This document shows positions 1 through 64,000 of a stretch of DNA of 64,000 nt, piece after piece. The stretch spans positions 1 through 64,000 of the forward strand of contig JAFRHL010000026.1 in assembly GCA_017433295.1 (NCBI GenBank), written 5' to 3'. Within the stretch, counting starts at the first letter, position 1; the number at the start of each line of letters is the position of its first letter. The notes beneath the pieces are model-generated. The model saw nothing but the letters and a program-made list of their open reading frames with translations. It ran no database searches and was not told the DNA's origin. Both the position numbers and the translations under genes were made by a program. The DNA comes from Eubacterium sp. GTDB taxonomy: Bacteria; Bacillota; Clostridia; Lachnospirales; Lachnospiraceae.

Positions 1-128
1 ATCCTTATGCCGTTCTCGTTATATTCGGAACGGCCGAACCCGGTCATGCTTCTTATCATATTTATGATCCTCTTTCGCGGATATGTATCAGAGCAATATT
101 ATCATTATTATTATGTTTTTGCAATTAC
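1..128. other. Left edge, no gene recognised
   Basis: Nothing convincing is visible here. There is no ribosome-binding site with a long frame, and the stretch turns AT-rich from about position 85, as expected upstream of the tRNA promoter. Any gene ending here would lie mostly outside the window. Confidence 0.5.
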
Positions 129-157
129 TTTACAAAGCGGAGACCTTGTGTTACACT
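129..157 (+). promoter_or_regulatory. Probable sigma-A promoter of the tRNA gene
   Basis: TTTACA (129-134) and TACACT (152-157) are separated by 17 bp. Transcription would begin around 164, only a few bases before the tRNA 5' end, which is plausible for a stable RNA gene. Confidence 0.5.
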
Positions 158-167
158 CTATGGCGTT

Positions 168-240
168 GGGGCATTAGCGCAGCTGGGAGCGCGCCACACT
201 GGCAGTGTGGAGGTCACGGGTTCAAGTCCCGTATGCTCCA
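168..240 (+). tRNA. tRNA-Ala, anticodon GGC
   Basis: A complete cloverleaf of 73 nt can be folded by hand. The acceptor stem pairs 168-174 with 233-239. The D stem is GCGC/GCGC (177-180 with 189-192). The anticodon stem CCACA/TGTGG encloses the loop CTGGCAG, which gives anticodon GGC at 201-203 (reads GCC alanine codons). The T arm ACGGG/CCCGT encloses TTCAAGT. The discriminator base is A240. The 3' CCA is not encoded and must be added after transcription. The gene stands alone between its own promoter and terminator. Confidence 0.96.
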
Positions 241-248
241 GTATTCCC

Positions 249-284
249 CCCCAAGAACTATTTGTATGGTTCTTGGGGTTTTTT
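249..284 (+). terminator. Rho-independent terminator of the tRNA
   Basis: A 10-bp perfect stem pairs CCCCAAGAAC (249-258) with GTTCTTGGGG (269-278), and a T6 run follows immediately. Confidence 0.9.
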
Positions 285-359
285 GTTTTCCTGATACAAA
301 GAAATGATGATATATTGGCATTTTCTATGGTATGATGGGATTTTTATGCAATAAATAGA

Positions 360-388
360 ATGACAAACACAAAAAATTATGGTATTGT
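360..388 (+). promoter_or_regulatory. Candidate promoter of the HPr-dehydrogenase gene
   Basis: ATGACA (360-365) and TATTGT (383-388) are 17 bp apart. The -10 is weak. The leader to the start codon would be about 80 nt. I saw no good catabolite-responsive (cre) element in it. Confidence 0.4.
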
Positions 389-476
389 TACTTTGAGACA
401 TGAAAACCACACACATAGCAGATGTTACCCCGTGAAACCATTATTTGAAATCATTTATTAAAAAGGAGGACAATAA

Positions 477-1775
477 ATGAAATCTATCCAATACACAGTC
501 GTAAATCCTCTGGGTATTCACGCACGTCCCGCTGCACTTCTGGCGCAGGCCTGCACCAACTTCAAGAGCTCGATCACCATCGAGTGCAACGGCAATTCTG
601 CATCAGGTAATAACGTATTGCAGATTCTCGCCCTTCATGCCGCAAAAGGATCCGTGCTGAATATTTCTGCTGACGGCCTCGACGAGGAAGCTGCGCTCGC
701 CAAAGTTGAGGAAGTACTCACGGAGATCGTTCCTAAAGCCAAGAAAAGGGATCTCCTTAAGGTTGCCTTTTTCGGCACAAAGGATTATGACCGTATTTTC
801 TTCAGCGAACTCTCCAGGGATAAAGGCGAGGGTACCTACAATGTGGATATCAAGTATTTCAACAGCCGTCTGACCACTGAGTCCGCATATCTTGCAAAAG
901 GCTTCGATGCTGTTTGTATTTTTGTCAACGATGAAGCTCCCCGCGAAGTTATTGAGACCTTGAATGAGTGCGGCGTCAAGCTGATCTTACTCCGCTGCGC
1001 CGGGTTCAATAATGTAGACAGTAAAGCCGCTGCAGAGTGCGGAATCACCGTTCTTCGTGTACCGGCCTATTCACCCTATGCGGTTGCCGAGCACGCCATG
1101 GCCATCCTGCAGGCTGCAAACCGCCGCCTCCATAAATCCTACATTAAAGTCAAGGATAATAATTTCGCCCTGAGCGGTCTTCTGGGGCTGGATCTTCACA
1201 ACAAGGTTGCCGGCATTATGGGTACCGGCAGAATCGGCCAGATCATGGCAAATATCTGTAAGGGTTACGGCATGACAGTTCTCGGCTGGGATGCTTTCCC
1301 CAACAAGAGTCTTGAGGAAAAAGGACTTTTAAAATATGTTTCCAAGGAAGAACTTCTTAAGAAGGCAGATCTTATCTCCTTACATGCTCCTCTCGTAATG
1401 GGACCGAACGGAACCCATCATCTGATCAATGATGAGGCCATCGCCATGATGAAGGACAATGTCATGCTCGTAAATACTTCCCGCGGACCGCTGGTAGATC
1501 CTGAAGCTCTGATCAGGGGACTCCGGGCCAACAAGTTCCACTGTGTGGCACTGGACGTTTATGAAGGTGAGGATGCCAATGTCTATAATGACAGGTCCGA
1601 CGAAATGATCGACACAGACATTGTGGCCAGACTGACCATGTTCCCGAACCTGATCCTGACATCCCATCAGGCCTTCTTTACAAGGGAAGCCCTGCAGGCA
1701 ATTGCCGCTGTTACCATGGAAAATGCAAGGAATTTCAATGAAGGACTTCCTTACGGCATGTCTGAAGTAAAATAA
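477..1775 (+). CDS. HPr domain fused to D-lactate dehydrogenase-type 2-hydroxyacid dehydrogenase
   Basis: This 432-residue protein starts at ATG 477 behind AAAGGAGG. Residues 1 to about 88 are an HPr phosphocarrier domain with the GIHARPA active-site motif (His15, the residue phosphorylated by enzyme I). The position equivalent to regulatory Ser46 is Asn46. Residues from about 95 are a D-isomer 2-hydroxyacid dehydrogenase with Rossmann motif GTGRIG (249-254) and catalytic Arg336, Glu365 and His397. Their spacing (29 and 32 residues) matches the known D-LDH triad Arg235/Glu264/His296. The likely reaction is NADH-dependent reduction of pyruvate to D-lactate. The gene is monocistronic, with its own promoter region and a terminator. 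The fusion suggests the dehydrogenase reads PTS phosphorylation state, but that is inference. The substrate could also be another 2-oxoacid. Confidence 0.88.
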   Translation: MKSIQYTVVNPLGIHARPAALLAQACTNFKSSITIECNGNSASGNNVLQILALHAAKGSVLNISADGLDEEAALAKVEEVLTEIVPKAKKRDLLKVAFFGTKDYDRIFFSELSRDKGEGTYNVDIKYFNSRLTTESAYLAKGFDAVCIFVNDEAPREVIETLNECGVKLILLRCAGFNNVDSKAAAECGITVLRVPAYSPYAVAEHAMAILQAANRRLHKSYIKVKDNNFALSGLLGLDLHNKVAGIMGTGRIGQIMANICKGYGMTVLGWDAFPNKSLEEKGLLKYVSKEELLKKADLISLHAPLVMGPNGTHHLINDEAIAMMKDNVMLVNTSRGPLVDPEALIRGLRANKFHCVALDVYEGEDANVYNDRSDEMIDTDIVARLTMFPNLILTSHQAFFTREALQAIAAVTMENARNFNEGLPYGMSEVK

Positions 1776-1809
1776 TTGTTCATCAACTAAAAACGTGAAT
1801 CAAGTAAGT

Positions 1810-1845
1810 AAAAAAGAGGCGTCGCAATGCGGCTGCCTCTTTTTT
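1810..1845. terminator. Bidirectional terminator between HPr-dehydrogenase gene and leuS
   Basis: AAAAAAGAGGC (1810-1820) pairs with GCCTCTTTTTT (1835-1845) around a 14-nt loop. The symmetric A and T runs let it serve both convergent genes. Confidence 0.85.
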
Positions 1846-1855
1846 GCTGCTATAT

Positions 1856-4267
1856 TTATTTCGCTACTATATTCACGATTTTGCGAGGTACATAGATTTC
1901 CTTACGGATCGTACCTGTGATCCTGTCACCAAGGGTTTCCTTTGCCAGAGCTAACACGTCATCCTTTGCGGCATCAACAGCGATGGAAATCGTACATCTG
2001 GTCTTTCCGTTTACCTGGACAGGAATTACGATCTGGTCCTCCTTCATGGCGTCCTCATCATATTCCGGCCAGGTCTGGTCAAATACGGAATCTGTGTGAC
2101 CCAGCTGTTCCCAGACCTCCTCGGCTATATGGGGAGCAAAGGGTGCCAGAAGGACTGTATAAGCCTCCAGAGTTGCTTTATCCACTCCGCCCTTCTTACT
2201 CTGCTCCATCAGCTTGTTGTTGTACTCCATAAACCCGCTGACAACAGTGTTTAAGCTGAAGCTCTCCAGTCTCTGGCTGATATCGAAGATCAGCTTATGG
2301 CGGATCTTCTTTAATTCAGCTGTCTCGGCAACATCTTTGTCCTTGTTGTCCATGGCCATCTTCCAGAAACGGTTAAGGAAACGGTATACTCCGTCGATCC
2401 CCTTATCATCCCACTCGGAATCCAGCTCCGGCGGTCCCACAAAGAGTTCATAAAGCCTCAGGGAATCACAGCCGTAGTCTCTTACCAGATCATCGGGGGA
2501 CACCACATTGCCCTTGGACTTGCTCATCTTGATACTGTTCTTGCCGGTGATCATACCCTGGTTAAAGAGCTTCTTAAAGGGCTCATCAAAATCTATCACT
2601 CCGATATCATAAAGGAACTTGGTATAGAATCTGGAATATAAGAGATGAAGAACGGCATGCTCCACACCGCCGATATACATATCCACCGGCAGGAGGTCAT
2701 GGGCCTTCTGTTTACTTACCAGCTCTTTATCATTCTTATTATCCACATAGCGGAGGAAATACCAGGAGGAGCCTGCCCACTGGGGCATGGTGTTGGTCTC
2801 CCTCTTTGCCGGCGCTCCGCAGCAGGGGCAGGTGGTGTTTACCCACTCGTCGATGGCAGCCAGGGGAGACTCTCCGGTTCCGGTGGGTTCGTATTTCTCC
2901 ACATCCGGAAGCAGTAAGGGAAGGTCTTCCTCAGGTACGGGTACATTACCGCATTTTGGGCAATGGACGATGGGGATGGGCTCGCCCCAGTAGCGCTGGC
3001 GGGAAAATACCCAGTCGCGAAGCTTATAGTTTACTGTCTTTTTGCCGATGCCCATCTTCTCGATCATGATGGGAGCTTCTTTTTTAAGAACTGCGGATTC
3101 CATGCCGTTCCACTCACCGGAGTTGATCATGGTTCCTGAAGCCTCAGTATAGGCTTCTGTCATATTCTCGATCTCTTTTCCGTCTTTTGCAATTACCTGA
3201 ACGATGGGAATACCGAACTTGGTGGCAAACTCGAAGTCACGGTCATCGTGGGCCGGTACACACATGATGGCTCCTGTACCGTAGTCGGCCAGTACATAAT
3301 CGGAAAGCCAGATGGGGACCTTTGCTCCGTTCAGAGGGTTAATGGCATAAGACCCGGTAAATACACCAGTCTTTTCCTTATCCTGGAGACGGTCCACATT
3401 AGACCGCATACTGGAATCAAAGATATATTTATCTACAGCTTCTTTTGTCTCCTCTGTGGCCAGGCCGGCAGCCAGGGCGTGTTCAGGTGCCAGGACCATA
3501 AAGGTTGCCCCGTGGAGGGTATCAGGTCTTGTGGTATATACTGTTATCTTCTCTTCTCTCCCGTCAATGGGGAAGTCTACCTCGGCACCGTAGCTCTTGC
3601 CGATCCAGTCTGTCTGCATCTTTTTGACCTTTTCAGGCCAGTCCAGCTTATCAAGATCATTCAGAAGACGGTCCGCGTACTTTGTGATGCGGAGCATCCA
3701 CTGTTTCAGGTCTTTCTTGGTCACAGGAGCACCGCAGCGCTCGCAGCAGCCGTTTACGACCTCCTCGTTCGCCAGGCCTGTCTTGCAGGACGGACACCAG
3801 TTGATGGGCATCTCCTTTTCATAAGCAAGACCTGCCTTGAACATCTTTACAAAGATCCACTGGGTCCACTTATAGAAATCGGGATCTGTGGTATTTACCT
3901 CCATATCCCAGTCATATACGGCCGCGATCTGGTTGATCTGTCTCTTGATATTCTTAATATTTTCCGCAGTTGTAATACTGGGGTGTGTTCCCATCTTTAT
4001 GGCATAATTCTCTGCCGGAAGACCGAAGGCATCCCAGCCCATGGGATGGATCAGATAATGTCCCTGAAGCATCTTATAGCGGCTCCAGACATCGCTGATG
4101 ACATAGCCGCGCCAATGTCCGACATGAAGGCCGCTGCCTGAAGGATACGGGAACATATCCAGACAATAATATTTCGGTTTCTTTCCGTCATTTACATTCA
4201 CGGGATGCTCTTCCCAGCGTTTCCGCCATTTTTCTTCAACTGCTCTGTGATTATAAGGCTGTGCCAT
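1856..4267 (-). CDS. leuS: Leucyl-tRNA synthetase
   Basis: This 803-residue class I synthetase charges tRNA-Leu in the cytoplasm. The class I signatures are HVGH at 48-51 and KMSKS at 580-584; between them lie a zinc-type cysteine cluster (CPSC, later CERC) and the CP1 editing region with the T-rich TTRPDTL stretch. I chose ATG 4267 because AGGAGG sits 8 bases upstream; a longer frame exists but lacks a site. The start lies inside the 3' end of the L,D-transpeptidase gene (17-bp overlap), so the two are probably co-transcribed. No T-box leader fits between them, unlike many Firmicute leuS genes. The length is normal for the bacterial family. Confidence 0.97.
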   Translation of the reverse strand: MAQPYNHRAVEEKWRKRWEEHPVNVNDGKKPKYYCLDMFPYPSGSGLHVGHWRGYVISDVWSRYKMLQGHYLIHPMGWDAFGLPAENYAIKMGTHPSITTAENIKNIKRQINQIAAVYDWDMEVNTTDPDFYKWTQWIFVKMFKAGLAYEKEMPINWCPSCKTGLANEEVVNGCCERCGAPVTKKDLKQWMLRITKYADRLLNDLDKLDWPEKVKKMQTDWIGKSYGAEVDFPIDGREEKITVYTTRPDTLHGATFMVLAPEHALAAGLATEETKEAVDKYIFDSSMRSNVDRLQDKEKTGVFTGSYAINPLNGAKVPIWLSDYVLADYGTGAIMCVPAHDDRDFEFATKFGIPIVQVIAKDGKEIENMTEAYTEASGTMINSGEWNGMESAVLKKEAPIMIEKMGIGKKTVNYKLRDWVFSRQRYWGEPIPIVHCPKCGNVPVPEEDLPLLLPDVEKYEPTGTGESPLAAIDEWVNTTCPCCGAPAKRETNTMPQWAGSSWYFLRYVDNKNDKELVSKQKAHDLLPVDMYIGGVEHAVLHLLYSRFYTKFLYDIGVIDFDEPFKKLFNQGMITGKNSIKMSKSKGNVVSPDDLVRDYGCDSLRLYELFVGPPELDSEWDDKGIDGVYRFLNRFWKMAMDNKDKDVAETAELKKIRHKLIFDISQRLESFSLNTVVSGFMEYNNKLMEQSKKGGVDKATLEAYTVLLAPFAPHIAEEVWEQLGHTDSVFDQTWPEYDEDAMKEDQIVIPVQVNGKTRCTISIAVDAAKDDVLALAKETLGDRITGTIRKEIYVPRKIVNIVAK

Positions 4268-5174
4268 TGGTCGTTTCCTCCTGATTATTATTTGTTGTCG
4301 GGACAGCAGGCTCTTCATTCGTTATTGACTTCGAAATGTTTTCCTCTGCCTGCTTCTCTTTAAGACTTTGTTTTTTTACCGTAAAAGTTACCTTCAAAGA
4401 TCTGGAAAGTAAAGTTGCCGGATCCGTCACAGTATAGGTCAGCTTATATCTGCCGGGCTTTTTCACATTTACTTTTCCGGATACCCTGACACATTTTATC
4501 AGTTCCTTCTTTTTTGTCAGTCTGGAAGATACCGTGATCCTGTCCAGAGGATCAAATTCTTCCCCATAGCCGAGCACTTTCGAGGCGCCCTTCTTGTAAC
4601 TGATCTTCGGATGGTAGGGGTTGTCCGGGTCCGGATCAGTGGGATCCCAGCCTGTCTTACTGGAGGTGGACAGTTTGATCTTCTTTCGGTCAGGCTGCTT
4701 TAGCTGTCTGGATTCACCGATGACGACCTTCGTACCCCTCCTGCAATGATCATAGATCCATTTGGCGTCAATGACAGCCAGCCTGATGCACCCCGCTGAA
4801 GCCTGGGTTCCGAGACGATTATAGTCTTTGATGGAAAGCCGGCTCTTACTTACCCTCTTATAGGGAACAGAATGGAACAGGTATGCTCCATGGATCCGGG
4901 TACAATACTGGCCAAACACGCCGTGATAAAGGGCGTGCCATCTCATCTTGTTCCGGGTACGGTAGGTTCCTTTAATAGTGGAATATCCTTTCCCGGTAGA
5001 ACAGTACATGGACCGGACAACTGTTCCGCTGCTGTTTACCACATTAACAACATTCGTCTTCCGATTAACATAGATCGTGTACCCGGCTGATGCATCCGCC
5101 CCGGCTTTTATTCCGAACAGAAGACCGAGGGCAAGGAGCAGTATTACTATAGTAGTTTTTCTTTTATTTTTCAT
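4251..5174 (-). CDS. Secreted L,D-transpeptidase (YkuD family)
   Basis: This 307-residue protein is predicted to cross-link peptidoglycan through 3-3 bonds or to trim or anchor wall peptides outside the membrane. It starts at ATG 5174 behind GGGAG; a frame open to 5222 is less likely. Residues 1-30 form a signal peptide (KNKRK, then a long leucine/isoleucine core). The YkuD domain has the catalytic set His95 (IHGAYLFHS) and Cys129 (SAGCIRL). After about residue 195 comes an Ig-like domain rich in beta strands, then a charged Glu/Asn/Thr-rich tail. The 3' end overlaps the leuS start. It is divergent from the penicillin-binding protein gene, so two wall-synthesis genes share one intergenic region. 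Confidence 0.9.
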   Translation of the reverse strand: MKNKRKTTIVILLLALGLLFGIKAGADASAGYTIYVNRKTNVVNVVNSSGTVVRSMYCSTGKGYSTIKGTYRTRNKMRWHALYHGVFGQYCTRIHGAYLFHSVPYKRVSKSRLSIKDYNRLGTQASAGCIRLAVIDAKWIYDHCRRGTKVVIGESRQLKQPDRKKIKLSTSSKTGWDPTDPDPDNPYHPKISYKKGASKVLGYGEEFDPLDRITVSSRLTKKKELIKCVRVSGKVNVKKPGRYKLTYTVTDPATLLSRSLKVTFTVKKQSLKEKQAEENISKSITNEEPAVPTTNNNQEETTNGTAL

Positions 5175-5241
5175 CAATTCTCTCCCTTTTTTTCGTAAAA
5201 TGGAAAAAAGTCTGATTCTCATATAGCAGGCTACTTTTTCT

Positions 5242-5269
5242 ATTATATTATTTTTCCGTTATTTGTAAA
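5242..5269 (-). promoter_or_regulatory. Sigma-A promoter for the L,D-transpeptidase-leuS unit
   Basis: On the minus strand TTTACA (5264-5269) and TATAAT (5242-5247) are separated by 16 bp, about 70 bases before the chosen start. Confidence 0.65.
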
Positions 5270-5315
5270 GAAAAAAATCCATAATTCCCGGTAAAATACA
5301 GGAAACGACTCTTCA

Positions 5316-5344
5316 TTGCCTTGCCCGGCAAAATATGCTATACT
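5316..5344 (+). promoter_or_regulatory. Sigma-A promoter for the class A PBP gene
   Basis: TTGCCT (5316-5321) and TATACT (5339-5344) are separated by 17 bp, about 37 bases before the start codon. Confidence 0.6.
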
Positions 5345-5380
5345 TACACAAAATTCACCATTTTATAAAGAAGGGATCCT

Positions 5381-8074
5381 ATGATTTACAATAACAGCAC
5401 AATTAATAAGCAGCGTAAAGAGCTGCGTAACAAAAGACACATGGTAATAACAACAACCATATTTACCATACTGAAAGTACTGCTGGTGCTTTTGATACTG
5501 GGCGGTGCTGTCTTTGGCGGATTTATTTACGGCGCCATTCGGGGTATTGTTGCTGCCACTCCAAAGGACTATGCCATTCGCCCCCGGTATTCCGCCACTA
5601 TCATTTACGACGACCAGGACAATGAAGTTCAGTTTTTAAGTGACTATTCCTCCAATCGCATCCCGGTCAGATATGAACAGATTCCGGATAATCTTAAGAA
5701 TGCCTTTATCGCCATTGAGGACGAACGTTTTTATGAGCATAACGGCGTTGATTTCAGAGGGATCGCCAGGGCGGTCTTCAATGAACTTACCCACGGTTCC
5801 TCCAGACAGGGAGCCAGCACCATTACCCAGCAGCTGATCAAGAATAACGTTTTTGATGTGGGTGGGGAAAGTAATTTTATTTCCAAATTGAAAAGAAAGA
5901 TCCAGGAACAGGTTCTCGCCCTGAAGACAGAAAAAGAAATGAGCAAAGAGGAGATCCTGACTAATTACCTGAATACCATCAATCTGGGCAAGGGAACCCT
6001 GGGTGTCCAGTCAGCCGCCAAATATTATTTTAATAAACCCGTCGAAAATCTTACACTCTCAGAATGTGCTGTTCTGGCAGGTATTACCAAGAACCCTTCC
6101 ATCCTTAATCCGGTGGATCACCCGGAAGAAAACAATCTGCGCCGGGAGATCATCCTTAAGAAAATGTTTGATCTGAACTATATTACCAGGGAGGATTATG
6201 CGCAGGCTCTGGAAGACGATGTGTATACCCGCATATCCAACAATAATACCCAGCAGACCAGAAGTTCTGTATACTCCTATTTTACGGACGCAGTTATAAC
6301 CCAGATCGTAGAAGATCTTAAAGACCAGCTGGGATACACCCAGGCCCAGGCTTACAATCTCGTCTACCGAGGGGGCCTGCGGATCCATTCAACACAGTCC
6401 AGCCAGCTGCAGCAGATCGCTGATAAAGTGATCAATGATAAAAAAAATTATCCTGTTAAAACACAGTACTCCCTGGATTATGAGCTGAAGGTGACCCACA
6501 GCGACCAGTCAGAAGATATATATACTGAGAAGGATGTCAAAAGTTACTTTATCGATGAGAAGAAGAAAGAAGATTACACGACCCTGTACTCCAGTAAAAA
6601 AGCCCTGAAAAAGGCTGTCGGTGACTTCCATTCTCATATCATAAAAGAAGATGACACCATTCAGTATGAGAACATCAACTATACCCTGGAACCCCAGATC
6701 TCCTACTCTTTGATCGATCATACCACCGGTCAGGTCAAAGTCCTGGTGGGGGGCAGAGGCAAAAAGAATGATGATCTGGCATTGAACAGGGCAACCGCCT
6801 TTGAGCGCCAGCCGGGCTCCACCTTTAAGATCCTTTCAACCTATGCTCCTGCTCTTGATACCGGCGGCATGACCCTGGCAACTGTTTTCGATGATGCGCC
6901 CTACAAATATGAAAGCGGGAGAAAAGTCCATAATTTTGAAAGAAACCAATACAAGGGCCTGACCACAATACGGGATGCCATTATCGATTCCAACAATGTG
7001 ATAGCCGTAAAAGCCCTGACCGAGATCACCCCCCAGGTGGGCTTTGATTTCCTGCTGAAACTTGGATTTTCCACATTGGTACAAAACCGGGTAAATAAAA
7101 ACGGAGCCATGGAAAGTGATGTGACCCAGGCGCTGTCTCTGGGAGGCATTACGGACGGTGTAGACAATGTCGAACTCACGGCTGCCTATGCTTCCATTGC
7201 CAACAAGGGATTATATAATAAGCCTGTGCTTTACACCACCGTGGAAGATGACAAAGGAAATGTAATTCTGAAAAACAGTCCTCAGAACCAGCAGGTCATG
7301 AAAGAAACCACGGCCTGGCTGCTAACGGACGCAATGAAGGATGTCATAAAAAAAGGTACCGGGGAGGAGGCCCGTCTGTCATCGGATATGGCTGTTGCCG
7401 GCAAAACGGGAACCACCTCTAATAATTATGACTACTGGTTCTGCGGTTTTACGCCTTATTACACCGCCTCCATCTGGACAGGCTATGATTACAATACTTC
7501 CTTCGATAATGATGAAGATTATCATAAGCTGATATGGGCCAAAATCATGAATCAGATCATTGACGGGCAGGACCTGCCTGTAAAAGATTTTGATACATGT
7601 AATGATATTGAGATGGCCACCATATGTATAAAATCCGGCAAGCTGCCGATGGCAGGCATTTGCTCTCATGATCCTGTACAATCCATGGAGCGGGTAGAAT
7701 TCTTTGCAGAAGGTACTGTTCCCACAGAAAGCTGCGATAGCCATATTGCTGTCCGTGTATGTACAGAATCCCATCAGGCAGCCGGCGAATATTGTCCTGA
7801 TAATGAAGTAGTAAAAAGAATATATCGCATAAGGCCCAGGGGGGCTTCCGGTAAAACCGAGGACAGTGACTATTCTGTTTCTCCCGGCTTTGCAAATGAC
7901 AAATGTGATATCCATACCAAAGAATGGTATGAGGCCAAAAAGAAACAGGAAGAGGAGGAAAGGAAGAAACAGGAGCTGCTGGAGCAGCAACAGCAACAAC
8001 AGCAGCCGAATACCGGTACCCAACCGAGTACCGGTACTCAATTCCCTGACATTAACAATCTGTTAAATCCTTAG
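5381..8074 (+). CDS. Class A penicillin-binding protein (PBP1-type, bifunctional)
   Basis: This 897-residue membrane-anchored enzyme polymerises lipid II and cross-links the glycan strands. A short basic cytoplasmic tail precedes one transmembrane helix (about residues 28-50). The glycosyltransferase (GT51) domain shows EDERF at 113-117 and the GASTITQQL motif. The transpeptidase domain has SxxK (Ser480, Lys483), SxN (Ser537, Asn539) and KTG (675-677). The C-terminus is a charged coiled-coil-like stretch followed by a poly-Gln run and Thr/Gly/Pro repeats, an unstructured wall-facing tail. The start is ATG 5381 with AAGGGAT upstream. The stop is only 8 bases from the convergent spoVAE stop, with no terminator visible between them. 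Confidence 0.96.
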   Translation: MIYNNSTINKQRKELRNKRHMVITTTIFTILKVLLVLLILGGAVFGGFIYGAIRGIVAATPKDYAIRPRYSATIIYDDQDNEVQFLSDYSSNRIPVRYEQIPDNLKNAFIAIEDERFYEHNGVDFRGIARAVFNELTHGSSRQGASTITQQLIKNNVFDVGGESNFISKLKRKIQEQVLALKTEKEMSKEEILTNYLNTINLGKGTLGVQSAAKYYFNKPVENLTLSECAVLAGITKNPSILNPVDHPEENNLRREIILKKMFDLNYITREDYAQALEDDVYTRISNNNTQQTRSSVYSYFTDAVITQIVEDLKDQLGYTQAQAYNLVYRGGLRIHSTQSSQLQQIADKVINDKKNYPVKTQYSLDYELKVTHSDQSEDIYTEKDVKSYFIDEKKKEDYTTLYSSKKALKKAVGDFHSHIIKEDDTIQYENINYTLEPQISYSLIDHTTGQVKVLVGGRGKKNDDLALNRATAFERQPGSTFKILSTYAPALDTGGMTLATVFDDAPYKYESGRKVHNFERNQYKGLTTIRDAIIDSNNVIAVKALTEITPQVGFDFLLKLGFSTLVQNRVNKNGAMESDVTQALSLGGITDGVDNVELTAAYASIANKGLYNKPVLYTTVEDDKGNVILKNSPQNQQVMKETTAWLLTDAMKDVIKKGTGEEARLSSDMAVAGKTGTTSNNYDYWFCGFTPYYTASIWTGYDYNTSFDNDEDYHKLIWAKIMNQIIDGQDLPVKDFDTCNDIEMATICIKSGKLPMAGICSHDPVQSMERVEFFAEGTVPTESCDSHIAVRVCTESHQAAGEYCPDNEVVKRIYRIRPRGASGKTEDSDYSVSPGFANDKCDIHTKEWYEAKKKQEEEERKKQELLEQQQQQQQPNTGTQPSTGTQFPDINNLLNP

Positions 8075-8082
8075 GTATGATA

Positions 8083-8439
8083 CTACTCTTTCATTCTGGG
8101 CCGGAAAACAAGGGCGGCCAGATAAGAAAAGACAAGGGCGGCGGTGGTTCCTGCGGCTGCCGCCTTCAGTCCTCCTTTAAATAATCCTATAAAGCCCTCG
8201 TCATTTACTGCTTCCATTACCCCTCTTACCAGAGTATAGCCAAATCCTGAAAGGGGGACGCTGGCTCCACAGCCTGCCCACTCTGCAAGGGGCTGGTAGA
8301 CCCCGGCTGCACCCAGGATCACACCGGTAAGGACCAGCAGGACCATAACTCTTCCGGGCATCAGCTTTGTATGGTCCAGAAATATCTGGACCAGAGTACA
8401 GATGATCCCTCCTACCACAAATGCTTTTATATACACCAT
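8083..8439 (-). CDS. spoVAE: Stage V sporulation protein AE
   Basis: This 118-residue integral membrane protein belongs to the SpoVA complex, which moves dipicolinic acid into the forespore and out again at germination. Three or four hydrophobic helices are visible, with the family's glycine-rich GCGASVPLSGFGYTL segment in the middle. I set the start at ATG 8439, preceded by AAGGAGAG; the longer frame upstream runs back through the spoVAD 3' end. It lies 22 bases downstream of spoVAD in the same transcript. It corresponds to the SpoVAEb type by size. Confidence 0.93.
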   Translation of the reverse strand: MVYIKAFVVGGIICTLVQIFLDHTKLMPGRVMVLLVLTGVILGAAGVYQPLAEWAGCGASVPLSGFGYTLVRGVMEAVNDEGFIGLFKGGLKAAAAGTTAALVFSYLAALVFRPRMKE

Positions 8440-8461
8440 AACAATCTCTCCTTCTATAATC

Positions 8462-9520
8462 TTACGGCATGCTTCTTTCAAACCAGACAGCATGGGCGAT
8501 GGCAGGAATACTCCTGCCTTCATTGGCAGATACCTGGGACAGAAGTGCTCCGGTTGGTACAAACAGTACTCTGGACCACTCGCCTGTCTGCAGCTTTGGA
8601 AGGATCATGGAGGATAGTACCAGAGCAGAACAGGCACATCCGGATCCTCCGGCATGGGTATCCTGCTTTTCTTCATCGAAGATCTGCATACCGCAGTCCA
8701 TATGGACCCTGCTGATATCCAGATGATTCTCTTCCAGAAGCGAAAACAGAAGCTTCTGCCCCACAGCCCCCAGATCTCCTGTGGCGATGCAGTCAAAGTC
8801 TCCCGGCTCCATGTGAAAGTCCTTTAAGGACTGGTAAATCGTATCTGCGGCTGCCGGGGCCATACTTGCCCCCATATTAAAAACATCAGAGACCCCGTAA
8901 TCTTTTATGACTCCTGTTGTAAAACCCTTAACCAGTATATTGTACTTTTTGTCTGTCCCGGATGATAATAAAGCGGAAGATAAGGCCTGCCCATTTCCCA
9001 GAATACAGGCGCCTGCCCCGGTCACTGTCCAGGTGGCGCTGTAGGGTCTCTGATTTCCATAAGCCAGGGGATAACGAAACTCCTTTTCCGCACTGGCAAA
9101 GTGGCTGGAACAGCCTGCCATGGCCATATCAGCAAATCCCCCGTGTACCGCCATGGCCGCAAGGGAGATAGCGACTCCCGCACTGGAACAGGCTCCATAT
9201 ACACCGTAAAAAGGAATATCCAGATCTTTCATCCCGAAGGATGAAGCTATCATCTGCCCAAGAAGATCTCCGCAGAATCCCATTCTGATATTATCCGGGG
9301 TTTTTCCCGCCTTCCGGATGGCGATCTCCCCGGCATTTTTCAAAAATTCGCTTTCTGCCTCCTCCCAGTTTTCTTTTCCGAACAGGGAATCCTCCACCAC
9401 AAGATCCATGTACTTCCCCAGGGGACCCTCCCCCTCCTTTTTTCCGGCAACGCAGGCATGTCCCATGATATATACAGGTTCTTTCAGCCTTACACTTTGC
9501 TTTCCTGCCAAATAATCCAT
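8462..9520 (-). CDS. spoVAD: Stage V sporulation protein AD
   Basis: This 352-residue soluble SpoVA subunit has a thiolase-like fold and binds dipicolinic acid at the spore inner membrane. Recognisable features are the N-terminal LAGKQSVRLKEPVYI segment and the thiolase-like VYGACSSAGVAISLA region. The start ATG 9520 has AAAGGTGG 9 bases upstream; an in-frame codon at 9544 lacks a site. It is the first gene of a spoVAD-spoVAE unit read from a sigma-G-like promoter at 9558-9587. spoVAC is not adjacent: it lies about 9 kb away at 18285-18746. Confidence 0.95.
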   Translation of the reverse strand: MDYLAGKQSVRLKEPVYIMGHACVAGKKEGEGPLGKYMDLVVEDSLFGKENWEEAESEFLKNAGEIAIRKAGKTPDNIRMGFCGDLLGQMIASSFGMKDLDIPFYGVYGACSSAGVAISLAAMAVHGGFADMAMAGCSSHFASAEKEFRYPLAYGNQRPYSATWTVTGAGACILGNGQALSSALLSSGTDKKYNILVKGFTTGVIKDYGVSDVFNMGASMAPAAADTIYQSLKDFHMEPGDFDCIATGDLGAVGQKLLFSLLEENHLDISRVHMDCGMQIFDEEKQDTHAGGSGCACSALVLSSMILPKLQTGEWSRVLFVPTGALLSQVSANEGRSIPAIAHAVWFERSMP

Positions 9521-9557
9521 AAAAAAATACCACCTTTCGATCATATTAATCCAAAGG

Positions 9558-9587
9558 TAGTATTATCATTTAATCCAAAATTATGCA
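9558..9587 (-). promoter_or_regulatory. Sigma-G-type forespore promoter of spoVAD-spoVAE
   Basis: On the minus strand TGCATA (9582-9587), 17 bp, then AATACTA (9558-9564). The sigma-G consensus is TGMATA-N17/18-CATACTA, so the match is 12 of 13 positions with ideal spacing. Confidence 0.75.
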
Positions 9588-9604
9588 GAAATAAAGTCTG
9601 CCAT

Positions 9605-10750
9605 CTACATGTTTATTAATTGTTTCAAATACTGATATATCTCATTTTCTCCGGGAGGACATCCGGGAGCATAATTATCAAAGCAGCAGGTACAATCCCC
9701 CACACCAAGCCTGCCTGTCTTACCCCTGAAGCCCTGGCCGATACAGATCTTATCAGGAAGCCCGGAAAGAAGGAACCCCTCCTCCTGAAGCCGGGAAAGC
9801 GCCGGGATAAGGCTGCCATAGCAGGCACTGCAGGAATCTACTTCTTCCACGGCATCTTCAACCAGTACAAGCTTTCGGGACAGGGGCAGCTCACAGGCCG
9901 GATCTGTCTCCGTTTTTCCTTCTGATTCCTTCCCGGATCTCTGCCGGGAGGATTCAATGATCCGGATCTCTGCTTTGTCAAGGTCTGCGCTTCCCACTCC
10001 CAGCTTCTCTGCCATGGGAATGTAGGGCACTTCATCCGGCTTATAATGGAGCATTCTGCAGACCAGGCTGTCCATCAGCACCGGGTCACGACCTGCAAAG
10101 ATCCCGTTTCTTACCACAGGGTTTCCCCCATCCTCAAAATCCAGGTCACCGCAGATGTGATCCACCACAATAAAATCCTGCTTCAGGGCTGCAGCCAGGT
10201 GAGCTATGGGCTTGTGAAGTCCCATTGAATGAAAGCGTCTTTTTTCGGAATTTGGAATAAGTCCCTTCAGGTTCTTTAATGCGCAGGTGATCCGGGTCTG
10301 GCAATGTCCTTTTAATACCGGCACATTGATAAGGAAATCAATTTCCGTAGCTGGTTTACACAGGGCCAGTTCCATTCCGTCACAATCCCGGGTAACAGCC
10401 TCTGCCTTCTGCAAATCCACCAGAGGAACATCATATTCCTCTGACAGCGCCCTGTATCCGCACACATCAAAAGCATCAGAGGTCAGCCCTCCTACCCAGG
10501 ATCCCTCCATGATGGTGATATCCCGATAATTATTATCCAGCAGATACTCAATGATTCCTGCCACGATCTCCGGGTGAGTCGTAGCGCCCCAGGAGGCTTC
10601 GGTGGCTGAAACAAGGTTGGGCTTGATGACGATGCGGGAAGAAACAGAAGGGATCAGGGAAGCCAGTCCGGTCTCCTTAAGCAAAAGGATCGTGTTCTCT
10701 TTATAATCCGTTCCGTAAATCTGAACGATCTGATTCCTGTTTATGCTCAT
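9605..10750 (-). CDS. DUF362-type protein with C-terminal cysteine cluster
   Basis: This 381-residue cytoplasmic protein is of uncertain function. The N-terminal two thirds resemble the DUF362 family (IVIKPNLVS near the start, then PVLKGH and the ALKNLKG motif). The C-terminal part holds CSAC and a later CTCC...C motif, which could ligate an iron-sulfur cluster; I infer a redox or maturation role. The start is ATG 10750 with GAAAGG upstream. It follows the HPt-domain gene by 13 bases and is the last gene before the spoVAD promoter, so it is probably the distal gene of the pilus-like operon. A direct link to pili is not shown by the sequence. Confidence 0.7.
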   Translation of the reverse strand: MSINRNQIVQIYGTDYKENTILLLKETGLASLIPSVSSRIVIKPNLVSATEASWGATTHPEIVAGIIEYLLDNNYRDITIMEGSWVGGLTSDAFDVCGYRALSEEYDVPLVDLQKAEAVTRDCDGMELALCKPATEIDFLINVPVLKGHCQTRITCALKNLKGLIPNSEKRRFHSMGLHKPIAHLAAALKQDFIVVDHICGDLDFEDGGNPVVRNGIFAGRDPVLMDSLVCRMLHYKPDEVPYIPMAEKLGVGSADLDKAEIRIIESSRQRSGKESEGKTETDPACELPLSRKLVLVEDAVEEVDSCSACYGSLIPALSRLQEEGFLLSGLPDKICIGQGFRGKTGRLGVGDCTCCFDNYAPGCPPGENEIYQYLKQLINM

Positions 10751-10763
10751 TCTTATACCTTTC

Positions 10764-11105
10764 TTACCTGCAGAGCTTCTTAAGGGCCTCTTTTTTTCTC
10801 TCGATCTCTTCTAAATAAACGCTGTAATCCATATCCTTCTTCTCCCTCAGAAGCTCTGTTATCTCAGAAAGGGGCACAAAGAGGGGGGTAATGGACAGAT
10901 TACCCAGAACACCCTTCAGGGCATGGGCTGCCTCAAAGGCTGTTGCCAGGTCATGGTTCTCTACAGCATCCTTTAACTTGTTAAAACCGGTATCCGATGC
11001 AGCCAGACGGATCATCCGAAAATAGAATTCTTCATTGTTAAGGCATCTGCTGAGGCCCTCGTCTGTATTTACACCGAATTCCTTTAACTCTTCTATCGTC
11101 ATCAT
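10764..11105 (-). CDS. HPt (histidine phosphotransfer) domain protein
   Basis: This small helical protein (about 113 residues) is essentially one HPt domain. The motif AAHALKG places the phosphorylatable histidine at residue 61 and a lysine three residues later, as in phosphorelay HPt proteins. AGGAGA sits upstream of two consecutive ATG codons (11105 and 11102); either may be used. No receiver domain or histidine kinase is encoded in the window, so its partners are elsewhere. It lies 83 bases after the PilT-like ATPase gene and 13 bases before the DUF362 gene, suggesting phosphorelay control of, or output to, the pilus-like system (inference). Confidence 0.85.
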   Translation of the reverse strand: MMTIEELKEFGVNTDEGLSRCLNNEEFYFRMIRLAASDTGFNKLKDAVENHDLATAFEAAHALKGVLGNLSITPLFVPLSEITELLREKKDMDYSVYLEEIERKKEALKKLCR

Positions 11106-11188
11106 CTTTCTCCTAAAAAATATCAGAGACAGTATAAGCGATTGATTGCAGGGCCGGCTTTCGGCGGCCGGAACCCGGATCATCTCTA

Positions 11189-12247
11189 TTATTTTCCCAG
11201 CCGCTTAGCCATGGTGTCATAATTCACACAGGAAACCAGGGCTGTGTCCGCTGTAATCCTGCCTTCACGATACAGTTTTAAAAGACTGCCATCCATGGTA
11301 CACATGCCGTCCGCGGCTCCGGCCTGCATGGCGGATTCCAGCTGATGCAGCTTATCTTCCCGGATCATATTCTGGATGGCCACTGTGGATTTCATGATCT
11401 CAAAAACAGGCAGCTGTCCGCCGTCTACAGAGGGTACCAGCTGCTGGCATACTACACCCTTGAGGATCTGGGCCAGCTGGATCTTCACCTGCTTCTGCTG
11501 ATTGGCCGGAAACACATCAAGAATACGATTGATGGTGTTGGCGGCACTGCTGGTATGAAGGGTGGAGAGAAGAAGTACTCCGGTCTCCGCTGCTGTCAGA
11601 GCCGCGGATATGGTATCATAATCTCTCATCTCGCCCAGAAGTATAACGTCCGGACTCTCCCGGAGAGCGGAACGCAGGGACTCCAGATAACCGGGAGTAT
11701 CGATGGATATCTCCCTCTGGGTTACGATCGCCTTGTCATGCCGGTGGATATATTCGATGGGGTCCTCCATGGTGATGATATGGCAGTCCCTGCTCTTATT
11801 GATCCTGTCGATCATACAGGCCAGGGTGGTGGACTTGCCCGTGCCGGCAGAACCGGTGATCAGCACAAGGCCTTTTTTATTCTCAGACAAAGAAAGAACG
11901 CTCTCCGGTATACCCAGCTTTGCCGGATCCGGAAGACCGAAATGAATGACACGGATGACCGCTGCCAGGGAACCTCTCTGTCTGAAGATGTTCACCCTGA
12001 AACGGCCCAGTCTTGACATGGCAAAGGAAAAGTCATCGTCAATTCCCTGATCCACATTGCTCCGGTCCCTCTTGCTGATCTCATAGATAGAGTCCACCAG
12101 GACCATAATATCATTGGGACGCAGGAAATCTTCCTCTATACGTTTCTGGTGTCCGTCACATTTAAAAGTGACCGGAAGTCCCGCAATGAGGAAAATATCC
12201 GCTGCGTCAGCCTCTATTGCTTTTTCCAAAATTTCCTGAATAGTCAT
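11189..12247 (-). CDS. PilT/GspE-family secretion ATPase, PilT-like
   Basis: This 352-residue cytoplasmic ATPase drives pilus retraction or assembly in type IV pilus systems. Visible are the Walker A loop (residues 132-140, Lys138), the Walker B region DVILLGEMRD, and the His box STLHTSSAANTINRI. Its length and the short N-terminal domain match PilT rather than PilB/GspE, which have an additional N1 domain. I chose ATG 12247 because GGGAGG lies 8 bases upstream. It is the only secretion ATPase in the cluster, so it may be retraction-only with an extension ATPase elsewhere, or it may serve as the sole motor. Confidence 0.9.
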   Translation of the reverse strand: MTIQEILEKAIEADAADIFLIAGLPVTFKCDGHQKRIEEDFLRPNDIMVLVDSIYEISKRDRSNVDQGIDDDFSFAMSRLGRFRVNIFRQRGSLAAVIRVIHFGLPDPAKLGIPESVLSLSENKKGLVLITGSAGTGKSTTLACMIDRINKSRDCHIITMEDPIEYIHRHDKAIVTQREISIDTPGYLESLRSALRESPDVILLGEMRDYDTISAALTAAETGVLLLSTLHTSSAANTINRILDVFPANQQKQVKIQLAQILKGVVCQQLVPSVDGGQLPVFEIMKSTVAIQNMIREDKLHQLESAMQAGAADGMCTMDGSLLKLYREGRITADTALVSCVNYDTMAKRLGK

Positions 12248-12273
12248 AACTTCTTCCTCCCGACCCGTTTCTG

Positions 12274-12666
12274 TCACCAGAGATTACCTATATCCATATC
12301 CTGATCCCAGGCTTTGTCCTGTTTCCAGGCTATTATCCGGTACCTTCCGTCTTTTAACACATACCCGATCTGCAATCTGGAACCTTCTTTCTCAAAAGTC
12401 TTCCAGTTAACACCCTGCTTATCTGTCCGGATATCCGATATGTCTGCTGTCCCGCCCCGGGCCAGAGTATCAGATAAGTCTCTCATGAAAGTCTGTCCCT
12501 GTATTTCCAGTTCATAGCGGTCAGAAACCATCCGGGCATATTTCTCTGACAACCTCATGTCAGCCCGGGCAGTGGTAAAGGTAAGGATCGCCAGGGTGGT
12601 CAGGCAGATACTGATGACTGTCAGCAACAATGTCAGCGGTCCTAATTTAATGGGTACCTGATTCAT
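12274..12666 (-). CDS. Small membrane-anchored protein of the pilus-like cluster
   Basis: This 130-residue protein has a hydrophobic helix at about residues 8-35 followed by a soluble, charged domain. The topology (short N-terminus, one long helix, then a globular part with a predicted N-terminal alpha segment) is that of pseudopilins, but the canonical G/FTLIE cleavage motif is absent. The start codon overlaps the stop of the upstream gene (ATGA), showing translational coupling. I do not recognise the family. Placement between other pilin-like genes and the PilT-like ATPase is the only functional hint. Confidence 0.7.
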   Translation of the reverse strand: MNQVPIKLGPLTLLLTVISICLTTLAILTFTTARADMRLSEKYARMVSDRYELEIQGQTFMRDLSDTLARGGTADISDIRTDKQGVNWKTFEKEGSRLQIGYVLKDGRYRIIAWKQDKAWDQDMDIGNLW

Positions 12667-13121
12667 CTGCTTTCCTCCTCCAGAAACACTGCTGTTTTTA
12701 ATTGGTAAACCGGTCTCTCCGACTTACCGGATAATACTGAAATATTGCTGGAAACCATAGTACCGCCGGGAGTTTTTTCCGGTTCCCAGGTTACATCAAC
12801 GTGGTAAAAACCGTCAACAGACGGCCTCATATTTTCATCGTAATCCACCCTGAAGCTCTTTACAGTGGAACTGCTGTTGATTTTCACATCCCCTCCATCA
12901 GAAAGAAGCTCCGCCACAGCTTCGGGACTGTCTGAAGCTGCCACAGCCTCCGCTGCGTTTCCTGCCAGACAGACAGCCCTGTTCAGGTTTTTTGCCGAAC
13001 TGCTGATGCCTTTGCTGCCCCCGAAGATTTTGGTCAACACCAGGATGATGGTCATAAAAACGAGGATCAGAAGGATCGTCTCAAGATAAAAAGCAGTAAT
13101 ATGGCTGTTCTTTTTCATCAT
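12663..13121 (-). CDS. Pseudopilin-like membrane-anchored protein
   Basis: This 152-residue protein begins with a short basic segment (MMKKNSHIT) and a strong helix (AFYLETILLILVF). If the leader were cleaved before Ala10, the fifth mature residue would be glutamate, as in type IV pilins, but the usual Gly/Ala-Phe-Thr-Leu context is lacking. The remainder is a beta-rich extracytoplasmic domain. Its start overlaps the stop of the preceding gene by 4 bases and its stop overlaps the next start, so three genes are translationally coupled. The family assignment is tentative. Confidence 0.7.
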   Translation of the reverse strand: MMKKNSHITAFYLETILLILVFMTIILVLTKIFGGSKGISSSAKNLNRAVCLAGNAAEAVAASDSPEAVAELLSDGGDVKINSSSTVKSFRVDYDENMRPSVDGFYHVDVTWEPEKTPGGTMVSSNISVLSGKSERPVYQLKTAVFLEEESR

Positions 13122-13621
13122 ACACCGCCTCCCTCTGATCTTAAATGGAGCCGGACAGACCCTGAGTCTGTAAACACCGAAAGCATATCTTCAGATGTTC
13201 TCTCAAGATCAAACCGCTTCGTTACACCGATCACATTGGCCTTCTCCGGATTCGGAGGAACTTTTCTGGATGCATAGTCTTCCACAAGCTTATCTTCAAA
13301 GCGGTAGATCCTTAAAGTATAACCGGTGTCACCGTCTGATATCATCAGCATCTGCCCGAATTCCGAATCTTCCACATTAATGGCATCCTTTGTGTCATAG
13401 GCCTTTACAACTGTGGAAATATAGGAAAGCAGCGCCCTGCTTTTCATGTTTTCATTCTGTCCCGCCACTGTATTTCTGTAATTCTGCGCTCCGAACATCA
13501 CCAGCAGGAAAAAACCTGCCAGGAACAGAGCAGCTATTCCAATCGTATAAAATCCCAGCGGGGACTGTTTTCTGCCTGCCACAGGCAAAACCTCCTCTCT
13601 GAACCATTGCATCTGTACCAT
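13118..13621 (-). CDS. Membrane-anchored protein, DUF4860-like
   Basis: This 167-residue protein has one hydrophobic helix around residues 23-47 (GFYTIGIAALFLAGFFLLV) and a soluble C-terminal domain containing the ISDGDTGYTLRIYRFEDKLVEDY region. It resembles the uncharacterised DUF4860 group from memory; a Pfam search would settle this. GFYTIG at the helix start looks like a pilin cleavage context, but position 5 is Gly instead of Glu. The ribosome-binding site before 13621 is poor and a second in-frame ATG follows three codons later. It is coupled to the next gene by a 4-base overlap. Confidence 0.65.
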   Translation of the reverse strand: MVQMQWFREEVLPVAGRKQSPLGFYTIGIAALFLAGFFLLVMFGAQNYRNTVAGQNENMKSRALLSYISTVVKAYDTKDAINVEDSEFGQMLMISDGDTGYTLRIYRFEDKLVEDYASRKVPPNPEKANVIGVTKRFDLERTSEDMLSVFTDSGSVRLHLRSEGGGV

Positions 13622-13626
13622 GCCGG

Positions 13627-13944
13627 TTAATGCTTATTGATCACCTTTATTGATGGAGGAATATTAGATGCAAATGCATCATATCTCACATAAAAATCCT
13701 TTTTATTGACCTGGAGACCATAATTATCCTCCAGGTATGAGAGATCAGGAGGATATACTCCCTCAACAACGTAACACTGCAAAGCGCTCCGGGCCACTGC
13801 ATTCTCTATGGCCACCGCACTCTCCTCACTCAGATCTCTTCCCGGATCCTTTCCGTAAAAAAAGGAGATCATAATGGCTGCAAGTATAAAGACCACAAAT
13901 AATATCAGCAGGATGCTTTTTTTTGATTGTGAATCAGAATACAT
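13627..13944 (-). CDS. Small membrane-anchored protein, pilin-like
   Basis: This 105-residue protein has a single N-terminal helix (residues 10-30) and a short soluble domain. The segment ALQCYVVEGVYPPDLSYLE resembles the region after the helix in GspG/pilin-like proteins, where a YP...L...Y pattern is common. There is no clear prepilin peptidase site. It follows the gspF-like gene by 24 bases, which is where major pseudopilin genes usually sit. Recognition is partial; I would call it a candidate major subunit only on position. Confidence 0.65.
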   Translation of the reverse strand: MYSDSQSKKSILLILFVVFILAAIMISFFYGKDPGRDLSEESAVAIENAVARSALQCYVVEGVYPPDLSYLEDNYGLQVNKKDFYVRYDAFASNIPPSIKVINKH

Positions 13945-13968
13945 GATATCCCCCTCCAGTCAATATTC

Positions 13969-15015
13969 TTAAATCACCGAGTTCATCATACCGATCAGGG
14001 GAAGCATGACACTGAGCAGCGAGAGCCCCACAGTAACCATCATTACGCCGGACAGCAGTGGATCAATGATGCCCACAAGCTGGTCCACCTGATGCAGGCA
14101 GTTTTCCTCCAGCAGCTCCGTCAGCCTGCGGAGGACATCCTCCATATTGCCGCTTCTCTCTCCGGCCAGCAGCATACGTCCGTAAACCGGTTCAAAGAGA
14201 TCTTCATTGTAAGCCGCCTGGGCAATACTGTGGCCTTCTTCCATATGTACCACACATTTATTCAGCTTTTCCTCAACAGGAGCATATTCCACCATGGGAA
14301 TACTGTTAAGTACTGCCTCGTCCTGCATATGACCGCTGGCCAGGAAAGTTGCCATTGCCGAAGTAAAGCGGAACATTCCATGGCTCTCCAGTATGGAGGA
14401 ACAGAGCCGGTTTTTTCGAAGCAGTGCTTCGACCCGGTCACGTTTGCCATGGTTCCACATATAAAGACCGATCATAAGGGCTGCCGCCATCACTGCCATG
14501 ATGATCAGGGCAAGCCAGCAGAAACCATAAGCCCAGCGTACATAACTGTAAGAGGAGGCCGATAAACTTCCTGTAAGATTATTATAAACATCTTTAAAAG
14601 CAGGCAGGACCATGACCAGCATGACCGCCAGCACCGCAATAATAAGGATCAGCATAACTGCGGGATAGGTCACCGCGTTACGCAGCTTCTCGGAAATAGT
14701 TTTCTGGTCCGCGTAATACTTTGAAAGCTGGAAGAGTACGTCCTCAAGTCTTCCGGAGCTTTCCCCCACCTCCACCATCCGGAGGGCGTAATCCGGAAAG
14801 ATCCCGCTTTCCTTCATGGCAGCGGCAAGGCCGTAACCCATATCCGTCTGGTCCTTCATAACCTTAAGTCCTTCTTCCAGTATTCCTCCGGACTGATGCT
14901 TCCCGCTCTGTAATAACTCAATCGCTTCATCCGTCTGGATACCGGACCGGGCCATCATTGCCATACTTTCACAAAAGGCACTGACTCCCAGATGGTCAAG
15001 TTTCTTTTTGCTCAT
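13969..15015 (-). CDS. Type II secretion F / PilC-family inner membrane platform protein
   Basis: This 348-residue membrane protein is the polytopic platform that couples the cytoplasmic ATPase to pilin assembly. Two homologous cytoplasmic helical domains are seen, each followed by hydrophobic segments (about residues 115-140, 160-190 and 315-345). The repeated motifs GY.LA.AM and MLLAGERSGNMEDVL are typical of GspF. The start ATG 15015 has AGGAGTGAG upstream at a longish spacing. It is the first pilus-like gene, 41 bases downstream of the transglutaminase gene, and the following small genes are tightly packed behind it. Confidence 0.9.
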   Translation of the reverse strand: MSKKKLDHLGVSAFCESMAMMARSGIQTDEAIELLQSGKHQSGGILEEGLKVMKDQTDMGYGLAAAMKESGIFPDYALRMVEVGESSGRLEDVLFQLSKYYADQKTISEKLRNAVTYPAVMLILIIAVLAVMLVMVLPAFKDVYNNLTGSLSASSYSYVRWAYGFCWLALIIMAVMAAALMIGLYMWNHGKRDRVEALLRKNRLCSSILESHGMFRFTSAMATFLASGHMQDEAVLNSIPMVEYAPVEEKLNKCVVHMEEGHSIAQAAYNEDLFEPVYGRMLLAGERSGNMEDVLRRLTELLEENCLHQVDQLVGIIDPLLSGVMMVTVGLSLLSVMLPLIGMMNSVI

Positions 15016-15056
15016 ACTGTTTTCTCACTCCTATCTGATGTCTGATCTGATAATAA

Positions 15057-16058
15057 CTAATAAGAATACACATCTGTGTAGTTGCTTCCGTCTCCGATAA
15101 AGTCACCATCTGCGCCATTGGCTGCGAAGGTCAGGTCCAGCCGGTTCCACTGATTCCCCTTTACTTCATATTTCACTGTAACCCAGCCGGTCTCTTTCGT
15201 ATAAAACATATTCCATGCATGATAAAGATCTTTGGGAGCCACATTCCCGAAGATCACCTTGACAGGGATCCCCTGACTCCGCAGCATGGCCGCCGCCAGA
15301 GCAGCATAATCGAAACAGATACCCTTCCCCGACGCAAAGGTCTCATCAGGATTCGGCAAATATCCTTTTTTAATGCTCTTAGCCTTCTCCTTATCATATT
15401 TCACATTATCACAGATATAATTATAAACAGCCTGTACCATTCCCATAGTATCTCCGGCATCCTGAGCCAGCTCCTGAGCCTTCTTTACGCAATTTGAATT
15501 CTGGTCGTATTTTACATAATTACTTGGGCGGATAAATGGCTGAAATTCATCATCCAGTTTCACATCCTGGCTTACAGAATACAGCTCGGCATATTTGGTA
15601 TCTACAACGTTCTCCATGATCCTGAAATCATAGACTCCGTCACCGGACTGCAGCGGAAAGACCGCCGGTGTCCCGTCTGACTCCATATCATAATTGTAAG
15701 TGGCATCGTCCTTCATGACCTGAAACTTCAGGCGGTGATCCGCTATACAGGAAACAGCCACATACCCCTGATTAACTGCTGAAACATCCAGTTTTACAAC
15801 ACCGTAATCATCCGCCTTATCCTCATGGAACACGGCATCGGCAAATTCCGGAGCTTTATAGGGACCGCCTCCTTTACCGGAGGTATCCCCGGGACTTCCC
15901 TTCTTCCCCTTTCCGGTAGTCTCCGCCGCCGAAACACGGTTTCCCTCCTGTTCCCAGAGGATTGACAACCCGTCTCCTTTACCTCCGTATCCGCCGGACC
16001 ATATGCAGACAGAAAGGACCAGGGCCATCAGAATCTTTATTACTTTTACCCCACGCAA
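15057..16058 (-). CDS. Secreted transglutaminase-like (cysteine protease fold) protein
   Basis: This 333-residue protein has an N-terminal signal-like segment (VIKILMALVLSVCIW), then a Gly/Lys/Thr-rich linker, a beta-rich region, and a C-terminal transglutaminase core. The core shows GKGICFDYAALAAAMLRSQG (catalytic Cys), then DLYHAWNMFYT (His) and RLDLTFAA (Asp), the full Cys-His-Asp triad in order. The start is a TTG at 16058 behind GAGGTGAT; no in-frame ATG has a better site. It is probably exported and may modify or cleave surface proteins. A promoter at 16107-16135 precedes it and the pilus-like genes follow, so it may head that operon. Confidence 0.85.
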   Translation of the reverse strand: MRGVKVIKILMALVLSVCIWSGGYGGKGDGLSILWEQEGNRVSAAETTGKGKKGSPGDTSGKGGGPYKAPEFADAVFHEDKADDYGVVKLDVSAVNQGYVAVSCIADHRLKFQVMKDDATYNYDMESDGTPAVFPLQSGDGVYDFRIMENVVDTKYAELYSVSQDVKLDDEFQPFIRPSNYVKYDQNSNCVKKAQELAQDAGDTMGMVQAVYNYICDNVKYDKEKAKSIKKGYLPNPDETFASGKGICFDYAALAAAMLRSQGIPVKVIFGNVAPKDLYHAWNMFYTKETGWVTVKYEVKGNQWNRLDLTFAANGADGDFIGDGSNYTDVYSY

Positions 16059-16106
16059 GGAAACATCACCTCTTGTTCTAGTTTAGTTAAAAATCATGTT
16101 ATGAAA

Positions 16107-16135
16107 AATATATCACAGGACTTTGAAAAACACAA
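16107..16135 (-). promoter_or_regulatory. Promoter for the transglutaminase/pilus-like operon
   Basis: On the minus strand TTGTGT (16130-16135), 17 bp, TATATT (16107-16112), about 50 bases upstream of the TTG start. Confidence 0.55.
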
Positions 16136-16169
16136 TAAACTACCTGCATTTCATAACTGAGATTCATCC

Positions 16170-16907
16170 TTAATAATCTACTTTCATAAGACAGAGACCC
16201 CCGGGCGGAGCAGTAGGTCCTGCCAGCTGCCGGTTCCTTCCTTCAAGTATTTCGGGGATCCTCTCAGGATCGATCTTGCCCTTCCCCACTTCCAGCAGGG
16301 TACCGGTAAGTATCCTTACCATATTCTGCAGGAAACCGGTCCCGTGATAATTAAAATAAATGAACCCCCCTCTTCTGACGATCTCTATCTTATCAACAAC
16401 GCGAACAGTTGATTTCTTCATGCGGGGATTGCCGCAGAAGCTTTTATAATCATGTTTTCCCTCAAGATATGCTGCCGCCCTCCGCATTTTCTCCAGATCA
16501 GGATGAAAATCCAGCACGGTAACATATTTTCTCTGGAACACCGGTTTTACCGGCCCGTCGAAGCATGTATAGCAATAAAGCTTGCCCACAGCTTTATATC
16601 TGGCATGGAATCTCTCCGAGGCTTCTTTAACCTCCTTAACCGCGATATCGTCCGGAAGATAACGGTTCATGTAATCCCTGATTTCCTCGGGAGATAAAGG
16701 GGTATCCATAACCGCATTGGCTGTCATGGCCCTGGCATGGACTCCGGCGTCGGTCCTTCCGGCTCCTGTCACATCAATAAACTCATTACACAGCCTGCTT
16801 AGAACTCCCTCGAGCTTACCCTGTATGGTATCCCTGTCAGGCTGGTGTTCCCAGCCGTAGTACCTGCTGCCATCATAACAGATGGTCATTTTATAGTTTT
16901 TTTTCAT
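16170..16907 (-). CDS. truA: tRNA pseudouridine(38-40) synthase
   Basis: This 245-residue enzyme converts uridines 38-40 of the anticodon stem to pseudouridine. The catalytic aspartate lies in the GAGRTDAGVHA motif (about residues 48-58). Other family marks are YDGSRYYGWEHQP near the N-terminus and NYHGTGFLQNMVRIL toward the C-terminus. The start ATG 16907 has GGGACAGG upstream. The length is normal. It precedes the transglutaminase gene on the same strand, with a separate promoter between them. Confidence 0.96.
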   Translation of the reverse strand: MKKNYKMTICYDGSRYYGWEHQPDRDTIQGKLEGVLSRLCNEFIDVTGAGRTDAGVHARAMTANAVMDTPLSPEEIRDYMNRYLPDDIAVKEVKEASERFHARYKAVGKLYCYTCFDGPVKPVFQRKYVTVLDFHPDLEKMRRAAAYLEGKHDYKSFCGNPRMKKSTVRVVDKIEIVRRGGFIYFNYHGTGFLQNMVRILTGTLLEVGKGKIDPERIPEILEGRNRQLAGPTAPPGGLCLMKVDY

Positions 16908-17016
16908 TATGCCTGTCCCTTTCCTGTAAATACTGACGGTATTCTTTCATTCAGTTTCTTCATCTTAAGTTCTATTTTGTCTATTCAAGTCATATATTTA
17001 TTATTATCAGAAAATA

Positions 17017-17045
17017 TTGTTTATTTTTTGCTTTCTGTATACAAT
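17017..17045 (+). promoter_or_regulatory. Possible distal promoter of the 17243 membrane-protein gene
   Basis: TTGTTT (17017-17022), 17 bp, TACAAT (17040-17045). The region 16908-17242 (335 bp) has no gene: it is very AT-rich and holds this candidate, a stronger one at 17141-17168, and a small hairpin. Confidence 0.4.
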
Positions 17046-17140
17046 TTAGATCACAAAAAAAACTGTTATTTTATTATAATACATGTTAAATATACCTGCT
17101 ATACAATTTTTAGTTGTACCAATATGGAATTCTTGTTGTT

Positions 17141-17168
17141 TTTACAAATTTCTTTCAAATGTTACAAT
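17141..17168 (+). promoter_or_regulatory. Proximal promoter of the 17243 membrane-protein gene
   Basis: TTTACA (17141-17146), 16 bp, TACAAT (17163-17168). Transcription would start near 17175, leaving a leader of roughly 68 nt. Confidence 0.6.
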
Positions 17169-17180
17169 ATCCCTATCAAT

Positions 17181-17201
17181 AAGCACACGGGAAACGTGCT
17201 T
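17181..17201 (+). promoter_or_regulatory. Leader hairpin near the predicted mRNA 5' end
   Basis: AAGCAC (17181-17186) pairs with GTGCTT (17196-17201) around ACGGGAAAC. It lies at the expected 5' end of the transcript and could protect it from decay (inference). Confidence 0.4.
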
Positions 17202-17242
17202 AGAGAACACATATATTCATACATTTATAAGGAGGAGTTGTT

Positions 17243-18154
17243 ATGAGTATTATTAATCTTATTGCTGCATTTGGCGGCGGTATCTTCGCAGCTGCCATCG
17301 GTGGTGTTCCGGCATTTATCTTTACCGGTGTTTTCGCTATCGTAGGTGCTGTAGCTGGTATGTGCGGTGCTGCAGACGCATCCAACATTCTTGTTAACTA
17401 CATGGCATTCGGTTCTTTCTTCGGACCACACATTTCCTTCGCAGGCGCTGTTGCTGCAGCTGCTTACGCAAAGAAAAAAGGCGCTCTTGAGAACGGTGCT
17501 GACATCGTTTCCGCATTAGCCGGTCTCAATGCTCCTGACGTTCTGTTAGTTGGTGGTGTTTTTGGTGTGATCGGTTACCTCTTCAAAGAATTAGTAGTTG
17601 CTAATCTCTTTGCAGGAACCATTTCCCCACGTCTTGTTACAGATGCTCCCGGATTCACAGTATTCTGCTCAGCTCTGTTAGTTCGTGCTATCTTCGGTGG
17701 CGCAAGATTTAAGACTTCCGATAACTTCATCAGCAGTGGCAACGTTCTGACAACAACAATCGTTATCGGTGCTGGTTACTCCTTAGTAGTTGCAGGTATC
17801 TACACAGGCGCTATCGCAGCTGGTGTTGCTCCTGAAGCATTTGGCGGATTATATCACGTTCTTATCTTCGGTATGGCTGCTGTCGGCCTTACATTCGCAG
17901 TTGCAGGCCAGCCATTCTTCGGATGCCATCATATCGTTATCATCGCAGCTGAGGCTACAGTTCAGTCTTATGCTCGCATGGGCAACCTGTTCGCTTCCCT
18001 TATCATCGGTGTGATCTTCGGAACAATCGCCGCCATCATCGCTGATATCGAAGGTAACACAATCAACTGTGGTACAGATTCCCACATTGATAACCCTGCA
18101 TGCGCAATCTTTATCATGACATTCGTAGTTAATGCTTGTTTCCCAGCTGCTTAA
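17243..18154 (+). CDS. Polytopic membrane protein of unknown function, codon-optimised
   Basis: This 303-residue protein is almost entirely hydrophobic, with about eight to ten membrane segments rich in Gly and Ala, few charged residues, and Cys-containing stretches near the end (FFGCHHIVII, NTINCGTDSHIDNPACA). I do not recognise a family; a permease or channel is possible. It has an excellent ribosome-binding site (AAGGAGG), tandem promoters, a leader hairpin and a strong terminator. Codon use is strikingly biased to GCT, GTT, GGT, TTC and ATC, unlike its neighbours, suggesting very high expression. It is a single plus-strand gene placed between truA and spoVAC, both minus. Confidence 0.8.
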   Translation: MSIINLIAAFGGGIFAAAIGGVPAFIFTGVFAIVGAVAGMCGAADASNILVNYMAFGSFFGPHISFAGAVAAAAYAKKKGALENGADIVSALAGLNAPDVLLVGGVFGVIGYLFKELVVANLFAGTISPRLVTDAPGFTVFCSALLVRAIFGGARFKTSDNFISSGNVLTTTIVIGAGYSLVVAGIYTGAIAAGVAPEAFGGLYHVLIFGMAAVGLTFAVAGQPFFGCHHIVIIAAEATVQSYARMGNLFASLIIGVIFGTIAAIIADIEGNTINCGTDSHIDNPACAIFIMTFVVNACFPAA

Positions 18155-18184
18155 TTTAAGCAACTTTAGCATTACATTATCAAT

Positions 18185-18217
18185 AAAAAAGGCCCTCTTT
18201 TCGAGGGTCTTTTTTTT
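18185..18217. terminator. Strong bidirectional terminator
   Basis: GGCCCTC (18191-18197) pairs with GAGGGTC (18203-18209), flanked by A6 on the left and T8 on the right. It ends the 17243 gene and can also stop spoVAC transcripts. Confidence 0.9.
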
Positions 18218-18222
18218 AGTCT

Positions 18223-18272
18223 GCAGCACACCTGTATGCCCCTTGTTCTATCCGGCAGCACACTTGTATGCC
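18223..18272. repeat. Tandem 32-bp-period repeat after the spoVAC stop
   Basis: GCAGCACACCTGTATGCC (18223-18240) recurs with one change at 18255-18272. A third, decayed unit overlaps the spoVAC stop codon region (about 18281-18305). The arrangement suggests tandem duplication of the gene's 3' end. Confidence 0.75.
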
Positions 18273-18284
18273 TTTTGCTTTATC

Positions 18285-18746
18285 CTACAGCATTCCTGCT
18301 GTTTTTAATATCCAGTAAAGAGCTCCTGCGCACCAGCTGGCAAAGACTCCGTAGAGAATGACCGGTCCCGCTATGGTAAAGATCTTAACTCCTATTCCGA
18401 AAACCTGTCCTTCCTTCTGGTATTCGATGGCTGTGGAGGCTACAGAATTCGCAAAACCGGTTATCGGTACCAGCGTACCTGCGCCGCACCATTTGGCCAG
18501 CTTTCCATAAAGCTGAAAACCTGTAAGTATCACGCTGAGCAGTATAAGACAAACGCTTACGGTTATTGATGCGTTCTCCTGACTCATACCAAACCGGTTC
18601 AGGGATATCTGCCGGATAATCTCCCCGACAAGACAGATCAGTCCGCCGGATATAAATGCACGTCTGCAATTCCTGAAGCTGTTAAATTTGGGAGTCAGTT
18701 TTTCTACTCTTTTTGCATATTCCTGTTTTGTGGGTTCTTCTTTCAT
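18285..18746 (-). CDS. spoVAC: Stage V sporulation protein AC
   Basis: This 153-residue integral membrane subunit is the SpoVA component thought to act as a mechanosensitive DPA channel in Bacillus. A charged N-terminal 35 residues precede four hydrophobic helices; KWCGAGTLVPITGFANSVAS is the family's characteristic loop, shared in pattern with SpoVAE. The start is ATG 18746 with AAGGAGG upstream. It lies 20 bases after spoVAB and is the last gene of the spoIIA-sigF-spoVAA-AB-AC run. The next expected gene, spoVAD, is not here but about 9 kb further along the strand. Confidence 0.95.
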   Translation of the reverse strand: MKEEPTKQEYAKRVEKLTPKFNSFRNCRRAFISGGLICLVGEIIRQISLNRFGMSQENASITVSVCLILLSVILTGFQLYGKLAKWCGAGTLVPITGFANSVASTAIEYQKEGQVFGIGVKIFTIAGPVILYGVFASWCAGALYWILKTAGML

Positions 18747-18766
18747 AATTCCTTACCCCTCCTTAT

Positions 18767-19204
18767 TTATAACTGAGAAAAATAATAAAGCTGCAAAAGG
18801 CTTCCGGCGCATTTCCCGAGGGCAAATGCGATCACGTACCGGGGAAATCCTTTGCGTATTTTCAATCGTCTGGACAATATGGGAACCACATTAACCACCT
18901 CAGCCAGTGCGCCGGCCAGGCATCCGGTAAAGATTCCTGAAAAAAGGCCCTGTAGATCCAGGATAAAAAGGGCCCCCGGATATGGAATGCCACTGAGATC
19001 AGGATGGTAAATGGAAATCAGATTTACCAGAATAATGCCGGAGGCAAGAAATGTTTCATACAGCCTGATATGGGACACGGTTTTGGAAACAGAGGCCAGA
19101 CGGGGAACGATACCTATCAGGGAAATAAAGGCAAAGAAGCCTCCGGAAACAGCAAAACCTGCTCCCAGAGCAATCCAGGATAACAGGATCACCGGCATCA
19201 TCAC
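18767..19204 (-). CDS. spoVAB: Stage V sporulation protein AB
   Basis: This 145-residue membrane protein of the SpoVA complex has four to five hydrophobic helices; the LSWIALGAGFAVSGGFFAFI start and the VPRLASVSKT loop are typical. It starts within a run of three ATG codons; the first overlaps the spoVAA stop by 4 bases, so the two are translationally coupled. It is needed in Bacillus for DPA uptake, although its exact role there is unclear. Not all clostridia keep spoVAA and spoVAB, so their presence is informative. Confidence 0.92.
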   Translation of the reverse strand: MMMPVILLSWIALGAGFAVSGGFFAFISLIGIVPRLASVSKTVSHIRLYETFLASGIILVNLISIYHPDLSGIPYPGALFILDLQGLFSGIFTGCLAGALAEVVNVVPILSRRLKIRKGFPRYVIAFALGKCAGSLLQLYYFSQL

Positions 19205-19830
19205 TCTCCCATCTCCTTTCCCTTTCTTCCCGCGTCAGTAACAAATGTCTGGTTGACATCCTTTTCATAGAGCCTCATTTGCACCTGAATGGGTGTGGGT
19301 TCGTCAGTGACTCTTTTACCTGGTATATGATTGAAAAACAGGAAGATCCCCAAGGTGAGACCTATTGAATAGAAGAGTTCTATAAAAGTCGGTCCGTTGG
19401 GCTTTACTCCGGTAAAGGTCTCGTAAAGCTGGGCAAAGATTTTGCTGATATCCACGTCATTATTATATTCCATAATAGATACGCCCGTACCGAAGAAGCA
19501 GGTAAGGCAGATCAGCAGGATCTTTGTCTTAAGAAGCCATGGTTTGAGCTTCATGCTTTCCGGTTTATAGGATATTACCATGTCCTGCTCCCCGATGCTT
19601 ATGACCCTGACATTGGGAAGAATCTGCTCTATCTCCCGGATCAGCATCAGGACCGAGACAATGATCCTCGCTTCCTTATCCTCGTCAAATCTGTAAATGC
19701 AGCAATCTCCCACCAGCTTTTCTGTTTTCCGGTCACGGCAATAGACTGAGGCAACATCGCAGATACGGACCCGGGCGCTGGTCAGGAAGGTGGCTTCCTC
19801 TGCTTTAATATAAATAACAGGATATTTCAT
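19201..19830 (-). CDS. spoVAA: Stage V sporulation protein AA
   Basis: This 209-residue protein has a soluble N-terminal domain (residues 1-105, beta-rich, with the ISIGEQDMVISYKP segment) and two hydrophobic helices in the second half (about 112-130 and 155-175). It is the first gene of the spoVA block and starts at ATG 19830 behind AAAAGGAAAA. It lies 130 bases downstream of sigF, with a sigma-G-like promoter between them. It overlaps spoVAB by 4 bases. Confidence 0.9.
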   Translation of the reverse strand: MKYPVIYIKAEEATFLTSARVRICDVASVYCRDRKTEKLVGDCCIYRFDEDKEARIIVSVLMLIREIEQILPNVRVISIGEQDMVISYKPESMKLKPWLLKTKILLICLTCFFGTGVSIMEYNNDVDISKIFAQLYETFTGVKPNGPTFIELFYSIGLTLGIFLFFNHIPGKRVTDEPTPIQVQMRLYEKDVNQTFVTDAGRKGKEMGE

Positions 19831-19936
19831 GTGTTTTCCTTTTCTAAAGACTTTTCCTGAAAATATGATAATACTTCTTTAACACAAGTCCTGCTTCTAA
19901 CCGGAAACTTATGCATAAGAGAATTCTTATCCTTAT

Positions 19937-19967
19937 GAGTATGTGTATGATTTCTCCTGTTTATTCT
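19937..19967 (-). promoter_or_regulatory. Sigma-G-type promoter of spoVAA-AB-AC
   Basis: On the minus strand AGAATA (19962-19967), 18 bp, CATACTC (19937-19943). The -35 overlaps the sigF stop codon. The match to TGAATA-N18-CATACTA is good, and this block is sigma-G dependent in Bacillus. Confidence 0.6.
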
Positions 19968-20689
19968 ATCCTGTCGATATCTTTAAGCTTTTTCAGGATC
20001 CTTTTCTCCATTCTTGACACCTGAACCTGAGAAATCCCCATTTTTTTCGCCACGGCCATCTGGGTCTCGTTCTGAAAATAGCGGCGCCGGATAAGAAGAT
20101 GTTCCTCTTCAGGCAGCGCAGCCAGAAGCTGGTTAAGATACATGCTCCTCTCGCTGTCTGCGATCTCGTCTCTCCGGCTTTCCAGCCTGTCCTCCAGGTA
20201 GATCTCCTCACTGTCTCCCTGATATATGGTCTGGTGAAGGGATCTCACTTCCTGGCCGGATTCCAGCGCCATGACAACATCTGATTCCTCCAGTTCCAAA
20301 GCTTCTGCCAGCTCTTCAATGGTGGGATCCCGAAGATATTTTGTCTGGAACCGTTCTTTTTCTCTGTTGATCCGGCAATATAACTCCTTAAGGCTCCGGC
20401 TGACCTTCACCATCCCGTCATCCCTTAAGAAACGGCGTATCTCTCCCATGATCAGAGGGACCGCATATGTAGAAAACTTTACCTGGCGGGTAAGATCAAA
20501 ATTATCGATGCATTTAATAAGACCTATATTACCGATCTGAAACAGGTCTTCGGCCTCATATCCGCGGCCCTGAAAACGGCGTACGACACTCCAGACCAGT
20601 CCTGCATTTTCCTCTGCCAGCCTGTCCCGGGCTTCCCTGCAGCCTTTCCTGGCCTTTAAGATCAATTCACCGGTGTGGTCCACTGTCAT
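19961..20689 (-). CDS. sigF: RNA polymerase sporulation sigma factor F
   Basis: This 242-residue sigma-70 family factor is the first forespore-specific sigma. Region 2 shows AEDLFQIGNIGLIKCIDNFDLTR-type sequence, region 3 follows, and region 4 has the helix-turn-helix MAVAKKMGISQVQVSRMEKRIL near the C-terminus. The ATG overlaps the spoIIAB stop (ATGA), the standard coupling in this operon. It should be held inactive by SpoIIAB until SpoIIAA is dephosphorylated. The length fits the family. The gene order spoIIAA-spoIIAB-sigF is the conserved one. Confidence 0.97.
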   Translation of the reverse strand: MTVDHTGELILKARKGCREARDRLAEENAGLVWSVVRRFQGRGYEAEDLFQIGNIGLIKCIDNFDLTRQVKFSTYAVPLIMGEIRRFLRDDGMVKVSRSLKELYCRINREKERFQTKYLRDPTIEELAEALELEESDVVMALESGQEVRSLHQTIYQGDSEEIYLEDRLESRRDEIADSERSMYLNQLLAALPEEEHLLIRRRYFQNETQMAVAKKMGISQVQVSRMEKRILKKLKDIDRIE

Positions 20690-21129
20690 CCCCCCACTCC
20701 TATTTTCTTCGATAAAAATACGGTGGTTCCCATGCCCGGCCTGCTGATGACATGCAGCCGGTCTGAAAAGGCCTCCATAAAGGTAAAGCCCATCCCGGAC
20801 CTTTCACCATTCGTTATCGTTGTATACAGAGGCTCCATTGCTCTTTTTATATCCCCAATACCGATTCCGTAATCTGTTACCGTAACATGGATCTGATTCT
20901 CTTTTCTGTCCATACTGATCCTGATCTGGCCTGAGGAGTCCGGATACGCGTGTATGATGGCATTGGTGACTGCTTCGGATACGGCGGTTTTAAAATCACA
21001 CAACTCCTCTATAGTGGGATCCAGTACAGCAGCAAATACCGCTGCCAGGGTCCTTCCTATTTTCTCATTCTCTGCAAGATTCGGAAATGTCATTTCGATC
21101 CTGTTTGTACTGCTTATCTTTTGCTTCAT
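20686..21129 (-). CDS. spoIIAB: Anti-sigma F factor / serine kinase
   Basis: This 147-residue GHKL-fold kinase binds sigma F and phosphorylates SpoIIAA. Motifs seen are the N box EAVTNAIIHAY, the G1 box DYGIGI, and the lid/G2 region GERSGMGFTFM. I placed the start at ATG 21129 behind GAAGGAGG; the longer frame merely runs back through spoIIAA. The start overlaps the spoIIAA stop by 4 bases, and the stop overlaps sigF by 4 bases, so all three are coupled. Confidence 0.97.
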   Translation of the reverse strand: MKQKISSTNRIEMTFPNLAENEKIGRTLAAVFAAVLDPTIEELCDFKTAVSEAVTNAIIHAYPDSSGQIRISMDRKENQIHVTVTDYGIGIGDIKRAMEPLYTTITNGERSGMGFTFMEAFSDRLHVISRPGMGTTVFLSKKIGVGG

Positions 21130-21461
21130 GCATATACCTCCTTCATCTCTTCTACAGATTCCAGTATGGTCACATATTTTAAAACACCTGACATCTCCCA
21201 CATTCTTCTTATCTGCTCATTCCCTCCGAACAGGAAAACTCTTCCCTGAATCGGTTTTATCTGCTGAACTCTCCCCAGGACAAGGCCGATTCCCGAGCTG
21301 TCCATAAAACTTGTCTCCGAAAAGTCAAATATGATGTCTCTTATCAAAGACCTGAAAAATTCCAGCTCACACTCTTTCCTGATTTCCTCCGCCTGAAAAT
21401 GGTCTATTTCTCCCGGTAGTCTGATGACCAGACATTGATTTCTTACATGACAACATCCCAT
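21126..21461 (-). CDS. spoIIAA: Anti-sigma F factor antagonist
   Basis: This 111-residue STAS-domain protein releases sigma F from SpoIIAB when unphosphorylated. The phosphorylation-site motif DSSG is at residues 54-57 (MDSSGIGLVLGR). The start ATG 21461 is preceded by AAGGAGAG. It is the first gene of the spoIIA operon. A sigma-H promoter would be expected upstream; I could not identify a convincing one in the 50 bases between the upstream terminator and the gene, where a 12-bp inverted repeat sits instead. Confidence 0.96.
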   Translation of the reverse strand: MGCCHVRNQCLVIRLPGEIDHFQAEEIRKECELEFFRSLIRDIIFDFSETSFMDSSGIGLVLGRVQQIKPIQGRVFLFGGNEQIRRMWEMSGVLKYVTILESVEEMKEVYA

Positions 21462-21484
21462 GATAGACTCTCCTTTTTAAGATA

Positions 21485-21516
21485 TTTTGTTTGGTTCTTA
21501 TTTTAACCAAACAAAA
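21485..21516. repeat. 12-bp perfect inverted repeat upstream of spoIIAA
   Basis: TTTTGTTTGGTT (21485-21496) and AACCAAACAAAA (21505-21516) flank CTTATTTT. It lies between the terminator of the upstream gene and the spoIIAA ribosome-binding site, with no T run after it on the minus strand, so an operator or leader hairpin is as likely as a terminator. Confidence 0.7.
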
Positions 21517-21550
21517 AAAATAAGTCCGACAGAATCTGTCGAACTTATTT
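21513..21550 (-). terminator. Terminator after the zinc-ribbon TPR gene
   Basis: On the minus strand AAATAAGTTCGACAG pairs with CTGTCGGACTTATTT (one G-U pair, 3-nt loop) and a T8 run follows. This separates the long upstream operon from spoIIAA. Confidence 0.85.
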
Positions 21551-21565
21551 TTATTTTTAATTGAT

Positions 21566-23065
21566 TTAATCTTCTTTTTTCTTTTCTTCCGTTTTCTCTT
21601 CCGATGTCGATTCCTCTGTTTTATCGTCCTTCCCTTCCTGATCTTTTTCCGCACCATCTTTATGCTTGGCTGCTTCGGCAATGGCGTCCTTCTTCTGAAG
21701 GTCCAGTCCGTAATTGGCTGCCAGACGGATCAGGTCCTCATCACCTGAGTTATTGATGATATCATAGAAATAAGGATAGGCCTTTTCAGTATTTCCCAGA
21801 CGTTTATAGCACATAGCTAAATAATACAGGGTCTGATAGCTCTTCTCATACTTGTAGGAAGCTTCCAGATCCTTTTTTGCTTCCTCATACTTATAGGTAT
21901 CAAAGAGTGACTTGCCGCTCTCATAGAGCTGGCTGGCAGCTCTGGGAGATGCATTCTCCTTCATGGTGGTATAAAGCTGTCTGGAAGTCTCGGAAGGAAG
22001 AAGGTCCGCATCTACCTTTGCAAGTTCTTCGGCACACTTCTCATAATCACTCTGCTCATAAGCCTGCAGAGCTTTTAACATACAATCGTACATACTGTCC
22101 TTCCCATCAGAACCTTCGTAAACGCTGAGGCTCTTGTTCAGAGAATTGTTCGTCTTCTCAAGAGACTCCTTATCACTCTGGAGTTCGGCAATCTCTGCGT
22201 CCTTTTTATTGACCGTCTCTTTATACTCTTTTTTCAGATTATTATAATCTACACTGACGCCGGCCCGGACACTTGGGATAACAAGGACAAACATTACAAT
22301 GACACCGATGGCAAGACCGATGAGCATATAAACAAACTGCTTCCAGGTCTCCTTATTGGGATCCTCATAATGATCCACAGGGCGGACATTTTTAAGATTA
22401 TCATTATCCTTGGTAGTGATCCGGGTAGGGATCTCCTCCAGGCTGGGGGCTTTCCCCTCTCCTATCTCGATGAGGTACTTGCGGGCAGTTGTGTTATAAT
22501 TGTCCACTGCCAGAGCATTATTCAGGTCGTTCTTGGCCTCTTCCTTGTCCCCGGCCCGCATATGCAGCAGGGCAAAAAGGAGATGGCCTCTCACAAAATT
22601 CGGTGTGAGGCTCAAAACCTTCTTGATCTGGATCATGGCAAGGTCATCACTGCCCTGCCTGGCGTAAGATAATGCCAGGTTAAACTTCTTGGCTGTCTCA
22701 TTGATCTCTTCAAATACAGCCGGATGCTCCTCCATCTCCCTGATATAAAGAACGGCATTATTCTCGTCAATATTACTCAGCCTGGCACTGATCTGCCACT
22801 GGATATAAGCTTTGCCCTTCTCACCCATCTCATAAAAAACAAGTCCCAGCAGGTTCCTTGCGTCTTTATGTTCTTTGTTATAAGTCAATGCCCTGGTAAG
22901 GTGGGTAACAGCCCCGCTTAAGTCTCTCATCTGTACTTTCTCAAGCCCGATATTATAATAATAGTTGGCTGTATTGTGGGCTTTGGCAATATGTTTATTA
23001 CTGAAACCGCAGCCGGTGCAAAAGCCGTCTGCACCGACATTACGGCCGCATCTGATGCATTTCAT
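21566..23065 (-). CDS. Zinc-ribbon, TPR-repeat membrane protein
   Basis: This 499-residue protein begins with a rubredoxin-like zinc ribbon (CIRCG at 3-7 and CTGCG at 16-20). TPR repeats follow to about residue 205. A single transmembrane helix (about 245-265, QFVYMLIGLAIGVIVMFVLV) is followed by a coiled coil (about 272-315, KKDAEIAELQSDKESLEKT), more TPR-like helices, and a Lys/Glu-rich acidic tail. The topology puts the ribbon and first TPR block in the cytoplasm and the second TPR block outside. The function is unknown; a scaffold linking cytoplasmic and envelope partners is my inference. The start ATG 23065 follows AGGA. It is the last gene of the valS-containing run and ends at a clear terminator. 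Confidence 0.82.
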   Translation of the reverse strand: MKCIRCGRNVGADGFCTGCGFSNKHIAKAHNTANYYYNIGLEKVQMRDLSGAVTHLTRALTYNKEHKDARNLLGLVFYEMGEKGKAYIQWQISARLSNIDENNAVLYIREMEEHPAVFEEINETAKKFNLALSYARQGSDDLAMIQIKKVLSLTPNFVRGHLLFALLHMRAGDKEEAKNDLNNALAVDNYNTTARKYLIEIGEGKAPSLEEIPTRITTKDNDNLKNVRPVDHYEDPNKETWKQFVYMLIGLAIGVIVMFVLVIPSVRAGVSVDYNNLKKEYKETVNKKDAEIAELQSDKESLEKTNNSLNKSLSVYEGSDGKDSMYDCMLKALQAYEQSDYEKCAEELAKVDADLLPSETSRQLYTTMKENASPRAASQLYESGKSLFDTYKYEEAKKDLEASYKYEKSYQTLYYLAMCYKRLGNTEKAYPYFYDIINNSGDEDLIRLAANYGLDLQKKDAIAEAAKHKDGAEKDQEGKDDKTEESTSEEKTEEKKKED

Positions 23066-23133
23066 CCTATTCCTCCCGATTGTGGATCACAATAAAAAGC
23101 ATAGCTGTCAGGGAATCCTTAAAGCAGGCACTG

Positions 23134-23286
23134 TCAGTCATTCTTCTTGGAATTACTCAGTTCCTGGACCATCTCTTCGACCAGATCGGTAATGTCCTTG
23201 ACATCCTCTTCAAAAAGGTCGGTCTGTCCCACTTCTACTCCTATTGCAGGTTTAAACTTTTTAAGCTCTATATTAAAATCTATCAT
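23134..23286 (-). CDS. Small acidic protein, 50 residues
   Basis: This short frame between valS and the zinc-ribbon TPR gene starts MIDFNIELKKFKPAIGVEVG and ends in a helix rich in Asp/Glu (LFEEDVKDITDLVEEMVQEL). A GAGGG site is 8 bases before ATG 23286, and a promoter (TTGATT-17-TATTAT) precedes it. Codon use and the amphipathic C-terminal helix look like a real protein, not noise. I recall similar small proteins beginning MIDF next to this type of TPR gene but cannot confirm it. The function is unknown; it may be a partner of the TPR protein 68 bases downstream. Confidence 0.7.
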   Translation of the reverse strand: MIDFNIELKKFKPAIGVEVGQTDLFEEDVKDITDLVEEMVQELSNSKKND

Positions 23287-23339
23287 TGTATACCCTCGCT
23301 TTCCGTCAAATGATCCTGCACTGTCCGTGCCGTATCTCT

Positions 23340-23368
23340 ATAATAACTAGTATTGATGGAAAAATCAA
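23340..23368 (-). promoter_or_regulatory. Promoter of the 50-residue protein / TPR gene pair
   Basis: On the minus strand TTGATT (23363-23368), 17 bp, TATTAT (23340-23345), just downstream of the valS stop. Confidence 0.6.
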
Positions 23369-23391
23369 TCTTATTCTTTTTTTAGCGACAT

Positions 23392-26034
23392 TTATTTTTT
23401 GAGCTGGGCCAGCCTCTGGGCCACCTGCCCGGACATTGCGGTATATTTGGCCAGTTTTTCCTTTTCGGCTTCAACCTTGGACGCAGGAGCCTTGCTGACA
23501 AATCTCTCATTATTCAGCATACCTCTGGCACGTTTGATCTCACCTTCCAGACGTTTTGCCTCTTTTTCAAGACGGGCGATCTCCTTTTCCACATCCACAA
23601 GATCCGCAAAGGGAATATAAATAACCGCATCCGGAATTACAGTAGATACCGCATCCTCCGCAATACCGCTTCTGTCCTGCTGTACATACACATCACTGGC
23701 ATAACCCAGTGTGGCAAAGAATACTTTGGAATGTTCAAAGGTCTCCCTTATCTCCTCTTTTTCTGATACGACATAAACGGTTGCTTTTCTGCTGGGCGGA
23801 ACATTCATATCCGCGCGCATATTACGGATATTTCGCACTGCCGTTTTAATGATCTCAACCTCCTGCTCCTCTGACCTGAAGTTATACTCTTCCTTATAAA
23901 CGGGCCAGTCGGAGATCATAATCGACTCTTCCTCATCCTGCATGCTGCAGAAGATCTCCTCTGTAATAAAAGGCATGAAAGGATGCAGCAATTTCAATGC
24001 CGTGATCAGGACATTCTTTAAGGTAAAAAGAGCGGCGGCCTTGGTGGCATCCCCGTCATTGTACAATCTGGGTTTTACCATCTCAATATACCAGTCACAG
24101 AACTCTTCCCAGATGAAGTCATAGAGCTTGGATACAGCAATACCCAGATCATAATTCTCCATGTTTTCGGTGACTTCCTTTACCAGGGTGTTGGCCTTGG
24201 AAAGGATCCATTTATCAGCCGGGGTCAAATCCGCCTCTGTTACCCCCGACAGGTCGGCTTTTTCGATATTCATCAGCATGAAACGGGAAGCGTTCCATAC
24301 CTTATTGGCAAAGTTACGGCTGGCAAGGATCTTCTTTTCGGAAAAACGCATGTCATTACCGGGAGCATTCCCTGTCACCAGGGTAAGGCGAAGGGCATCG
24401 GCACCATACTGGTCGATTACCTCCAGGGGATCTATACCGTTCCCCAGGGACTTGCGCATCTTACGGCCCTGCTCATCCCTTACCAGGCCATGGATCAGAA
24501 CATCATGGAAGGGAGACTTCCCTGTGTGTTCATAACCCGAAAATACCATGCGGATGACCCAGAAAAAGATAATATCATATCCTGTCACCAGCACACTGGT
24601 GGGGTAGAAGTAATCCAGGTCCTCTGTCTTCTCAGGCCATCCCAGGGTGGAGAAGGGCCACAGGGCACTGGAAAACCATGTATCAAGGGTGTCCTCATCC
24701 TGCACCAGATGCCGGCAGCCGCATTTCGGACAGGCTTCGGGCATGGACCGGGCTACCACGATCTCTCCGCATTCCTGACAGTAATATGCCGGTATACGGT
24801 GTCCCCACCATAACTGCCTGGATATACACCAGTCCCGGATATTGTTAAGCCAGTGGAGATAGGTACGGTCGAAATGCTCCGGCACAAAACGTAGCTCACC
24901 GTTCTTTACAGCCGCGATTGCAGGCTTTGCCAGTTCCTCCATCTTAACAAACCACTGCTTCTTTACCATGGGCTCTACCGTGGTATGACAGCGGTCATGG
25001 GTCCCGACATTATGATCGTGCTTTTCGATCCGCACAAGATAGCCGCCTGCTTCCAGGTCTTTCACGATGGCCTCTCTGGCTTCATAACGGTCCATACCGG
25101 CGTATTTCCCGCCATTCTCATTGATGGTTCCGTCATCATTCATGATATTGATCTCCGGCAGGTCATGACGCCTTCCTACTTCAAAGTCATTGGGATCATG
25201 GGCCGGTGTGATCTTAACCGCTCCGGTCCCGAATTCTTTATCCACATAGGTGTCGGCGATCAGGGGGATCTCTTTATTCACAAGGGGAAGAAGCAGCTTC
25301 TTTCCGACAAGGTCCTTATATCTTTCGTCCTCAGGGTGAACTGCCACCGCAGTATCTCCCAGCATGGTCTCGGGTCTGGTGGTGGCTATCTCTATGCATC
25401 GGTCCGTCCCGATGACGGGGTAGTTGATATGCCAGAAATGTCCTGCCTGATCCTCATACTCCACCTCGGCATCCGAGATGGAAGTCTGACATACAGGACA
25501 CCAGTTGATGATACGGGACCCTCTGTAAATGTATCCCTTCTCATACAAACGGATAAACACTTCCTCCACTGCCCTGGAACAGCCTTCATCCAGTGTAAAA
25601 CGCTCCCTGTCCCAGTCCGCGGAGGAGCCCAGCTTCTTAAGCTGGCTGACTATGCGTCCGCCGTATTCCTCTCTCCACTCCCAGGTGCGTTTCAGGAAGC
25701 CTTCTCTTCCCAGCTCTTCCTTGTCAATTCCTTCTTCCTTTAACTTATTGATTACCTTTACCTCTGTGGCAATGCTGGCATGATCTGTGCCGGGCTGCCA
25801 CAGGGCATTATAACCCTGCATACGTTTAAAACGAATCAGGATATCCTGCAGTGTATTATCCAGGGCATGTCCCATGTGGAGCTGCCCTGTAATATTAGGC
25901 GGGGGCATGACGATGGTAAAGGGTTTTTTACTCCTGTCTGCCTCAGCATGGAAGTACTTCTTATCCATCCATTTCTGATAAAGTCTGTCTTCAATCTCCG
26001 CCGGATTGTAGGTCTTGTTCATCTGCGTTGCCAT
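23392..26034 (-). CDS. valS: Valyl-tRNA synthetase
   Basis: This 880-residue class I synthetase charges tRNA-Val. The signature HMGH is at 53-56 ([11 protein letters not shown]). The second signature reads KMRKS at 525-529 instead of the usual KMSKS: the third residue is Arg (codon CGC). The editing domain, the anticodon-binding domain and a C-terminal coiled-coil arm (about 810-880, [19 protein letters not shown]) are all present. The start ATG 26034 has AGGAGG upstream. Only 58 bases separate it from the TPR gene above, so no T-box leader can be present. Confidence 0.97.
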
Positions 26035-26092
26035 GTTTTATCTATCCTCCTGATCTTATAGCCCGGCATATATACAGGCTATAAAATGATTA

Positions 26093-26983
26093 TTAATTAG
26101 GTCTGTTTTCTATAGTATAACTAATAGGGAGATTTGTCACGAGTAAATTTTCATCCATGTATAATTCTTTGCGGAATTCCTGCCGGAGTCCGGCAATAAA
26201 CTGTTCCAGAAGCCTCCGGGCTTCCTCCTGTCTCTCATGATCCATGAGATAACGGATCCTCTTTCCGGCTGCGGCAGCGCCGGTATAGCGAAAGCTGTCG
26301 CTGATCCCCGCAAATCTGCTCTCAAAGGATTCCGTCACCACATCGGAAACATGAAATCCCTCGATCTCTTCCCGGGCATGCTGGATATCTTCTGTAATTG
26401 CTATTACACAAAAATAATAAAACAGAGAGTCCTCACTGCCTCCATACTGGTATGCTTTCAAAAAGTCTACTTTGGCATCTTCAAAACGAAACAGTCTGAT
26501 TTTTGCTGCCGCCATGTTATGGTATACCTTTCCCTGGTTTGCGGCATCGAGGGTTTCGAATTTAAGTGCCTCTTTATAGTAAAAAACAGCCATGGAACTG
26601 CGGCCCGCCTCAAGATACATATCACCGATCCACTTGCACTGCATGGGATAAGGGGTATTCTTAAGCTCCCTGTACCTGTCCAGGATATTTCTTATGTCTT
26701 CTTCGGAAAAATAATTACCTTCTCTGAACAAGGCGGCAAAAAACTTCATCTGATCCCTGTTGGGATCTCTCATCTTCACAAGCTGCCGATACAGCTTATT
26801 AAGCTTCAGTTCATCTCTGATATACTCCAGCAGGCTCTCCTCCGGGAGTGTATAAAGATAGCACAGCATATGGCCGCTCAGATAATAGCATAATTCTTCA
26901 TAAGAGAAAACAGAGATGCCTGTTTCCGGAAAAGTATAAGGCCTTGACCCCACCTCTCCCGTACATACGATGGTTTCTTTCAT
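26093..26983 (-). CDS. TPR-like helical protein of the DUF5717 module
   Basis: This 296-residue cytoplasmic protein is mostly helical, with TPR-type repeats visible from about residue 130 (KWIGDMYLEAGRSSMAVFYY, then YHNMAAAKIRLFRFEDAKVD). The N-terminus has a short beta-rich segment (FPETGISVFSYEEL). It follows the actin-like gene by 14 bases behind AAGGAGAG and precedes valS by 58 bases. The family is not recognised. Adjacency suggests it acts with the two upstream proteins, probably as an adaptor (inference). Confidence 0.75.
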   Translation of the reverse strand: MKETIVCTGEVGSRPYTFPETGISVFSYEELCYYLSGHMLCYLYTLPEESLLEYIRDELKLNKLYRQLVKMRDPNRDQMKFFAALFREGNYFSEEDIRNILDRYRELKNTPYPMQCKWIGDMYLEAGRSSMAVFYYKEALKFETLDAANQGKVYHNMAAAKIRLFRFEDAKVDFLKAYQYGGSEDSLFYYFCVIAITEDIQHAREEIEGFHVSDVVTESFESRFAGISDSFRYTGAAAAGKRIRYLMDHERQEEARRLLEQFIAGLRQEFRKELYMDENLLVTNLPISYTIENRPN

Positions 26984-26997
26984 AGTGTTTCTCTCCT

Positions 26998-28098
26998 TCA
27001 GGTTATCAGATGGAAAGGAAATACGGTTACCTTTCCTGTAGCCGGAAACATGGATCCGAATCCCATATCTGTGATAAGGATCACTCCTGATGTAGGTGAT
27101 GTGAAATCAACCTTAATGTGAAGCCTGGTGGTCCTGGGGGGTCTTCCCGAAAGATCTCTGATCTCGCAGCTGCTGCATTCCATCTCATTTTCCCGGGAAT
27201 TGTGATAAAAGAATTCCACTTTCTGGCTTTTATCCATGATAATATCAATGGTTCCACCTGTATTATACCACTCTTTTCCGATGGTGGCGACAGGGACATA
27301 ATGAACCCGTCCCGCTTCCTGGCTGATGATTCCGATGGTATGCTGGACCATCTCCGGTCCCTGCATCAGGATCATCCCCTCTTCCATCAGGGGAACCATG
27401 CCCATTCCCAGAAGACATGCTCCGTTGGCATACAGATTCTGTCCCAGAAAAACTCTCCTGCCTGCGCAGAGATAATTAAGAGTTCTTTTCATCCAGCTGC
27501 CTTCAAAGCCTTCTCCTGTCAGATAGATGATATGAGCAGGATGCTTGACCAGATAATTCTTCATCATCCGGCTGAAATTCAGGTCCAGTTCCGGGGAGTC
27601 CTCCTGAATATCATATTCTGTGGTATCTATTTCACTTAAGACGGCCCTGTAGGCCCTCTGCCTGGCACGCCGGATCTGTTCTATAAAAATGCAGGAAAGC
27701 CTGCCCCCAGAGTATTCCAGCAGCATGGTGTTCCTGTCCCAGACAGCCCGTTCCTGATGGAAAACATACTCCACAAAAGCCCGGAACCTGGTAATAACAT
27801 TGACCCTGTGATACTTTGTAAAACTTTCTCCCAGGATTCTGGCCAGGGCCCTGCGGGCATCAGGATCTGTATCCTCCATAGAGAAATTCACTTCCTGAAA
27901 TGTATCCCATGCCAGCTGGTTTGTTTCCATATATTTTAGGACAAGGTCGATCCCGGCGCTGATATAATCCTTTTCATCCGGCACAAGGGGAAAGCTTTCC
28001 TCCGCCATTTCTCCCGGACCTTCATCAAAGATACTCAGCCGGACTGCATTTTTTCCCAAATCAATTCCTGCAAACTGCCGTGTCTTCAGTTGTTCCAT
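26998..28098 (-). CDS. Actin/Hsp70-fold-like protein (DUF5716-like)
   Basis: This 366-residue protein starts with a phosphate-1-like motif, FAGIDLGKNAVRLSIF (residues 9-24), the hallmark of the actin/Hsp70/sugar-kinase fold, and has a second glycine-containing motif HIIYLTGEGFEGSWM in the C-terminal half, where the adenosine motif is expected. No peptide-binding domain follows, so it is not a DnaK. From memory it corresponds to the Lachnospiraceae family DUF5716. It follows the DUF5717-like gene by 18 bases. Nucleotide binding is likely but the fold call is by eye; its biological role is unknown. Confidence 0.72.
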   Translation of the reverse strand: MEQLKTRQFAGIDLGKNAVRLSIFDEGPGEMAEESFPLVPDEKDYISAGIDLVLKYMETNQLAWDTFQEVNFSMEDTDPDARRALARILGESFTKYHRVNVITRFRAFVEYVFHQERAVWDRNTMLLEYSGGRLSCIFIEQIRRARQRAYRAVLSEIDTTEYDIQEDSPELDLNFSRMMKNYLVKHPAHIIYLTGEGFEGSWMKRTLNYLCAGRRVFLGQNLYANGACLLGMGMVPLMEEGMILMQGPEMVQHTIGIISQEAGRVHYVPVATIGKEWYNTGGTIDIIMDKSQKVEFFYHNSRENEMECSSCEIRDLSGRPPRTTRLHIKVDFTSPTSGVILITDMGFGSMFPATGKVTVFPFHLIT

Positions 28099-28116
28099 AA
28101 TAACCTCTACTTAATA

Positions 28117-31100
28117 CTATAACAATGTTATAAACTCATCAGCAAAAAATGCTTTCAAAAGGTATTTCTCCAGTTCGGAATAACTGTCTTCTCCCGTAAG
28201 ATGATTCAGTTCAAAGAATCTGCTGTCCTCCCCCTCATATTCAAAGGTCTCAAACAGGATATCCTCCTCATTCTGAACCGGTTCTCCGTCTGCCTCCAGC
28301 CGGTAATTAACATGATCTCTCTGGTAAAAGTGAAGGGAAGTAATATACAGGCCGGGCAGCACCTCCAGCAGGTGTTTTTCTCTTGTGTCTCCGCTTTCCC
28401 CTTCAATCCTGTAATATAAGATAATATTCCTTTTTTCTCCGCCTTTATAAGTAAGGAAGGTCCTCTCGCTGTAATCAATGGGAAAGGATACCCATTCCCT
28501 GTAGGCCTGATATACGGGCAGATAAAATTCTTCCTTCAGGAACTCATTCACAACCATGGAGGCTGCCTCCTGAATCTGTTCATGATATCCCGTCTTATCT
28601 GCAAAATAATACAGAAATCTGACCTTACTTCTTTTATCCTTTATTCTTCCATTTAAGATCTCCCTGCCGATAATAACATGGATGGACTCCGGCAGGACCA
28701 TATCCTTGTAAAGCTCCATGTCGGAAAGATGCTTAAGGTATTCTTCCGTCAGGGGATCTGAAGGCATACTGTCATAAAAAGACTCAAAAACAGGAAATAC
28801 TCCTTCTGTGTTATTACCGGTAAACATACTCTGGCGCAGGATCTTTCTCTCAAATTCTGCTGTTTCAAGCTCCATTTTCCGGCTCCGCTCCCAGATGATC
28901 AGGAGGTCCTCCAGCTCACCATCGAAGAAAGCCATAAGGTAGCTTAATGTGTCCCGATTATATTTTTTGCGCAGGAAGGCGGACCAGGCAAGGGATAATG
29001 TCATCTCTTCCTTGTTATCTTTATTGCGTTTCACCCCGAAGGTCGCCAGCTTTAACTGCTTGGCGGCTCCCATGATATGAGTTCCGTACAGTTCTATACC
29101 GAAAAATGCATTCTCCGTCATTCCGGCTTCCATATAATAATCCATCAGCTTTTTGCGGAATCCGGGCGAAATACCTGAATAATCTGTTTTCTCCAGCCAC
29201 CTGGCCAGTTCCTTTTTATCCTGATGGTCTTCATAATATTTCAGCAGCTTTTCCAGGGCCCTTGACTGCATCCAGGGCTGATAATCCTCATTAAAGGCAA
29301 TATTTCGCAGGACAGGCAGTTCTTCGGCTGTGACCGGCTCATCCACCTTATCGGAAAGGTTCTGCAGGATCTTTCTGTTGGAAAGATTATGAAGGATCCA
29401 TTCCTCCGGCATCTGCTCCGGCTTCAGGAAGGACCGGACTTCATATCTGATCCCGGTAACATAGCGCTGTTCCGAAGAATCCACAAAATAGATAACGGCT
29501 CTCCGGTTTACAAGCTGTACATAACTGCTTCCTCCGGAGAAAGGATAATAATTCTCCTCACCGGTCTCGGGATTGCCGATATAAAGGCCGATGATCCCCG
29601 GATTCATGCAGCGGATCTTCCGGAAAAATAATACATCACAGACCGCCTTTGCATTTTCGGGCTTTTCCAGGATCTCCTTCTGAAAATGTGTGTAAAGAAA
29701 AGCCAGATGTTCGTTCATATGTCCTTTAAGAAGCTGCTCTTCTACAAAGGGGATCATCTTGGAATAATAAGCTCCGAAGACTTCTTCATAGGAATCCCTG
29801 TTCTTTAAAATGTTCGTATATAAATATGCTTTTTCCACATAGTCAAGGCTGTTGCTGTAGGTAAAATAGATGAGGACCCTCTGGGGTATCTTTTCATATC
29901 TGGTAAAATCCATGCTTCTTATGAAAAACTCATTCAGGCCGATTATCTTAAGATTGGCCTGCACCGCGTCATAAAAATATTCATGGAATTCCTTTCCGGT
30001 TTTATTTCCTTTAATCAGAAGTGAACAGATCACCTGAAGGAATTGCTCATCCGGTTCCACCTTATAAAGCCTCTCAGCCACAGAAAATATGGACCGGCTG
30101 TAAAATTTCAGTTTCAGTGCCAGTCTCGCAAACTGGTAAGCCAGTGACATGGAGACAAAGCCATACCGGACGCCCCAGCGGAATACGCTGATCTCAAAGG
30201 CGCCGGCCTCCTCCATGTAATTGGGGTTCTCGTTCAATATCTCACAGGCTTCAAAATACAGCAGGCAGCTGTTATTTCCCGACTGGAACAGTTGTCTGAT
30301 GGTATCATACTGCAGCCTTTTATTGTAAACATACTCTCTGTCCAGATAGATCAGCATCCACAGTGCTTCCGCTTTATAGTCACTGGACTCATAAAAACTT
30401 CGAATGGAAGCCACCGCCTCCCCGATGGTCTCCGGAGTGCGGTAGATCATTGCTTTCAGATAAAGCAGATAATGGGCCGCCAGGGGAGGAAAGGGCCTTT
30501 CTTCCTGATATGCTTCTATCTCTTTCTCAAGCTCTTTTGCCTGGTCGACGGACTGCTCCATCAATAGCAGCTGAATCAGGTAGAGCTTCCAGACCTTATC
30601 TTCTGTCAGGTAAAGCAGGTCCTCCAGAGTATGATGGGCTTCCTGGGCAAAATCCTCAAAACCGATACTGCCGGTCCGAAAGTAAAGGTAATTGTGCATC
30701 AGTTCAGCCTTAAGCTGCTTAATGCTGACTTCATTCCTTTTCTCCTTCCCGGGATCCGCCCCCTTCTCCCACCATTCCACATTAATAAGCAGGTCCTGCC
30801 TGATGGTGCTAATATGGATAATATCCGATCCGGATGTCCTTTTCTGATTTTTCTCTATGAGAACCTCAAGGGTATTCTCATGAAAGTCTTCACTGGAAAA
30901 ACGTTCTGCGGACAATCTGACCTGGTTTCTTTCCGTAAAGATCCTTCCTTCCAGATAGCCCGGTCCCGAAAGCTTTAATACCAGCTTCCCGCTTTCTTCC
31001 CCTTCATTTAAAAAGATCGATTTCTCTTCGGTCTCTATGGAAATCTGCTCTTTATATCCTGCAGCAGTCATGAATTCTTCCAGGATCAGGGGCTTTGAAC

Positions 31101-31623
31101 GGCTTTTCATCAGGCTGTGATATAAAGCCCTCTTTTCGGGATCGTGTTTTAAAAAGACCTCCGGAAAACTGGACAGAAAAAACAATTCCATGGCCTCCCG
31201 GGGATACTGCGCATATAACCGGGCAAATTCTTCCATGGAAGATATTCTCCCCACAGACGTCTCTGCAGATTTGGGGACCACCCGGATCCGGTAGGGAATA
31301 TTAAACTCTCCGCCGTTGGTCAAGATGACAAAGTCACCTTCAAACTCGCTGCCGGCAACGGACAGCTTCCCTTTAAAATAATACTTTATCTCTGTTTTCA
31401 CACCGGAAATCTCTGCTTTATCGACACCCAGCTTATCATTGGTGGAAAAGACATGGCCCCGGACCGGAACCTGATTCTCACTGATCACAAGAAAAGAATT
31501 CTTATATACTTTCCCTTCCTCGATCTCAATATCCAGATTAGTCACCGAAATAGTAACCTGGGGTTTGATAAATGCCTGATTCTCTGTTTCGTAATATTTC
31601 TTTTCTTTCAACTTTATCACCAA
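28117..31623 (-). CDS. Giant solenoid protein (DUF5717-like)
   Basis: This 1168-residue protein starts 6 bases after the subtilase stop. Residues 1 to about 270 are beta-rich, with two Ig-like segments (VTISVTNLDIEIEEG, and KLVLKLSGPGYLEGRIF). The central 300-950 region is a long alpha-helical solenoid reminiscent of TPR arrays, and the C-terminal 150 residues return to beta structure. There is no signal peptide or membrane helix, so it is cytoplasmic. The size and neighbours fit the uncharacterised family DUF5717. The ribosome-binding site is weak (GGGA), suggesting coupling to the upstream gene. A large scaffold working with the actin-like protein is my inference. Confidence 0.75.
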   Translation of the reverse strand: MVIKLKEKKYYETENQAFIKPQVTISVTNLDIEIEEGKVYKNSFLVISENQVPVRGHVFSTNDKLGVDKAEISGVKTEIKYYFKGKLSVAGSEFEGDFVILTNGGEFNIPYRIRVVPKSAETSVGRISSMEEFARLYAQYPREAMELFFLSSFPEVFLKHDPEKRALYHSLMKSRSKPLILEEFMTAAGYKEQISIETEEKSIFLNEGEESGKLVLKLSGPGYLEGRIFTERNQVRLSAERFSSEDFHENTLEVLIEKNQKRTSGSDIIHISTIRQDLLINVEWWEKGADPGKEKRNEVSIKQLKAELMHNYLYFRTGSIGFEDFAQEAHHTLEDLLYLTEDKVWKLYLIQLLLMEQSVDQAKELEKEIEAYQEERPFPPLAAHYLLYLKAMIYRTPETIGEAVASIRSFYESSDYKAEALWMLIYLDREYVYNKRLQYDTIRQLFQSGNNSCLLYFEACEILNENPNYMEEAGAFEISVFRWGVRYGFVSMSLAYQFARLALKLKFYSRSIFSVAERLYKVEPDEQFLQVICSLLIKGNKTGKEFHEYFYDAVQANLKIIGLNEFFIRSMDFTRYEKIPQRVLIYFTYSNSLDYVEKAYLYTNILKNRDSYEEVFGAYYSKMIPFVEEQLLKGHMNEHLAFLYTHFQKEILEKPENAKAVCDVLFFRKIRCMNPGIIGLYIGNPETGEENYYPFSGGSSYVQLVNRRAVIYFVDSSEQRYVTGIRYEVRSFLKPEQMPEEWILHNLSNRKILQNLSDKVDEPVTAEELPVLRNIAFNEDYQPWMQSRALEKLLKYYEDHQDKKELARWLEKTDYSGISPGFRKKLMDYYMEAGMTENAFFGIELYGTHIMGAAKQLKLATFGVKRNKDNKEEMTLSLAWSAFLRKKYNRDTLSYLMAFFDGELEDLLIIWERSRKMELETAEFERKILRQSMFTGNNTEGVFPVFESFYDSMPSDPLTEEYLKHLSDMELYKDMVLPESIHVIIGREILNGRIKDKRSKVRFLYYFADKTGYHEQIQEAASMVVNEFLKEEFYLPVYQAYREWVSFPIDYSERTFLTYKGGEKRNIILYYRIEGESGDTREKHLLEVLPGLYITSLHFYQRDHVNYRLEADGEPVQNEEDILFETFEYEGEDSRFFELNHLTGEDSYSELEKYLLKAFFADEFITLL

Positions 31624-31629
31624 TCCCGT

Positions 31630-33489
31630 TTATTTCGTCCTCAATATCCCTTTTCCCTGACTGCTTCTTCCTGCCCGCTTGCCAAAGATGGCCTTTACCT
31701 TGTAAGTATATTTCTTCCCTCCGGACACTTTGCTGTCCACAAAGGTCTGCTTACCGGAGGATGTCTCGCCGATTTTCGTGGTTCTTCCCCCGGCCACTTT
31801 ACGATAGATGATATATTTTTTTGCTGTCTTTATTTTCTTCCAGCTGATCAGGATACCTCTCTTTTTATTTGCCAGGCTGATCGTAAAGCCTTGCCCGGAT
31901 TTCTTCTTTGCGGCAGGATCGGATTTTATCAGTCCTTTGCTGAAAAGATTTCCCATCTTCGGGCATCCCCAGCCGAAATATTTATCTTTTCCTTTAGTTC
32001 CCAGATCCACCGACATGCTTCTTAGCTGCTTTTCCACCCTTGCTGTGGATATTCCGGGATTCATCATTTTTATATAAGCTATGGCAGCAGACACATGAGG
32101 TACTGCCATGGAGGTCCCGGTCATATAAGCAAACTGTCCCTTTACATAGGCACTTACTATCTGCGTCCCGGGTGCGGCAAAATCTACTGTATTACCATAG
32201 TTTGAATAATATTTCCTCTTTCCTGTCTGTCTGCTGATAAAGCTTCCCCGGCCGCCATTGGAATTGATGGCGGAAACTATGATGGGTATCCCTGTATTGG
32301 CCGGATACGAGTACTTTATGCTTACCCCGTCGTTTCCTGCTGCCGAACAGACCGGGATCCCCCTTTGACGGGCTTTTTTTAAAATTCCATTCAGGTATTT
32401 ATACCGGCAGGCCCTTTTTCCTGTCACACCCATACTGAGATTAATAACCTGGACTTTTTTTCTTACTGCGTAACGTAAGGCGTTCCTGATCAGGTAAAGG
32501 CTTGCTCTCCCCCTTTTATCGGTAACCTTCAGGGCTAATATTTTGACATTTTCCGGGGTCGCATCCGCTATGATCCCTGATACATGGGTACCGTGGCCGA
32601 TGGAGTCGGAAACATCCGTATTGGCAGCGGCAAAGTTATAACTGTCACTCCGTATCCGGTCTCCTTCAAACAGGAAATAGGACCTGTTCACTCCGGAGTC
32701 AATCACGGCTACGGTCACCTGCTTGTTATAACCATAATAGGCTGCCCTGCTCTTTAACTGGTTCATCTGCATGTACCTGTTCCCCCAGGACAGGCAGAAG
32801 GCCGCAGGCGGCAGTAAGCCGGTCTCCGAGCTCTTGAGGATATCTCCAAAATAATAAAGCTCATCTACAAAGCAGCGGGAGCTTCCATATTTCCTGCATG
32901 CCCTGTTATAGGCCTCCCTTGTCTGCTCCTGGGTCTCAAACTCCAGAATGGTCTCGGAATCTGCCCTGTTATAATAAACCCGGGAAGCGCCCAGCAGATC
33001 TCTCGTAAGGATCCTGTCAATGATCAGACGCTTTGTCTGGTAAGGGGCCTTTACCTCAATGTCTCCCTGTTCATTTTTCTCAACCTGGTAAATCGTTTCG
33101 GGGTCATTTTTCTCCAGATAGCTTTTCAGGGCTGCTTCTGACTGCAGCGCCTGTCTTGCATCCCCCCTGCTGGTATTAAATTCCTCCTCCAGACGCTCTG
33201 TTTCCCCGTCCTTCCTGATCTCTGTGTCTGATGTGTCTGAAATGAGGATACTCCCAAATTCTTCCTTCCCCTGTTCAGAATACAGGGTCTCTGATATTTC
33301 TTTGTAATCTGATAATTCCTCGATTCGCTCCGGACCACTTTCCTCTGTCCCGGCGGCTTCTTCGGTCTTTATACTCTGCGTCAGGTCATCTGCTGCCCTT
33401 ACCGCAATACTGCAGACCGGAACCCGGAAAAGAGCTGCAAGCAGGCAAAATAATACAAGTATATAATAAACAGTCTTTTTATTATTCAT
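31630..33489 (-). CDS. Secreted subtilisin-family serine protease with C-terminal FnIII-like domain
   Basis: This 619-residue protein has a signal peptide (KKTVYYILVLFCLLAALF) and a pro-region to about residue 200, then an S8 peptidase domain with the triad Asp264 (VAVIDSG), His299 (GHGTHVSG) and Ser460 (GTSMAVPH). After about residue 545 comes a fibronectin type III-like module (ISWKKIKTAKKYIIYRK). I chose ATG 33489 with GGGAGA 5 bases upstream; a TTG at 33519 overlapping dus is possible. The catalytic residues are intact. It sits between dus and the DUF5717-like gene with almost no spacing, so it is co-transcribed with a cytoplasmic module, an odd pairing. Confidence 0.9.
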   Translation of the reverse strand: MNNKKTVYYILVLFCLLAALFRVPVCSIAVRAADDLTQSIKTEEAAGTEESGPERIEELSDYKEISETLYSEQGKEEFGSILISDTSDTEIRKDGETERLEEEFNTSRGDARQALQSEAALKSYLEKNDPETIYQVEKNEQGDIEVKAPYQTKRLIIDRILTRDLLGASRVYYNRADSETILEFETQEQTREAYNRACRKYGSSRCFVDELYYFGDILKSSETGLLPPAAFCLSWGNRYMQMNQLKSRAAYYGYNKQVTVAVIDSGVNRSYFLFEGDRIRSDSYNFAAANTDVSDSIGHGTHVSGIIADATPENVKILALKVTDKRGRASLYLIRNALRYAVRKKVQVINLSMGVTGKRACRYKYLNGILKKARQRGIPVCSAAGNDGVSIKYSYPANTGIPIIVSAINSNGGRGSFISRQTGKRKYYSNYGNTVDFAAPGTQIVSAYVKGQFAYMTGTSMAVPHVSAAIAYIKMMNPGISTARVEKQLRSMSVDLGTKGKDKYFGWGCPKMGNLFSKGLIKSDPAAKKKSGQGFTISLANKKRGILISWKKIKTAKKYIIYRKVAGGRTTKIGETSSGKQTFVDSKVSGGKKYTYKVKAIFGKRAGRSSQGKGILRTK

Positions 33490-33515
33490 TTCTGTCTCCC
33501 GCAGCCTGTGCTGTA

Positions 33516-34490
33516 TCAATCAAAATCTTCCCGGCAATTTCGCCCGGGCTGCGCCTCTGAAAACCATTGGTCTACTATCATTTTGTACTCAGAAAGACGG
33601 GTACACTTTTTTATTCTCCTGCCTGTCTTTTCTGAACCCGGAAATTCCCAGAGCAGATAACTCCACAGTTCTTTCATCTTAAAAAGCACATTTCTATCCC
33701 CGGACATAATATTCTCATAGCCTGTACAGATCTCATCATGAAACATTTTAAGCCGTCCCATATCCCTGTCAGTGCCGTTTACGATCATCTCCTGCAGCTG
33801 GGGGTTGGCTATGATTCCCCTTCCCAGCATTATACGGGTCACCTCAGGTATTTCTTTCTCAAACCGGGACTCATCTTCTAATGTAAATATATCTCCATTG
33901 TAGCATACCGGATGCCGGCAGGCCCGGAGAGCCTGTCTGAAGATATCTCTTCGTGCCGGCTTTTTATACAGGTCCTTCTGGACCCTGGCATGCAGTACGA
34001 TTTCCGATAAAGGAAACTGATTATAAATCTTCATTAAAGTCAGTATTTCTTCCGGATCTTCCATACCCAGACGCGTTTTGACAGAAAGCTCAATGGTGAT
34101 ATTCCTCTGAAGCCTGTATTCAAAAAATTTGTCAAAAAATGCTTTCAGCTTGTCCGGATCTTTCAGGAAGCCGCTCCCTTTCCCCTTTGACACCACAGTC
34201 CCGGAGGGGCATCCCAGGTTGAGATTGACTTCTCTGTAACCCAGATCATGCAGAAGCTCTGCGGAACAGATCATGGCCTCCGCAGAATTCGTAAGGACCT
34301 GAGGGACCAGAGGAATCCTGTGATTGTGGTCCGGCAAAATCTCCGCTTTCTCCCTGGAAGTCCACCCCTTCTTCTTTCCCGGACTTAAAAACGGAGTATA
34401 ATACTTTACTATTCCCGGATAATAATGATGGTGAGCATTGCGCCATATATACCCGGTTATACCTTCCATGGGAGCCGCATAAAAATACAT
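33516..34490 (-). CDS. dus: tRNA-dihydrouridine synthase
   Basis: This 324-residue flavoenzyme reduces uridines in the tRNA D loop. The FMN-binding barrel begins with YAAPMEGIT; the active-site Cys is in NLNLGCPSGTVVSKGKGSGFL, and LGRGIIANP is the phosphate-binding loop. The start ATG 34490 has AGGAG upstream. It follows purC by 31 bases and ends next to the subtilase gene. The exact paralogue (A, B or C) cannot be assigned by eye. Confidence 0.93.
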   Translation of the reverse strand: MYFYAAPMEGITGYIWRNAHHHYYPGIVKYYTPFLSPGKKKGWTSREKAEILPDHNHRIPLVPQVLTNSAEAMICSAELLHDLGYREVNLNLGCPSGTVVSKGKGSGFLKDPDKLKAFFDKFFEYRLQRNITIELSVKTRLGMEDPEEILTLMKIYNQFPLSEIVLHARVQKDLYKKPARRDIFRQALRACRHPVCYNGDIFTLEDESRFEKEIPEVTRIMLGRGIIANPQLQEMIVNGTDRDMGRLKMFHDEICTGYENIMSGDRNVLFKMKELWSYLLWEFPGSEKTGRRIKKCTRLSEYKMIVDQWFSEAQPGRNCREDFD

Positions 34491-34521
34491 CTCTTACTCC
34501 TGAACATGCATATCATAAAGA

Positions 34522-35418
34522 TTATAGCAACTCTTCCATAAAAAGTCCATGAGCAGGCTTTCCCGTAAGCTTTTCGTAGGCTTCTTTATATTTTTCGACA
34601 GTTTTATCGATAACCTCCGCCGGAAGATCGTAATCACTGTCCGGATTCGCTTTCAGCCAGTCTCTCACATACTGTTTATCATAGGAAGGCTGTCCTTTTC
34701 CGGCTTCATATCCTTCAAGGGGCCAGAAGCGGGAGCTGTCCGGAGTAAGCATTTCATCGGCAAGCACCAGATTACCCTCTTCATCCAGGCCGAATTCAAA
34801 CTTCGTATCTGCAATAATAATTCCCCTGCTCAATGCATAGTCCGCACATTTCCTGTACAGGGCCAGGGTTTTATCTCTTAACTGCTCTGCATAATATTCC
34901 CCTTTACCGGGATATTTTTTCTCAAGAAGCTCAATGGTCTTCTCATAGGAAATGTTCTCATCGTGATCACCGATCTCAGCCTTGGTTGAGGGGGTGTATA
35001 TGGCTTCGGGCAGCTTCTCTGATTCCTTAAGTCCCTCCGGCAGCCTGATTCCGCATACTGTTCCGTTTTCTTTGTAACCAGCCCAGCCGCTTCCGGTGAT
35101 ATATCCCCTGACAATGCATTCTACGGGAAGCATTTCAAGCTTCTTACACAGACTGCTTCTTCCGGCAAACCGTTCATTGCGAAAATATTCCGGCATATCC
35201 TGCACATCCACGGAAAGCAGATGGTTGGGAATGATATCACTGGTAAAGTCAAACCAGAACTTTGACATCTGTGTAAGGATCACACCTTTATCCGTGACCT
35301 TATTCTTAAGGATCACATCAAAGGCGGATATCCTGTCTGTGACCACCAGGATAAGACTGTCTCCTATATCGTAGATTTCCCTGACTTTTCCTTCTTTTAC
35401 AGGCCTATATTCTTTCAT
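34522..35418 (-). CDS. purC: Phosphoribosylaminoimidazole-succinocarboxamide synthase
   Basis: This 298-residue enzyme joins aspartate to CAIR in purine synthesis. Family motifs: EGKVREIYDIGDSLILVVTDRISAFD at the N-terminus (ATP site), VECIVRGYITGSGW, and the ADTKFEFG/LADEMLTPDSSRFW segments. Its length is that of the longer, eukaryote-like SAICAR synthetase form. The start ATG 35418 has GAGGAGG upstream. It stands apart from other pur genes, 30 bases after nth. No purine riboswitch is visible in that short gap. Confidence 0.96.
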   Translation of the reverse strand: MKEYRPVKEGKVREIYDIGDSLILVVTDRISAFDVILKNKVTDKGVILTQMSKFWFDFTSDIIPNHLLSVDVQDMPEYFRNERFAGRSSLCKKLEMLPVECIVRGYITGSGWAGYKENGTVCGIRLPEGLKESEKLPEAIYTPSTKAEIGDHDENISYEKTIELLEKKYPGKGEYYAEQLRDKTLALYRKCADYALSRGIIIADTKFEFGLDEEGNLVLADEMLTPDSSRFWPLEGYEAGKGQPSYDKQYVRDWLKANPDSDYDLPAEVIDKTVEKYKEAYEKLTGKPAHGLFMEELL

Positions 35419-35448
35419 TGTAATGATTCCTCCTCTATAAACACAAGT

Positions 35449-36087
35449 TTATATCTGATTAAATTCCCCGCACACATCAGAAATACAGCATCTGTCACAG
35501 TGGGGCTTTGTCCTTGCGGTACAGACTTCTCTTCCGTGAAATACCAGTCTGTGACAGAAATCGCTTCCTTCTTCCGGAGGAATTATTTTCCACAGGGCCA
35601 TCTCCACTTTTTTAGGATCCTTAAGACCGTCCACCAGGCCGATCCTGTTTGACAGGCGGATACAATGGGTATCCGTTACGATGGCCGGTTTTCCGAAAAC
35701 ATCACCCATGATCAGGTTGGCGCTCTTTCTTCCCACTCCCGGCAGCTTCATAAGATCATCAAACTGATCCGGGATCCTGCAGTCGAACTCATCCCTGAGC
35801 ATTCGCATACACTTACTGATATCCCTGGCCTTGCTCCTTCCCAGACCACAGGGACGGACAATAGCTTCTATGTCCTCAGGTTCCGCTTCGGCAAGCTCCA
35901 CTATACCCGGATACTTTGCAAAAAGCTCCTTTACGATGATATTCACTCTTTCATCCGTACATTGAGCAGCAAGACGGACACTCACCAGAAGCTTCCAGGC
36001 CTCATTGTAATCCAGGGTGCAGTCTGCATCAGGATATTCTTCTTTCAGTCTTTCTATCACGATATGGGCAAGCTCTTTTTTGTCCAT
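35449..36087 (-). CDS. nth: Endonuclease III
   Basis: This 212-residue base-excision-repair glycosylase/AP lyase removes oxidised pyrimidines. The helix-hairpin-helix LPGVGRKSANLIMG with its catalytic Lys and the following Asp (VTDTHCIRLSNR) are present. The C-terminal [4Fe-4S] cluster motif is Cys-x7-Cys-x2-Cys-x5-Cys (CTARTKPHCDRC then C), one residue longer in the first gap than the E. coli pattern. The start ATG 36087 follows AGGAGG. It heads the long minus-strand run toward valS. Confidence 0.96.
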   Translation of the reverse strand: MDKKELAHIVIERLKEEYPDADCTLDYNEAWKLLVSVRLAAQCTDERVNIIVKELFAKYPGIVELAEAEPEDIEAIVRPCGLGRSKARDISKCMRMLRDEFDCRIPDQFDDLMKLPGVGRKSANLIMGDVFGKPAIVTDTHCIRLSNRIGLVDGLKDPKKVEMALWKIIPPEEGSDFCHRLVFHGREVCTARTKPHCDRCCISDVCGEFNQI

Positions 36088-36115
36088 TTTTCCTCCTGTG
36101 CTTATTTATCTAAGT

Positions 36116-36138
36116 AAGGAGCGGCACTGCCGCTCCTT
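36116..36138. terminator. Palindrome after atpC, probable terminator
   Basis: AAGGAGCGGCA (36116-36126) and TGCCGCTCCTT (36128-36138) are perfectly complementary around one base. The T run on the minus strand is poor, so termination may be partial and allow read-through into nth. Confidence 0.6.
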
Positions 36139-36178
36139 TAAGCATCGCTTTTTATCGGGCGGGTGTAACAAGTATACG

Positions 36179-36583
36179 TTACATCTTCGCCACGCTCTCC
36201 CGGATCAGAGCACGCTTAAGTGCCAGCTCTGCCCGGGTCAGGTCCACATTTTCTCCGGATCCGATCCGTCTTTCAGCCCGGATACGGGCTTCCTCGGCGC
36301 GCTTTATATCGATCTCCTCCGGCCATTCGGCGGACTCTGCCAGTATTGTTACCTTCTCCTGGTTTATCTCCACAAATCCTGCAAGAAGGGCAGCCTTCTT
36401 CTCTGTTCCCCCATCTTCGGTGATTGTAAGGACGCCGGGAGCCAGGATCTGGGTCATGGGAATGTGGCCCGCGAAAACTCCCACTTCCCCTTCCGTGGTA
36501 TTATACTCCACCATAAACACATCTTTACAGTAAAAAACCTTGTCCGGTGTCACGATCTCCAGCCTGAACAACTTTTCTGCCAT
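36179..36583 (-). CDS. atpC: F-type ATP synthase subunit epsilon
   Basis: This 134-residue central-stalk subunit has an N-terminal beta sandwich (LFRLEIVTPDKVFY, then GHIPMTQILAPG) and C-terminal helical hairpin (IDIKRAEEARIRAERRI). It inhibits or regulates ATP hydrolysis. It is the last gene of the operon, 4 bases after atpD, with AGGTGAT before ATG 36583. Confidence 0.96.
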   Translation of the reverse strand: MAEKLFRLEIVTPDKVFYCKDVFMVEYNTTEGEVGVFAGHIPMTQILAPGVLTITEDGGTEKKAALLAGFVEINQEKVTILAESAEWPEEIDIKRAEEARIRAERRIGSGENVDLTRAELALKRALIRESVAKM

Positions 36584-36587
36584 GGGA

Positions 36588-37982
<1,395 letters not shown>

Positions 37983-38001
37983 CTATTTACTCCTTCTTGC
38001 A

Positions 38002-38922
38002 TTAATTCAGTGCTTCCGCACCGGAAATAATCTCCGTAAGTTCCTGTGTGATCGCGCCCTGCCTTGCCCTGTTATATGCCAGGGACAGGGAAGCGATCAT
38101 ATCCTCCGCATTGCTGGTGGCAGAATCCATGGCCTGCATCCTGGCGCCGTTCTCACTGGCCACCGCCTCAATAAATGCCCCGAAAATGGTACTGTTGATA
38201 TATTTCGGGATAATCATGGAGAGGGCTTCTTCTGCCTCCGGCTCATAATTCATGGGAGCTTCTTTTCTATTCCCCTCCGGGCTGTCCGGTCCCTGTGAAC
38301 CTCCGGTCTGACCTGATACCCCATCCGGGATATCTTCCATCTGTCCGTCGGGGAGGGGTTCCACCGGAAGCAGCCTGATAAGTTCCGGCACATGTACCAC
38401 TGTATTCTTAAATCTGGTATAGGCCAGCCAGATCTCTCCCACTTCTCCGGCACTGTAGGCATCAAGCACCATCTTCCCCATAGCTGCGGCATCTGAGAAG
38501 AGGGGTTCATTGATCATGTCGGACTCATCGGCCTTTATCCGGTAACCTCTCCGGGAAAGAACCTCTATTCCCTTCTTTCCCACACCGTAGATATCAACAT
38601 CCTCCTTCCGCCAGCCGGAATCCAGGATCAGTTTCACCACGTTGTTATTATAGCCTCCGGCAAGTCCCCGGTTGGCGGTCACCACGATCACTGCCTTTTT
38701 GTCTGAATCTCCCGCCTGAAGATAGGGATGGTTGCTGCCGTCGGTCTTCGACAATACCGACCGGACCGTCTCCATCATCTTTACAAAATAAGGCCTGGAA
38801 CTCTCCGCACGGCTTTTTGCCCTCTGCAGCTTTACGGTGGAAACCAGCTTCATGGCTTTTGTGATCTGCTGCGTACTCTGAATACTTTCTTTACGCCTCT
38901 TAATATCTCTCATGGATGCCAT
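38002..38922 (-). CDS. atpG: F-type ATP synthase subunit gamma
   Basis: This 306-residue rotor subunit starts MASMRDIKRRKESIQSTQQI and ends with the conserved helix SLAYNRARQGAITQELTEII. A Gly/Gln/Pro-rich insertion near residues 205-230 (DGVSGQTGGSQGPDSPEG) makes it somewhat longer than the usual 285-290 residues. The start ATG 38922 has GAGGTGG upstream; it lies 15 bases after atpA. Confidence 0.96.
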   Translation of the reverse strand: MASMRDIKRRKESIQSTQQITKAMKLVSTVKLQRAKSRAESSRPYFVKMMETVRSVLSKTDGSNHPYLQAGDSDKKAVIVVTANRGLAGGYNNNVVKLILDSGWRKEDVDIYGVGKKGIEVLSRRGYRIKADESDMINEPLFSDAAAMGKMVLDAYSAGEVGEIWLAYTRFKNTVVHVPELIRLLPVEPLPDGQMEDIPDGVSGQTGGSQGPDSPEGNRKEAPMNYEPEAEEALSMIIPKYINSTIFGAFIEAVASENGARMQAMDSATSNAEDMIASLSLAYNRARQGAITQELTEIISGAEALN

Positions 38923-38937
38923 ATTGCTTCACCACCT

Positions 38938-40455
38938 CTAAAACTGAGACTTGAATTCCGAGATAGCCTTCTGTATCAGGGCATCTGTTTCCGTATTGAT
39001 CTCCTTTGTGTCGCGGATAGCCGCGTAGATTTCGGGATACTTTGTATCTACGAACTCCAGAAGCCCGTTCTCAAATTCCTGGGCGCGTTCTGTGGGAACA
39101 TCCAGAAGGAACTTTTTCGTAACCGCATAGATGGCAACAATCTGCCGTTCCACGGGCAGCGGCTTATACTGGGGCTGCTTTAATATTTCCCTGATACGTT
39201 CACCCTGAGCCAGTCTTTCCTTTGTATCAGCATCAAGCTCAGAACCGAACTGGGCAAAGGCTGCCAGCTCACGATACTGGGCCAGCTCTGTTCGAATCGG
39301 TCCTGCGATCTTTTTCATGGCCTTGATCTGGGCAGAGCCTCCGACACGGGAGACGGAGAGACCGGCATTGATAGCCGGACGGAAACCTGCGTTAAACATC
39401 TCAGTCTCCAGATAGATCTGGCCGTCCGTAATCGAAATAACGTTGGTGGGAATATAAGCGGAAACATCTCCCGCCTGGGTCTCAATAATGGGTATGGCGG
39501 TCAGGGATCCGCCTCCCAGCTCATCAGACAGTCTGGAGGCTCTCTCCAGCAGTCTGGAATGCAGGTAAAATACATCCCCCGGGTAAGCTTCACGTCCCGG
39601 CGGTCTCCGAAGCAGCAGGGAAAGGGTCCGGTATGCCACCGCATGCTTGCTCAGATCATCATAGATGATCAGTACGTCCTCGCCCTTTTCCATCCATTCC
39701 TCGCCGATGGCGCAGCCTGTATATGGCGCAATATACTGGAGCGGTGCCAGTTCACTGGCGGTGGATGCCACAACTGTCGTGTAATCCATGGCTCCGTACT
39801 CAGTTAATGTCTTTACGATGCCCGCCACAGTAGATGCCTTCTGGCCGATGGCAACATAGATACAATGCATGCCCTGTCCTTTCTGGTTGATGATGGTATC
39901 TATTGCTATGGCTGTCTTTCCTGTCTGACGGTCACCGATAATGAGCTCACGCTGTCCCCTTCCGATGGGCACCATGGAATCTATGGCCTTGATACCGGTC
40001 TGTACCGGTGTATCCACCGGCTGCCGGTCGATCACGCCGTGGGCCACACGTTCAATCGGTCTTGTTTCTTCGGTCTCTATCGGACCTTTTCCATCTATGG
40101 GCTGTCCCAATGCATTAACTACACGGCCTGTCATGGCATCTCCCACCGGTACCTCCACGACGCGGCCTGTTGTTTTTACAGTATCTCCCTCACTGATGTT
40201 TTTCTGGCTCCCCAGCAGTACAACACCGACATTGTCCTCCTCCAGGTTCATGACCATGCCGTACACCTGGCCGGGAAATTCCAGAAGCTCACCCTGCATT
40301 GCCTTTTCGAGACCATGGATCCGGGCAATACCATCAGCCACCTGGATAACGGTCCCCACATCAGAGGTCTCCATTCTGGCCGCATAGTTTTTAATCTGCT
40401 CTTTTATAACAGAACTGATCTCTTCCGGTCTTAAATTAACCAATGCCTCATGCAC
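38938..40455 (-). CDS. atpA: F-type ATP synthase subunit alpha
   Basis: This 505-residue regulatory/catalytic-hexamer subunit has the P-loop [15 protein letters not shown], the [20 protein letters not shown] segment, and [13 protein letters not shown]. The frame begins with a GTG at 40455 whose site is only purine-rich; a TTG four codons later (before VNLRPEE) with AAGGTG upstream is a credible alternative. It is located between atpH and atpG. Confidence 0.97.
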
Positions 40456-40470
40456 CTTCTTTCTGTATCT

Positions 40471-41007
40471 TTATACAATTAGCTGTTTCCTTAAATTATT
40501 GATCCGGGTCTTTAAACTGCTGTCAAAAATCCTGTCCTCAATCCTGATCACAAGACCGCCCAGGATCTCCGGCACCACCTGATATTCCATCTCAAAGGAT
40601 CTGTATTCCGTGGTTTCCAGAAGTCTTTTTTCCACTGCGGCTTTCTGGGCAGGACTTAAGGGGACCGCCGAAGTGACCTTAGCCGTTCCGATCCCCTTAT
40701 ACTCCTTTACCCTGTGCAGGAAATGGTCGAAGATCGGAATGATCTCATTGTGGCGGTCTTTACTGACTATGATGTGAAGGAACCCCAGCAGCTGGTCAGA
40801 TACCTTTCCTGAAAAGATATTCTCGATAACAGCAAGCTTTTCCTCTTTTATTATCTTGGGATGGTTCAGGAATTTCGGCAGCTCCTCATTATGAATGAAA
40901 ATCTCCCGGACCGCCCTGACTTCGTCACCTGTCTCATCCAGCTTTTCCTCGGAAAGAGCCAGCTCGAACAGGGCGTCTCCATAGGTACTGCTTACTAATT
41001 TAGCCAT
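40471..41007 (-). CDS. atpH: F-type ATP synthase subunit delta
   Basis: This 178-residue peripheral-stalk subunit is helical at the N-terminus (STYGDALFELALSEEKLDETGDE) and has the family's C-terminal motif GGLVIRIEDRIFDSSLKTRINNL. The start overlaps the atpF stop by 13 bases. Confidence 0.95.
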   Translation of the reverse strand: MAKLVSSTYGDALFELALSEEKLDETGDEVRAVREIFIHNEELPKFLNHPKIIKEEKLAVIENIFSGKVSDQLLGFLHIIVSKDRHNEIIPIFDHFLHRVKEYKGIGTAKVTSAVPLSPAQKAAVEKRLLETTEYRSFEMEYQVVPEILGGLVIRIEDRIFDSSLKTRINNLRKQLIV

Positions 41008-41525
41008 GTATCATCACCCATCTCATTCAATGTCTGCTCAATCAGAGCATTCTGTTTATCCGCATCCATGGAAGCGCCTACAATCTTCTCGGACATCAAT
41101 GCCGCAACAGAAATGATCTCCTGCTTTACTTCGTCCCTGACACGTTTCTTCTCCAGCTCTGCCTCCTGGTGGGCGCTCTTTATGATCCGGTCTGCCTCAT
41201 CCTTTGCTTCGGCAATGATTTCACTTTCCCGCTGCATGGCCTTCTTCCTGGTGTCACTTAAAATCTGCTCTGCAGTCCTGTCAATATCCTTGAGTTTGCC
41301 GTCATATTCCTCTTTCAGGCGGACAGCTTCTTCTCTGTTGTCCACTGCATCCTTCATTTCCTTCATGACCCTTTTCTTCCGGTCCTCCAGGATCTTCCTT
41401 ACCGGATCCAGCAGCAGGCGGCTGGCAGCCATAAAGAGAAGAAAAATGGCGATCCCCTGGAAGAGCAGGTTGAAGAGCAGCTGCGGGTCCAATCCGAATA
41501 TTCTGTTATCCAGTGTTAATAACAC
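40995..41525 (-). CDS. atpF: F-type ATP synthase subunit b
   Basis: This 176-residue peripheral-stalk subunit has one N-terminal membrane helix (about residues 15-36) and a long charged coiled coil (KILEDRKKRVMKEMKDAVDN onward). It starts with GTG at 41525 behind AAAGGAGG, 7 bases away. It follows atpE by 85 bases and overlaps atpH. Confidence 0.95.
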   Translation of the reverse strand: MLLTLDNRIFGLDPQLLFNLLFQGIAIFLLFMAASRLLLDPVRKILEDRKKRVMKEMKDAVDNREEAVRLKEEYDGKLKDIDRTAEQILSDTRKKAMQRESEIIAEAKDEADRIIKSAHQEAELEKKRVRDEVKQEIISVAALMSEKIVGASMDADKQNALIEQTLNEMGDDTWLN

Positions 41526-41610
41526 ATCCGGACCTCCTTTCGAATTAATCTGTGATCAGGCGGCAGTAAATCTTTCCTCCGCCTGTAATCTGCGATAGCT
41601 CTCTTCCTGA

Positions 41611-41907
<297 letters not shown>

Positions 41908-41917
41908 TTAATGATGT

Positions 41918-42646
41918 TTAATTGTCGGTTGCATATTTATCTGTAATAAAAGTCATAGTCAGCATGCCAAATACATAGGTCTGGATAGCCCCGGAAAACA
42001 GGTCAAAATACGTATGCAGGAATGCCGGAATACCGATCTTCGCAAACCAGGGCATCAGGCCGTACCACAACCCCATCATGATGGTCCCCGCCAGCACATT
42101 GCCGAAAAGACGCAGGGACATGGATACCGGGGTAGCAAACTCACTGATAATATTCACAGGGAGAAAGACAAAAATGGGCTGGAATAAGTCTTTCACAAAG
42201 CCGATTCCCTTACTCCTGATCCAGGCATATTCAATCATTACAAAAGTAATGACCGCCAGTGCGAATGTGGTGCCAAAGTCCGCTGTAGGGGGCCGCAGCC
42301 CGAAAAGGCCGGAAATATTGGAAAGAAAAATAAATGCCATAAGAGTTTCTACATAATTCTTATAGGCCGGGGCATGTTTGCCCATATTACTTTCAACAAT
42401 TCCGTCGAGAAGCTCCACAATCATCTCCACTGCATTCTGCACTGCGTTGGGCTCATCATAGTCTTTCATGATCTCATGCCTTGCAAACAAAATCAGCCCC
42501 AGCAATATCAGACTGACTATGGTGGTGGAGATCATGGTTGTGTTGATCGACAGTGTCTGGCCGAACAGCTGAAACTCATAATAGCTGTGAATAAAGAAAT
42601 CCACATCCTGTGCGAGCATGACTGGTCCGGCAAAGCCGTTACCCAT
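41918..42646 (-). CDS. atpB: F-type ATP synthase subunit a
   Basis: This 242-residue polytopic subunit forms the ion half-channels. The essential arginine lies in MSLRLFGNVLAGT. Five to six hydrophobic helices are seen. The start ATG 42646 follows GGAAGGTGAG. It is 4 bases downstream of the AtpI-like gene and 40 bases before atpE. Confidence 0.96.
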   Translation of the reverse strand: MGNGFAGPVMLAQDVDFFIHSYYEFQLFGQTLSINTTMISTTIVSLILLGLILFARHEIMKDYDEPNAVQNAVEMIVELLDGIVESNMGKHAPAYKNYVETLMAFIFLSNISGLFGLRPPTADFGTTFALAVITFVMIEYAWIRSKGIGFVKDLFQPIFVFLPVNIISEFATPVSMSLRLFGNVLAGTIMMGLWYGLMPWFAKIGIPAFLHTYFDLFSGAIQTYVFGMLTMTFITDKYATDN

Positions 42647-42650
42647 AGTC

Positions 42651-43070
42651 TCACCTTCCTTTCTTTTTTAATCTTTTTGTTATATAAACGTTCGTATACA
42701 TGTGCATATGGGCCGAAACCTTAAGTCCCAGCATCCCGACTATCACCGCCGGGAAGCTGATCTGCCGGATCCGGATCCCCAGCCATGCTACGGCAAACAT
42801 AACAAACAACCTTATTATACTCTGCATCGTCATGGTTCTTCTGGCAGCTGCGGGATTCATGGAAAGGCAGTCCGCCAGACCTTTATACATGCTGATGCAC
42901 AGGCCTGCGGCAGCCGCCGTTCCCAAACAGATGCCCGCGCTCCAGGATACCTTGTCACTGACAACCGCCAGGCCGATCAGTTCAAACAGGGCACTGTATA
43001 TTAAACAGCCCAGGATCAGGTCCAGCAAGGTCTCATTGATCTCTTTGATCCATTTCCTCCAAATCGTCAC
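42651..43070 (-). CDS. atpI: ATP synthase subunit I-like membrane protein
   Basis: This hydrophobic protein of about 139 residues has four membrane segments (LILGCLIYSALFELIGL onward) in the position of AtpI, an assembly factor for the c ring. I chose GTG 43070 because AAGGAG is 9 bases upstream. An ATG at 43091 would add seven residues but has no usable site and extends the overlap with the upstream gene to 59 bases. Sequence identity to AtpI is weak by eye; the assignment leans on topology and location. Confidence 0.75.
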   Translation of the reverse strand: MTIWRKWIKEINETLLDLILGCLIYSALFELIGLAVVSDKVSWSAGICLGTAAAAGLCISMYKGLADCLSMNPAAARRTMTMQSIIRLFVMFAVAWLGIRIRQISFPAVIVGMLGLKVSAHMHMYTNVYITKRLKKKGR

Positions 43071-43377
43071 CTTCTGATTCTCCTTTATCACCTGCGCTGT
43101 CAGAAGCAGGCTCCTGCCCGTTCCGGGCCGCTGATATACCGAACTTAAGTCCGGTAAACCGGCTGATCATCTGCCAGCTGGAACGGAAACCGGCCAGGAT
43201 CCCGATCAGCAAAAACAGCGGAAAGATCAGCATATTATCCAGCTTTCGGCTGGCCCATTGCCCTGCAAAAACACATAAGAAAACAGGAACCATCATGCAG
43301 ATCCCGATCTGTGTCACCAGGACTATCATCCGCAGTGCCTTTCGATCCTTCGCTTTTCTTTCAGCAGATCTTATCAT
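43033..43377 (-). CDS. AtpZ/AtpI-like small membrane protein
   Basis: This 114-residue protein has a basic N-terminus (RSAERKAKDRKALR), two membrane helices (VLVTQIGICMMVPVFLCVF and LIFPLFLLIGILAGFRSSW) and an acidic tail. The GFRSSWQMI turn after helix 2 is typical of AtpZ-type F0F1-associated proteins, proposed in some species to aid magnesium handling or complex stability. Its start overlaps the stop of the pseudophosphatase gene by 4 bases. Confidence 0.78.
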   Translation of the reverse strand: MIRSAERKAKDRKALRMIVLVTQIGICMMVPVFLCVFAGQWASRKLDNMLIFPLFLLIGILAGFRSSWQMISRFTGLKFGISAARNGQEPASDSAGDKGESEGDDLEEMDQRDQ

Positions 43378-43838
43378 AGGGCAAGCTCCCCCATCACCCG
43401 GTCAGCCACAGCCTCCATCAGCTGCTCTATAATGGTAAAGCAATGCTCATAGTCTTCCCGGCTTCCTCCTGAAACATTCGGAATGGAAGCGTCCAGGTCC
43501 AGAAATGTTCCCAAAGACATGCAGGTTGTGGATGCGGCATAATCCTGCCGGATCCGTTCAGCCTGTTCATCTGTGATCGTAAGCACCAGGCCGGCACTTT
43601 CAATGTCCTCCTCCGTGAGCTGGGCAGAACGAAAATCCTCGATCATATAATCATGCCGGGTCAGGACCACAGCCGCCAGAGGCGCCACCGGCTCGGAAAA
43701 CAGGACGACCAGTCCCCTGGATACGATCTCTATTTCAGAAACACCTTTCTTAATAAGCAGGCCGCGTAAAGTGACCTCGCACATAAAACTGGTGCATACA
43801 TTATTCTCTCCCACAATAATGATCTTACGATAGTCCAA
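43374..43838 (-). CDS. Low-molecular-weight phosphatase relative lacking catalytic residues
   Basis: This 154-residue protein has the fold of LMW protein tyrosine/arginine phosphatases (N-terminal beta strand and loop; DIESAGLVLTITDEQAERI; C-terminal GGSREDYEHCFTIIEQL). In the active-site loop VCxGNxCRS is replaced by VGENNVCTS: the nucleophile Cys is Gly10 and the phosphate-binding Arg is Thr16. The general-acid Asp of the DP motif is Asn121. A dead enzyme or a binding protein is therefore expected. It occupies the place of YwlE, between sua5 and the atp genes, as in Bacillus. The frame is intact and tightly coupled to its neighbours. Confidence 0.82.
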   Translation of the reverse strand: MDYRKIIIVGENNVCTSFMCEVTLRGLLIKKGVSEIEIVSRGLVVLFSEPVAPLAAVVLTRHDYMIEDFRSAQLTEEDIESAGLVLTITDEQAERIRQDYAASTTCMSLGTFLDLDASIPNVSGGSREDYEHCFTIIEQLMEAVADRVMGELAL

Positions 43839-43856
43839 TCGGTCATCTCCTTTCCA

Positions 43857-44921
43857 TTATACTGAGATAAGATGGTAGGCCGCCGCCTTCAGCATACGAT
43901 TCATGATCGCGTCTCCCAGGCCTTCTCCGAAAAAGCTCTCTGAAAAGATATAATCAGCCTTCATGGCATCACAATCTCTTAACACTCCATAAAGGGAGGC
44001 GGCAATGGAGTTCGGGTCAGATCTGCTCCCCATACTTTTTATCAGGTCTGCCCGGCAGCCATGATAGGCCTCTATGGTCTCATCCGTTGCCAGTACCGCT
44101 GCCCTGTATCCCTCGGCGGTCTTTCGGGAGACGAGGTCGCGGATCTTGCTGATAACCCGGTCCTTTTCTCCCTCCACCAGGATCATCTGGCCTCTGGGGG
44201 CATAATGCCGGTACTTCATGCCGGGGGCCTTTGCCACAACATTCTCAGGCTTCTTCCGGCCTGAGATGGCAGGGTCTGACAGCACGGTCCCGGCAACCTC
44301 GGAAAGCTCTTTTAAAGAAATATAGCCGGGCCGCAAAATGACCGGCGTACCGGCCGACATATCTATAATCGTTGATTCAATTCCGATCCCCACCGGCCCT
44401 CCATCCAGGATCATCGGGATCCTTCCCTTCATATCTTCATACACATGCCGGGCTGTTGTTGGGCTCGGCCTGCCGGATATGTTGGCACTGGGCGCCGCGA
44501 TCACGGTACCGCTTTCCCGGATCAGGGCGGCTGCCACAGGATGAGAGGGCATTCTTATGGCAACGGTATCCAGTCCCCCGGTGGTGCCGTCCGGAACAAT
44601 ACTCTTTTTCTTTAATATAATAGTAAGGGGCCCCGGCCAGAAACGCTCCATGATCTTTACAGCTGCGTCCGGCACTTCCCCGGCAATCAGATTCACCTGA
44701 GAAAGGTCCCAGATATGGGCAATGAGGGGATTATCGGAAGGTCTTCCCTTGGCAGCATATATCTTGGCCGCAGCCTCCTCATTAAGGGCATCTGCTCCCA
44801 GCCCGTAAACCGTCTCCGTGGGAAAAGCCACCAGCCGGCCCTCACGGATCAGCGCTGCCGCCTCCTTTACCTGTGATGAAAGATCTCCGGCAGCCTGTAT
44901 CTTTACCAGTTTTGTATTCAA
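43857..44921 (-). CDS. sua5: L-threonylcarbamoyladenylate synthase (Sua5 type)
   Basis: This 354-residue enzyme makes threonylcarbamoyl-AMP from threonine, bicarbonate and ATP for the t6A37 tRNA modification. The YrdC domain shows VAFPTETVYGLGADA and the AAPSANISGRPSPT motif. A C-terminal Sua5 extension (from about residue 235, QMILVEGEKDRVISKIRDL) distinguishes it from short TsaC. The start ATG 44921 is preceded by GAGGTG. It is the first gene of the unit that runs through the atp operon. Confidence 0.95.
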   Translation of the reverse strand: MNTKLVKIQAAGDLSSQVKEAAALIREGRLVAFPTETVYGLGADALNEEAAAKIYAAKGRPSDNPLIAHIWDLSQVNLIAGEVPDAAVKIMERFWPGPLTIILKKKSIVPDGTTGGLDTVAIRMPSHPVAAALIRESGTVIAAPSANISGRPSPTTARHVYEDMKGRIPMILDGGPVGIGIESTIIDMSAGTPVILRPGYISLKELSEVAGTVLSDPAISGRKKPENVVAKAPGMKYRHYAPRGQMILVEGEKDRVISKIRDLVSRKTAEGYRAAVLATDETIEAYHGCRADLIKSMGSRSDPNSIAASLYGVLRDCDAMKADYIFSESFFGEGLGDAIMNRMLKAAAYHLISV

Positions 44922-44963
44922 TTATGAACACCTCGATTTAGAATTTCGATAACAAACATTCGT

Positions 44964-44990
44964 ATAAAAGGATAACACGAATCATACATA
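44964..44990 (+). promoter_or_regulatory. Sigma-E-type promoter of the cwlD-like gene
   Basis: ATA (44964-44966), 16 bp, CATACATA (44983-44990), close to the mother-cell sigma-E pattern ATA-N16-CATACAnT. It overlaps the divergent promoter of sua5. Confidence 0.5.
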
Positions 44991-44997
44991 AAGTCAA
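44969..44997 (-). promoter_or_regulatory. Sigma-A promoter of sua5-atp unit
   Basis: On the minus strand TTGACT (44992-44997), 17 bp, TATCCT (44969-44974), about 48 bases before the sua5 start. Confidence 0.5.
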
Positions 44998-45077
44998 AAA
45001 TGAAATCCCGCCTGCGACTTCTTTTTGAAAGGAGAAACGCATAAAATAGTTTTAAGAGTAAAAAAGGAGTTTCTCAT

Positions 45078-45773
45078 ATGAAAATTACTCTGAAATCCCG
45101 AGCTGTCTTTCTGGCTTTTGTGATGCCGGCCGCTGCTTTACTGGCAGCTTTGGGGACCCGGTTCTTCCTCAGCCAGGATACGATAAGCCCTGCCCATAAT
45201 TATACCGTAGTACTGGATGCAGGGCACGGCGGGGATGATCCCGGAAAAGTGAGCAGCTCGGGTATCCTTGAAAAGGATATCAACCTGCAGATCACCCTGA
45301 AATGTAAAACTGTACTGGAGCAAAATGGTATCACTGTTCTCCTTACAAGAAACTCCGACAAAAGCCTTGACGGTTCCGGGTCTGTAAATAAAAAGGCTGC
45401 TGATCTGAAAAACAGAAAAACCATCATAATGGAAAACAAACCGGACTGTGCCGTCAGTATACACCAGAACAGCTATCCGGATATCAGTCAGTCCGGTTCC
45501 CAGGTATTCTACCAGACCGGAAATGATAAGAGCCGGCTTCTGGCAAATTATATACAAAATCAGATCCGAACGGTTACTTCGAAGGATAACCGGAGAGAAA
45601 TCAAACCCAATTCAGATTACTATCTGCTGAGAGATAATCCGGTTCCCACCGTTATAGCAGAAGTCTGTTTTCTCTCCAATCCTTCGGAGGCAGAGCTGAT
45701 TACGGAAGAATACATTCAGGACAAGGCGGCCTTTGCAATTGCAATGGGGATCATGCAGTACCTCCTGGCCTGA
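45078..45773 (+). CDS. cwlD: N-acetylmuramoyl-L-alanine amidase, CwlD-like
   Basis: This 231-residue Amidase_3 zinc enzyme cleaves peptide side chains from muramic acid. The N-terminal membrane segment (about 8-32) works as an uncleaved signal. Zinc and catalytic residues fall in LDAGHGG (His), LEKDINL (Glu), VSIHQNS (His) and AEVCFLSNP (Glu), a complete set. The size and lack of wall-binding repeats fit CwlD, which makes muramic-delta-lactam in spore cortex. The start ATG 45078 follows AAGGAG. A sigma-E-like promoter upstream agrees with a mother-cell role. Confidence 0.85.
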   Translation: MKITLKSRAVFLAFVMPAAALLAALGTRFFLSQDTISPAHNYTVVLDAGHGGDDPGKVSSSGILEKDINLQITLKCKTVLEQNGITVLLTRNSDKSLDGSGSVNKKAADLKNRKTIIMENKPDCAVSIHQNSYPDISQSGSQVFYQTGNDKSRLLANYIQNQIRTVTSKDNRREIKPNSDYYLLRDNPVPTVIAEVCFLSNPSEAELITEEYIQDKAAFAIAMGIMQYLLA

Positions 45774-45898
45774 TATACCTGCCGGTGGTCTGTCCCGGTA
45801 TTATTATATCTGCCTCATGCTCATATTATCATATATGTATATTATTTACAATATCATTATTTTTTGCTAATTTCATCAAATTTTATGAATTTCAGGGA

Positions 45899-45927
45899 TT
45901 GACAGCACCCTGAATAAAGATTATACT
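45899..45927 (+). promoter_or_regulatory. Strong sigma-A promoter of mecA
   Basis: TTGACA (45899-45904), 17 bp, TATACT (45922-45927): a perfect -35, near-perfect -10 and ideal spacing. Transcription should begin about 45933. Confidence 0.85.
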
Positions 45928-45930
45928 CAT

Positions 45931-46044
45931 AAGGAACTGACATATTGCCCGCTGCAGACCGGGAGAGATCCGGACCTGCAAAAGTTCAGCGACGCAGGTT
46001 CGCTGTGATATTATATGGACTTTTAATGAGAAAGTAGGAACTTT
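45931..46044 (+). ncRNA. Structured mecA leader RNA, possible switch
   Basis: Hairpin 1 (45953-45980) pairs TGCAG with CTGCA and CCGG with CCGG. Hairpin 2 (45987-46005) pairs CAGCGA with TCGCTG around the loop CGCAGGT. That loop's GCAGGT (45994-45999) is complementary to ACCTGC (45974-45979) in hairpin 1. AAAGTTC (45981-45987) can pair either with GAACT at the 5' end (45934-45938) or with GAACTTT directly before the start codon (46038-46044). I match it to no known riboswitch class. Confidence 0.6.
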
Positions 46045-46872
46045 ATGAAGTTAGAACGTTTAAATGAGAACCAGATCCGGTGCACTTTAAGTAAAACAGA
46101 TCTTGAACAGAGACAGCTGCGGCTTTCCGAGCTGGCTTACGGATCTGTCAAGGCCCGGGAGCTGTTTCAGGATATGATAAAGCAGGCTTCTGAAGAATTA
46201 GGCTTCGAAGCAGAGAATATTCCTTTAATGATAGAGGCGATCCCCATCTCCGGTGACTGCCTGATCCTTGTTGTCACGAAAGTAGAGGATCCGGAAGAAC
46301 TGGACAGCAGATTCTCTCATCTTTCTAAGCTGTCTGATTTTCTTGACGGGGACGAATATATCTCACCATTTTATGACGACGAGGATGATTTTGACGCAGC
46401 CGTCGAAGGAGACCTGCCTTTTTCTTCGTCCTCCGACGAGGAGGATGAGTCCGAAGGACCGGATCCCCTGAGCCTTATCGCCCCCTTTGCCAGGGCCATA
46501 GCCGAGGCAAAAAAGCAGGCTGCAAAGAAACAGGCCGGAAAAGAAGGCGCCGGAAAAGAAGAAGCGGAATCCGGCAATCAGACCCGGCTCTTCCTCTTCC
46601 GGGATCTTGACCAGATCATTACCTTAAGCTCTTTCCTGGCTCCCTTTTACACGGGAGACAGTATCTTATACAAGGATGAAGAGCTGTCCCATTATTACCT
46701 GTTTTTAAAGCGCAGGGACTCAGAACCGGAGGCATTCAGGAGAGCCTGTATGCTCGCTTCCGATTATGGCATGAGGAGTCCTGTTTCCTATGCTTCTTTG
46801 GCCTATTGCAGGGAACACTGCCGGCTTCTTTTTAAAGAAGATGCCATACAGATTCTCAACCATCTGAATTAA
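46045..46872 (+). CDS. mecA: Adaptor protein MecA
   Basis: This 275-residue ClpC adaptor targets substrates for ClpCP degradation. The N-terminal substrate-binding domain (residues 1-90, MKLERLNENQIRCTLSKTDL) and the C-terminal ClpC-binding domain (from about 180, RLFLFRDLDQIITLS) are separated by a linker rich in Asp/Glu/Ser and then Lys/Ala/Glu. The start ATG 46045 has AGGA upstream. A perfect sigma-A promoter and a structured leader precede it, and a strong terminator follows. Substrates in this organism are not predictable from sequence. Confidence 0.9.
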   Translation: MKLERLNENQIRCTLSKTDLEQRQLRLSELAYGSVKARELFQDMIKQASEELGFEAENIPLMIEAIPISGDCLILVVTKVEDPEELDSRFSHLSKLSDFLDGDEYISPFYDDEDDFDAAVEGDLPFSSSSDEEDESEGPDPLSLIAPFARAIAEAKKQAAKKQAGKEGAGKEEAESGNQTRLFLFRDLDQIITLSSFLAPFYTGDSILYKDEELSHYYLFLKRRDSEPEAFRRACMLASDYGMRSPVSYASLAYCREHCRLLFKEDAIQILNHLN

Positions 46873-46935
46873 TATATTTCAACCGTGGGGAAATCGCACA
46901 TTTCTCCCATGACTCTCCGACTGTAAATGCAAACA

Positions 46936-46982
46936 AAAAGGGAGCTGCCTCATTAAATGATCTTAATGGGTCAGCTCCTTTT
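46936..46982. terminator. Bidirectional terminator between mecA and the rib operon
   Basis: AAAAGGGAGCTG...CATTAA pairs with TTAATG...CAGCTCCTTTT in a long stem with a short internal loop and ATGATC at the tip. The A and T runs serve both directions. Confidence 0.88.
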
Positions 46983-46998
46983 CCTTTACTGCCTGTAT

Positions 46999-47205
46999 TT
47001 ATTTTCCTTCCAGGTACTTATTGATCGCCGACAATACCTCGTCCGCATTCATACCATGGACTGCGCATGCCTCCTCCAGACTTTCCATCTGGGAAGCCGG
47101 GCAGCCTACACAGTGCATGCCTGATGCCATGAGAATTGCCGCGATCCCCATATCCTGCTGGAGCATCTCACCAATCAGTGTCTGTTTTGTAACCTGTGCT
47201 GCCAT
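46999..47205 (-). CDS. DUF1858 small protein with CxxC motif
   Basis: This 68-residue cytoplasmic protein matches the DUF1858 (hybrid-cluster-associated disulfide) family: a helical N-terminus (TLIGEMLQQDMGIAAILMASG) and the redox-type motif HCVGCP, followed by SLEEACAVHGMNADEVL. The role is unknown; a thiol redox or metal-binding function is inferred. The start ATG 47205 follows AAAGGAGG. It is 26 bases after ribH, the last gene of the riboflavin operon. Confidence 0.88.
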   Translation of the reverse strand: MAAQVTKQTLIGEMLQQDMGIAAILMASGMHCVGCPASQMESLEEACAVHGMNADEVLSAINKYLEGK

Positions 47206-47231
47206 TATTATTATCCTCCTTTTAATCCTGT

Positions 47232-47702
47232 TTATTTCTCAATTTCTTTGATAAGGTTAATCATCTCGATGGCGCCGAGGGCACAGTCATAGCCCTTATT
47301 ACCTGCTTTTGTACCCGCCCGCTCGATGGCCTGCTCGATATTTTCCGTGGTCAGAATGCCGAACATTACCGGAATATTTGACTTGAGGCTGACCTGGGCA
47401 ACTCCCTTGGAAACCTCATTGCAGACGTAATCATAGTGGGAGGTTGAGCCGCGGATCACGGTGCCCAGAGCGATCACTGCGTCATATTTGCCGGAATCGA
47501 CCATTTTCTGGCAGATCAGCGGGATTTCAAAGCATCCCGGTACCCAGGCTATATCCACATTCTCTTCCTTTACGCCATGGCGAACCAGACCGTCAAGGGC
47601 TCCGCCTAACAGCTTTGACACGATAAACTCATTAAATCTGGCACATACGATGCCGATCTTCTCCTCGCCGCCTACAACTTTTCCTTCAAATACATTTGCC
47701 AT
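47232..47702 (-). CDS. ribH: 6,7-dimethyl-8-ribityllumazine synthase
   Basis: This 156-residue enzyme condenses the diaminouracil with 3,4-dihydroxy-2-butanone 4-phosphate. It shows the substrate loops [19 protein letters not shown] and [14 protein letters not shown] (catalytic His). Start ATG 47702 follows GGAGG. It lies 27 bases after ribBA. Confidence 0.96.
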
Positions 47703-47729
47703 TATATTATCCTCCTTACATAGTGTTTT

Positions 47730-48938
47730 TTATTCATACCAGGTATAATGTCCCATTTTCTCCTGCTTGGTCTTAAGATAACGGCGGTCATCATCATGGG
47801 CCTCCATGACAATGGGTACACGCTCTACGATCTCGATGCCGTAACCGGAAAGGCCCACGACCTTGGCAGGATTATTGGTCATCAGCCTGAGCTCATGCAC
47901 GCCCATGTCCGCAAGGATCTGGGCGCCGATCCCGTAATCCCGAAGGTCCTCGGGAAATCCCAGGGCAATGTTGGCCTCCACGGTATCCATGCCTCTTTCC
48001 TGTAGGACATAGGCCTTCAGCTTGTTGATAAGCCCGATGCCCCGGCCCTCCTGCCTCATATAGAGCATAAGGCCCCGGCCCTCTTTCTCGATCATGTTCA
48101 TGGCCGCCGCATACTGCTGGCCGCAGTCGCACCGCCTTGATCCCAGGGCATCTCCGGTCAGGCACTCTGAGTGGATCCTGCAGAGCACGGGCTTGCCGTC
48201 AAAGATATCGCCCTTATAGATAGCCACATGGTGTTCACCGTTTAATTTATTGACATAGCCGCGAATGCGGAACTGGCCGTATTTGGTGGGGAAGATGGTA
48301 TCCGCCTCACAGCTTACAAAGCTCTCCGTCTTCCTGCGATACTTGATCATATCCGCTATGGTAATGATCTTTAAGTCATGCTCCCCGGCGAACTCTATCA
48401 GCCTGGGAACTCTGGCAATGGCTCCCTCTTCATCAAGGATCCCGCACCGCACACTCACAGGTTTCAGTCCGGCCATCACCGCCAGGTCCACCGAAGCCTC
48501 GGTAAAGCCGGCCCGTTTCATGACGCCTCCCTGTAAGGCTACTTTAGGGAAAATACTTCCCGGCCTCCTGAAATTAGCCGGAGAGGCACCTGCCATACAG
48601 GCAGACATAATAGTCTTTGACCGGTCTGCCGCCGACACACCCGTGGTGGTTTCAACACTGTCAATGGTGACCGTGGTACTGGAGGGATTCTTCTCCCTGT
48701 TTTCCCAGATCAGCTCCTCCACCCCGATCTTTTTGGCGATTTCCTCGGAGATGGGCATGGTGAGCAGGCCCTTTCCGAAAGTCAGCATAAAGTTGACTGT
48801 CTCCGGAGTGGCATACTCGCCGGCCGCCACCAGGACGCCATCGTTTTCCTCGTCGCCGTCATCCACTATGATCACCATTTTGCCGAGTTTAAATTCTTCA
48901 ATAGCCTCTTCAATGGTATGAAAATGATAATCACCCAT
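47730..48938 (-). CDS. ribBA: RibBA: intact GTP cyclohydrolase II, degenerate DHBP-synthase domain
   Basis: This 402-residue two-domain protein has a C-terminal GTP cyclohydrolase II (from about 205) that looks intact: SECLTGD, SRRCDCG (zinc cysteines), RQEGRGIGL and MTNNPAK. The N-terminal DHBP synthase domain keeps the fold (TGVSAADRS, KIITIADMIKYRR) but not the active site. The acidic loop reads DDGDEENDGV at 26-35 in place of DDEDRENEGD. RPGH is RPGS (Ser128), RxGHTEA is RAGFTEA (Phe145), and the CEI glutamate is Gly166. DHBP synthesis by this protein is therefore doubtful. The start ATG 48938 follows AGGAGG. Confidence 0.92.
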   Translation of the reverse strand: MGDYHFHTIEEAIEEFKLGKMVIIVDDGDEENDGVLVAAGEYATPETVNFMLTFGKGLLTMPISEEIAKKIGVEELIWENREKNPSSTTVTIDSVETTTGVSAADRSKTIMSACMAGASPANFRRPGSIFPKVALQGGVMKRAGFTEASVDLAVMAGLKPVSVRCGILDEEGAIARVPRLIEFAGEHDLKIITIADMIKYRRKTESFVSCEADTIFPTKYGQFRIRGYVNKLNGEHHVAIYKGDIFDGKPVLCRIHSECLTGDALGSRRCDCGQQYAAAMNMIEKEGRGLMLYMRQEGRGIGLINKLKAYVLQERGMDTVEANIALGFPEDLRDYGIGAQILADMGVHELRLMTNNPAKVVGLSGYGIEIVERVPIVMEAHDDDRRYLKTKQEKMGHYTWYE

Positions 48939-48970
48939 ACATTTAGTCCTCCTGTCTGTCTCTATCCGTA

Positions 48971-49624
48971 TTAAAATCCATGTCTGGCCAGAAACTCCAT
49001 AGTAATATTGGAAGAAGCATTCTTCTCTTCCTCTGCCTTATATCCCAGCAGCTTCTCCACGTATTTCCCGATGATATCCGTTTCCAGGTTTACGGTATCC
49101 CCGGCCTTTTTTTCCAGCAATGTGGTATGGGCCCCGGTATGGGGGATCACGGAAACTGCGAAGCTCTTCGAATCCACCTTCGCCACCGTCAGGCTGATGC
49201 CGTCTATGGTGATGGACCCCTTCTCCACGATATACTTTAACACCGATGGTTCTGTGTCAACATGGATCCACACCGCATTGTCATCCTTTTCCATGGAGGT
49301 GATGACCCCGGTGCCGTCCACATGGCCGGCCACAATGTGTCCGCCGAATCTTCCGTTTGCCGGCATGGCTCTTTCAAGGTTTACCCTGCTGCCGGCTTTC
49401 ATGTCGGCAAGATTCGTTCTTTTTAAAGACTCATGCATGATATCCACACTGTAGCTGTGGTCATCAAAGGAAGTTACCGTCAGGCAGACTCCATTCATGG
49501 CAATACTGTCCCCCAGATGGATATCCTCCATGATCTTATCCGCCTGAATGGTGATCACGGCGGATTTCGCCCCCTTACGGATACTTCGGATCACTCCCAC
49601 CTCTTCTATGATTCCTGTAAACAT
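48971..49624 (-). CDS. ribE: Riboflavin synthase alpha subunit
   Basis: This 217-residue enzyme dismutates two lumazines to riboflavin. It begins with the diagnostic MFTGIIEEVG and has two similar barrels (GDSIAMNGVCLTVTSFD, and GSITIDGISLTVAKVD). The C-terminal tail is slightly longer than usual. The start ATG 49624 is 2 bases after ribD with a purine-rich site in the ribD end. The gene is called ribC in some organisms. Confidence 0.96.
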   Translation of the reverse strand: MFTGIIEEVGVIRSIRKGAKSAVITIQADKIMEDIHLGDSIAMNGVCLTVTSFDDHSYSVDIMHESLKRTNLADMKAGSRVNLERAMPANGRFGGHIVAGHVDGTGVITSMEKDDNAVWIHVDTEPSVLKYIVEKGSITIDGISLTVAKVDSKSFAVSVIPHTGAHTTLLEKKAGDTVNLETDIIGKYVEKLLGYKAEEEKNASSNITMEFLARHGF

Positions 49625-49626
49625 TT

Positions 49627-50742
49627 CTATTTCTCCTTAAATGTCAGCATAATATCATCCCCGAAGGTCTGCATTCCTGTCCTCTCAAATCTCCAGGCGT
49701 CCGCGGCCAGAGCCACTCCCTGTCCTTCCACCGGAGTTTTGGCGTCGCAGCCTCCGAAAATCTTTGGAGCCATAAAGCAATAGGCTTTCTGAACGATCCC
49801 CGCCCGCAGGGCGCTTTCATTCAATATACCGCCGCCCTCCAGCAGGATCCCGTCAATCTTCCTCTCTCCCAGCTCCTTCATCAAAAGCTTAAGATCAATG
49901 GATTTATTCTCTCTTCCCTGATCCGCGGGAATGTGCAGGACTTGGACTCCCGCCTCCTTTAACAGGTCCTCTTTATTATGATCAATATCTTCCTCCGGCA
50001 AACAGGCAACGATCAGGGGCTGCTCTTTGGCAGTGGCAACCAGTCTGGAGTTCAAGGGAATCCTCAGATGATTATCACAGATGATCCTTACCGGATCCCT
50101 GCCCCCCTCCAGACGGCAGTTCAGCATGGGATCATCGGCAAGCACCGTGCCGATCCCGGCCATGATCCCTTTATAATGGTTGCGCAGCTTCTGGACATAA
50201 GCCCGGGACTCTTCTCCCGTGACCCATTTGGAATCCCCGGTATAACAGGCGATCTTCCCGTCCATGGTCATGGCATATTTCATGGCCACATAGGGGGTCC
50301 CGGTCTGTATAAAATGAAAAAAGACGTCATTTATGGCATCGCATTCTTCCTTCAGAAAATGCGTGGTCACCCGGATACCCTTCTCCCGGAGCATCTGATA
50401 GCCTCTCCCGGATACCAGGGGATTGGGATCATCCGATCCCACCACCACATGGGCGATTCCTTCCTCGACCAGGGCCAGGGCACAGGGGGGCTGCTTGCCG
50501 TAATGACTGCAGGGCTCCAGGGTCACATAGATCGAAGCTCCTCTGATATCATTCCCCAGGGCTTTGGCATGGGCAATGGCATTACGCTCCGCATGCAGCT
50601 GTCCATAGCACTCATGATATCCCTCCCCCAGGACCCGGCCGTCTTTTACGATCACGGCTCCCACCAGGGGGTTGGGATTGACCCGTCCGCTGCCCTTTTT
50701 TGCCAGTTCTATGGCACGTCTCATATATTTCTCTTCCGGCAT
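49627..50742 (-). CDS. ribD: Bifunctional diaminohydroxyphosphoribosylaminopyrimidine deaminase/reductase
   Basis: This 371-residue enzyme performs the second and third pyrimidine steps of riboflavin synthesis. The N-terminal deaminase shows the zinc motifs HAERNAIAHA and EPCSHYGKQPPC. The C-terminal reductase begins about residue 145 (MKYAMTMDGKIA, DGILLEGGG). I set the start at ATG 50742 with AAGGTGAT upstream; an earlier ATG at 50763 lacks a site. It is the first gene of ribD-E-BA-H under the FMN riboswitch. Confidence 0.96.
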   Translation of the reverse strand: MPEEKYMRRAIELAKKGSGRVNPNPLVGAVIVKDGRVLGEGYHECYGQLHAERNAIAHAKALGNDIRGASIYVTLEPCSHYGKQPPCALALVEEGIAHVVVGSDDPNPLVSGRGYQMLREKGIRVTTHFLKEECDAINDVFFHFIQTGTPYVAMKYAMTMDGKIACYTGDSKWVTGEESRAYVQKLRNHYKGIMAGIGTVLADDPMLNCRLEGGRDPVRIICDNHLRIPLNSRLVATAKEQPLIVACLPEEDIDHNKEDLLKEAGVQVLHIPADQGRENKSIDLKLLMKELGERKIDGILLEGGGILNESALRAGIVQKAYCFMAPKIFGGCDAKTPVEGQGVALAADAWRFERTGMQTFGDDIMLTFKEK

Positions 50743-50783
50743 AATATCACCTTCTCCGATCATCGATCCGGATTTATATCAAC

Positions 50784-50821
50784 AAAAAGCCCTGAGATCT
50801 ATACGGAATAAATCTCAGGGC
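50784..50821 (-). terminator. Intrinsic terminator of the FMN riboswitch expression platform
   Basis: On the minus strand GCCCTGAGAT pairs with ATCTCAGGGC and T5 follows. It lies between the aptamer and ribD, so ligand binding would favour premature termination. Confidence 0.9.
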
Positions 50822-50858
50822 GCACGTACTAAATCAACATACAACAAAATGGTTCTCC

Positions 50859-50985
50859 ATCTTCTCCCATCCAGACTATACTGTCGGCTCCGGAATCACA
50901 CCGGATCATGCCTTGCGGCTCGCGGGCTTATATAAATGTGCTTTATAAATACCGCCGGTCGGGAATCTCACCCTGCCCTGAAGAT
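50859..50985 (-). promoter_or_regulatory. FMN riboswitch (RFN element)
   Basis: The closing stem pairs ATCTTC (50980-50985) with GAAGAT (50859-50864). Conserved internal blocks on the minus strand include GGGCAGGGTGAGATTCCCGA, CCGGCGGT, GCCCGCGAGC, GTGATTCCGGAGCCGACAG and TATAGTCTGGATGGGAGAAG. This is the complete six-stem aptamer pattern that represses rib operons in response to FMN. Confidence 0.97.
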
Positions 50986-51006
50986 AAGTATCTGGTTCGG
51001 TTAATC

Positions 51007-51035
51007 ATTATAACGCATTATGAACCTTTATACAA
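51007..51035 (-). promoter_or_regulatory. Sigma-A promoter of the rib operon
   Basis: On the minus strand TTGTAT (51030-51035), 17 bp, TATAAT (51007-51012), placing the transcript start just before the FMN aptamer. Confidence 0.75.
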
Positions 51036-51053
51036 GGATTTTTTTCTTTCCGC

Positions 51054-52535
51054 TTATTCAAAAACTGTGCCGTAAATTTCATTGATCCGCTGCTCATCTG
51101 TTCCAAAGAACCAGGTCAGGACAAAGCCCCCTGTAATGGCGCAAATCATTGCCAGGAGATACTGTAACTGATCTCCGGGTTTAATGATCAGCAAACCAAA
51201 GATGCCTGATACTCCCTGAGATATGGCTCCCACATGGAATAAAGACATCACTGCTCCTCCGAATCCCGCACCCAGGCAGGCCATAACAAATGGTTTCCCC
51301 AAAGGAAGGGTTACTGCATACATCAAAGGCTCCCCTATTCCCAGGATCCCTACGGGCAGCGAATCTCTGATAACCTGTTTCAGTTTTTTATTCCCGGTTT
51401 TTATATATAGTGCCACCCCTGCTCCGACCTGTCCTCCACCGCTCATCATAAGAAGCGGAAGCAGGTAGTTTACACCTCCGGTGGGGCCGGCGGGATCATT
51501 CAACATTGTGTGGATGGGTACAAGGGCCTGATGCAGTCCGACAGATACCAGAGGCAGGAAACCTGCTGACAGGATATAGCCTCCTGCAATACCCATTTTA
51601 CTATAGACAAATTTCAGGACAACATAGATCGCATTGGTCAGCACCGTACTGACAGGCTGGATGACGGAAACGATCACAATCCCGGCAATAACAAGTACAA
51701 TCAGAGGACTGATGATCGTATCGATACTATCCGGCATATATTTTCGTATTTTCTTTTCCAGACAGGCAAATAATGCTCCGGCAATCAAAGCTGCGATAAG
51801 ACCTCCGTTTCCCGGATTATAGACAGTACCTGTCATGGGAAGGTGGATCTGGGTCTCTCCGATCGTTTTCAGCAGCGGCATGGAAGGATTTGCGACACAG
51901 ATTGCCCCGATAATCCCTCCCAGTATCGGGGAACCACCAAATTCTCCGGCAGCATTGTATCCTGTAAACACCGGCAGGTAGGCAAATAAGGCCCAGCCCA
52001 TGCTGCTTATGCATTCATACCACCAGACCCCGGAAAAAGATCCCCCCGTCCGGACATTGATGATATTAATAATCCCGTTGATCAGACCCGCGGCCACGAT
52101 CCCGGGAAGCATTGGCACAAAGATATTGGCAATCCTTTTCAAAAATCTCTGAAGAGGCTTATTAAATTTTTCCCTCCTGGCCTTCTTGTTCTTCTTGGCC
52201 ATGAAAACAGTATCCTGCTTATTGTCTTCCGTGTTTCTGCCGGCTGTTTCGCCTGTTTTGGCAATTTCGGCTGTCCCTGGCATTCCTACCCTTTCATATC
52301 GCGCCAGGAAGGCCTCCCGGGCCTTATCCACTTTACCAGGCCCGAAAACAATCTGTATCGTGTCTGACTCCACTACACCAAGGACACCCGGGACCGCTTT
52401 GATCTCTTCTGTTTTTACCTTATCAATATCATAAACACCTATACGCAGCCTCGTCATACACGCCTGAACGCTCCTGATGTTTTCCTTTCCACCCAGCAGA
52501 TTTAATAGCTGCTCACTGACACTCTGCCAATCCAC
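51054..52535 (-). CDS. PTS sugar transporter subunit EIIBC
   Basis: This 493-residue membrane permease phosphorylates its sugar during uptake. Residues 1-85 are EIIB of the glucose superfamily, with the phospho-cysteine Cys26 in ACMTRLRI. A Lys-rich linker (about 115-130) leads to EIIC with about ten membrane helices (FVPMLPGIVAAGLI, and the GEPLMYAVTLPLGKPF loop). There is no EIIA domain or neighbouring EIIA gene, so it must borrow EIIA. The substrate is unclear: MurNAc, alpha- or beta-glucoside relatives share this layout. It starts with GTG 52535 behind AGGAGG. It stands alone, upstream of the rib promoter. Confidence 0.9.
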   Translation of the reverse strand: MDWQSVSEQLLNLLGGKENIRSVQACMTRLRIGVYDIDKVKTEEIKAVPGVLGVVESDTIQIVFGPGKVDKAREAFLARYERVGMPGTAEIAKTGETAGRNTEDNKQDTVFMAKKNKKARREKFNKPLQRFLKRIANIFVPMLPGIVAAGLINGIINIINVRTGGSFSGVWWYECISSMGWALFAYLPVFTGYNAAGEFGGSPILGGIIGAICVANPSMPLLKTIGETQIHLPMTGTVYNPGNGGLIAALIAGALFACLEKKIRKYMPDSIDTIISPLIVLVIAGIVIVSVIQPVSTVLTNAIYVVLKFVYSKMGIAGGYILSAGFLPLVSVGLHQALVPIHTMLNDPAGPTGGVNYLLPLLMMSGGGQVGAGVALYIKTGNKKLKQVIRDSLPVGILGIGEPLMYAVTLPLGKPFVMACLGAGFGGAVMSLFHVGAISQGVSGIFGLLIIKPGDQLQYLLAMICAITGGFVLTWFFGTDEQRINEIYGTVFE

Positions 52536-52610
52536 TGCTTATCCTCCTGCTCTTCATTGCTCCTTTGTTACCTTGCCGGTATCTTTGCCGGTAGTCATTT
52601 CTTTTATGAC

Positions 52611-52639
52611 AGTATATCAAAATGAATTCCTGATTACAA
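52611..52639 (-). promoter_or_regulatory. Promoter of the PTS EIIBC gene
   Basis: On the minus strand TTGTAA (52634-52639), 17 bp, TATACT (52611-52616). The leader contains TTGCCGGTA twice (52573-52581 and 52585-52593) as direct repeats with a 12-bp period. Confidence 0.6.
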
Positions 52640-52673
52640 CAAAAACCCCCGTTAACAAGCTTTCATTTGTTCT

Positions 52674-52701
52674 TTGTCAAGAATAGTGATATAGTTATAT
52701 A
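52674..52701 (+). promoter_or_regulatory. Promoter of the ABC-class ATPase gene
   Basis: TTGTCA (52674-52679), 16 bp, TATATA (52696-52701), about 36 bases before the start codon. Confidence 0.55.
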
Positions 52702-52737
52702 AAAATAGAGGTTATCCTTTAAAGGAGTGAGCAATCC

Positions 52738-54471
52738 ATGAATACTGACAAAGAATTAAGGACCCGGCTGCAGCGGATCCACAGAAAAAGCTACCCCGCC
52801 TATAAGGATCTTAAGGGGAGCTACCGTTTTCCGGGATATATATTACATATTAACCATGTACAGGGTGATCCTTTCGCCGCCCCGTCAAAACTCAGTGTGG
52901 AGCTGGCGCAAAGCCAGGCGGGATTCCCGGAGGACCTGTTTGATAAAAAATATAAAAGAATCTCTCTGCAGGATCATCTGATCCGAATATTTGGAAAAGA
53001 ATTGTCCAACTGCAGTTTTCATGCCGGAGGATCGGGAAAGAGCGGGCTTATGAGCATATCCAGGTGCGGACAGGAGGTCCTTGAACGGACAGCCCTTGTC
53101 ATGGACAAGGACAGGGTGCTCGCCAGGTTTGAGGTGGGCTTCCCCGCAAATGGAAGAAGCATCAATGCCCCGGAGCTTGAGAAGATCCTCTTCCGCTATA
53201 TCCCTGAATGTGTAAAGAAGGCACTCTGTTATAAAAGTCTGGACCCAAAGAGGATCCGAAGCGTAGTGAATCTGGCTGAAGACCAGTATTTTATCCGTCA
53301 GGAACTGGCCAAAAGGAATCTGGTGGCTTTTGTGGCAAACGGTTCTGTTCTCCCCCGGGAGAGCGGAGTTTCTGATAAACCCATGAAAAACGCAGTGGCC
53401 TTTGAGAGTCCTGCATCTCTGAAAACAGACCTCTCCCTGCCACACAGGGGGAAGCTTGCCGGTATGGGAATCCCCAGAGGCATCACCCTCATCGTAGGCG
53501 GGGGCTATCACGGAAAGTCTACGCTCCTTAAGGCTCTGGAACGGGGTGTATACGACCATATCGCAGGGGATGGCCGGGAGTATGTGATTACAGACAGGAC
53601 AGCCATGAAGATCCGGGCGGAGGACGGCAGGGCTGTATCTCATACGAATATCTCCGCTTTTATCAACCACCTGCCTAACGGCAAAGATACCGTGGATTTC
53701 TCCACAGAGGATGCCAGCGGCTCCACCTCCCAGGCGGCCAATGTTGTGGAAGCTGTGGATTCCGGAGCCAAAGCTCTTCTTATCGATGAGGATACCTCGG
53801 CCACCAACTTTATGGTGAGAGATGAATTGATGCAATCTGTGATATCGGCAGACATGGAGCCGATTACACCTTTTATAGATCAGGCCAGAACCCTGTATGA
53901 AAAGATGGGGATTTCTACTGTACTTGTGGCCGGAAGTTCAGGCGCTTATTTCTCCATCGCGGACCATATTCTGCAGATGGACACCTACCGGGCTTATGAT
54001 ATTACGGATAAGGTAAGAAAAATCTGCGGCATCAGAGCCGCCGGGCAGACAAATCCAGGCTCAGCCGGAACCGGCCAGGCATCGGCTGCAAATAATATCT
54101 GGAGTCAGGAAGGGCGTTGTCTCCGGGTCGGAAGACTGGAAAGAAGACATGACCAGATCAAGCTGAAGCAATTTGGCAGGGAGAGCTTCTCCATAGGCAG
54201 AGAAACAGTAGATCTTAAATATGTGGAACAGATCGTGGATACCGAACAGACCACGACCTTGAGTTATATCATGAGATACGTGGCAGAACAGCTGGAGAAG
54301 AACCCGAAACCGGAAATCGGCAGACTTCTTTCGGAAGTCTGCCGATACATGGAGGATCACGGACCGGGGGTTCCCGGAAAACAGGCAGGGCAGCCGGGTA
54401 ATCTGGCCTATGTCCGTCCCCAGGAAATTTATGCCTGCGTAAACCGATACCGGGGCTTTCGCAGGAAATAA
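52738..54471 (+). CDS. Predicted ATPase of the ABC class (COG3044-like)
   Basis: This 577-residue cytoplasmic protein has an unusual ABC-type ATPase core: the Walker A loop GGGYHGKSTL (Lys260) and Walker B ALLIDEDTSATNFM (Asp350, Glu351), preceded by a serine-rich segment DASGSTSQAANVVEAV in the signature position. The N-terminal 240 residues (LQRIHRKSYPAYKDLKGSYR) and C-terminal part match the COG3044 family as I recall it; a relative in trypanosome mitochondria binds RNA. It is not a transporter: there are no membrane segments or permease neighbours. The start ATG 52738 follows AAAGGAG. A 13-bp perfect hairpin is embedded in codons near the 3' end. Confidence 0.85.
   Translation: MNTDKELRTRLQRIHRKSYPAYKDLKGSYRFPGYILHINHVQGDPFAAPSKLSVELAQSQAGFPEDLFDKKYKRISLQDHLIRIFGKELSNCSFHAGGSGKSGLMSISRCGQEVLERTALVMDKDRVLARFEVGFPANGRSINAPELEKILFRYIPECVKKALCYKSLDPKRIRSVVNLAEDQYFIRQELAKRNLVAFVANGSVLPRESGVSDKPMKNAVAFESPASLKTDLSLPHRGKLAGMGIPRGITLIVGGGYHGKSTLLKALERGVYDHIAGDGREYVITDRTAMKIRAEDGRAVSHTNISAFINHLPNGKDTVDFSTEDASGSTSQAANVVEAVDSGAKALLIDEDTSATNFMVRDELMQSVISADMEPITPFIDQARTLYEKMGISTVLVAGSSGAYFSIADHILQMDTYRAYDITDKVRKICGIRAAGQTNPGSAGTGQASAANNIWSQEGRCLRVGRLERRHDQIKLKQFGRESFSIGRETVDLKYVEQIVDTEQTTTLSYIMRYVAEQLEKNPKPEIGRLLSEVCRYMEDHGPGVPGKQAGQPGNLAYVRPQEIYACVNRYRGFRRK
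54316..54346. repeat. 13-bp perfect hairpin inside the ATPase coding sequence
   Basis: ATCGGCAGACTTC (54316-54328) and GAAGTCTGCCGAT (54334-54346) are exact reverse complements with a 5-base loop. There is no T run, so it is not a standard terminator. Confidence 0.9.
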
Positions 54472-54506
54472 ACCCACACCGGGACTTTAGCAGGAGATAA
54501 ACTCAC
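54449..54506. repeat. 29-bp tandem duplication across the ATPase stop codon
   Basis: Copy 1 (54449-54477) includes the last codons and the stop; copy 2 (54478-54506) follows directly and matches 25 of 29 bases. Confidence 0.85.
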
Positions 54507-54514
54507 GACGGAAA

Positions 54515-55621
54515 CTATTTCAGTAGTTCCATCACCTTGCCATGTACTTCTTTTTTCAGAAAAATCCTTGCCAGCGAGTCCTCATAGGGCGGATAGGCCA
54601 CCCCAAACTCCGTAACTATGCCGGTGATGAGGTCGGCATCGGTGACATCAAAGGCAGGATTATAAACCTTTACCCCCTCCGGTACCATGGGTTTTTCATA
54701 CCACATGGAGGTAACCTCTTCGCCTTTCCGCTGTTCGATTACAATGCCCTCCCCATCAGCAATACTCATGTCGATGGTGGAGGTGGGAGCGCATACATAG
54801 AAGGGGACACCGTAACGCTTTGCGGCCAGGGCCGCCATGGAGGTGCCGATCTTATTGGCGGTGTCACCGTTTCTGGCTACCCGGTCACAGCCCACAAAGA
54901 CCGCATTGATCTTGCCGGTCCTCATGAGGGAAGCGGACATATTATCGCAGAGGACAGTGACATCCATGCCTGCGCTGTTAAGCTCAAAACTGGTAAGTCT
55001 GGCTCCCTGCAGGAGAGGCCTGGTCTCGTCGCAGTATATTTTAAAATTATAACCTTCCTCCTGACCCAGATACATGGGCGCAGTGGCGGTCCCATAACGG
55101 ACCGTGGCCAGCTGGCCGGCATTGCAGTGGGTCAGGAGCCCGTCACCGGGCTTCACCAGAGCCAGGCCGTTCTTTCCAATGGCCCGGCATACCTCGATAT
55201 CTTCTTCCCGGATCGCTATGGCCTCAGCATGAAGCGCTTCAATGATATCCGCTGCCGGACTTCCTTTCCGGGTAAGCACCACCTGCTCCATCCTGTTTAA
55301 AGCCCAGGAAAGATTCACCGCGGTGGGCCTGGAGGAATTCAGGTAATCAGACGCCTTCTTAAACTCTTTATAAAAGCTTTCATAGTCCTCTGTTTTGATC
55401 TGCCTGGCCGCCAGGTAGACCCCGATGGCGGCGGCCACTCCTATGGCCGGAGCCCCCCGGACCTTCAGGAGATAAATGGCCTCCCAGATATCCTTCTGCT
55501 CAGTTAAAGAAATTATTTCAATATGATTCGGCAGCTTTGTCTGGTCAATGATCACCAGGGCATGATTTTTCTCATCCAGGGCTACCGTGTCGTAATTAAG
55601 GATATTGTCATATTGTGGCAT
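54515..55621 (-). CDS. mtnA: S-methyl-5-thioribose-1-phosphate isomerase (or 5-deoxyribose-1-P isomerase)
   Basis: This 368-residue eIF2B-like isomerase converts the aldose 1-phosphate to the ketose. Motifs: GAPAIGVAAAIG, THCNAGQLATV (active-site Cys) and CDRVARNGDTANKIGT (active-site Asp). I chose ATG 55621 with GAGAGG upstream. It is translated immediately after the class II aldolase gene, which points to the DHAP-shunt pathway for methylthioadenosine or 5'-deoxyadenosine sugars, not the full aerobic methionine salvage route. A kinase or phosphorylase partner is not in the window. Confidence 0.93.
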   Translation of the reverse strand: MPQYDNILNYDTVALDEKNHALVIIDQTKLPNHIEIISLTEQKDIWEAIYLLKVRGAPAIGVAAAIGVYLAARQIKTEDYESFYKEFKKASDYLNSSRPTAVNLSWALNRMEQVVLTRKGSPAADIIEALHAEAIAIREEDIEVCRAIGKNGLALVKPGDGLLTHCNAGQLATVRYGTATAPMYLGQEEGYNFKIYCDETRPLLQGARLTSFELNSAGMDVTVLCDNMSASLMRTGKINAVFVGCDRVARNGDTANKIGTSMAALAAKRYGVPFYVCAPTSTIDMSIADGEGIVIEQRKGEEVTSMWYEKPMVPEGVKVYNPAFDVTDADLITGIVTEFGVAYPPYEDSLARIFLKKEVHGKVMELLK

Positions 55622-55622
55622 T

Positions 55623-56294
55623 TCACTGGCCTCTCTTTCTCTCTTTATCATGGGGCTGCTGGCCGTAAGTCCGAAACCGGTCAGTCATCCGTTTCATCTC
55701 TTCATCGTCAAGAATCACCGGCTCCCCCACAGACTTTGCAAGCACGTACACTTTCGCACAAAACTCAATCTGCAAAGCAATGTCAAAAGCACGAAGAAGT
55801 GTATCCGCTCCGGTAATTAATCCGTGGTTGGCCATAAAAGCTGCATATCGATCCTCCATAGCCCTGAAGGTATTTTCCGCCAGCTCTTTTGTTCCAAAGG
55901 AAGCATATTCACCACAGCGGACGTTCTTGCCGGCAAAGGCCACCAGATAACTTGAAGCCGGCAGTTCCATCCGATTGGTGGCAAGAACCGTACAATAGGT
56001 GCTGTGGGTATGGACCACCGCCCTGATATCTTCCCTTCTCTCATAGAAAATGCGGTGCAGCTCCACCTCACTGGAAGGTTTACGGCTCCCGTCTGCTATA
56101 TGGCCTTTCATATCCAGGACCACCACATCCTCCGCTTCCATATCATAATAATCAATGCCGCTGGGAGTGATGGCAAACAGGCCTGATTCGGGATCATAAA
56201 CACTGATGTTGCCTCCGGTTCCCACAGTTAGTCCTGAACTGATCAGCTTTCTGGAATATGTAACGATCTCCCTGCGGAGACTTTCTAGAATCAT
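55623..56294 (-). CDS. Class II aldolase (FucA-like), likely methylthioribulose/deoxyribulose-1-P aldolase
   Basis: This 223-residue zinc aldolase shows the glycine loop GTGGNISVYD, the catalytic glutamate in SSEVELH, and zinc histidines in HTHS and NHGLI. The family includes L-fuculose-, rhamnulose- and 5-methylthioribulose-1-phosphate aldolases. Coupling to mtnA (stop and next start 1 base apart) makes an aldolase that splits 5-methylthioribulose or 5-deoxyribulose 1-phosphate to DHAP plus an aldehyde most likely. The start ATG 56294 follows AGGAGG. Confidence 0.87.
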   Translation of the reverse strand: MILESLRREIVTYSRKLISSGLTVGTGGNISVYDPESGLFAITPSGIDYYDMEAEDVVVLDMKGHIADGSRKPSSEVELHRIFYERREDIRAVVHTHSTYCTVLATNRMELPASSYLVAFAGKNVRCGEYASFGTKELAENTFRAMEDRYAAFMANHGLITGADTLLRAFDIALQIEFCAKVYVLAKSVGEPVILDDEEMKRMTDRFRTYGQQPHDKERKRGQ

Positions 56295-56369
56295 ATGTCT
56301 CTGCCTCCTGACCCATATTATGTAATCCTTGTCTCATATTATATAATAGAAAGTTATGAATATCCACGA

Positions 56370-57581
56370 TTATTTTATCTTCACCTTTATCACTTTATAT
56401 AACCCATTCTGGGCATATACATAGATCCTGCAGTTCCCTTTTTTCAGTCCCCGAACTTTTCCTGAAGAATTTATTTTGGCAATTTTGGGATGGTCGGATT
56501 CAAAACATAGTCTTCTGTAATGAGATATTTTAGATTTGCCTCCCCCGCCTGCCTGCCTTGCCCGGATGATAAATGTCTTATTCTTCTTTAAGGAGATCTT
56601 GCTTTTGTTTACTTTAATCTTTGTCGGATTGCCGGCCCGGCCTCCCCGGGTGGCGACGTAAATTGTTTTGGAAGTAGAAAGGACGATCTTTTTACCTGCA
56701 TCTTTTTTACAGGCAATAATAATATACTTATAATAGGTACCCTTTTTCAGCTTAGAATGGACGAAGCTTCTTTTCTTTCCCTCATAAAGTTTCCGGAAAT
56801 GTCCGCCTGACCCACACCGGCTCCCATAGAGAATATAGCCGGCTGCACCCTTTACTTTATTCCACGCTATTGTATTTGAATTGCCGGAAGATTTTTTAAG
56901 CCGGGCACATAAAATGTGGAACCCGGCTCCTTTGACATCATTTTCTGCTTTTTGTTCCCGGATAATCTTCTCCTGATGATCCAAAGTCTGATATTTTTCA
57001 CCGGATGACTGATCCCCGGCTCCTGAATCTGTGCCGCTGTTCCCCGCACCGGCAGTCTGTCCGGCTCCTGTGGCAGCACTGCCCTCCTGGTACCTGAGAA
57101 TCCCGTCCCAGGGGTAATCATAGTAGTTTTTTACAAGGATTCCCTTGTTGATGGAGCTGGCTCCCACATTCTCTCTATTTCCAAGATAGATCTCTGTATG
57201 TCCGATTTCCTGGACATCATCTCTGAAAAAGAGGATATCTCCTCTTTTCAGATTTGTCATGTCACCAACCTGATCCCAGGGAATCCAGATAAAGCCGGCT
57301 TTGGTAAAATCGGCAATCTGGGTACCTGTGTATCCGCTTCCGAAAGGAACATTAAAACCACCTTGATAAAAGGCAGTATAAACAAAGGAAGAACAGTCAT
57401 AATGAGGGCCCCATCTTTCTATGGTACTGTAGCCATGGGAGTCATCACCGGCGACACCAACAGCCCAGCTGATGGCAGTCTCAATACTTGCAGCCTTCAG
57501 ATTTATTCCCGGCAGAAAAATCAGCATGGCCGCCGCCAGAACAACTCCTTTAAACACCTGAATCCCTTTTCTTTTATTCAT
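56370..57581 (-). CDS. Secreted NlpC/P60 cysteine peptidase with C-terminal beta domains
   Basis: This 403-residue protein has a signal peptide (KGVVLAAAMLIFLPGINLKA). An NlpC/P60 domain (about 32-165) shows HYDCSSFVYTAFYQGG (catalytic Cys) and IGHTEIYLG (His), so it likely cleaves wall peptides. A Gly/Ser/Thr-rich linker is followed by a FnIII-like module (about 235-310, KVKGAAGYILYG) and a basic Big2-type Ig-like domain (KIKVNKSKISLKKNKTF). The start ATG 57581 follows GAGGG. It lies 21 bases after the dnaJ-like gene and may be co-transcribed with it. Confidence 0.9.
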   Translation of the reverse strand: MNKRKGIQVFKGVVLAAAMLIFLPGINLKAASIETAISWAVGVAGDDSHGYSTIERWGPHYDCSSFVYTAFYQGGFNVPFGSGYTGTQIADFTKAGFIWIPWDQVGDMTNLKRGDILFFRDDVQEIGHTEIYLGNRENVGASSINKGILVKNYYDYPWDGILRYQEGSAATGAGQTAGAGNSGTDSGAGDQSSGEKYQTLDHQEKIIREQKAENDVKGAGFHILCARLKKSSGNSNTIAWNKVKGAAGYILYGSRCGSGGHFRKLYEGKKRSFVHSKLKKGTYYKYIIIACKKDAGKKIVLSTSKTIYVATRGGRAGNPTKIKVNKSKISLKKNKTFIIRARQAGGGGKSKISHYRRLCFESDHPKIAKINSSGKVRGLKKGNCRIYVYAQNGLYKVIKVKIK

Positions 57582-57602
57582 ACTCTTCCCTCTGATTTTC
57601 TC

Positions 57603-58697
57603 TTACACTGCTTTCTGATACTCCCGCAGCTTCTGCCTTGCTTCAGGATTTAAATGCTTAGGAACCTGGATCTGAACCGTCACATACTGGTCTCCGCGGA
57701 CTGATGGCTGATTCATGGCAGAAATTCCTTTTCCTTTAAGACGGATCTTGCTTCCCGACTGGGTTCCTTCTTTTATTTTGCAACTGACATTGCCGTAAAG
57801 GGTGGGAACAATCACCTCACCTCCGAATACAGCTGTGGTATAAGGGATCTGGATAGATGTATAAACATCCCTTCCCTTTCTTTCATAACCGGCCTTCTCC
57901 CCCACCGTGACCTCTATATAAAGGTCACCCGGAGCCCCGCCGTTCAGTCCCTCTGTTCCTTTTCCCGAGAGCCTGATCTTTTTCCCGGTGTCTATTCCTG
58001 CGGGAATGTGTACCTTCAGGGTCTGAGGCTGACCCTTTTCATCCTGATAGGAGATCAGTTTGTCGCAGCCATGGACCGCCTCGTCAAAGCTGACGGATAA
58101 TTTCGCGCTGACGTCCTGGCCCTTTACGGGCTGACCGGCAAATCCTCCTCCATACTCCCTGCCTGTCCGGCTGCCGCTTCTTCCATATCCATGGTAGTCC
58201 TCCCCGAACATGCCCCGGAGCAGATCATCCATATCCACACCATTCCCCTGGAAATGGTATTCTGTATATCCGCCCTTTCCATCGGCAGTATATGTCTTAA
58301 AGCCCCGGCCGCCGCTGCTGCCAAAGCTTCCTTCAAAGCCATCAAAGGGACTGCCTCCGCCGCCATAGGCGCTAAAGGGACCATAAGCCGCACCGGGACC
58401 ATAGCCTGCGCTGCCGCAGGCCTGCTCAAATGCGTCCCTCTTTCGGAGCATCTCAGCATCAAAGCCGCATTCAAAAGCCAGCATACCATACTTATCGTAC
58501 AGCTTTTTCTTTTCTGCATCACTTAATATCTCATAGGCTTCTGTGATCTCTTTGAACTTTTCTTCCAGAGAAGCACTTCCTTTATTCGTATCAGGATGAT
58601 ATTTCTTTGCCAGCTTACGGTATGCTTTCTTTATGGCCGCAGGGTCCGCTCCCTTACTTAAGCCAAGAACCTCGTAAAAATCTCTCTTCTTTGCCAT
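57603..58697 (-). CDS. J-domain co-chaperone, CbpA/type II DnaJ-like
   Basis: This 364-residue protein has a J domain (HPD at 34-36), a long Gly/Phe/Tyr/Ser-rich region (about 85-185), and the beta-sandwich substrate-binding domains ([30 protein letters not shown]). There is no CxxCxGxG zinc-finger domain, so it is CbpA/DnaJB-type, not canonical DnaJ. No dnaK or grpE is adjacent and no CIRCE element is upstream. The start ATG 58697 has GGGAGGTGA. Its own promoter and a leader hairpin precede it. Confidence 0.92.
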
Positions 58698-58714
58698 AAG
58701 CCTTCACCTCCCCG

Positions 58715-58745
58715 GGTGCATGCGGTCTGCAGATAGACCTGCACC
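58715..58745 (-). promoter_or_regulatory. Leader hairpin before the dnaJ-like gene
   Basis: On the minus strand GGTGCA and TGCACC enclose a nested stem GGTCT/AGACC, just upstream of the ribosome-binding site. It could modulate translation; this is untested. Confidence 0.45.
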
Positions 58746-58762
58746 ACTACTGTTCTATTTGT

Positions 58763-58791
58763 AATATAACACCCGTTCATCAAGGCGTCAA
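58763..58791 (-). promoter_or_regulatory. Sigma-A promoter of the dnaJ-like gene
   Basis: On the minus strand TTGACG (58786-58791), 17 bp, TATATT (58763-58768). Confidence 0.65.
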
Positions 58792-58859
58792 GGCCGGGGC
58801 AATTATTATTTGTGAACATTTTGTGAAAACTATACGACAGGCTTCTTATGGCAGTCCAT

Positions 58860-58908
58860 TAGGGCACCGGATTTTTATAATGATGTACTAGGGTACCAGA
58901 TTTTTTAT
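58860..58908. repeat. 29-bp-period duplication at the surE 3' end
   Basis: TAGGGCACCGGATTTTTAT (58860-58878) recurs as TAGGGTACCAGATTTTTTAT (58889-58908), which holds the last surE codons and its stop. The downstream copy keeps a stop triplet at the same place. Confidence 0.8.
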
Positions 58909-59604
58909 CCTGCTGATAGATATGTAACCGTCTGTCACTGCTTTCAGGTCGCTTCCCTCGGGGCCGGTCTCGGAAAACTGGAAGATTGCCTTGATCCGGG
59001 CCTCCCGGTCATTGATCTGTTCCTTTTCAAAATGATGAAAATAAAACTCCTCAGGAGCCAGAGTACGATTAAAAAGTATGCCTTTTACATCGTCTGCTGT
59101 TCCTCCGGGAAAATTCACATTCCAGATCTCATCCGGGGCAAGTTTCTTCTTAAGGAGCATTTCCGTTACTTCCCGGAAATATGTTTCCGGAATCTCAAAA
59201 TCTGCCCCTTTGGCCAGGGAATAGGCAATCGACTTAACGCCATTCATGGCACCTTCCGCTGCGGCGCCGAAGGTGCCGGAATAGGCCACATCCCGGCTCA
59301 GGTTGTAGCCCACATTCATACCGGAAAAGACCAGATCTGTTTTTTCCGGGACCACACACTGGATCCCCACCTTGACACAGTCCGCAGGTGTTCCGTTTAA
59401 ACTGTAGGCGTGAACCCCTTCCACCGGAAAATCCGGTTCCTCTTTCAGGATCAGCTCCTGGTTTACCGTAACCCTGTGGGACATGGCGCTGCATTCGGCA
59501 GCAGGTGCCACCACCCATACCTCACCAAAATCCTTTGCCAGCTCCGCCAGCTTTATCATATGCTGGCAGCGAATTCCGTCATCATTCGTTACTAATATGC
59601 GCAT
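58888..59604 (-). CDS. surE: 5'-nucleotidase SurE
   Basis: This 238-residue metal-dependent phosphatase hydrolyses nucleoside monophosphates (and in some species short polyphosphate). The metal site is formed by MRILVTNDDG at the N-terminus and SGMNVGYNL in the middle; APAAECSAMSH supplies another conserved Ser/His. The start ATG 59604 has AAAGGA upstream. It is minus strand, divergent from mntP. The annotated stop lies in a short tandem duplication. Confidence 0.95.
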   Translation of the reverse strand: MRILVTNDDGIRCQHMIKLAELAKDFGEVWVVAPAAECSAMSHRVTVNQELILKEEPDFPVEGVHAYSLNGTPADCVKVGIQCVVPEKTDLVFSGMNVGYNLSRDVAYSGTFGAAAEGAMNGVKSIAYSLAKGADFEIPETYFREVTEMLLKKKLAPDEIWNVNFPGGTADDVKGILFNRTLAPEEFYFHHFEKEQINDREARIKAIFQFSETGPEGSDLKAVTDGYISISRIKNLVP

Positions 59605-59659
59605 AGTTTTTCCTTTCCGGCTTTATATTTTGTGTATGTTTCTTTATATGCTGGTTCAC

Positions 59660-59688
59660 TTGACATGTTATTTATTAGTTGATAATAT
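59660..59688 (+). promoter_or_regulatory. Strong sigma-A promoter of mntP
   Basis: TTGACA (59660-59665), 17 bp, TAATAT (59683-59688). The 5' leader is only about 27 nt, too short for a yybP-ykoY manganese riboswitch. Confidence 0.75.
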
Positions 59689-59721
59689 TTAACCACTTTT
59701 ACATTATAGGAGACAGGTATC

Positions 59722-60309
59722 ATGAATTGGAGTCTGATGTTTTTTATTAACAGTATCATGCTTGGTGTGGGTCTGGCCATGGATGCTTTTTCGGTATCTC
59801 TTGCCAATGGCCTTAATGAGCCTTCCATGCGGAAGAAGAAAATGTGCTGCGTCGCAGGAGTATACGCCTTTTTTCAGGCTCTGATGCCCATGACGGGGTG
59901 GATATGTGTTCATACTATTATACAGTATTTTCGTTTTTTTGAAAAGTTTATTCCCTGGATCGCTCTCTTTCTTCTGCTCTATATAGGTATCAGCATGATC
60001 CTTGAGGCAAAAAAAGAAGAGGACGATAAGGATGCTGCAAGCCGTCTGGGCAGAGGAACCCTTCTTGTACAGGGTATCGCCACATCCATTGATGCCCTCT
60101 CTGTAGGTTTTACCATTGCGGAATATCCCGCTTCCATGGCTGTGATATGTTCTTTAATCATCGCCCTTGTCACCTTCGTGATCTGCATGGCAGGGCTTCA
60201 TCTCGGAAAGCAGTTCGGCACCAGGTTTGCCGGCAAAGCTTCCCTGCTGGGAGGACTCATCCTGATCGGCATAGGAATTGAGATCTTTATAAAAGGAGTA
60301 CTACTTTAG
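59722..60309 (+). CDS. mntP: Manganese efflux pump MntP
   Basis: This 195-residue membrane exporter has six hydrophobic helices in two related halves, with the paired acidic motifs GLAMDAFSVSLANG and SIDALSVGFT that bind the metal. The start ATG 59722 has AGGAGA 8 bases upstream. Its 3' end overlaps the convergent YARHG gene by 9 bases. Confidence 0.93.
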   Translation: MNWSLMFFINSIMLGVGLAMDAFSVSLANGLNEPSMRKKKMCCVAGVYAFFQALMPMTGWICVHTIIQYFRFFEKFIPWIALFLLLYIGISMILEAKKEEDDKDAASRLGRGTLLVQGIATSIDALSVGFTIAEYPASMAVICSLIIALVTFVICMAGLHLGKQFGTRFAGKASLLGGLILIGIGIEIFIKGVLL

Positions 60310-60921
60310 ATTATATCCCCGCTCCAGCTCACACTTGACGATGAGCTCCACATTGGCTACTTCAGTATCATTTAAGCAGCTGTCATCAAAATCACCGGGG
60401 GCGTACTTTGCCACATACCAGGGCTGGCTGTCAAAATACTTCTGAAGCTCCTGGTCATTAAACATCCTTCCATGCCTGGCGAATATTTCATTACGGGTTA
60501 TGCGTAAACCATATTCATCCAGATGATCCAGGTCTTTTCTGGTATATTTCACACAATCCGTGTAAGACAGCTTATCGGCTCTTTCATATTTATTGGATTT
60601 CTTCTCCTCGCCTTTTACCAGGTATATCTCATTTTTTTCATCACCGCTGTCCCCGGAATCCGACTTCTTTTTATTCCTGATATCTCCTGCACCTGCAGCA
60701 GTAATCTCCTCCGATTTCTGATAATCGCCGGACTCTTTACCCGGGGATTCGAGCTTTATGGTAGCCTCCTCCTGATTTGTATCCCGGGCATGGGCCACCA
60801 GACTTTCCTGCCGTTTATTCAACATGATGAATCCTGAAATAACTATCAGAAGAACCGCCATGATCACCACTGCGGCTGCTGTCATCTTTCTTCTGCTGGC
60901 CGGATTGTCCTGCCCTCTCAT
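60301..60921 (-). CDS. YARHG-domain membrane-anchored protein
   Basis: This 206-residue protein has a short basic N-terminus, one membrane helix (about residues 14-33), a low-complexity linker rich in Glu/Lys/Ser/Gly, and a C-terminal YARHG domain (RNEIFARHGRMFNDQELQKYFDSQPWY in pieces: RNEIFARHGRMF, then WYVAKY). The domain is extracytoplasmic and of unknown function, common in Firmicute surface proteins. The start ATG 60921 follows AAAGGAGG. Confidence 0.88.
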   Translation of the reverse strand: MRGQDNPASRRKMTAAAVVIMAVLLIVISGFIMLNKRQESLVAHARDTNQEEATIKLESPGKESGDYQKSEEITAAGAGDIRNKKKSDSGDSGDEKNEIYLVKGEEKKSNKYERADKLSYTDCVKYTRKDLDHLDEYGLRITRNEIFARHGRMFNDQELQKYFDSQPWYVAKYAPGDFDDSCLNDTEVANVELIVKCELERGYNLK

Positions 60922-61185
60922 AAGATCCTCCTTTGCCTGTTACTCAAGTAGATTATCTGTGAAAGACAAAAAAATGGTTTTTTGAACGAATAACACTTTT
61001 TTCATTAAATAATTATACCTGAATATGGAGGAACAAACAACCCTTGGCCCTAATTCTTCATCATAAATTAACACATCTGTAAAAAAAGAACATGATTTGT
61101 AACGATTCAGGCCCCTTTGTCTGTTTATTCCGGTCCGGGCCTGCTTCATGTACAAAATTCAAAACAATTTTAGATATAATTTTTC
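60922..61185. other. Non-coding stretch between YARHG gene and ferredoxin promoter
   Basis: No supported gene is present. The sequence is AT-rich with no clear hairpin; the only confident element in the 361-base gap is the ferredoxin promoter at 61186-61214. I could not define a promoter for the YARHG gene. Confidence 0.5.
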
Positions 61186-61214
61186 TTGAAATTAGAGGGT
61201 ATCTAGTATAGAAT
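61186..61214 (+). promoter_or_regulatory. Sigma-A promoter of the ferredoxin gene
   Basis: TTGAAA (61186-61191), 17 bp, TAGAAT (61209-61214); leader about 62 nt. Confidence 0.7.
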
Positions 61215-61282
61215 AATACTACGAACCTAAGGAGTTCGATTAATTTATTATACCATTTAATACTAAAAGGAGGATCTTGATT

Positions 61283-61453
61283 ATGGCATATGTTATTTCT
61301 GACGAATGTATCTGCTGTGGAACATGTGAAGGCGAGTGCCCCGCAGGCGCTATCTCCGAGGGAGACGGCAAGTTCGAAATCGATGCTGATACCTGCATGG
61401 ATTGTGGTGCATGTGCAGCTGCATGTCCGGCCGGCGCTATCGACCAGGCATAA
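61283..61453 (+). CDS. 2[4Fe-4S] clostridial-type ferredoxin
   Basis: This 56-residue electron carrier serves low-potential reactions such as pyruvate:ferredoxin oxidoreductase and hydrogenase. Two CxxCxxCxxxCP motifs are present: Cys9/12/15/19 and Cys38/41/44/48, giving two [4Fe-4S] clusters (an extra Cys11 is present). The pseudo-twofold repeat CPAGAI occurs after each. The start ATG 61283 follows AAAAGGAGG. It has its own promoter and terminator, consistent with high-level expression. Confidence 0.97.
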   Translation: MAYVISDECICCGTCEGECPAGAISEGDGKFEIDADTCMDCGACAAACPAGAIDQA

Positions 61454-61482
61454 TACTGTTACGATACATAAGTAATATTAAG

Positions 61483-61515
61483 AATACCGCTGCGGTTGCA
61501 GCGGTATTTTTATTA
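61483..61515 (+). terminator. Ferredoxin terminator
   Basis: AATACCGCTGC (61483-61493) pairs with GCAGCGGTATT (61498-61508) around GGTT, with T-rich sequence following. Confidence 0.92.
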
Positions 61516-62205
61516 TACCCTTCTCTTGTTTTTTTTAAAAAACAGGCTCTTTCTTTTTCCCCCGTCCTCTCTGGCCACCGCAGCCTCCTGTCTGGCCCGC
61601 TGGTGTGTACGGATCGTTTCATCCAGCTTCTTGAAATAATCTTCCGTTTTCTCTGAATATTCCTCCAGGGTTACATTGAGTCCCTCCACCACCCTGCTGC
61701 TGATCTGGTCTCCCATAAGGGCCCCCATCTCCCGGGCCTGCTCCCGCAGGGCTCTTCCGATGATACGTTCCATAATATTCTCGAATTCCAGCATTTTCTC
61801 TTCCCTGGACCGGACCGGACTTTCCGGCAGGTTATTTTCCTTATGAGCAGGAAAGTGAAGCCGCTTGTCCTCTTTATCGGCAGGATTTGAAGCCGGCTCT
61901 ATAATAGGAGGGTCAGCCTGTGTGCTTTCAAGTTCAACCTGCGCTTCCAGCAATTTATGTACATCTATTTTCTGGTCATCCTCAAGATCGGGCAGTATCT
62001 CCTTTACTGCCTTAAGCTGGAATCCTTTGTTCTTTAATTCTTTTATACAGGATAATATCCTGATTTCCTTCTCCTGATAATAGCGGTGTCCCTGTTCATT
62101 TCTTGGAATTTTAAGATCCAGTTCCTCTTCCCAGTAACGAAGTACATGATTTTCCAGCTCCAGAAGCCTGGAGGCCTCCGAAATTGAATACCGTTCCTCT
62201 TTCAT
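61513..62205 (-). CDS. MerR-family / RacA-like DNA-binding protein
   Basis: This 230-residue protein has an N-terminal winged MerR helix-turn-helix (YSISEASRLLELENHVLRYWEEE, residues 6-28 in pieces, then HRYYQEKEIRIL). A disordered Pro/Glu-rich middle and a C-terminal coiled coil with a basic tail (KRKSLFFKKNKRR) follow. There is no cysteine sensor motif, so ligand sensing is unlikely. The layout recalls RacA, a chromosome-anchoring protein, but that is only a resemblance. The start ATG 62205 follows GAGGAG. Confidence 0.85.
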   Translation of the reverse strand: MKEERYSISEASRLLELENHVLRYWEEELDLKIPRNEQGHRYYQEKEIRILSCIKELKNKGFQLKAVKEILPDLEDDQKIDVHKLLEAQVELESTQADPPIIEPASNPADKEDKRLHFPAHKENNLPESPVRSREEKMLEFENIMERIIGRALREQAREMGALMGDQISSRVVEGLNVTLEEYSEKTEDYFKKLDETIRTHQRARQEAAVAREDGGKRKSLFFKKNKRRV

Positions 62206-62241
62206 CTGTCTGCTCCTCTCATATTCATACCTTGTATTAAC

Positions 62242-62271
62242 ATTATATCAGGGAGCTTATCCACTTCTCAA
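62242..62271 (-). promoter_or_regulatory. Sigma-A promoter of the MerR-like gene
   Basis: On the minus strand TTGAGA (62266-62271), 18 bp, TATAAT (62242-62247), directly after the dnaB terminator. Confidence 0.75.
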
Positions 62272-62296
62272 TGCTATTCGTTTTCTAAAAACATAC

Positions 62297-62330
62297 AAAA
62301 AAGAGCGGAACCCTACATGGTCCGCTCTTT
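62297..62330 (-). terminator. dnaB terminator, overlapping the dnaB stop codon
   Basis: On the minus strand AAAGAGCGGA pairs with TCCGCTCTTT and T6 follows. The 5' arm is the last dnaB codons and the TAG stop lies in the loop. Confidence 0.9.
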
Positions 62331-63662
62331 GTTTGCAAATTTCGTATACTGGCCCAGCCACACCAGCTCCAGGCTTCCGGTGGCGCCGTTCCTCTGCTTG
62401 GCTACGATCACTTCAGCCAGGTTCTTCTTCTCCGTATCCGGATTATAATATTCATCTCTGTATAAAAACATGACCACATCTGCATCCTGTTCTATGGCCC
62501 CTGACTCACGCAGGTCTGAAAGCATGGGCCTGTGGTCCTGCCTTGCCTCCACGGCCCTGGAGAGCTGGGAAAGGGCAATAATGGGAATATTCAGTTCCCT
62601 GGCAAGTACCTTAAGAGCCCTGGAGATCTCCGAGATCTCCTGCTGTCTCGACTCATTACGCCTGCCGGCACTGCCGCTCATAAGCTGCAGATAATCAATG
62701 ACCACCATATCTATATCGTGTACCTGCTTATATCTCCGGCACTTGGACCGGATCTCCGAGAGGGTCGTGGCTGTGTCATCAATGATCAGCCTGGAATTAC
62801 CGATCAGGGCAGCCCCCTCCAGCAGCTTCTCCCAGTCGGAATCCCTAAGGTCTCCTGTCCTTATCTGCTGGGAATCCACCATGGCCTCTGAGGCCATAAG
62901 ACGGGTGACCAGCTGCTCCTTGGACATTTCAAGACTGAACATGGCAACGGTATGGTCGTCCTTAAAGGCAGCATGCTGGGCGATATTTAAAACAAAGGCA
63001 GTCTTACCCATGGCAGGCCGGGCGGCCACCAGGATGAGCTCTGCAGGATGAAGGCCGGTAAGCAGATAGTCCAGTTCAATGAAGCCTGTGGCTATCCCTG
63101 TCACTCTGCCTTTTGTCCTGGCTGCCTCCTCGATGGCATTGAGGGAATTCAGCACGATCTCCTGAATGGGTACATAATCCGACATCCGGTTGCGGTTCTG
63201 CAATAAACCGAAAATATCTTTCTCGGTTTTCTCCAGGATCTCCGAGGTATCCTCTTTTCCCAGATAACATTGATTGCTGATATTCTCCGTGGTCCTGATA
63301 AGAGCCCTCAGGGTCGCCTTATCATGTACGATCCTGGCGTACTCCCTGATATTGGCGGAAGTGGAAACAGAATCAACCAGGTCCCGGAAAAAATCCAGGC
63401 TGGTCAGTGTCTCCGGAACATCCTTCTCCTTCAGTTTGTCCTGAAGCGTAATAAGATCCACTGCCTTCCCTTCCCGGTAAAGCTCCACCATGGCTTCAAA
63501 GAGGATTCCATACTGTTTTAAATAAAAGTCCTCCCTGACCAGCATATCCTCCGCTTCTACGATGGCATCCCTGTCCATCAGCATGGAACCCAGCACTGAT
63601 CTTTCCGCCTCTTCATTATGGGGCTGTATTTTTTTTATAAAATTCTCATCTAGTTCAGGCAT
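62313..63662 (-). CDS. dnaB: Replicative DNA helicase
   Basis: This 449-residue hexameric helicase unwinds DNA at the fork. The N-terminal helical domain (KIQPHNEEAERSVLGSMLMD) and RecA-like core with Walker A ARPAMGKTAF and Walker B VVIDYLQLMSG are present; GATGSLELVW is near the end. No intein is visible. The start ATG 63662 follows AAAGG. It is 12 bases downstream of rplI, the common rplI-dnaB arrangement in Firmicutes. Confidence 0.97.
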   Translation of the reverse strand: MPELDENFIKKIQPHNEEAERSVLGSMLMDRDAIVEAEDMLVREDFYLKQYGILFEAMVELYREGKAVDLITLQDKLKEKDVPETLTSLDFFRDLVDSVSTSANIREYARIVHDKATLRALIRTTENISNQCYLGKEDTSEILEKTEKDIFGLLQNRNRMSDYVPIQEIVLNSLNAIEEAARTKGRVTGIATGFIELDYLLTGLHPAELILVAARPAMGKTAFVLNIAQHAAFKDDHTVAMFSLEMSKEQLVTRLMASEAMVDSQQIRTGDLRDSDWEKLLEGAALIGNSRLIIDDTATTLSEIRSKCRRYKQVHDIDMVVIDYLQLMSGSAGRRNESRQQEISEISRALKVLARELNIPIIALSQLSRAVEARQDHRPMLSDLRESGAIEQDADVVMFLYRDEYYNPDTEKKNLAEVIVAKQRNGATGSLELVWLGQYTKFANKERTM

Positions 63663-63674
63663 GGGAATCCTTTC

Positions 63675-64000
63675 TTACTGCTCTGAGACATGCACCTTAA
63701 GATCCGCAGTGACTTTGGGATGCAGCTTAACCTTAACCTGGTAGGTTCCCAGGCTTCTGATGGGTTCATCAACGCTGATCTTCTTTTTATCAAGCTCATA
63801 TCCCAGCTGCTCCTTTACGGCTGCGGCGATCTCCTTGGTAGATACCGCGCCGAAGGTCCTGCCGCCCTCTCCCACCTTCATCTTAAGTTCAACCGTTTTA
63901 TCAGCAAGGGAAGCCGCCAGATCTTTGGCTGCCGCCAGCTGCTCGGCCGCCTTCTTCTCCTGATTGGCCTTCTGAAGCTTCATATCATTCATATTCTTGC
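63675..64000 (-). CDS. rplI: Ribosomal protein L9, truncated by window edge
   Basis: Only the C-terminal ~108 residues are in the window; the reading frame stays open to the edge. The visible part is the long connecting helix (LQKANQEKKAAEQLAAAKDL) and the C-terminal domain (GRTFGAVSTKEIAAAVKEQ, GTYQVKVKLHPKV), which contacts 23S rRNA. A full-length L9 is about 148 residues, so roughly 40 residues lie beyond. Confidence 0.95.
   Translation of the reverse strand, partial: KNMNDMKLQKANQEKKAAEQLAAAKDLAASLADKTVELKMKVGEGGRTFGAVSTKEIAAAVKEQLGYELDKKKISVDEPIRSLGTYQVKVKLHPKVTADLKVHVSEQ

Follow-up and report, generated by a model that had tools for sequence, protein, structure and literature searches.

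Gene organization and the conserved unit

The window, by which we mean the whole 64,000 nt stretch of Eubacterium sp. DNA analyzed (contig JAFRHL010000026.1, assembly GCA_017433295.1), carries a run of four genes on the minus strand at 26093..33489. From the subtilase through DUF5717 and DUF5716 to the TPR gene, the intergenic gaps were 6, 18, and 14 bases, which agreed with the ORF positions and the packing of 6 to 18 bases described in an earlier note on this DNA. The genes and their flanks were as follows:

33516..34490, minus strand: tRNA-dihydrouridine synthase (flank), PF01207; adjoins the subtilase in most loci of the genus
31630..33489, minus strand: subtilase, a secreted subtilisin-like protease, PF00082 E 5.7e-40; secretion signal judged by eye
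28117..31623, minus strand: DUF5717 scaffold, 1168 aa, PF18984 and PF18983
26998..28098, minus strand: DUF5716 pseudo-Hsp70, 366 aa, PF18980
26093..26983, minus strand: TPR-type adaptor, 296 aa, assigned by alignment with full-cluster TPR proteins and by DUF5716 fusions in four relatives
23392..26034, minus strand: valyl-tRNA synthetase (downstream flank), TIGR00422 above cut-off

The subtilase was taken to start at the ATG at 33489, with an alternative ORF opening at TTG 33519, and the tRNA-dihydrouridine synthase model matched in 12 of 14 genus loci. The earlier guesses at the two DUF families were correct, all Pfam profiles scoring above their cut-offs: DUF5717 matched PF18984 with 681.7 bits (E 1.7e-204) and PF18983 with 156.6 bits (E 1.1e-45; cut-off 25 bits), and DUF5716 matched PF18980 with 258.6 bits (E 7.5e-77; curated cut-off 34.7 bits).

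The true unit is DUF5717-DUF5716-TPR, from which the subtilase is separable. The three genes were adjacent and co-oriented in all 35 Lachnospiraceae loci read, so that their arrangement is not due to chance and the neighborhood is widely conserved; since 34 of these loci were chosen for holding DUF5716 or DUF5717, the count shows adjacency, not presence. DUF5716 was present in 117 of the 120 Lachnospiraceae genera sampled, with one match per genome in those 117. Across the order, 71 of the 146 genomes sampled had DUF5716 and 75 had DUF5717, and the module is therefore not universal. DUF5717 also occurred in 11 of 291 genomes of a class sample (ten Lachnospiraceae and one weak match) and in 4 of 299 genomes of a phylum sample, every one of them Lachnospiraceae. 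The filter against overlapping ORFs masked some true genes, namely the DUF5716 of L070 and probably the TPR genes of L222 and L224. No functional description of DUF5717, DUF5716, or their Pfam accessions was found in the open-licence literature, nor any description of the module, which bears out the earlier suggestion of an undescribed system.

In each of the 14 genus loci read, the subtilase preceded DUF5717 in the same orientation, and the gap of 6 bases in the window would also suit a partnership in which the cytoplasmic assembly prepares or controls the exported protease. However, an inverted gene separated the two in 3 of the 14 loci, and two genes did so in a further locus, L226. Outside the genus, the subtilase model, built from one sequence, had a single match in 34 other Lachnospiraceae loci (L115), on the opposite strand. 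The partnership is accordingly highly improbable, and the subtilase is probably a genus-level neighbor. The tie to an exported protease that had hinted at envelope remodeling holds in this genus only, and this activity therefore falls outside the conserved unit.

DUF5716 is a degenerate Hsp70

The predicted structure of DUF5716 comprised an actin-fold nucleotide-binding domain (NBD) followed by a β-sandwich that aligned with the substrate-binding β domain of Hsp70:

27373..28080, minus strand: DUF5716 residues 7-242, degenerate Hsp70 nucleotide-binding domain
27010..27372, minus strand: DUF5716 residues 243-363, substrate-binding beta domain, no alpha lid

The actin/Hsp70 superfamily fold anticipated for the 366-residue protein was thus seen, and the claim that it has no chaperone tail was not borne out, as the β domain is present, ends in an invariant D-x-G-F-G motif, and lacks the α-helical lid alone, the model stopping with this domain at residue 363 of 366. 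Among the 50 structural matches listed, which draw on the Foldseek ranking, the alignments longer than 300 residues, covering both domains, were to Hsp70/Hsp110-type chains only. With hhalign, the Lachnospiraceae DUF5716 profile matched the sequence of Hsp70B, a protein of the clusters described below, with a probability of 99.6 (E 3.1e-24, 407 columns), and a profile including full-cluster members (A5) matched DnaK at E 1.1e-15, the strength of these matches coming from Hsp70B as the target or from the full-cluster members in the profile. A Lachnospiraceae-only profile was marginal against solved Hsp70s (DnaK E 0.0012, first domain only), and PF00012 did not match the window DUF5716 alone at E up to 1. 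In the tree, DUF5716 was sister to Hsp70B with a support of 99 (SH-aLRT only); DUF5716 is fast-evolving, and long branches meet there.

Not one of 133 distinct DUF5716 sequences (0/78 and 0/55) kept all seven catalytic residues tested (phosphate-1, phosphate-2, Lys70, and Glu171 residues, with E. coli numbering and roles), and the maximum in any sequence was three. The counts of the seven residues refer to distinct sequences, whereas those for NBD spacing, the IIB region, and surviving residues rest wholly or partly on a set with repeated genomes. In this set, much of the IIB region was lost, and the phosphate-2 and adenosine positions were 60 residues apart in the window protein, against a median of 138 in full-cluster DUF5716. 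Glycines persist in two former nucleotide motifs, and the first Asp was kept in 49 of 56 Lachnospiraceae DUF5716 proteins; with these survivors, the protein may bind ATP without hydrolyzing it. We conclude that DUF5716 almost certainly descends from Hsp70 and, judging from its residues, very probably does not hydrolyze ATP.

The earlier note had proposed a cytoskeletal or cell-division ATPase, and DUF5716 would then be an FtsA/ParM/PilM-like actin polymerizing or anchoring such an assembly on the DUF5717 scaffold. The profile comparisons, the tree, and the structural alignment over the whole length instead identify a degenerate Hsp70 that has lost hydrolysis residues and nucleotide motifs, and in related families its cluster also contains three intact Hsp70s along with a protein bearing a GrpE domain. 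The Pfam MreB, FtsA, and ParM models did not match the window DUF5716 at E up to 1. A cytoskeletal actin was ruled out as the leading explanation by the two-domain alignments being Hsp70/Hsp110-only among the 50 listed and by Hsp70B being the nearest paralogue, and we consider it very unlikely.

DUF5716 might also serve the housekeeping DnaK in the way that Hsp110 proteins assist eukaryotic Hsp70, as an exchange factor or holdase, with DUF5717 and the TPR protein delivering clients to DnaK. However, Hsp110 proteins require bound ATP, whereas the ATP-site residues of DUF5716 are gone and much of its IIB region is lost, and no Hsp70 gene was matched in the 35 Lachnospiraceae loci read. This role is therefore doubtful, although less so than the cytoskeletal one.

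DUF5717 scaffold and TPR adaptor

The AlphaFold2 model of DUF5717 had a pLDDT of 81.7 and a pTM of 0.51, and its domains are therefore clearer than the shape of the whole chain. The predicted domains were as follows:

31243..31560, minus strand: DUF5717 residues 22-127, PapD/ASH-like Ig domain 1
30769..31041, minus strand: DUF5717 residues 195-285, PapD/ASH-like Ig domain 2
29632..30744, minus strand: DUF5717 residues 294-664, alpha solenoid
29431..29625, minus strand: DUF5717 residues 667-731, beta insert
28501..29406, minus strand: DUF5717 residues 740-1041, alpha solenoid
28255..28461, minus strand: DUF5717 residues 1055-1123, C-terminal beta domain

Against PDB sequences, the DUF5717 profile gave a single match at E 0.14; L132 was omitted from the DUF5717 alignment. 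The Pfam TPR matches of the window TPR gene were all sub-threshold, and most of its length aligned with clear TPR proteins, the 296 aa adaptor being a shorter form of the full-cluster TPR protein (approximately 387 aa). In four loci, DUF5716 and the TPR protein were fused, with both halves confirmed by HMM. The proposal of two helical scaffolds in the module is supported by these two proteins.

Full multi-Hsp70 cluster in other families

Other families of the order carry a larger cluster comprising DUF5717, Hsp70-A, a helical protein ending in a GrpE domain, DUF5716, Hsp70-B, Hsp70-vWA, and the TPR protein, sometimes with an added membrane coiled-coil protein. The order DUF5717-Hsp70A-GrpE-like-DUF5716-Hsp70B on one strand was found in 32 of 36 other-family loci, some with intervening genes; these loci had been selected for a DUF5716 or DUF5717 hit. 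Of the four exceptions, L100 and L107 reach contig edges, L099 has DUF5717 alone, and L104 has none.

The cluster Hsp70s matched PF00012 with E values of 4.5e-96, 7.4e-63, and 5.1e-76, and the VWA domain matched PF00092 at E 1.9e-10. The three Hsp70s are lidless, and one intact Hsp70 is fused to the vWA domain. All seven catalytic residues were kept in 58/58 Hsp70A, 57/57 Hsp70B, and 45/45 Hsp70-vWA sequences (160/160 distinct), L135 being omitted from the Hsp70-vWA alignment. The GrpE domain was matched by PF01025 at residues 517-641 of L061:10870-12804 (E 3e-13, 50.2 bits, cut-off 25.8) and also matched PDB 4ani (E 3.8e-6); the PF01025 scan covered this one helical protein, and the other GrpE-like proteins were assigned by alignment. 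No J-domain was matched among the L061 cluster proteins.

Descent and probable gene loss in Lachnospiraceae

The Lachnospiraceae DUF5716 proteins were sister to the DUF5716 of G003, which has the cluster, with a support of 100 (SH-aLRT only). In the G003 cluster (L063), the GrpE-like gene is shortened, and the vWA-Hsp70 and TPR frames are split, which may reflect either a loss in progress or sequencing error. The Hsp70-vWA rows were trimmed to 505 residues in the tree and the residue alignment, excluding the vWA domain. A divergent CobD-like gene lay upstream in 10 of 35 Lachnospiraceae and 20 of 36 other-family loci, and valS lay downstream in loci of both kinds; TIGR00422 was above cut-off in the window, L063, L137, and L184, with L063 and L137 carrying full Hsp70 clusters. 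Both kinds of locus therefore occupy the same chromosomal address.

The best match to Hsp70-vWA was a DnaK-length frame in 14 of 14 Lachnospiraceae genomes, at 297-312 bits compared with 1266-1369 bits for three unbroken control genes. The remaining Hsp70-like frames in these genomes grouped with cellular Hsp70s, both in the window genome and elsewhere (8/8), and a full-length GrpE-like protein was found in 0 of the 14. At E 1e-150, Hsp70-vWA had no match in 196 class genomes, a sample without its own positive; the same profile reached E 0 in three genomes of another sample.

Lachnospiraceae most likely lost the GrpE-like gene together with all three active Hsp70s, rather than their relatives gaining them. 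The case for loss draws on Hsp70B being the sister group, on synteny, and on parsimony, rather than on a root placed within DUF5716. Taken together, descent and loss are well supported.

Proposed function of the module

We propose, with a probability of roughly 0.6, that the module represents the surviving scaffold of a dedicated multi-Hsp70 machine, with DUF5716 as an ATP-independent holder or adaptor. In the full version, the long GrpE-ending helical protein and the three intact lidless Hsp70s, of which one carries a vWA domain, would act on a client. The client would be presented by a scaffold of DUF5717, the pseudo-Hsp70 DUF5716, the TPR adaptor, and in some cases also the membrane coiled-coil protein. 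Lachnospiraceae would have lost the four ATP-cycle genes and retained this scaffold, in which the β domain of DUF5716 would grip a client or partner without ATP, and DUF5716 would be bound to the TPR protein, both docking on DUF5717. That the three proteins form one complex is probable, and the holder or adaptor function of DUF5716 itself is a tentative assignment. It is similarly conceivable, though short of likely, that an undescribed, order-specific, scaffold-borne machine exists, equipped with three lidless Hsp70s, an integral GrpE domain, a vWA arm, and a pseudo-Hsp70, of which Lachnospiraceae lost the energy-using half while the pseudo-Hsp70 core became an ATP-free assembly scaffold, retained by almost all members of the family.

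In bacteria that retain the coiled-coil protein, the docked complex would lie beside the membrane. The coiled-coil protein was found in 15 of 35 Lachnospiraceae loci (25 of 26 named ones) and 10 of 36 other-family loci, and is absent from the window's locus; we infer membrane tethering of the scaffold in many relatives, and given the patchy distribution it is not general.

Almost all sampled genera of Lachnospiraceae, a major gut family, have retained the module, and no role was found for it in print. Interpreting it as an Hsp70 machine that has lost its motors supplies an origin and names testable residues and partners, and a natural experiment is offered by relatives that have or lack the ATP-driven half at one chromosomal position. 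This reading also suggests that, within a set of chaperones, the inactive copy can persist after every active one has gone, a point relevant to the conversion of pseudo-enzymes into structural proteins.

Comparison with known systems

The two window proteins belong, with scores above cut-off, to the Pfam families DUF5716 and DUF5717 (PF18980, PF18984, PF18983), whose returned descriptions give the families as unknown and state neither the Hsp70 origin nor the cluster. DUF5716 shares the layout of NBD plus substrate-binding β domain with Hsp70/DnaK (PF00012), but has neither the catalytic residues nor the lid and is missing part of the IIB region. The full clusters resemble Hsp70/DnaK with GrpE in having a GrpE domain alongside three Hsp70s that are all intact, but differ in that the L061 cluster had no J-domain match, and no active Hsp70 was found in the Lachnospiraceae loci. 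Like the PapD/ASH and TPR scaffolds HYDIN, CEP192, and Paf1/Ctr9, DUF5717 has two tandem PapD/ASH-like domains followed by an α-solenoid; the likeness is one of fold, a sequence relation is not shown, and the whole-chain TM was 0.07-0.19 among the 50 matches listed.

The cluster might also be a conflict system, anti-phage or for cell suicide, of which the window carries a decayed copy. There are published precedents in conflict loci for Hsp70 with GrpE and TPR (PMC7159879) and for a degenerate Hsp70 with vWA (PMC11090510), and Hsp70B and Hsp70-vWA of L061 matched the PADLOC candidate PDC-M61B over approximately 190 residues (E 8.7e-11 and 4.4e-7). Against this, GTPase, McrB, nuclease, and effector domains were absent from the seven L061 cluster proteins at E up to 0.01, and 117 Lachnospiraceae genomes each had a single DUF5716, often with the same neighbors, whereas defence islands are patchy. 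Four phage records matched DUF5717; the two examined were unverified scaffolds from faeces in which the genes flanking the module look bacterial, and both resemble chromosome fragments. The defence-system reading was rejected, with no PADLOC match for DUF5717, DUF5716, and the TPR protein of the window (the scan covered these three and not the subtilase) and no DUF5717 match in plasmid records, and has little probability.

The remnant of a multi-Hsp70 machine that we favor can be compared with two such systems. Like the full cluster, the GAP1-N2 GTPase-centered conflict systems (Kaur et al. 2020, PMC7159879) place an Hsp70 and GrpE in a dedicated cluster, and they share with it a second, reduced Hsp70 and TPR repeats. 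No GTPase or GAP1 domain was found in the seven L061 cluster proteins, three L063/L064 proteins, or the scanned window proteins, and the present locus is a core locus of Lachnospiraceae, whereas GAP1-N2 is a patchy conflict system. In CoCoNuT, CnuD is a degenerate Hsp70 found with TerY-like vWA proteins (PMC11090510), and both systems combine a degenerate Hsp70 NBD/SBD, helical repeats, and vWA. No McrB/McrC, nuclease, or RNA-binding domain was matched in L061, and, unlike in CoCoNuT, the vWA domain of the full cluster is fused to an intact Hsp70.

Conserved neighborhood in Lachnospiraceae

Re-reading of the window confirmed the four ORFs with their gaps of 6, 18, and 14 bases, and the family guesses of the earlier note proved correct by profile scan. 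The genes for the scaffold DUF5717, the pseudo-Hsp70 DUF5716, and the TPR-type adaptor (1168, 366, and 296 aa in the window) were adjacent and co-oriented in 35/35 Lachnospiraceae loci (window included), 31 with separate genes and four with a DUF5716-TPR fusion. Since the 34 non-window loci were picked for the presence of DUF5716 or DUF5717, adjacency rather than presence is the result. The fusion, carried by four genomes, is the best evidence that DUF5716 and the TPR protein may form a physical pair. DUF5716 was present in 117 of the 120 family genera sampled; among the three genera without a match, two also lacked a DUF5717 match, and one genome had DUF5717 near a contig end, past which its DUF5716 may lie.

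The neighborhood conservation across Lachnospiraceae, named in the earlier note as a check of the proposed four-gene module, held for the triplet; the subtilase adjoined it in the genus of the window. The subtilase start was placed by ORF reading as follows:

33489, - strand, ATG start of the subtilase
33519, - strand, alternative TTG start, from which the frame overlaps the upstream dihydrouridine synthase frame

In 14/14 loci of the genus, chosen because both genes shared one contig, a related subtilase preceded DUF5717 and was encoded on its strand; an inverted gene intervened in three of them (L218, L223, and L227), and two other genes in L226. Beyond the genus, a search of the other 34 family loci with the one-sequence subtilase model gave a match at a single locus, L115, on the opposite strand. 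The subtilase is a lineage-specific neighbor. A tandem pair of subtilase genes was found upstream of DUF5717 in genus locus L220.

In 15/35 family loci, TPR is followed by a fourth gene, whose coiled-coil product has two hydrophobic segments by our reading of the alignment. It was also found in 25/26 named short-form loci (DUF5717-DUF5716-TPR without Hsp70 genes) and 10/36 loci of other Lachnospirales families. It was not found in the window locus and was absent from all 12 of the 14 genus loci read that reach past DUF5717, the other two (L228 and L230) ending at DUF5717. Of four matching records filed as bacteriophage, the two examined, MT835486.1 (L234) and MT835988.1 (L235), both from human feces, carry the module with the coiled-coil gene and resemble bacterial chromosome fragments; valS-like frames adjoin the module in L234.

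A further window gene lies downstream of valS:

21566-23065, - strand, protein that begins with a zinc-ribbon-like segment, followed by TPRs, a probable membrane span, and further TPRs

Its relatives occur downstream of valS in L113, L115, L116, L123, L126, and L184; a single gene intervenes in some of these loci.

The full Hsp70 cluster in other families

In other Lachnospirales families, the full cluster begins with DUF5717, which is either a single ORF or divided into two of about 400 and 900 aa, and continues with Hsp70A, a helical protein bearing a GrpE domain at its C terminus, DUF5716, Hsp70B, Hsp70-vWA, and TPR. The first five genes kept this order on one strand in 32/36 loci, some with intervening genes; the exceptions were L100 and L107, which stop at contig edges, L099 with DUF5717 alone, and L104 with none. 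Locus L099, with DUF5717 as two ORFs and no Hsp70 genes within the 19.9 kb read, is possibly another independent reduction.

The genomes of these loci include Defluviitalea phaphyphila Alg1 (L135). The named loci L131-L183, some with clusters interrupted by other genes, belong to Defluviitalea(ceae), Candidatus Epulonipiscium, and uncultured relatives, including some from termite guts. Loci L184-L209, labeled mostly Lachnospiraceae, Butyrivibrio, or Anaerocolumna, contain the short form only. Across the order, DUF5717 was found in 75/146 and DUF5716 in 71/146 genomes, so the module is not universal.

The full cluster nearest to the family is that of genome G003:

L063, 4205-11353, full cluster with a short GrpE-like gene (279 aa) and split vWA-Hsp70 and TPR frames

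These short and split frames reflect either decay or sequencing error. Directly upstream of DUF5717, a 354-482 aa protein with a hydrophobic N-terminal segment was present in 11 non-family loci (L085, L086, L087, L088, L089, L090, L094, L096, L098, L099, and L100), and the two scanned had no Pfam match above cut-off.

Probable loss of the ATP-cycle genes

In a 93-row tree (short search, SH-aLRT support, rooted on cellular Hsp70s), Hsp70A, Hsp70B, and Hsp70-vWA each formed one clade, and Hsp70B was the sister of DUF5716 (SH-aLRT 99). The family DUF5716 grouped with that of G003 (SH-aLRT 100), and three Hsp70 genes elsewhere in the window genome, including DnaK, grouped with cellular Hsp70s. The flanks agree with the direction of the tree: a divergent CobD-like aminotransferase (best profile TIGR01140, below its cut-off, in the two scanned) lies upstream in 10/35 family versus 20/36 other loci, with a gene between in L100, and valS lies downstream in both the short form (window, L184) and the full cluster (L063, L137).

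In 14 family genomes, the best Hsp70-vWA profile match was a DnaK-length frame with 297-312 bits, compared with 1266-1369 bits in three control genomes with an unbroken gene. The cellular-Hsp70 model outscored the Hsp70A, B, and vWA models for all eight further Hsp70-like frames, found in five of these genomes, and the search for the GrpE-like protein gave only short GrpE-type matches, in four of the 14. From the tree, the shared flanks, and these searches, we conclude that the three Hsp70 genes and the GrpE-like gene were probably lost in the family, with the caveats of long branches and a DUF5716 clade without a firm root.

Proposed mechanism and related systems

In the full cluster, the scaffold and pseudo-Hsp70 would hold a client. 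Three Hsp70s, without a lid and with their catalytic residues intact, would act on this client together with a built-in exchange factor, one Hsp70 docking via its vWA domain. In the short form, the client would be held or organized by the scaffold and pseudo-Hsp70 without ATP.

In the open-licence literature, no paper was found on DUF5716/DUF5717 as such or on the Hsp70 cluster. The nearest published arrangements are the HSP70 + GrpE subset of GTPase-centered conflict systems (PMC7159879) and the degenerate Hsp70 of CoCoNuTs (PMC11090510), both of which differ in their core genes from the cluster described here. We class this cluster with the known Hsp70 machines, as a variant form.
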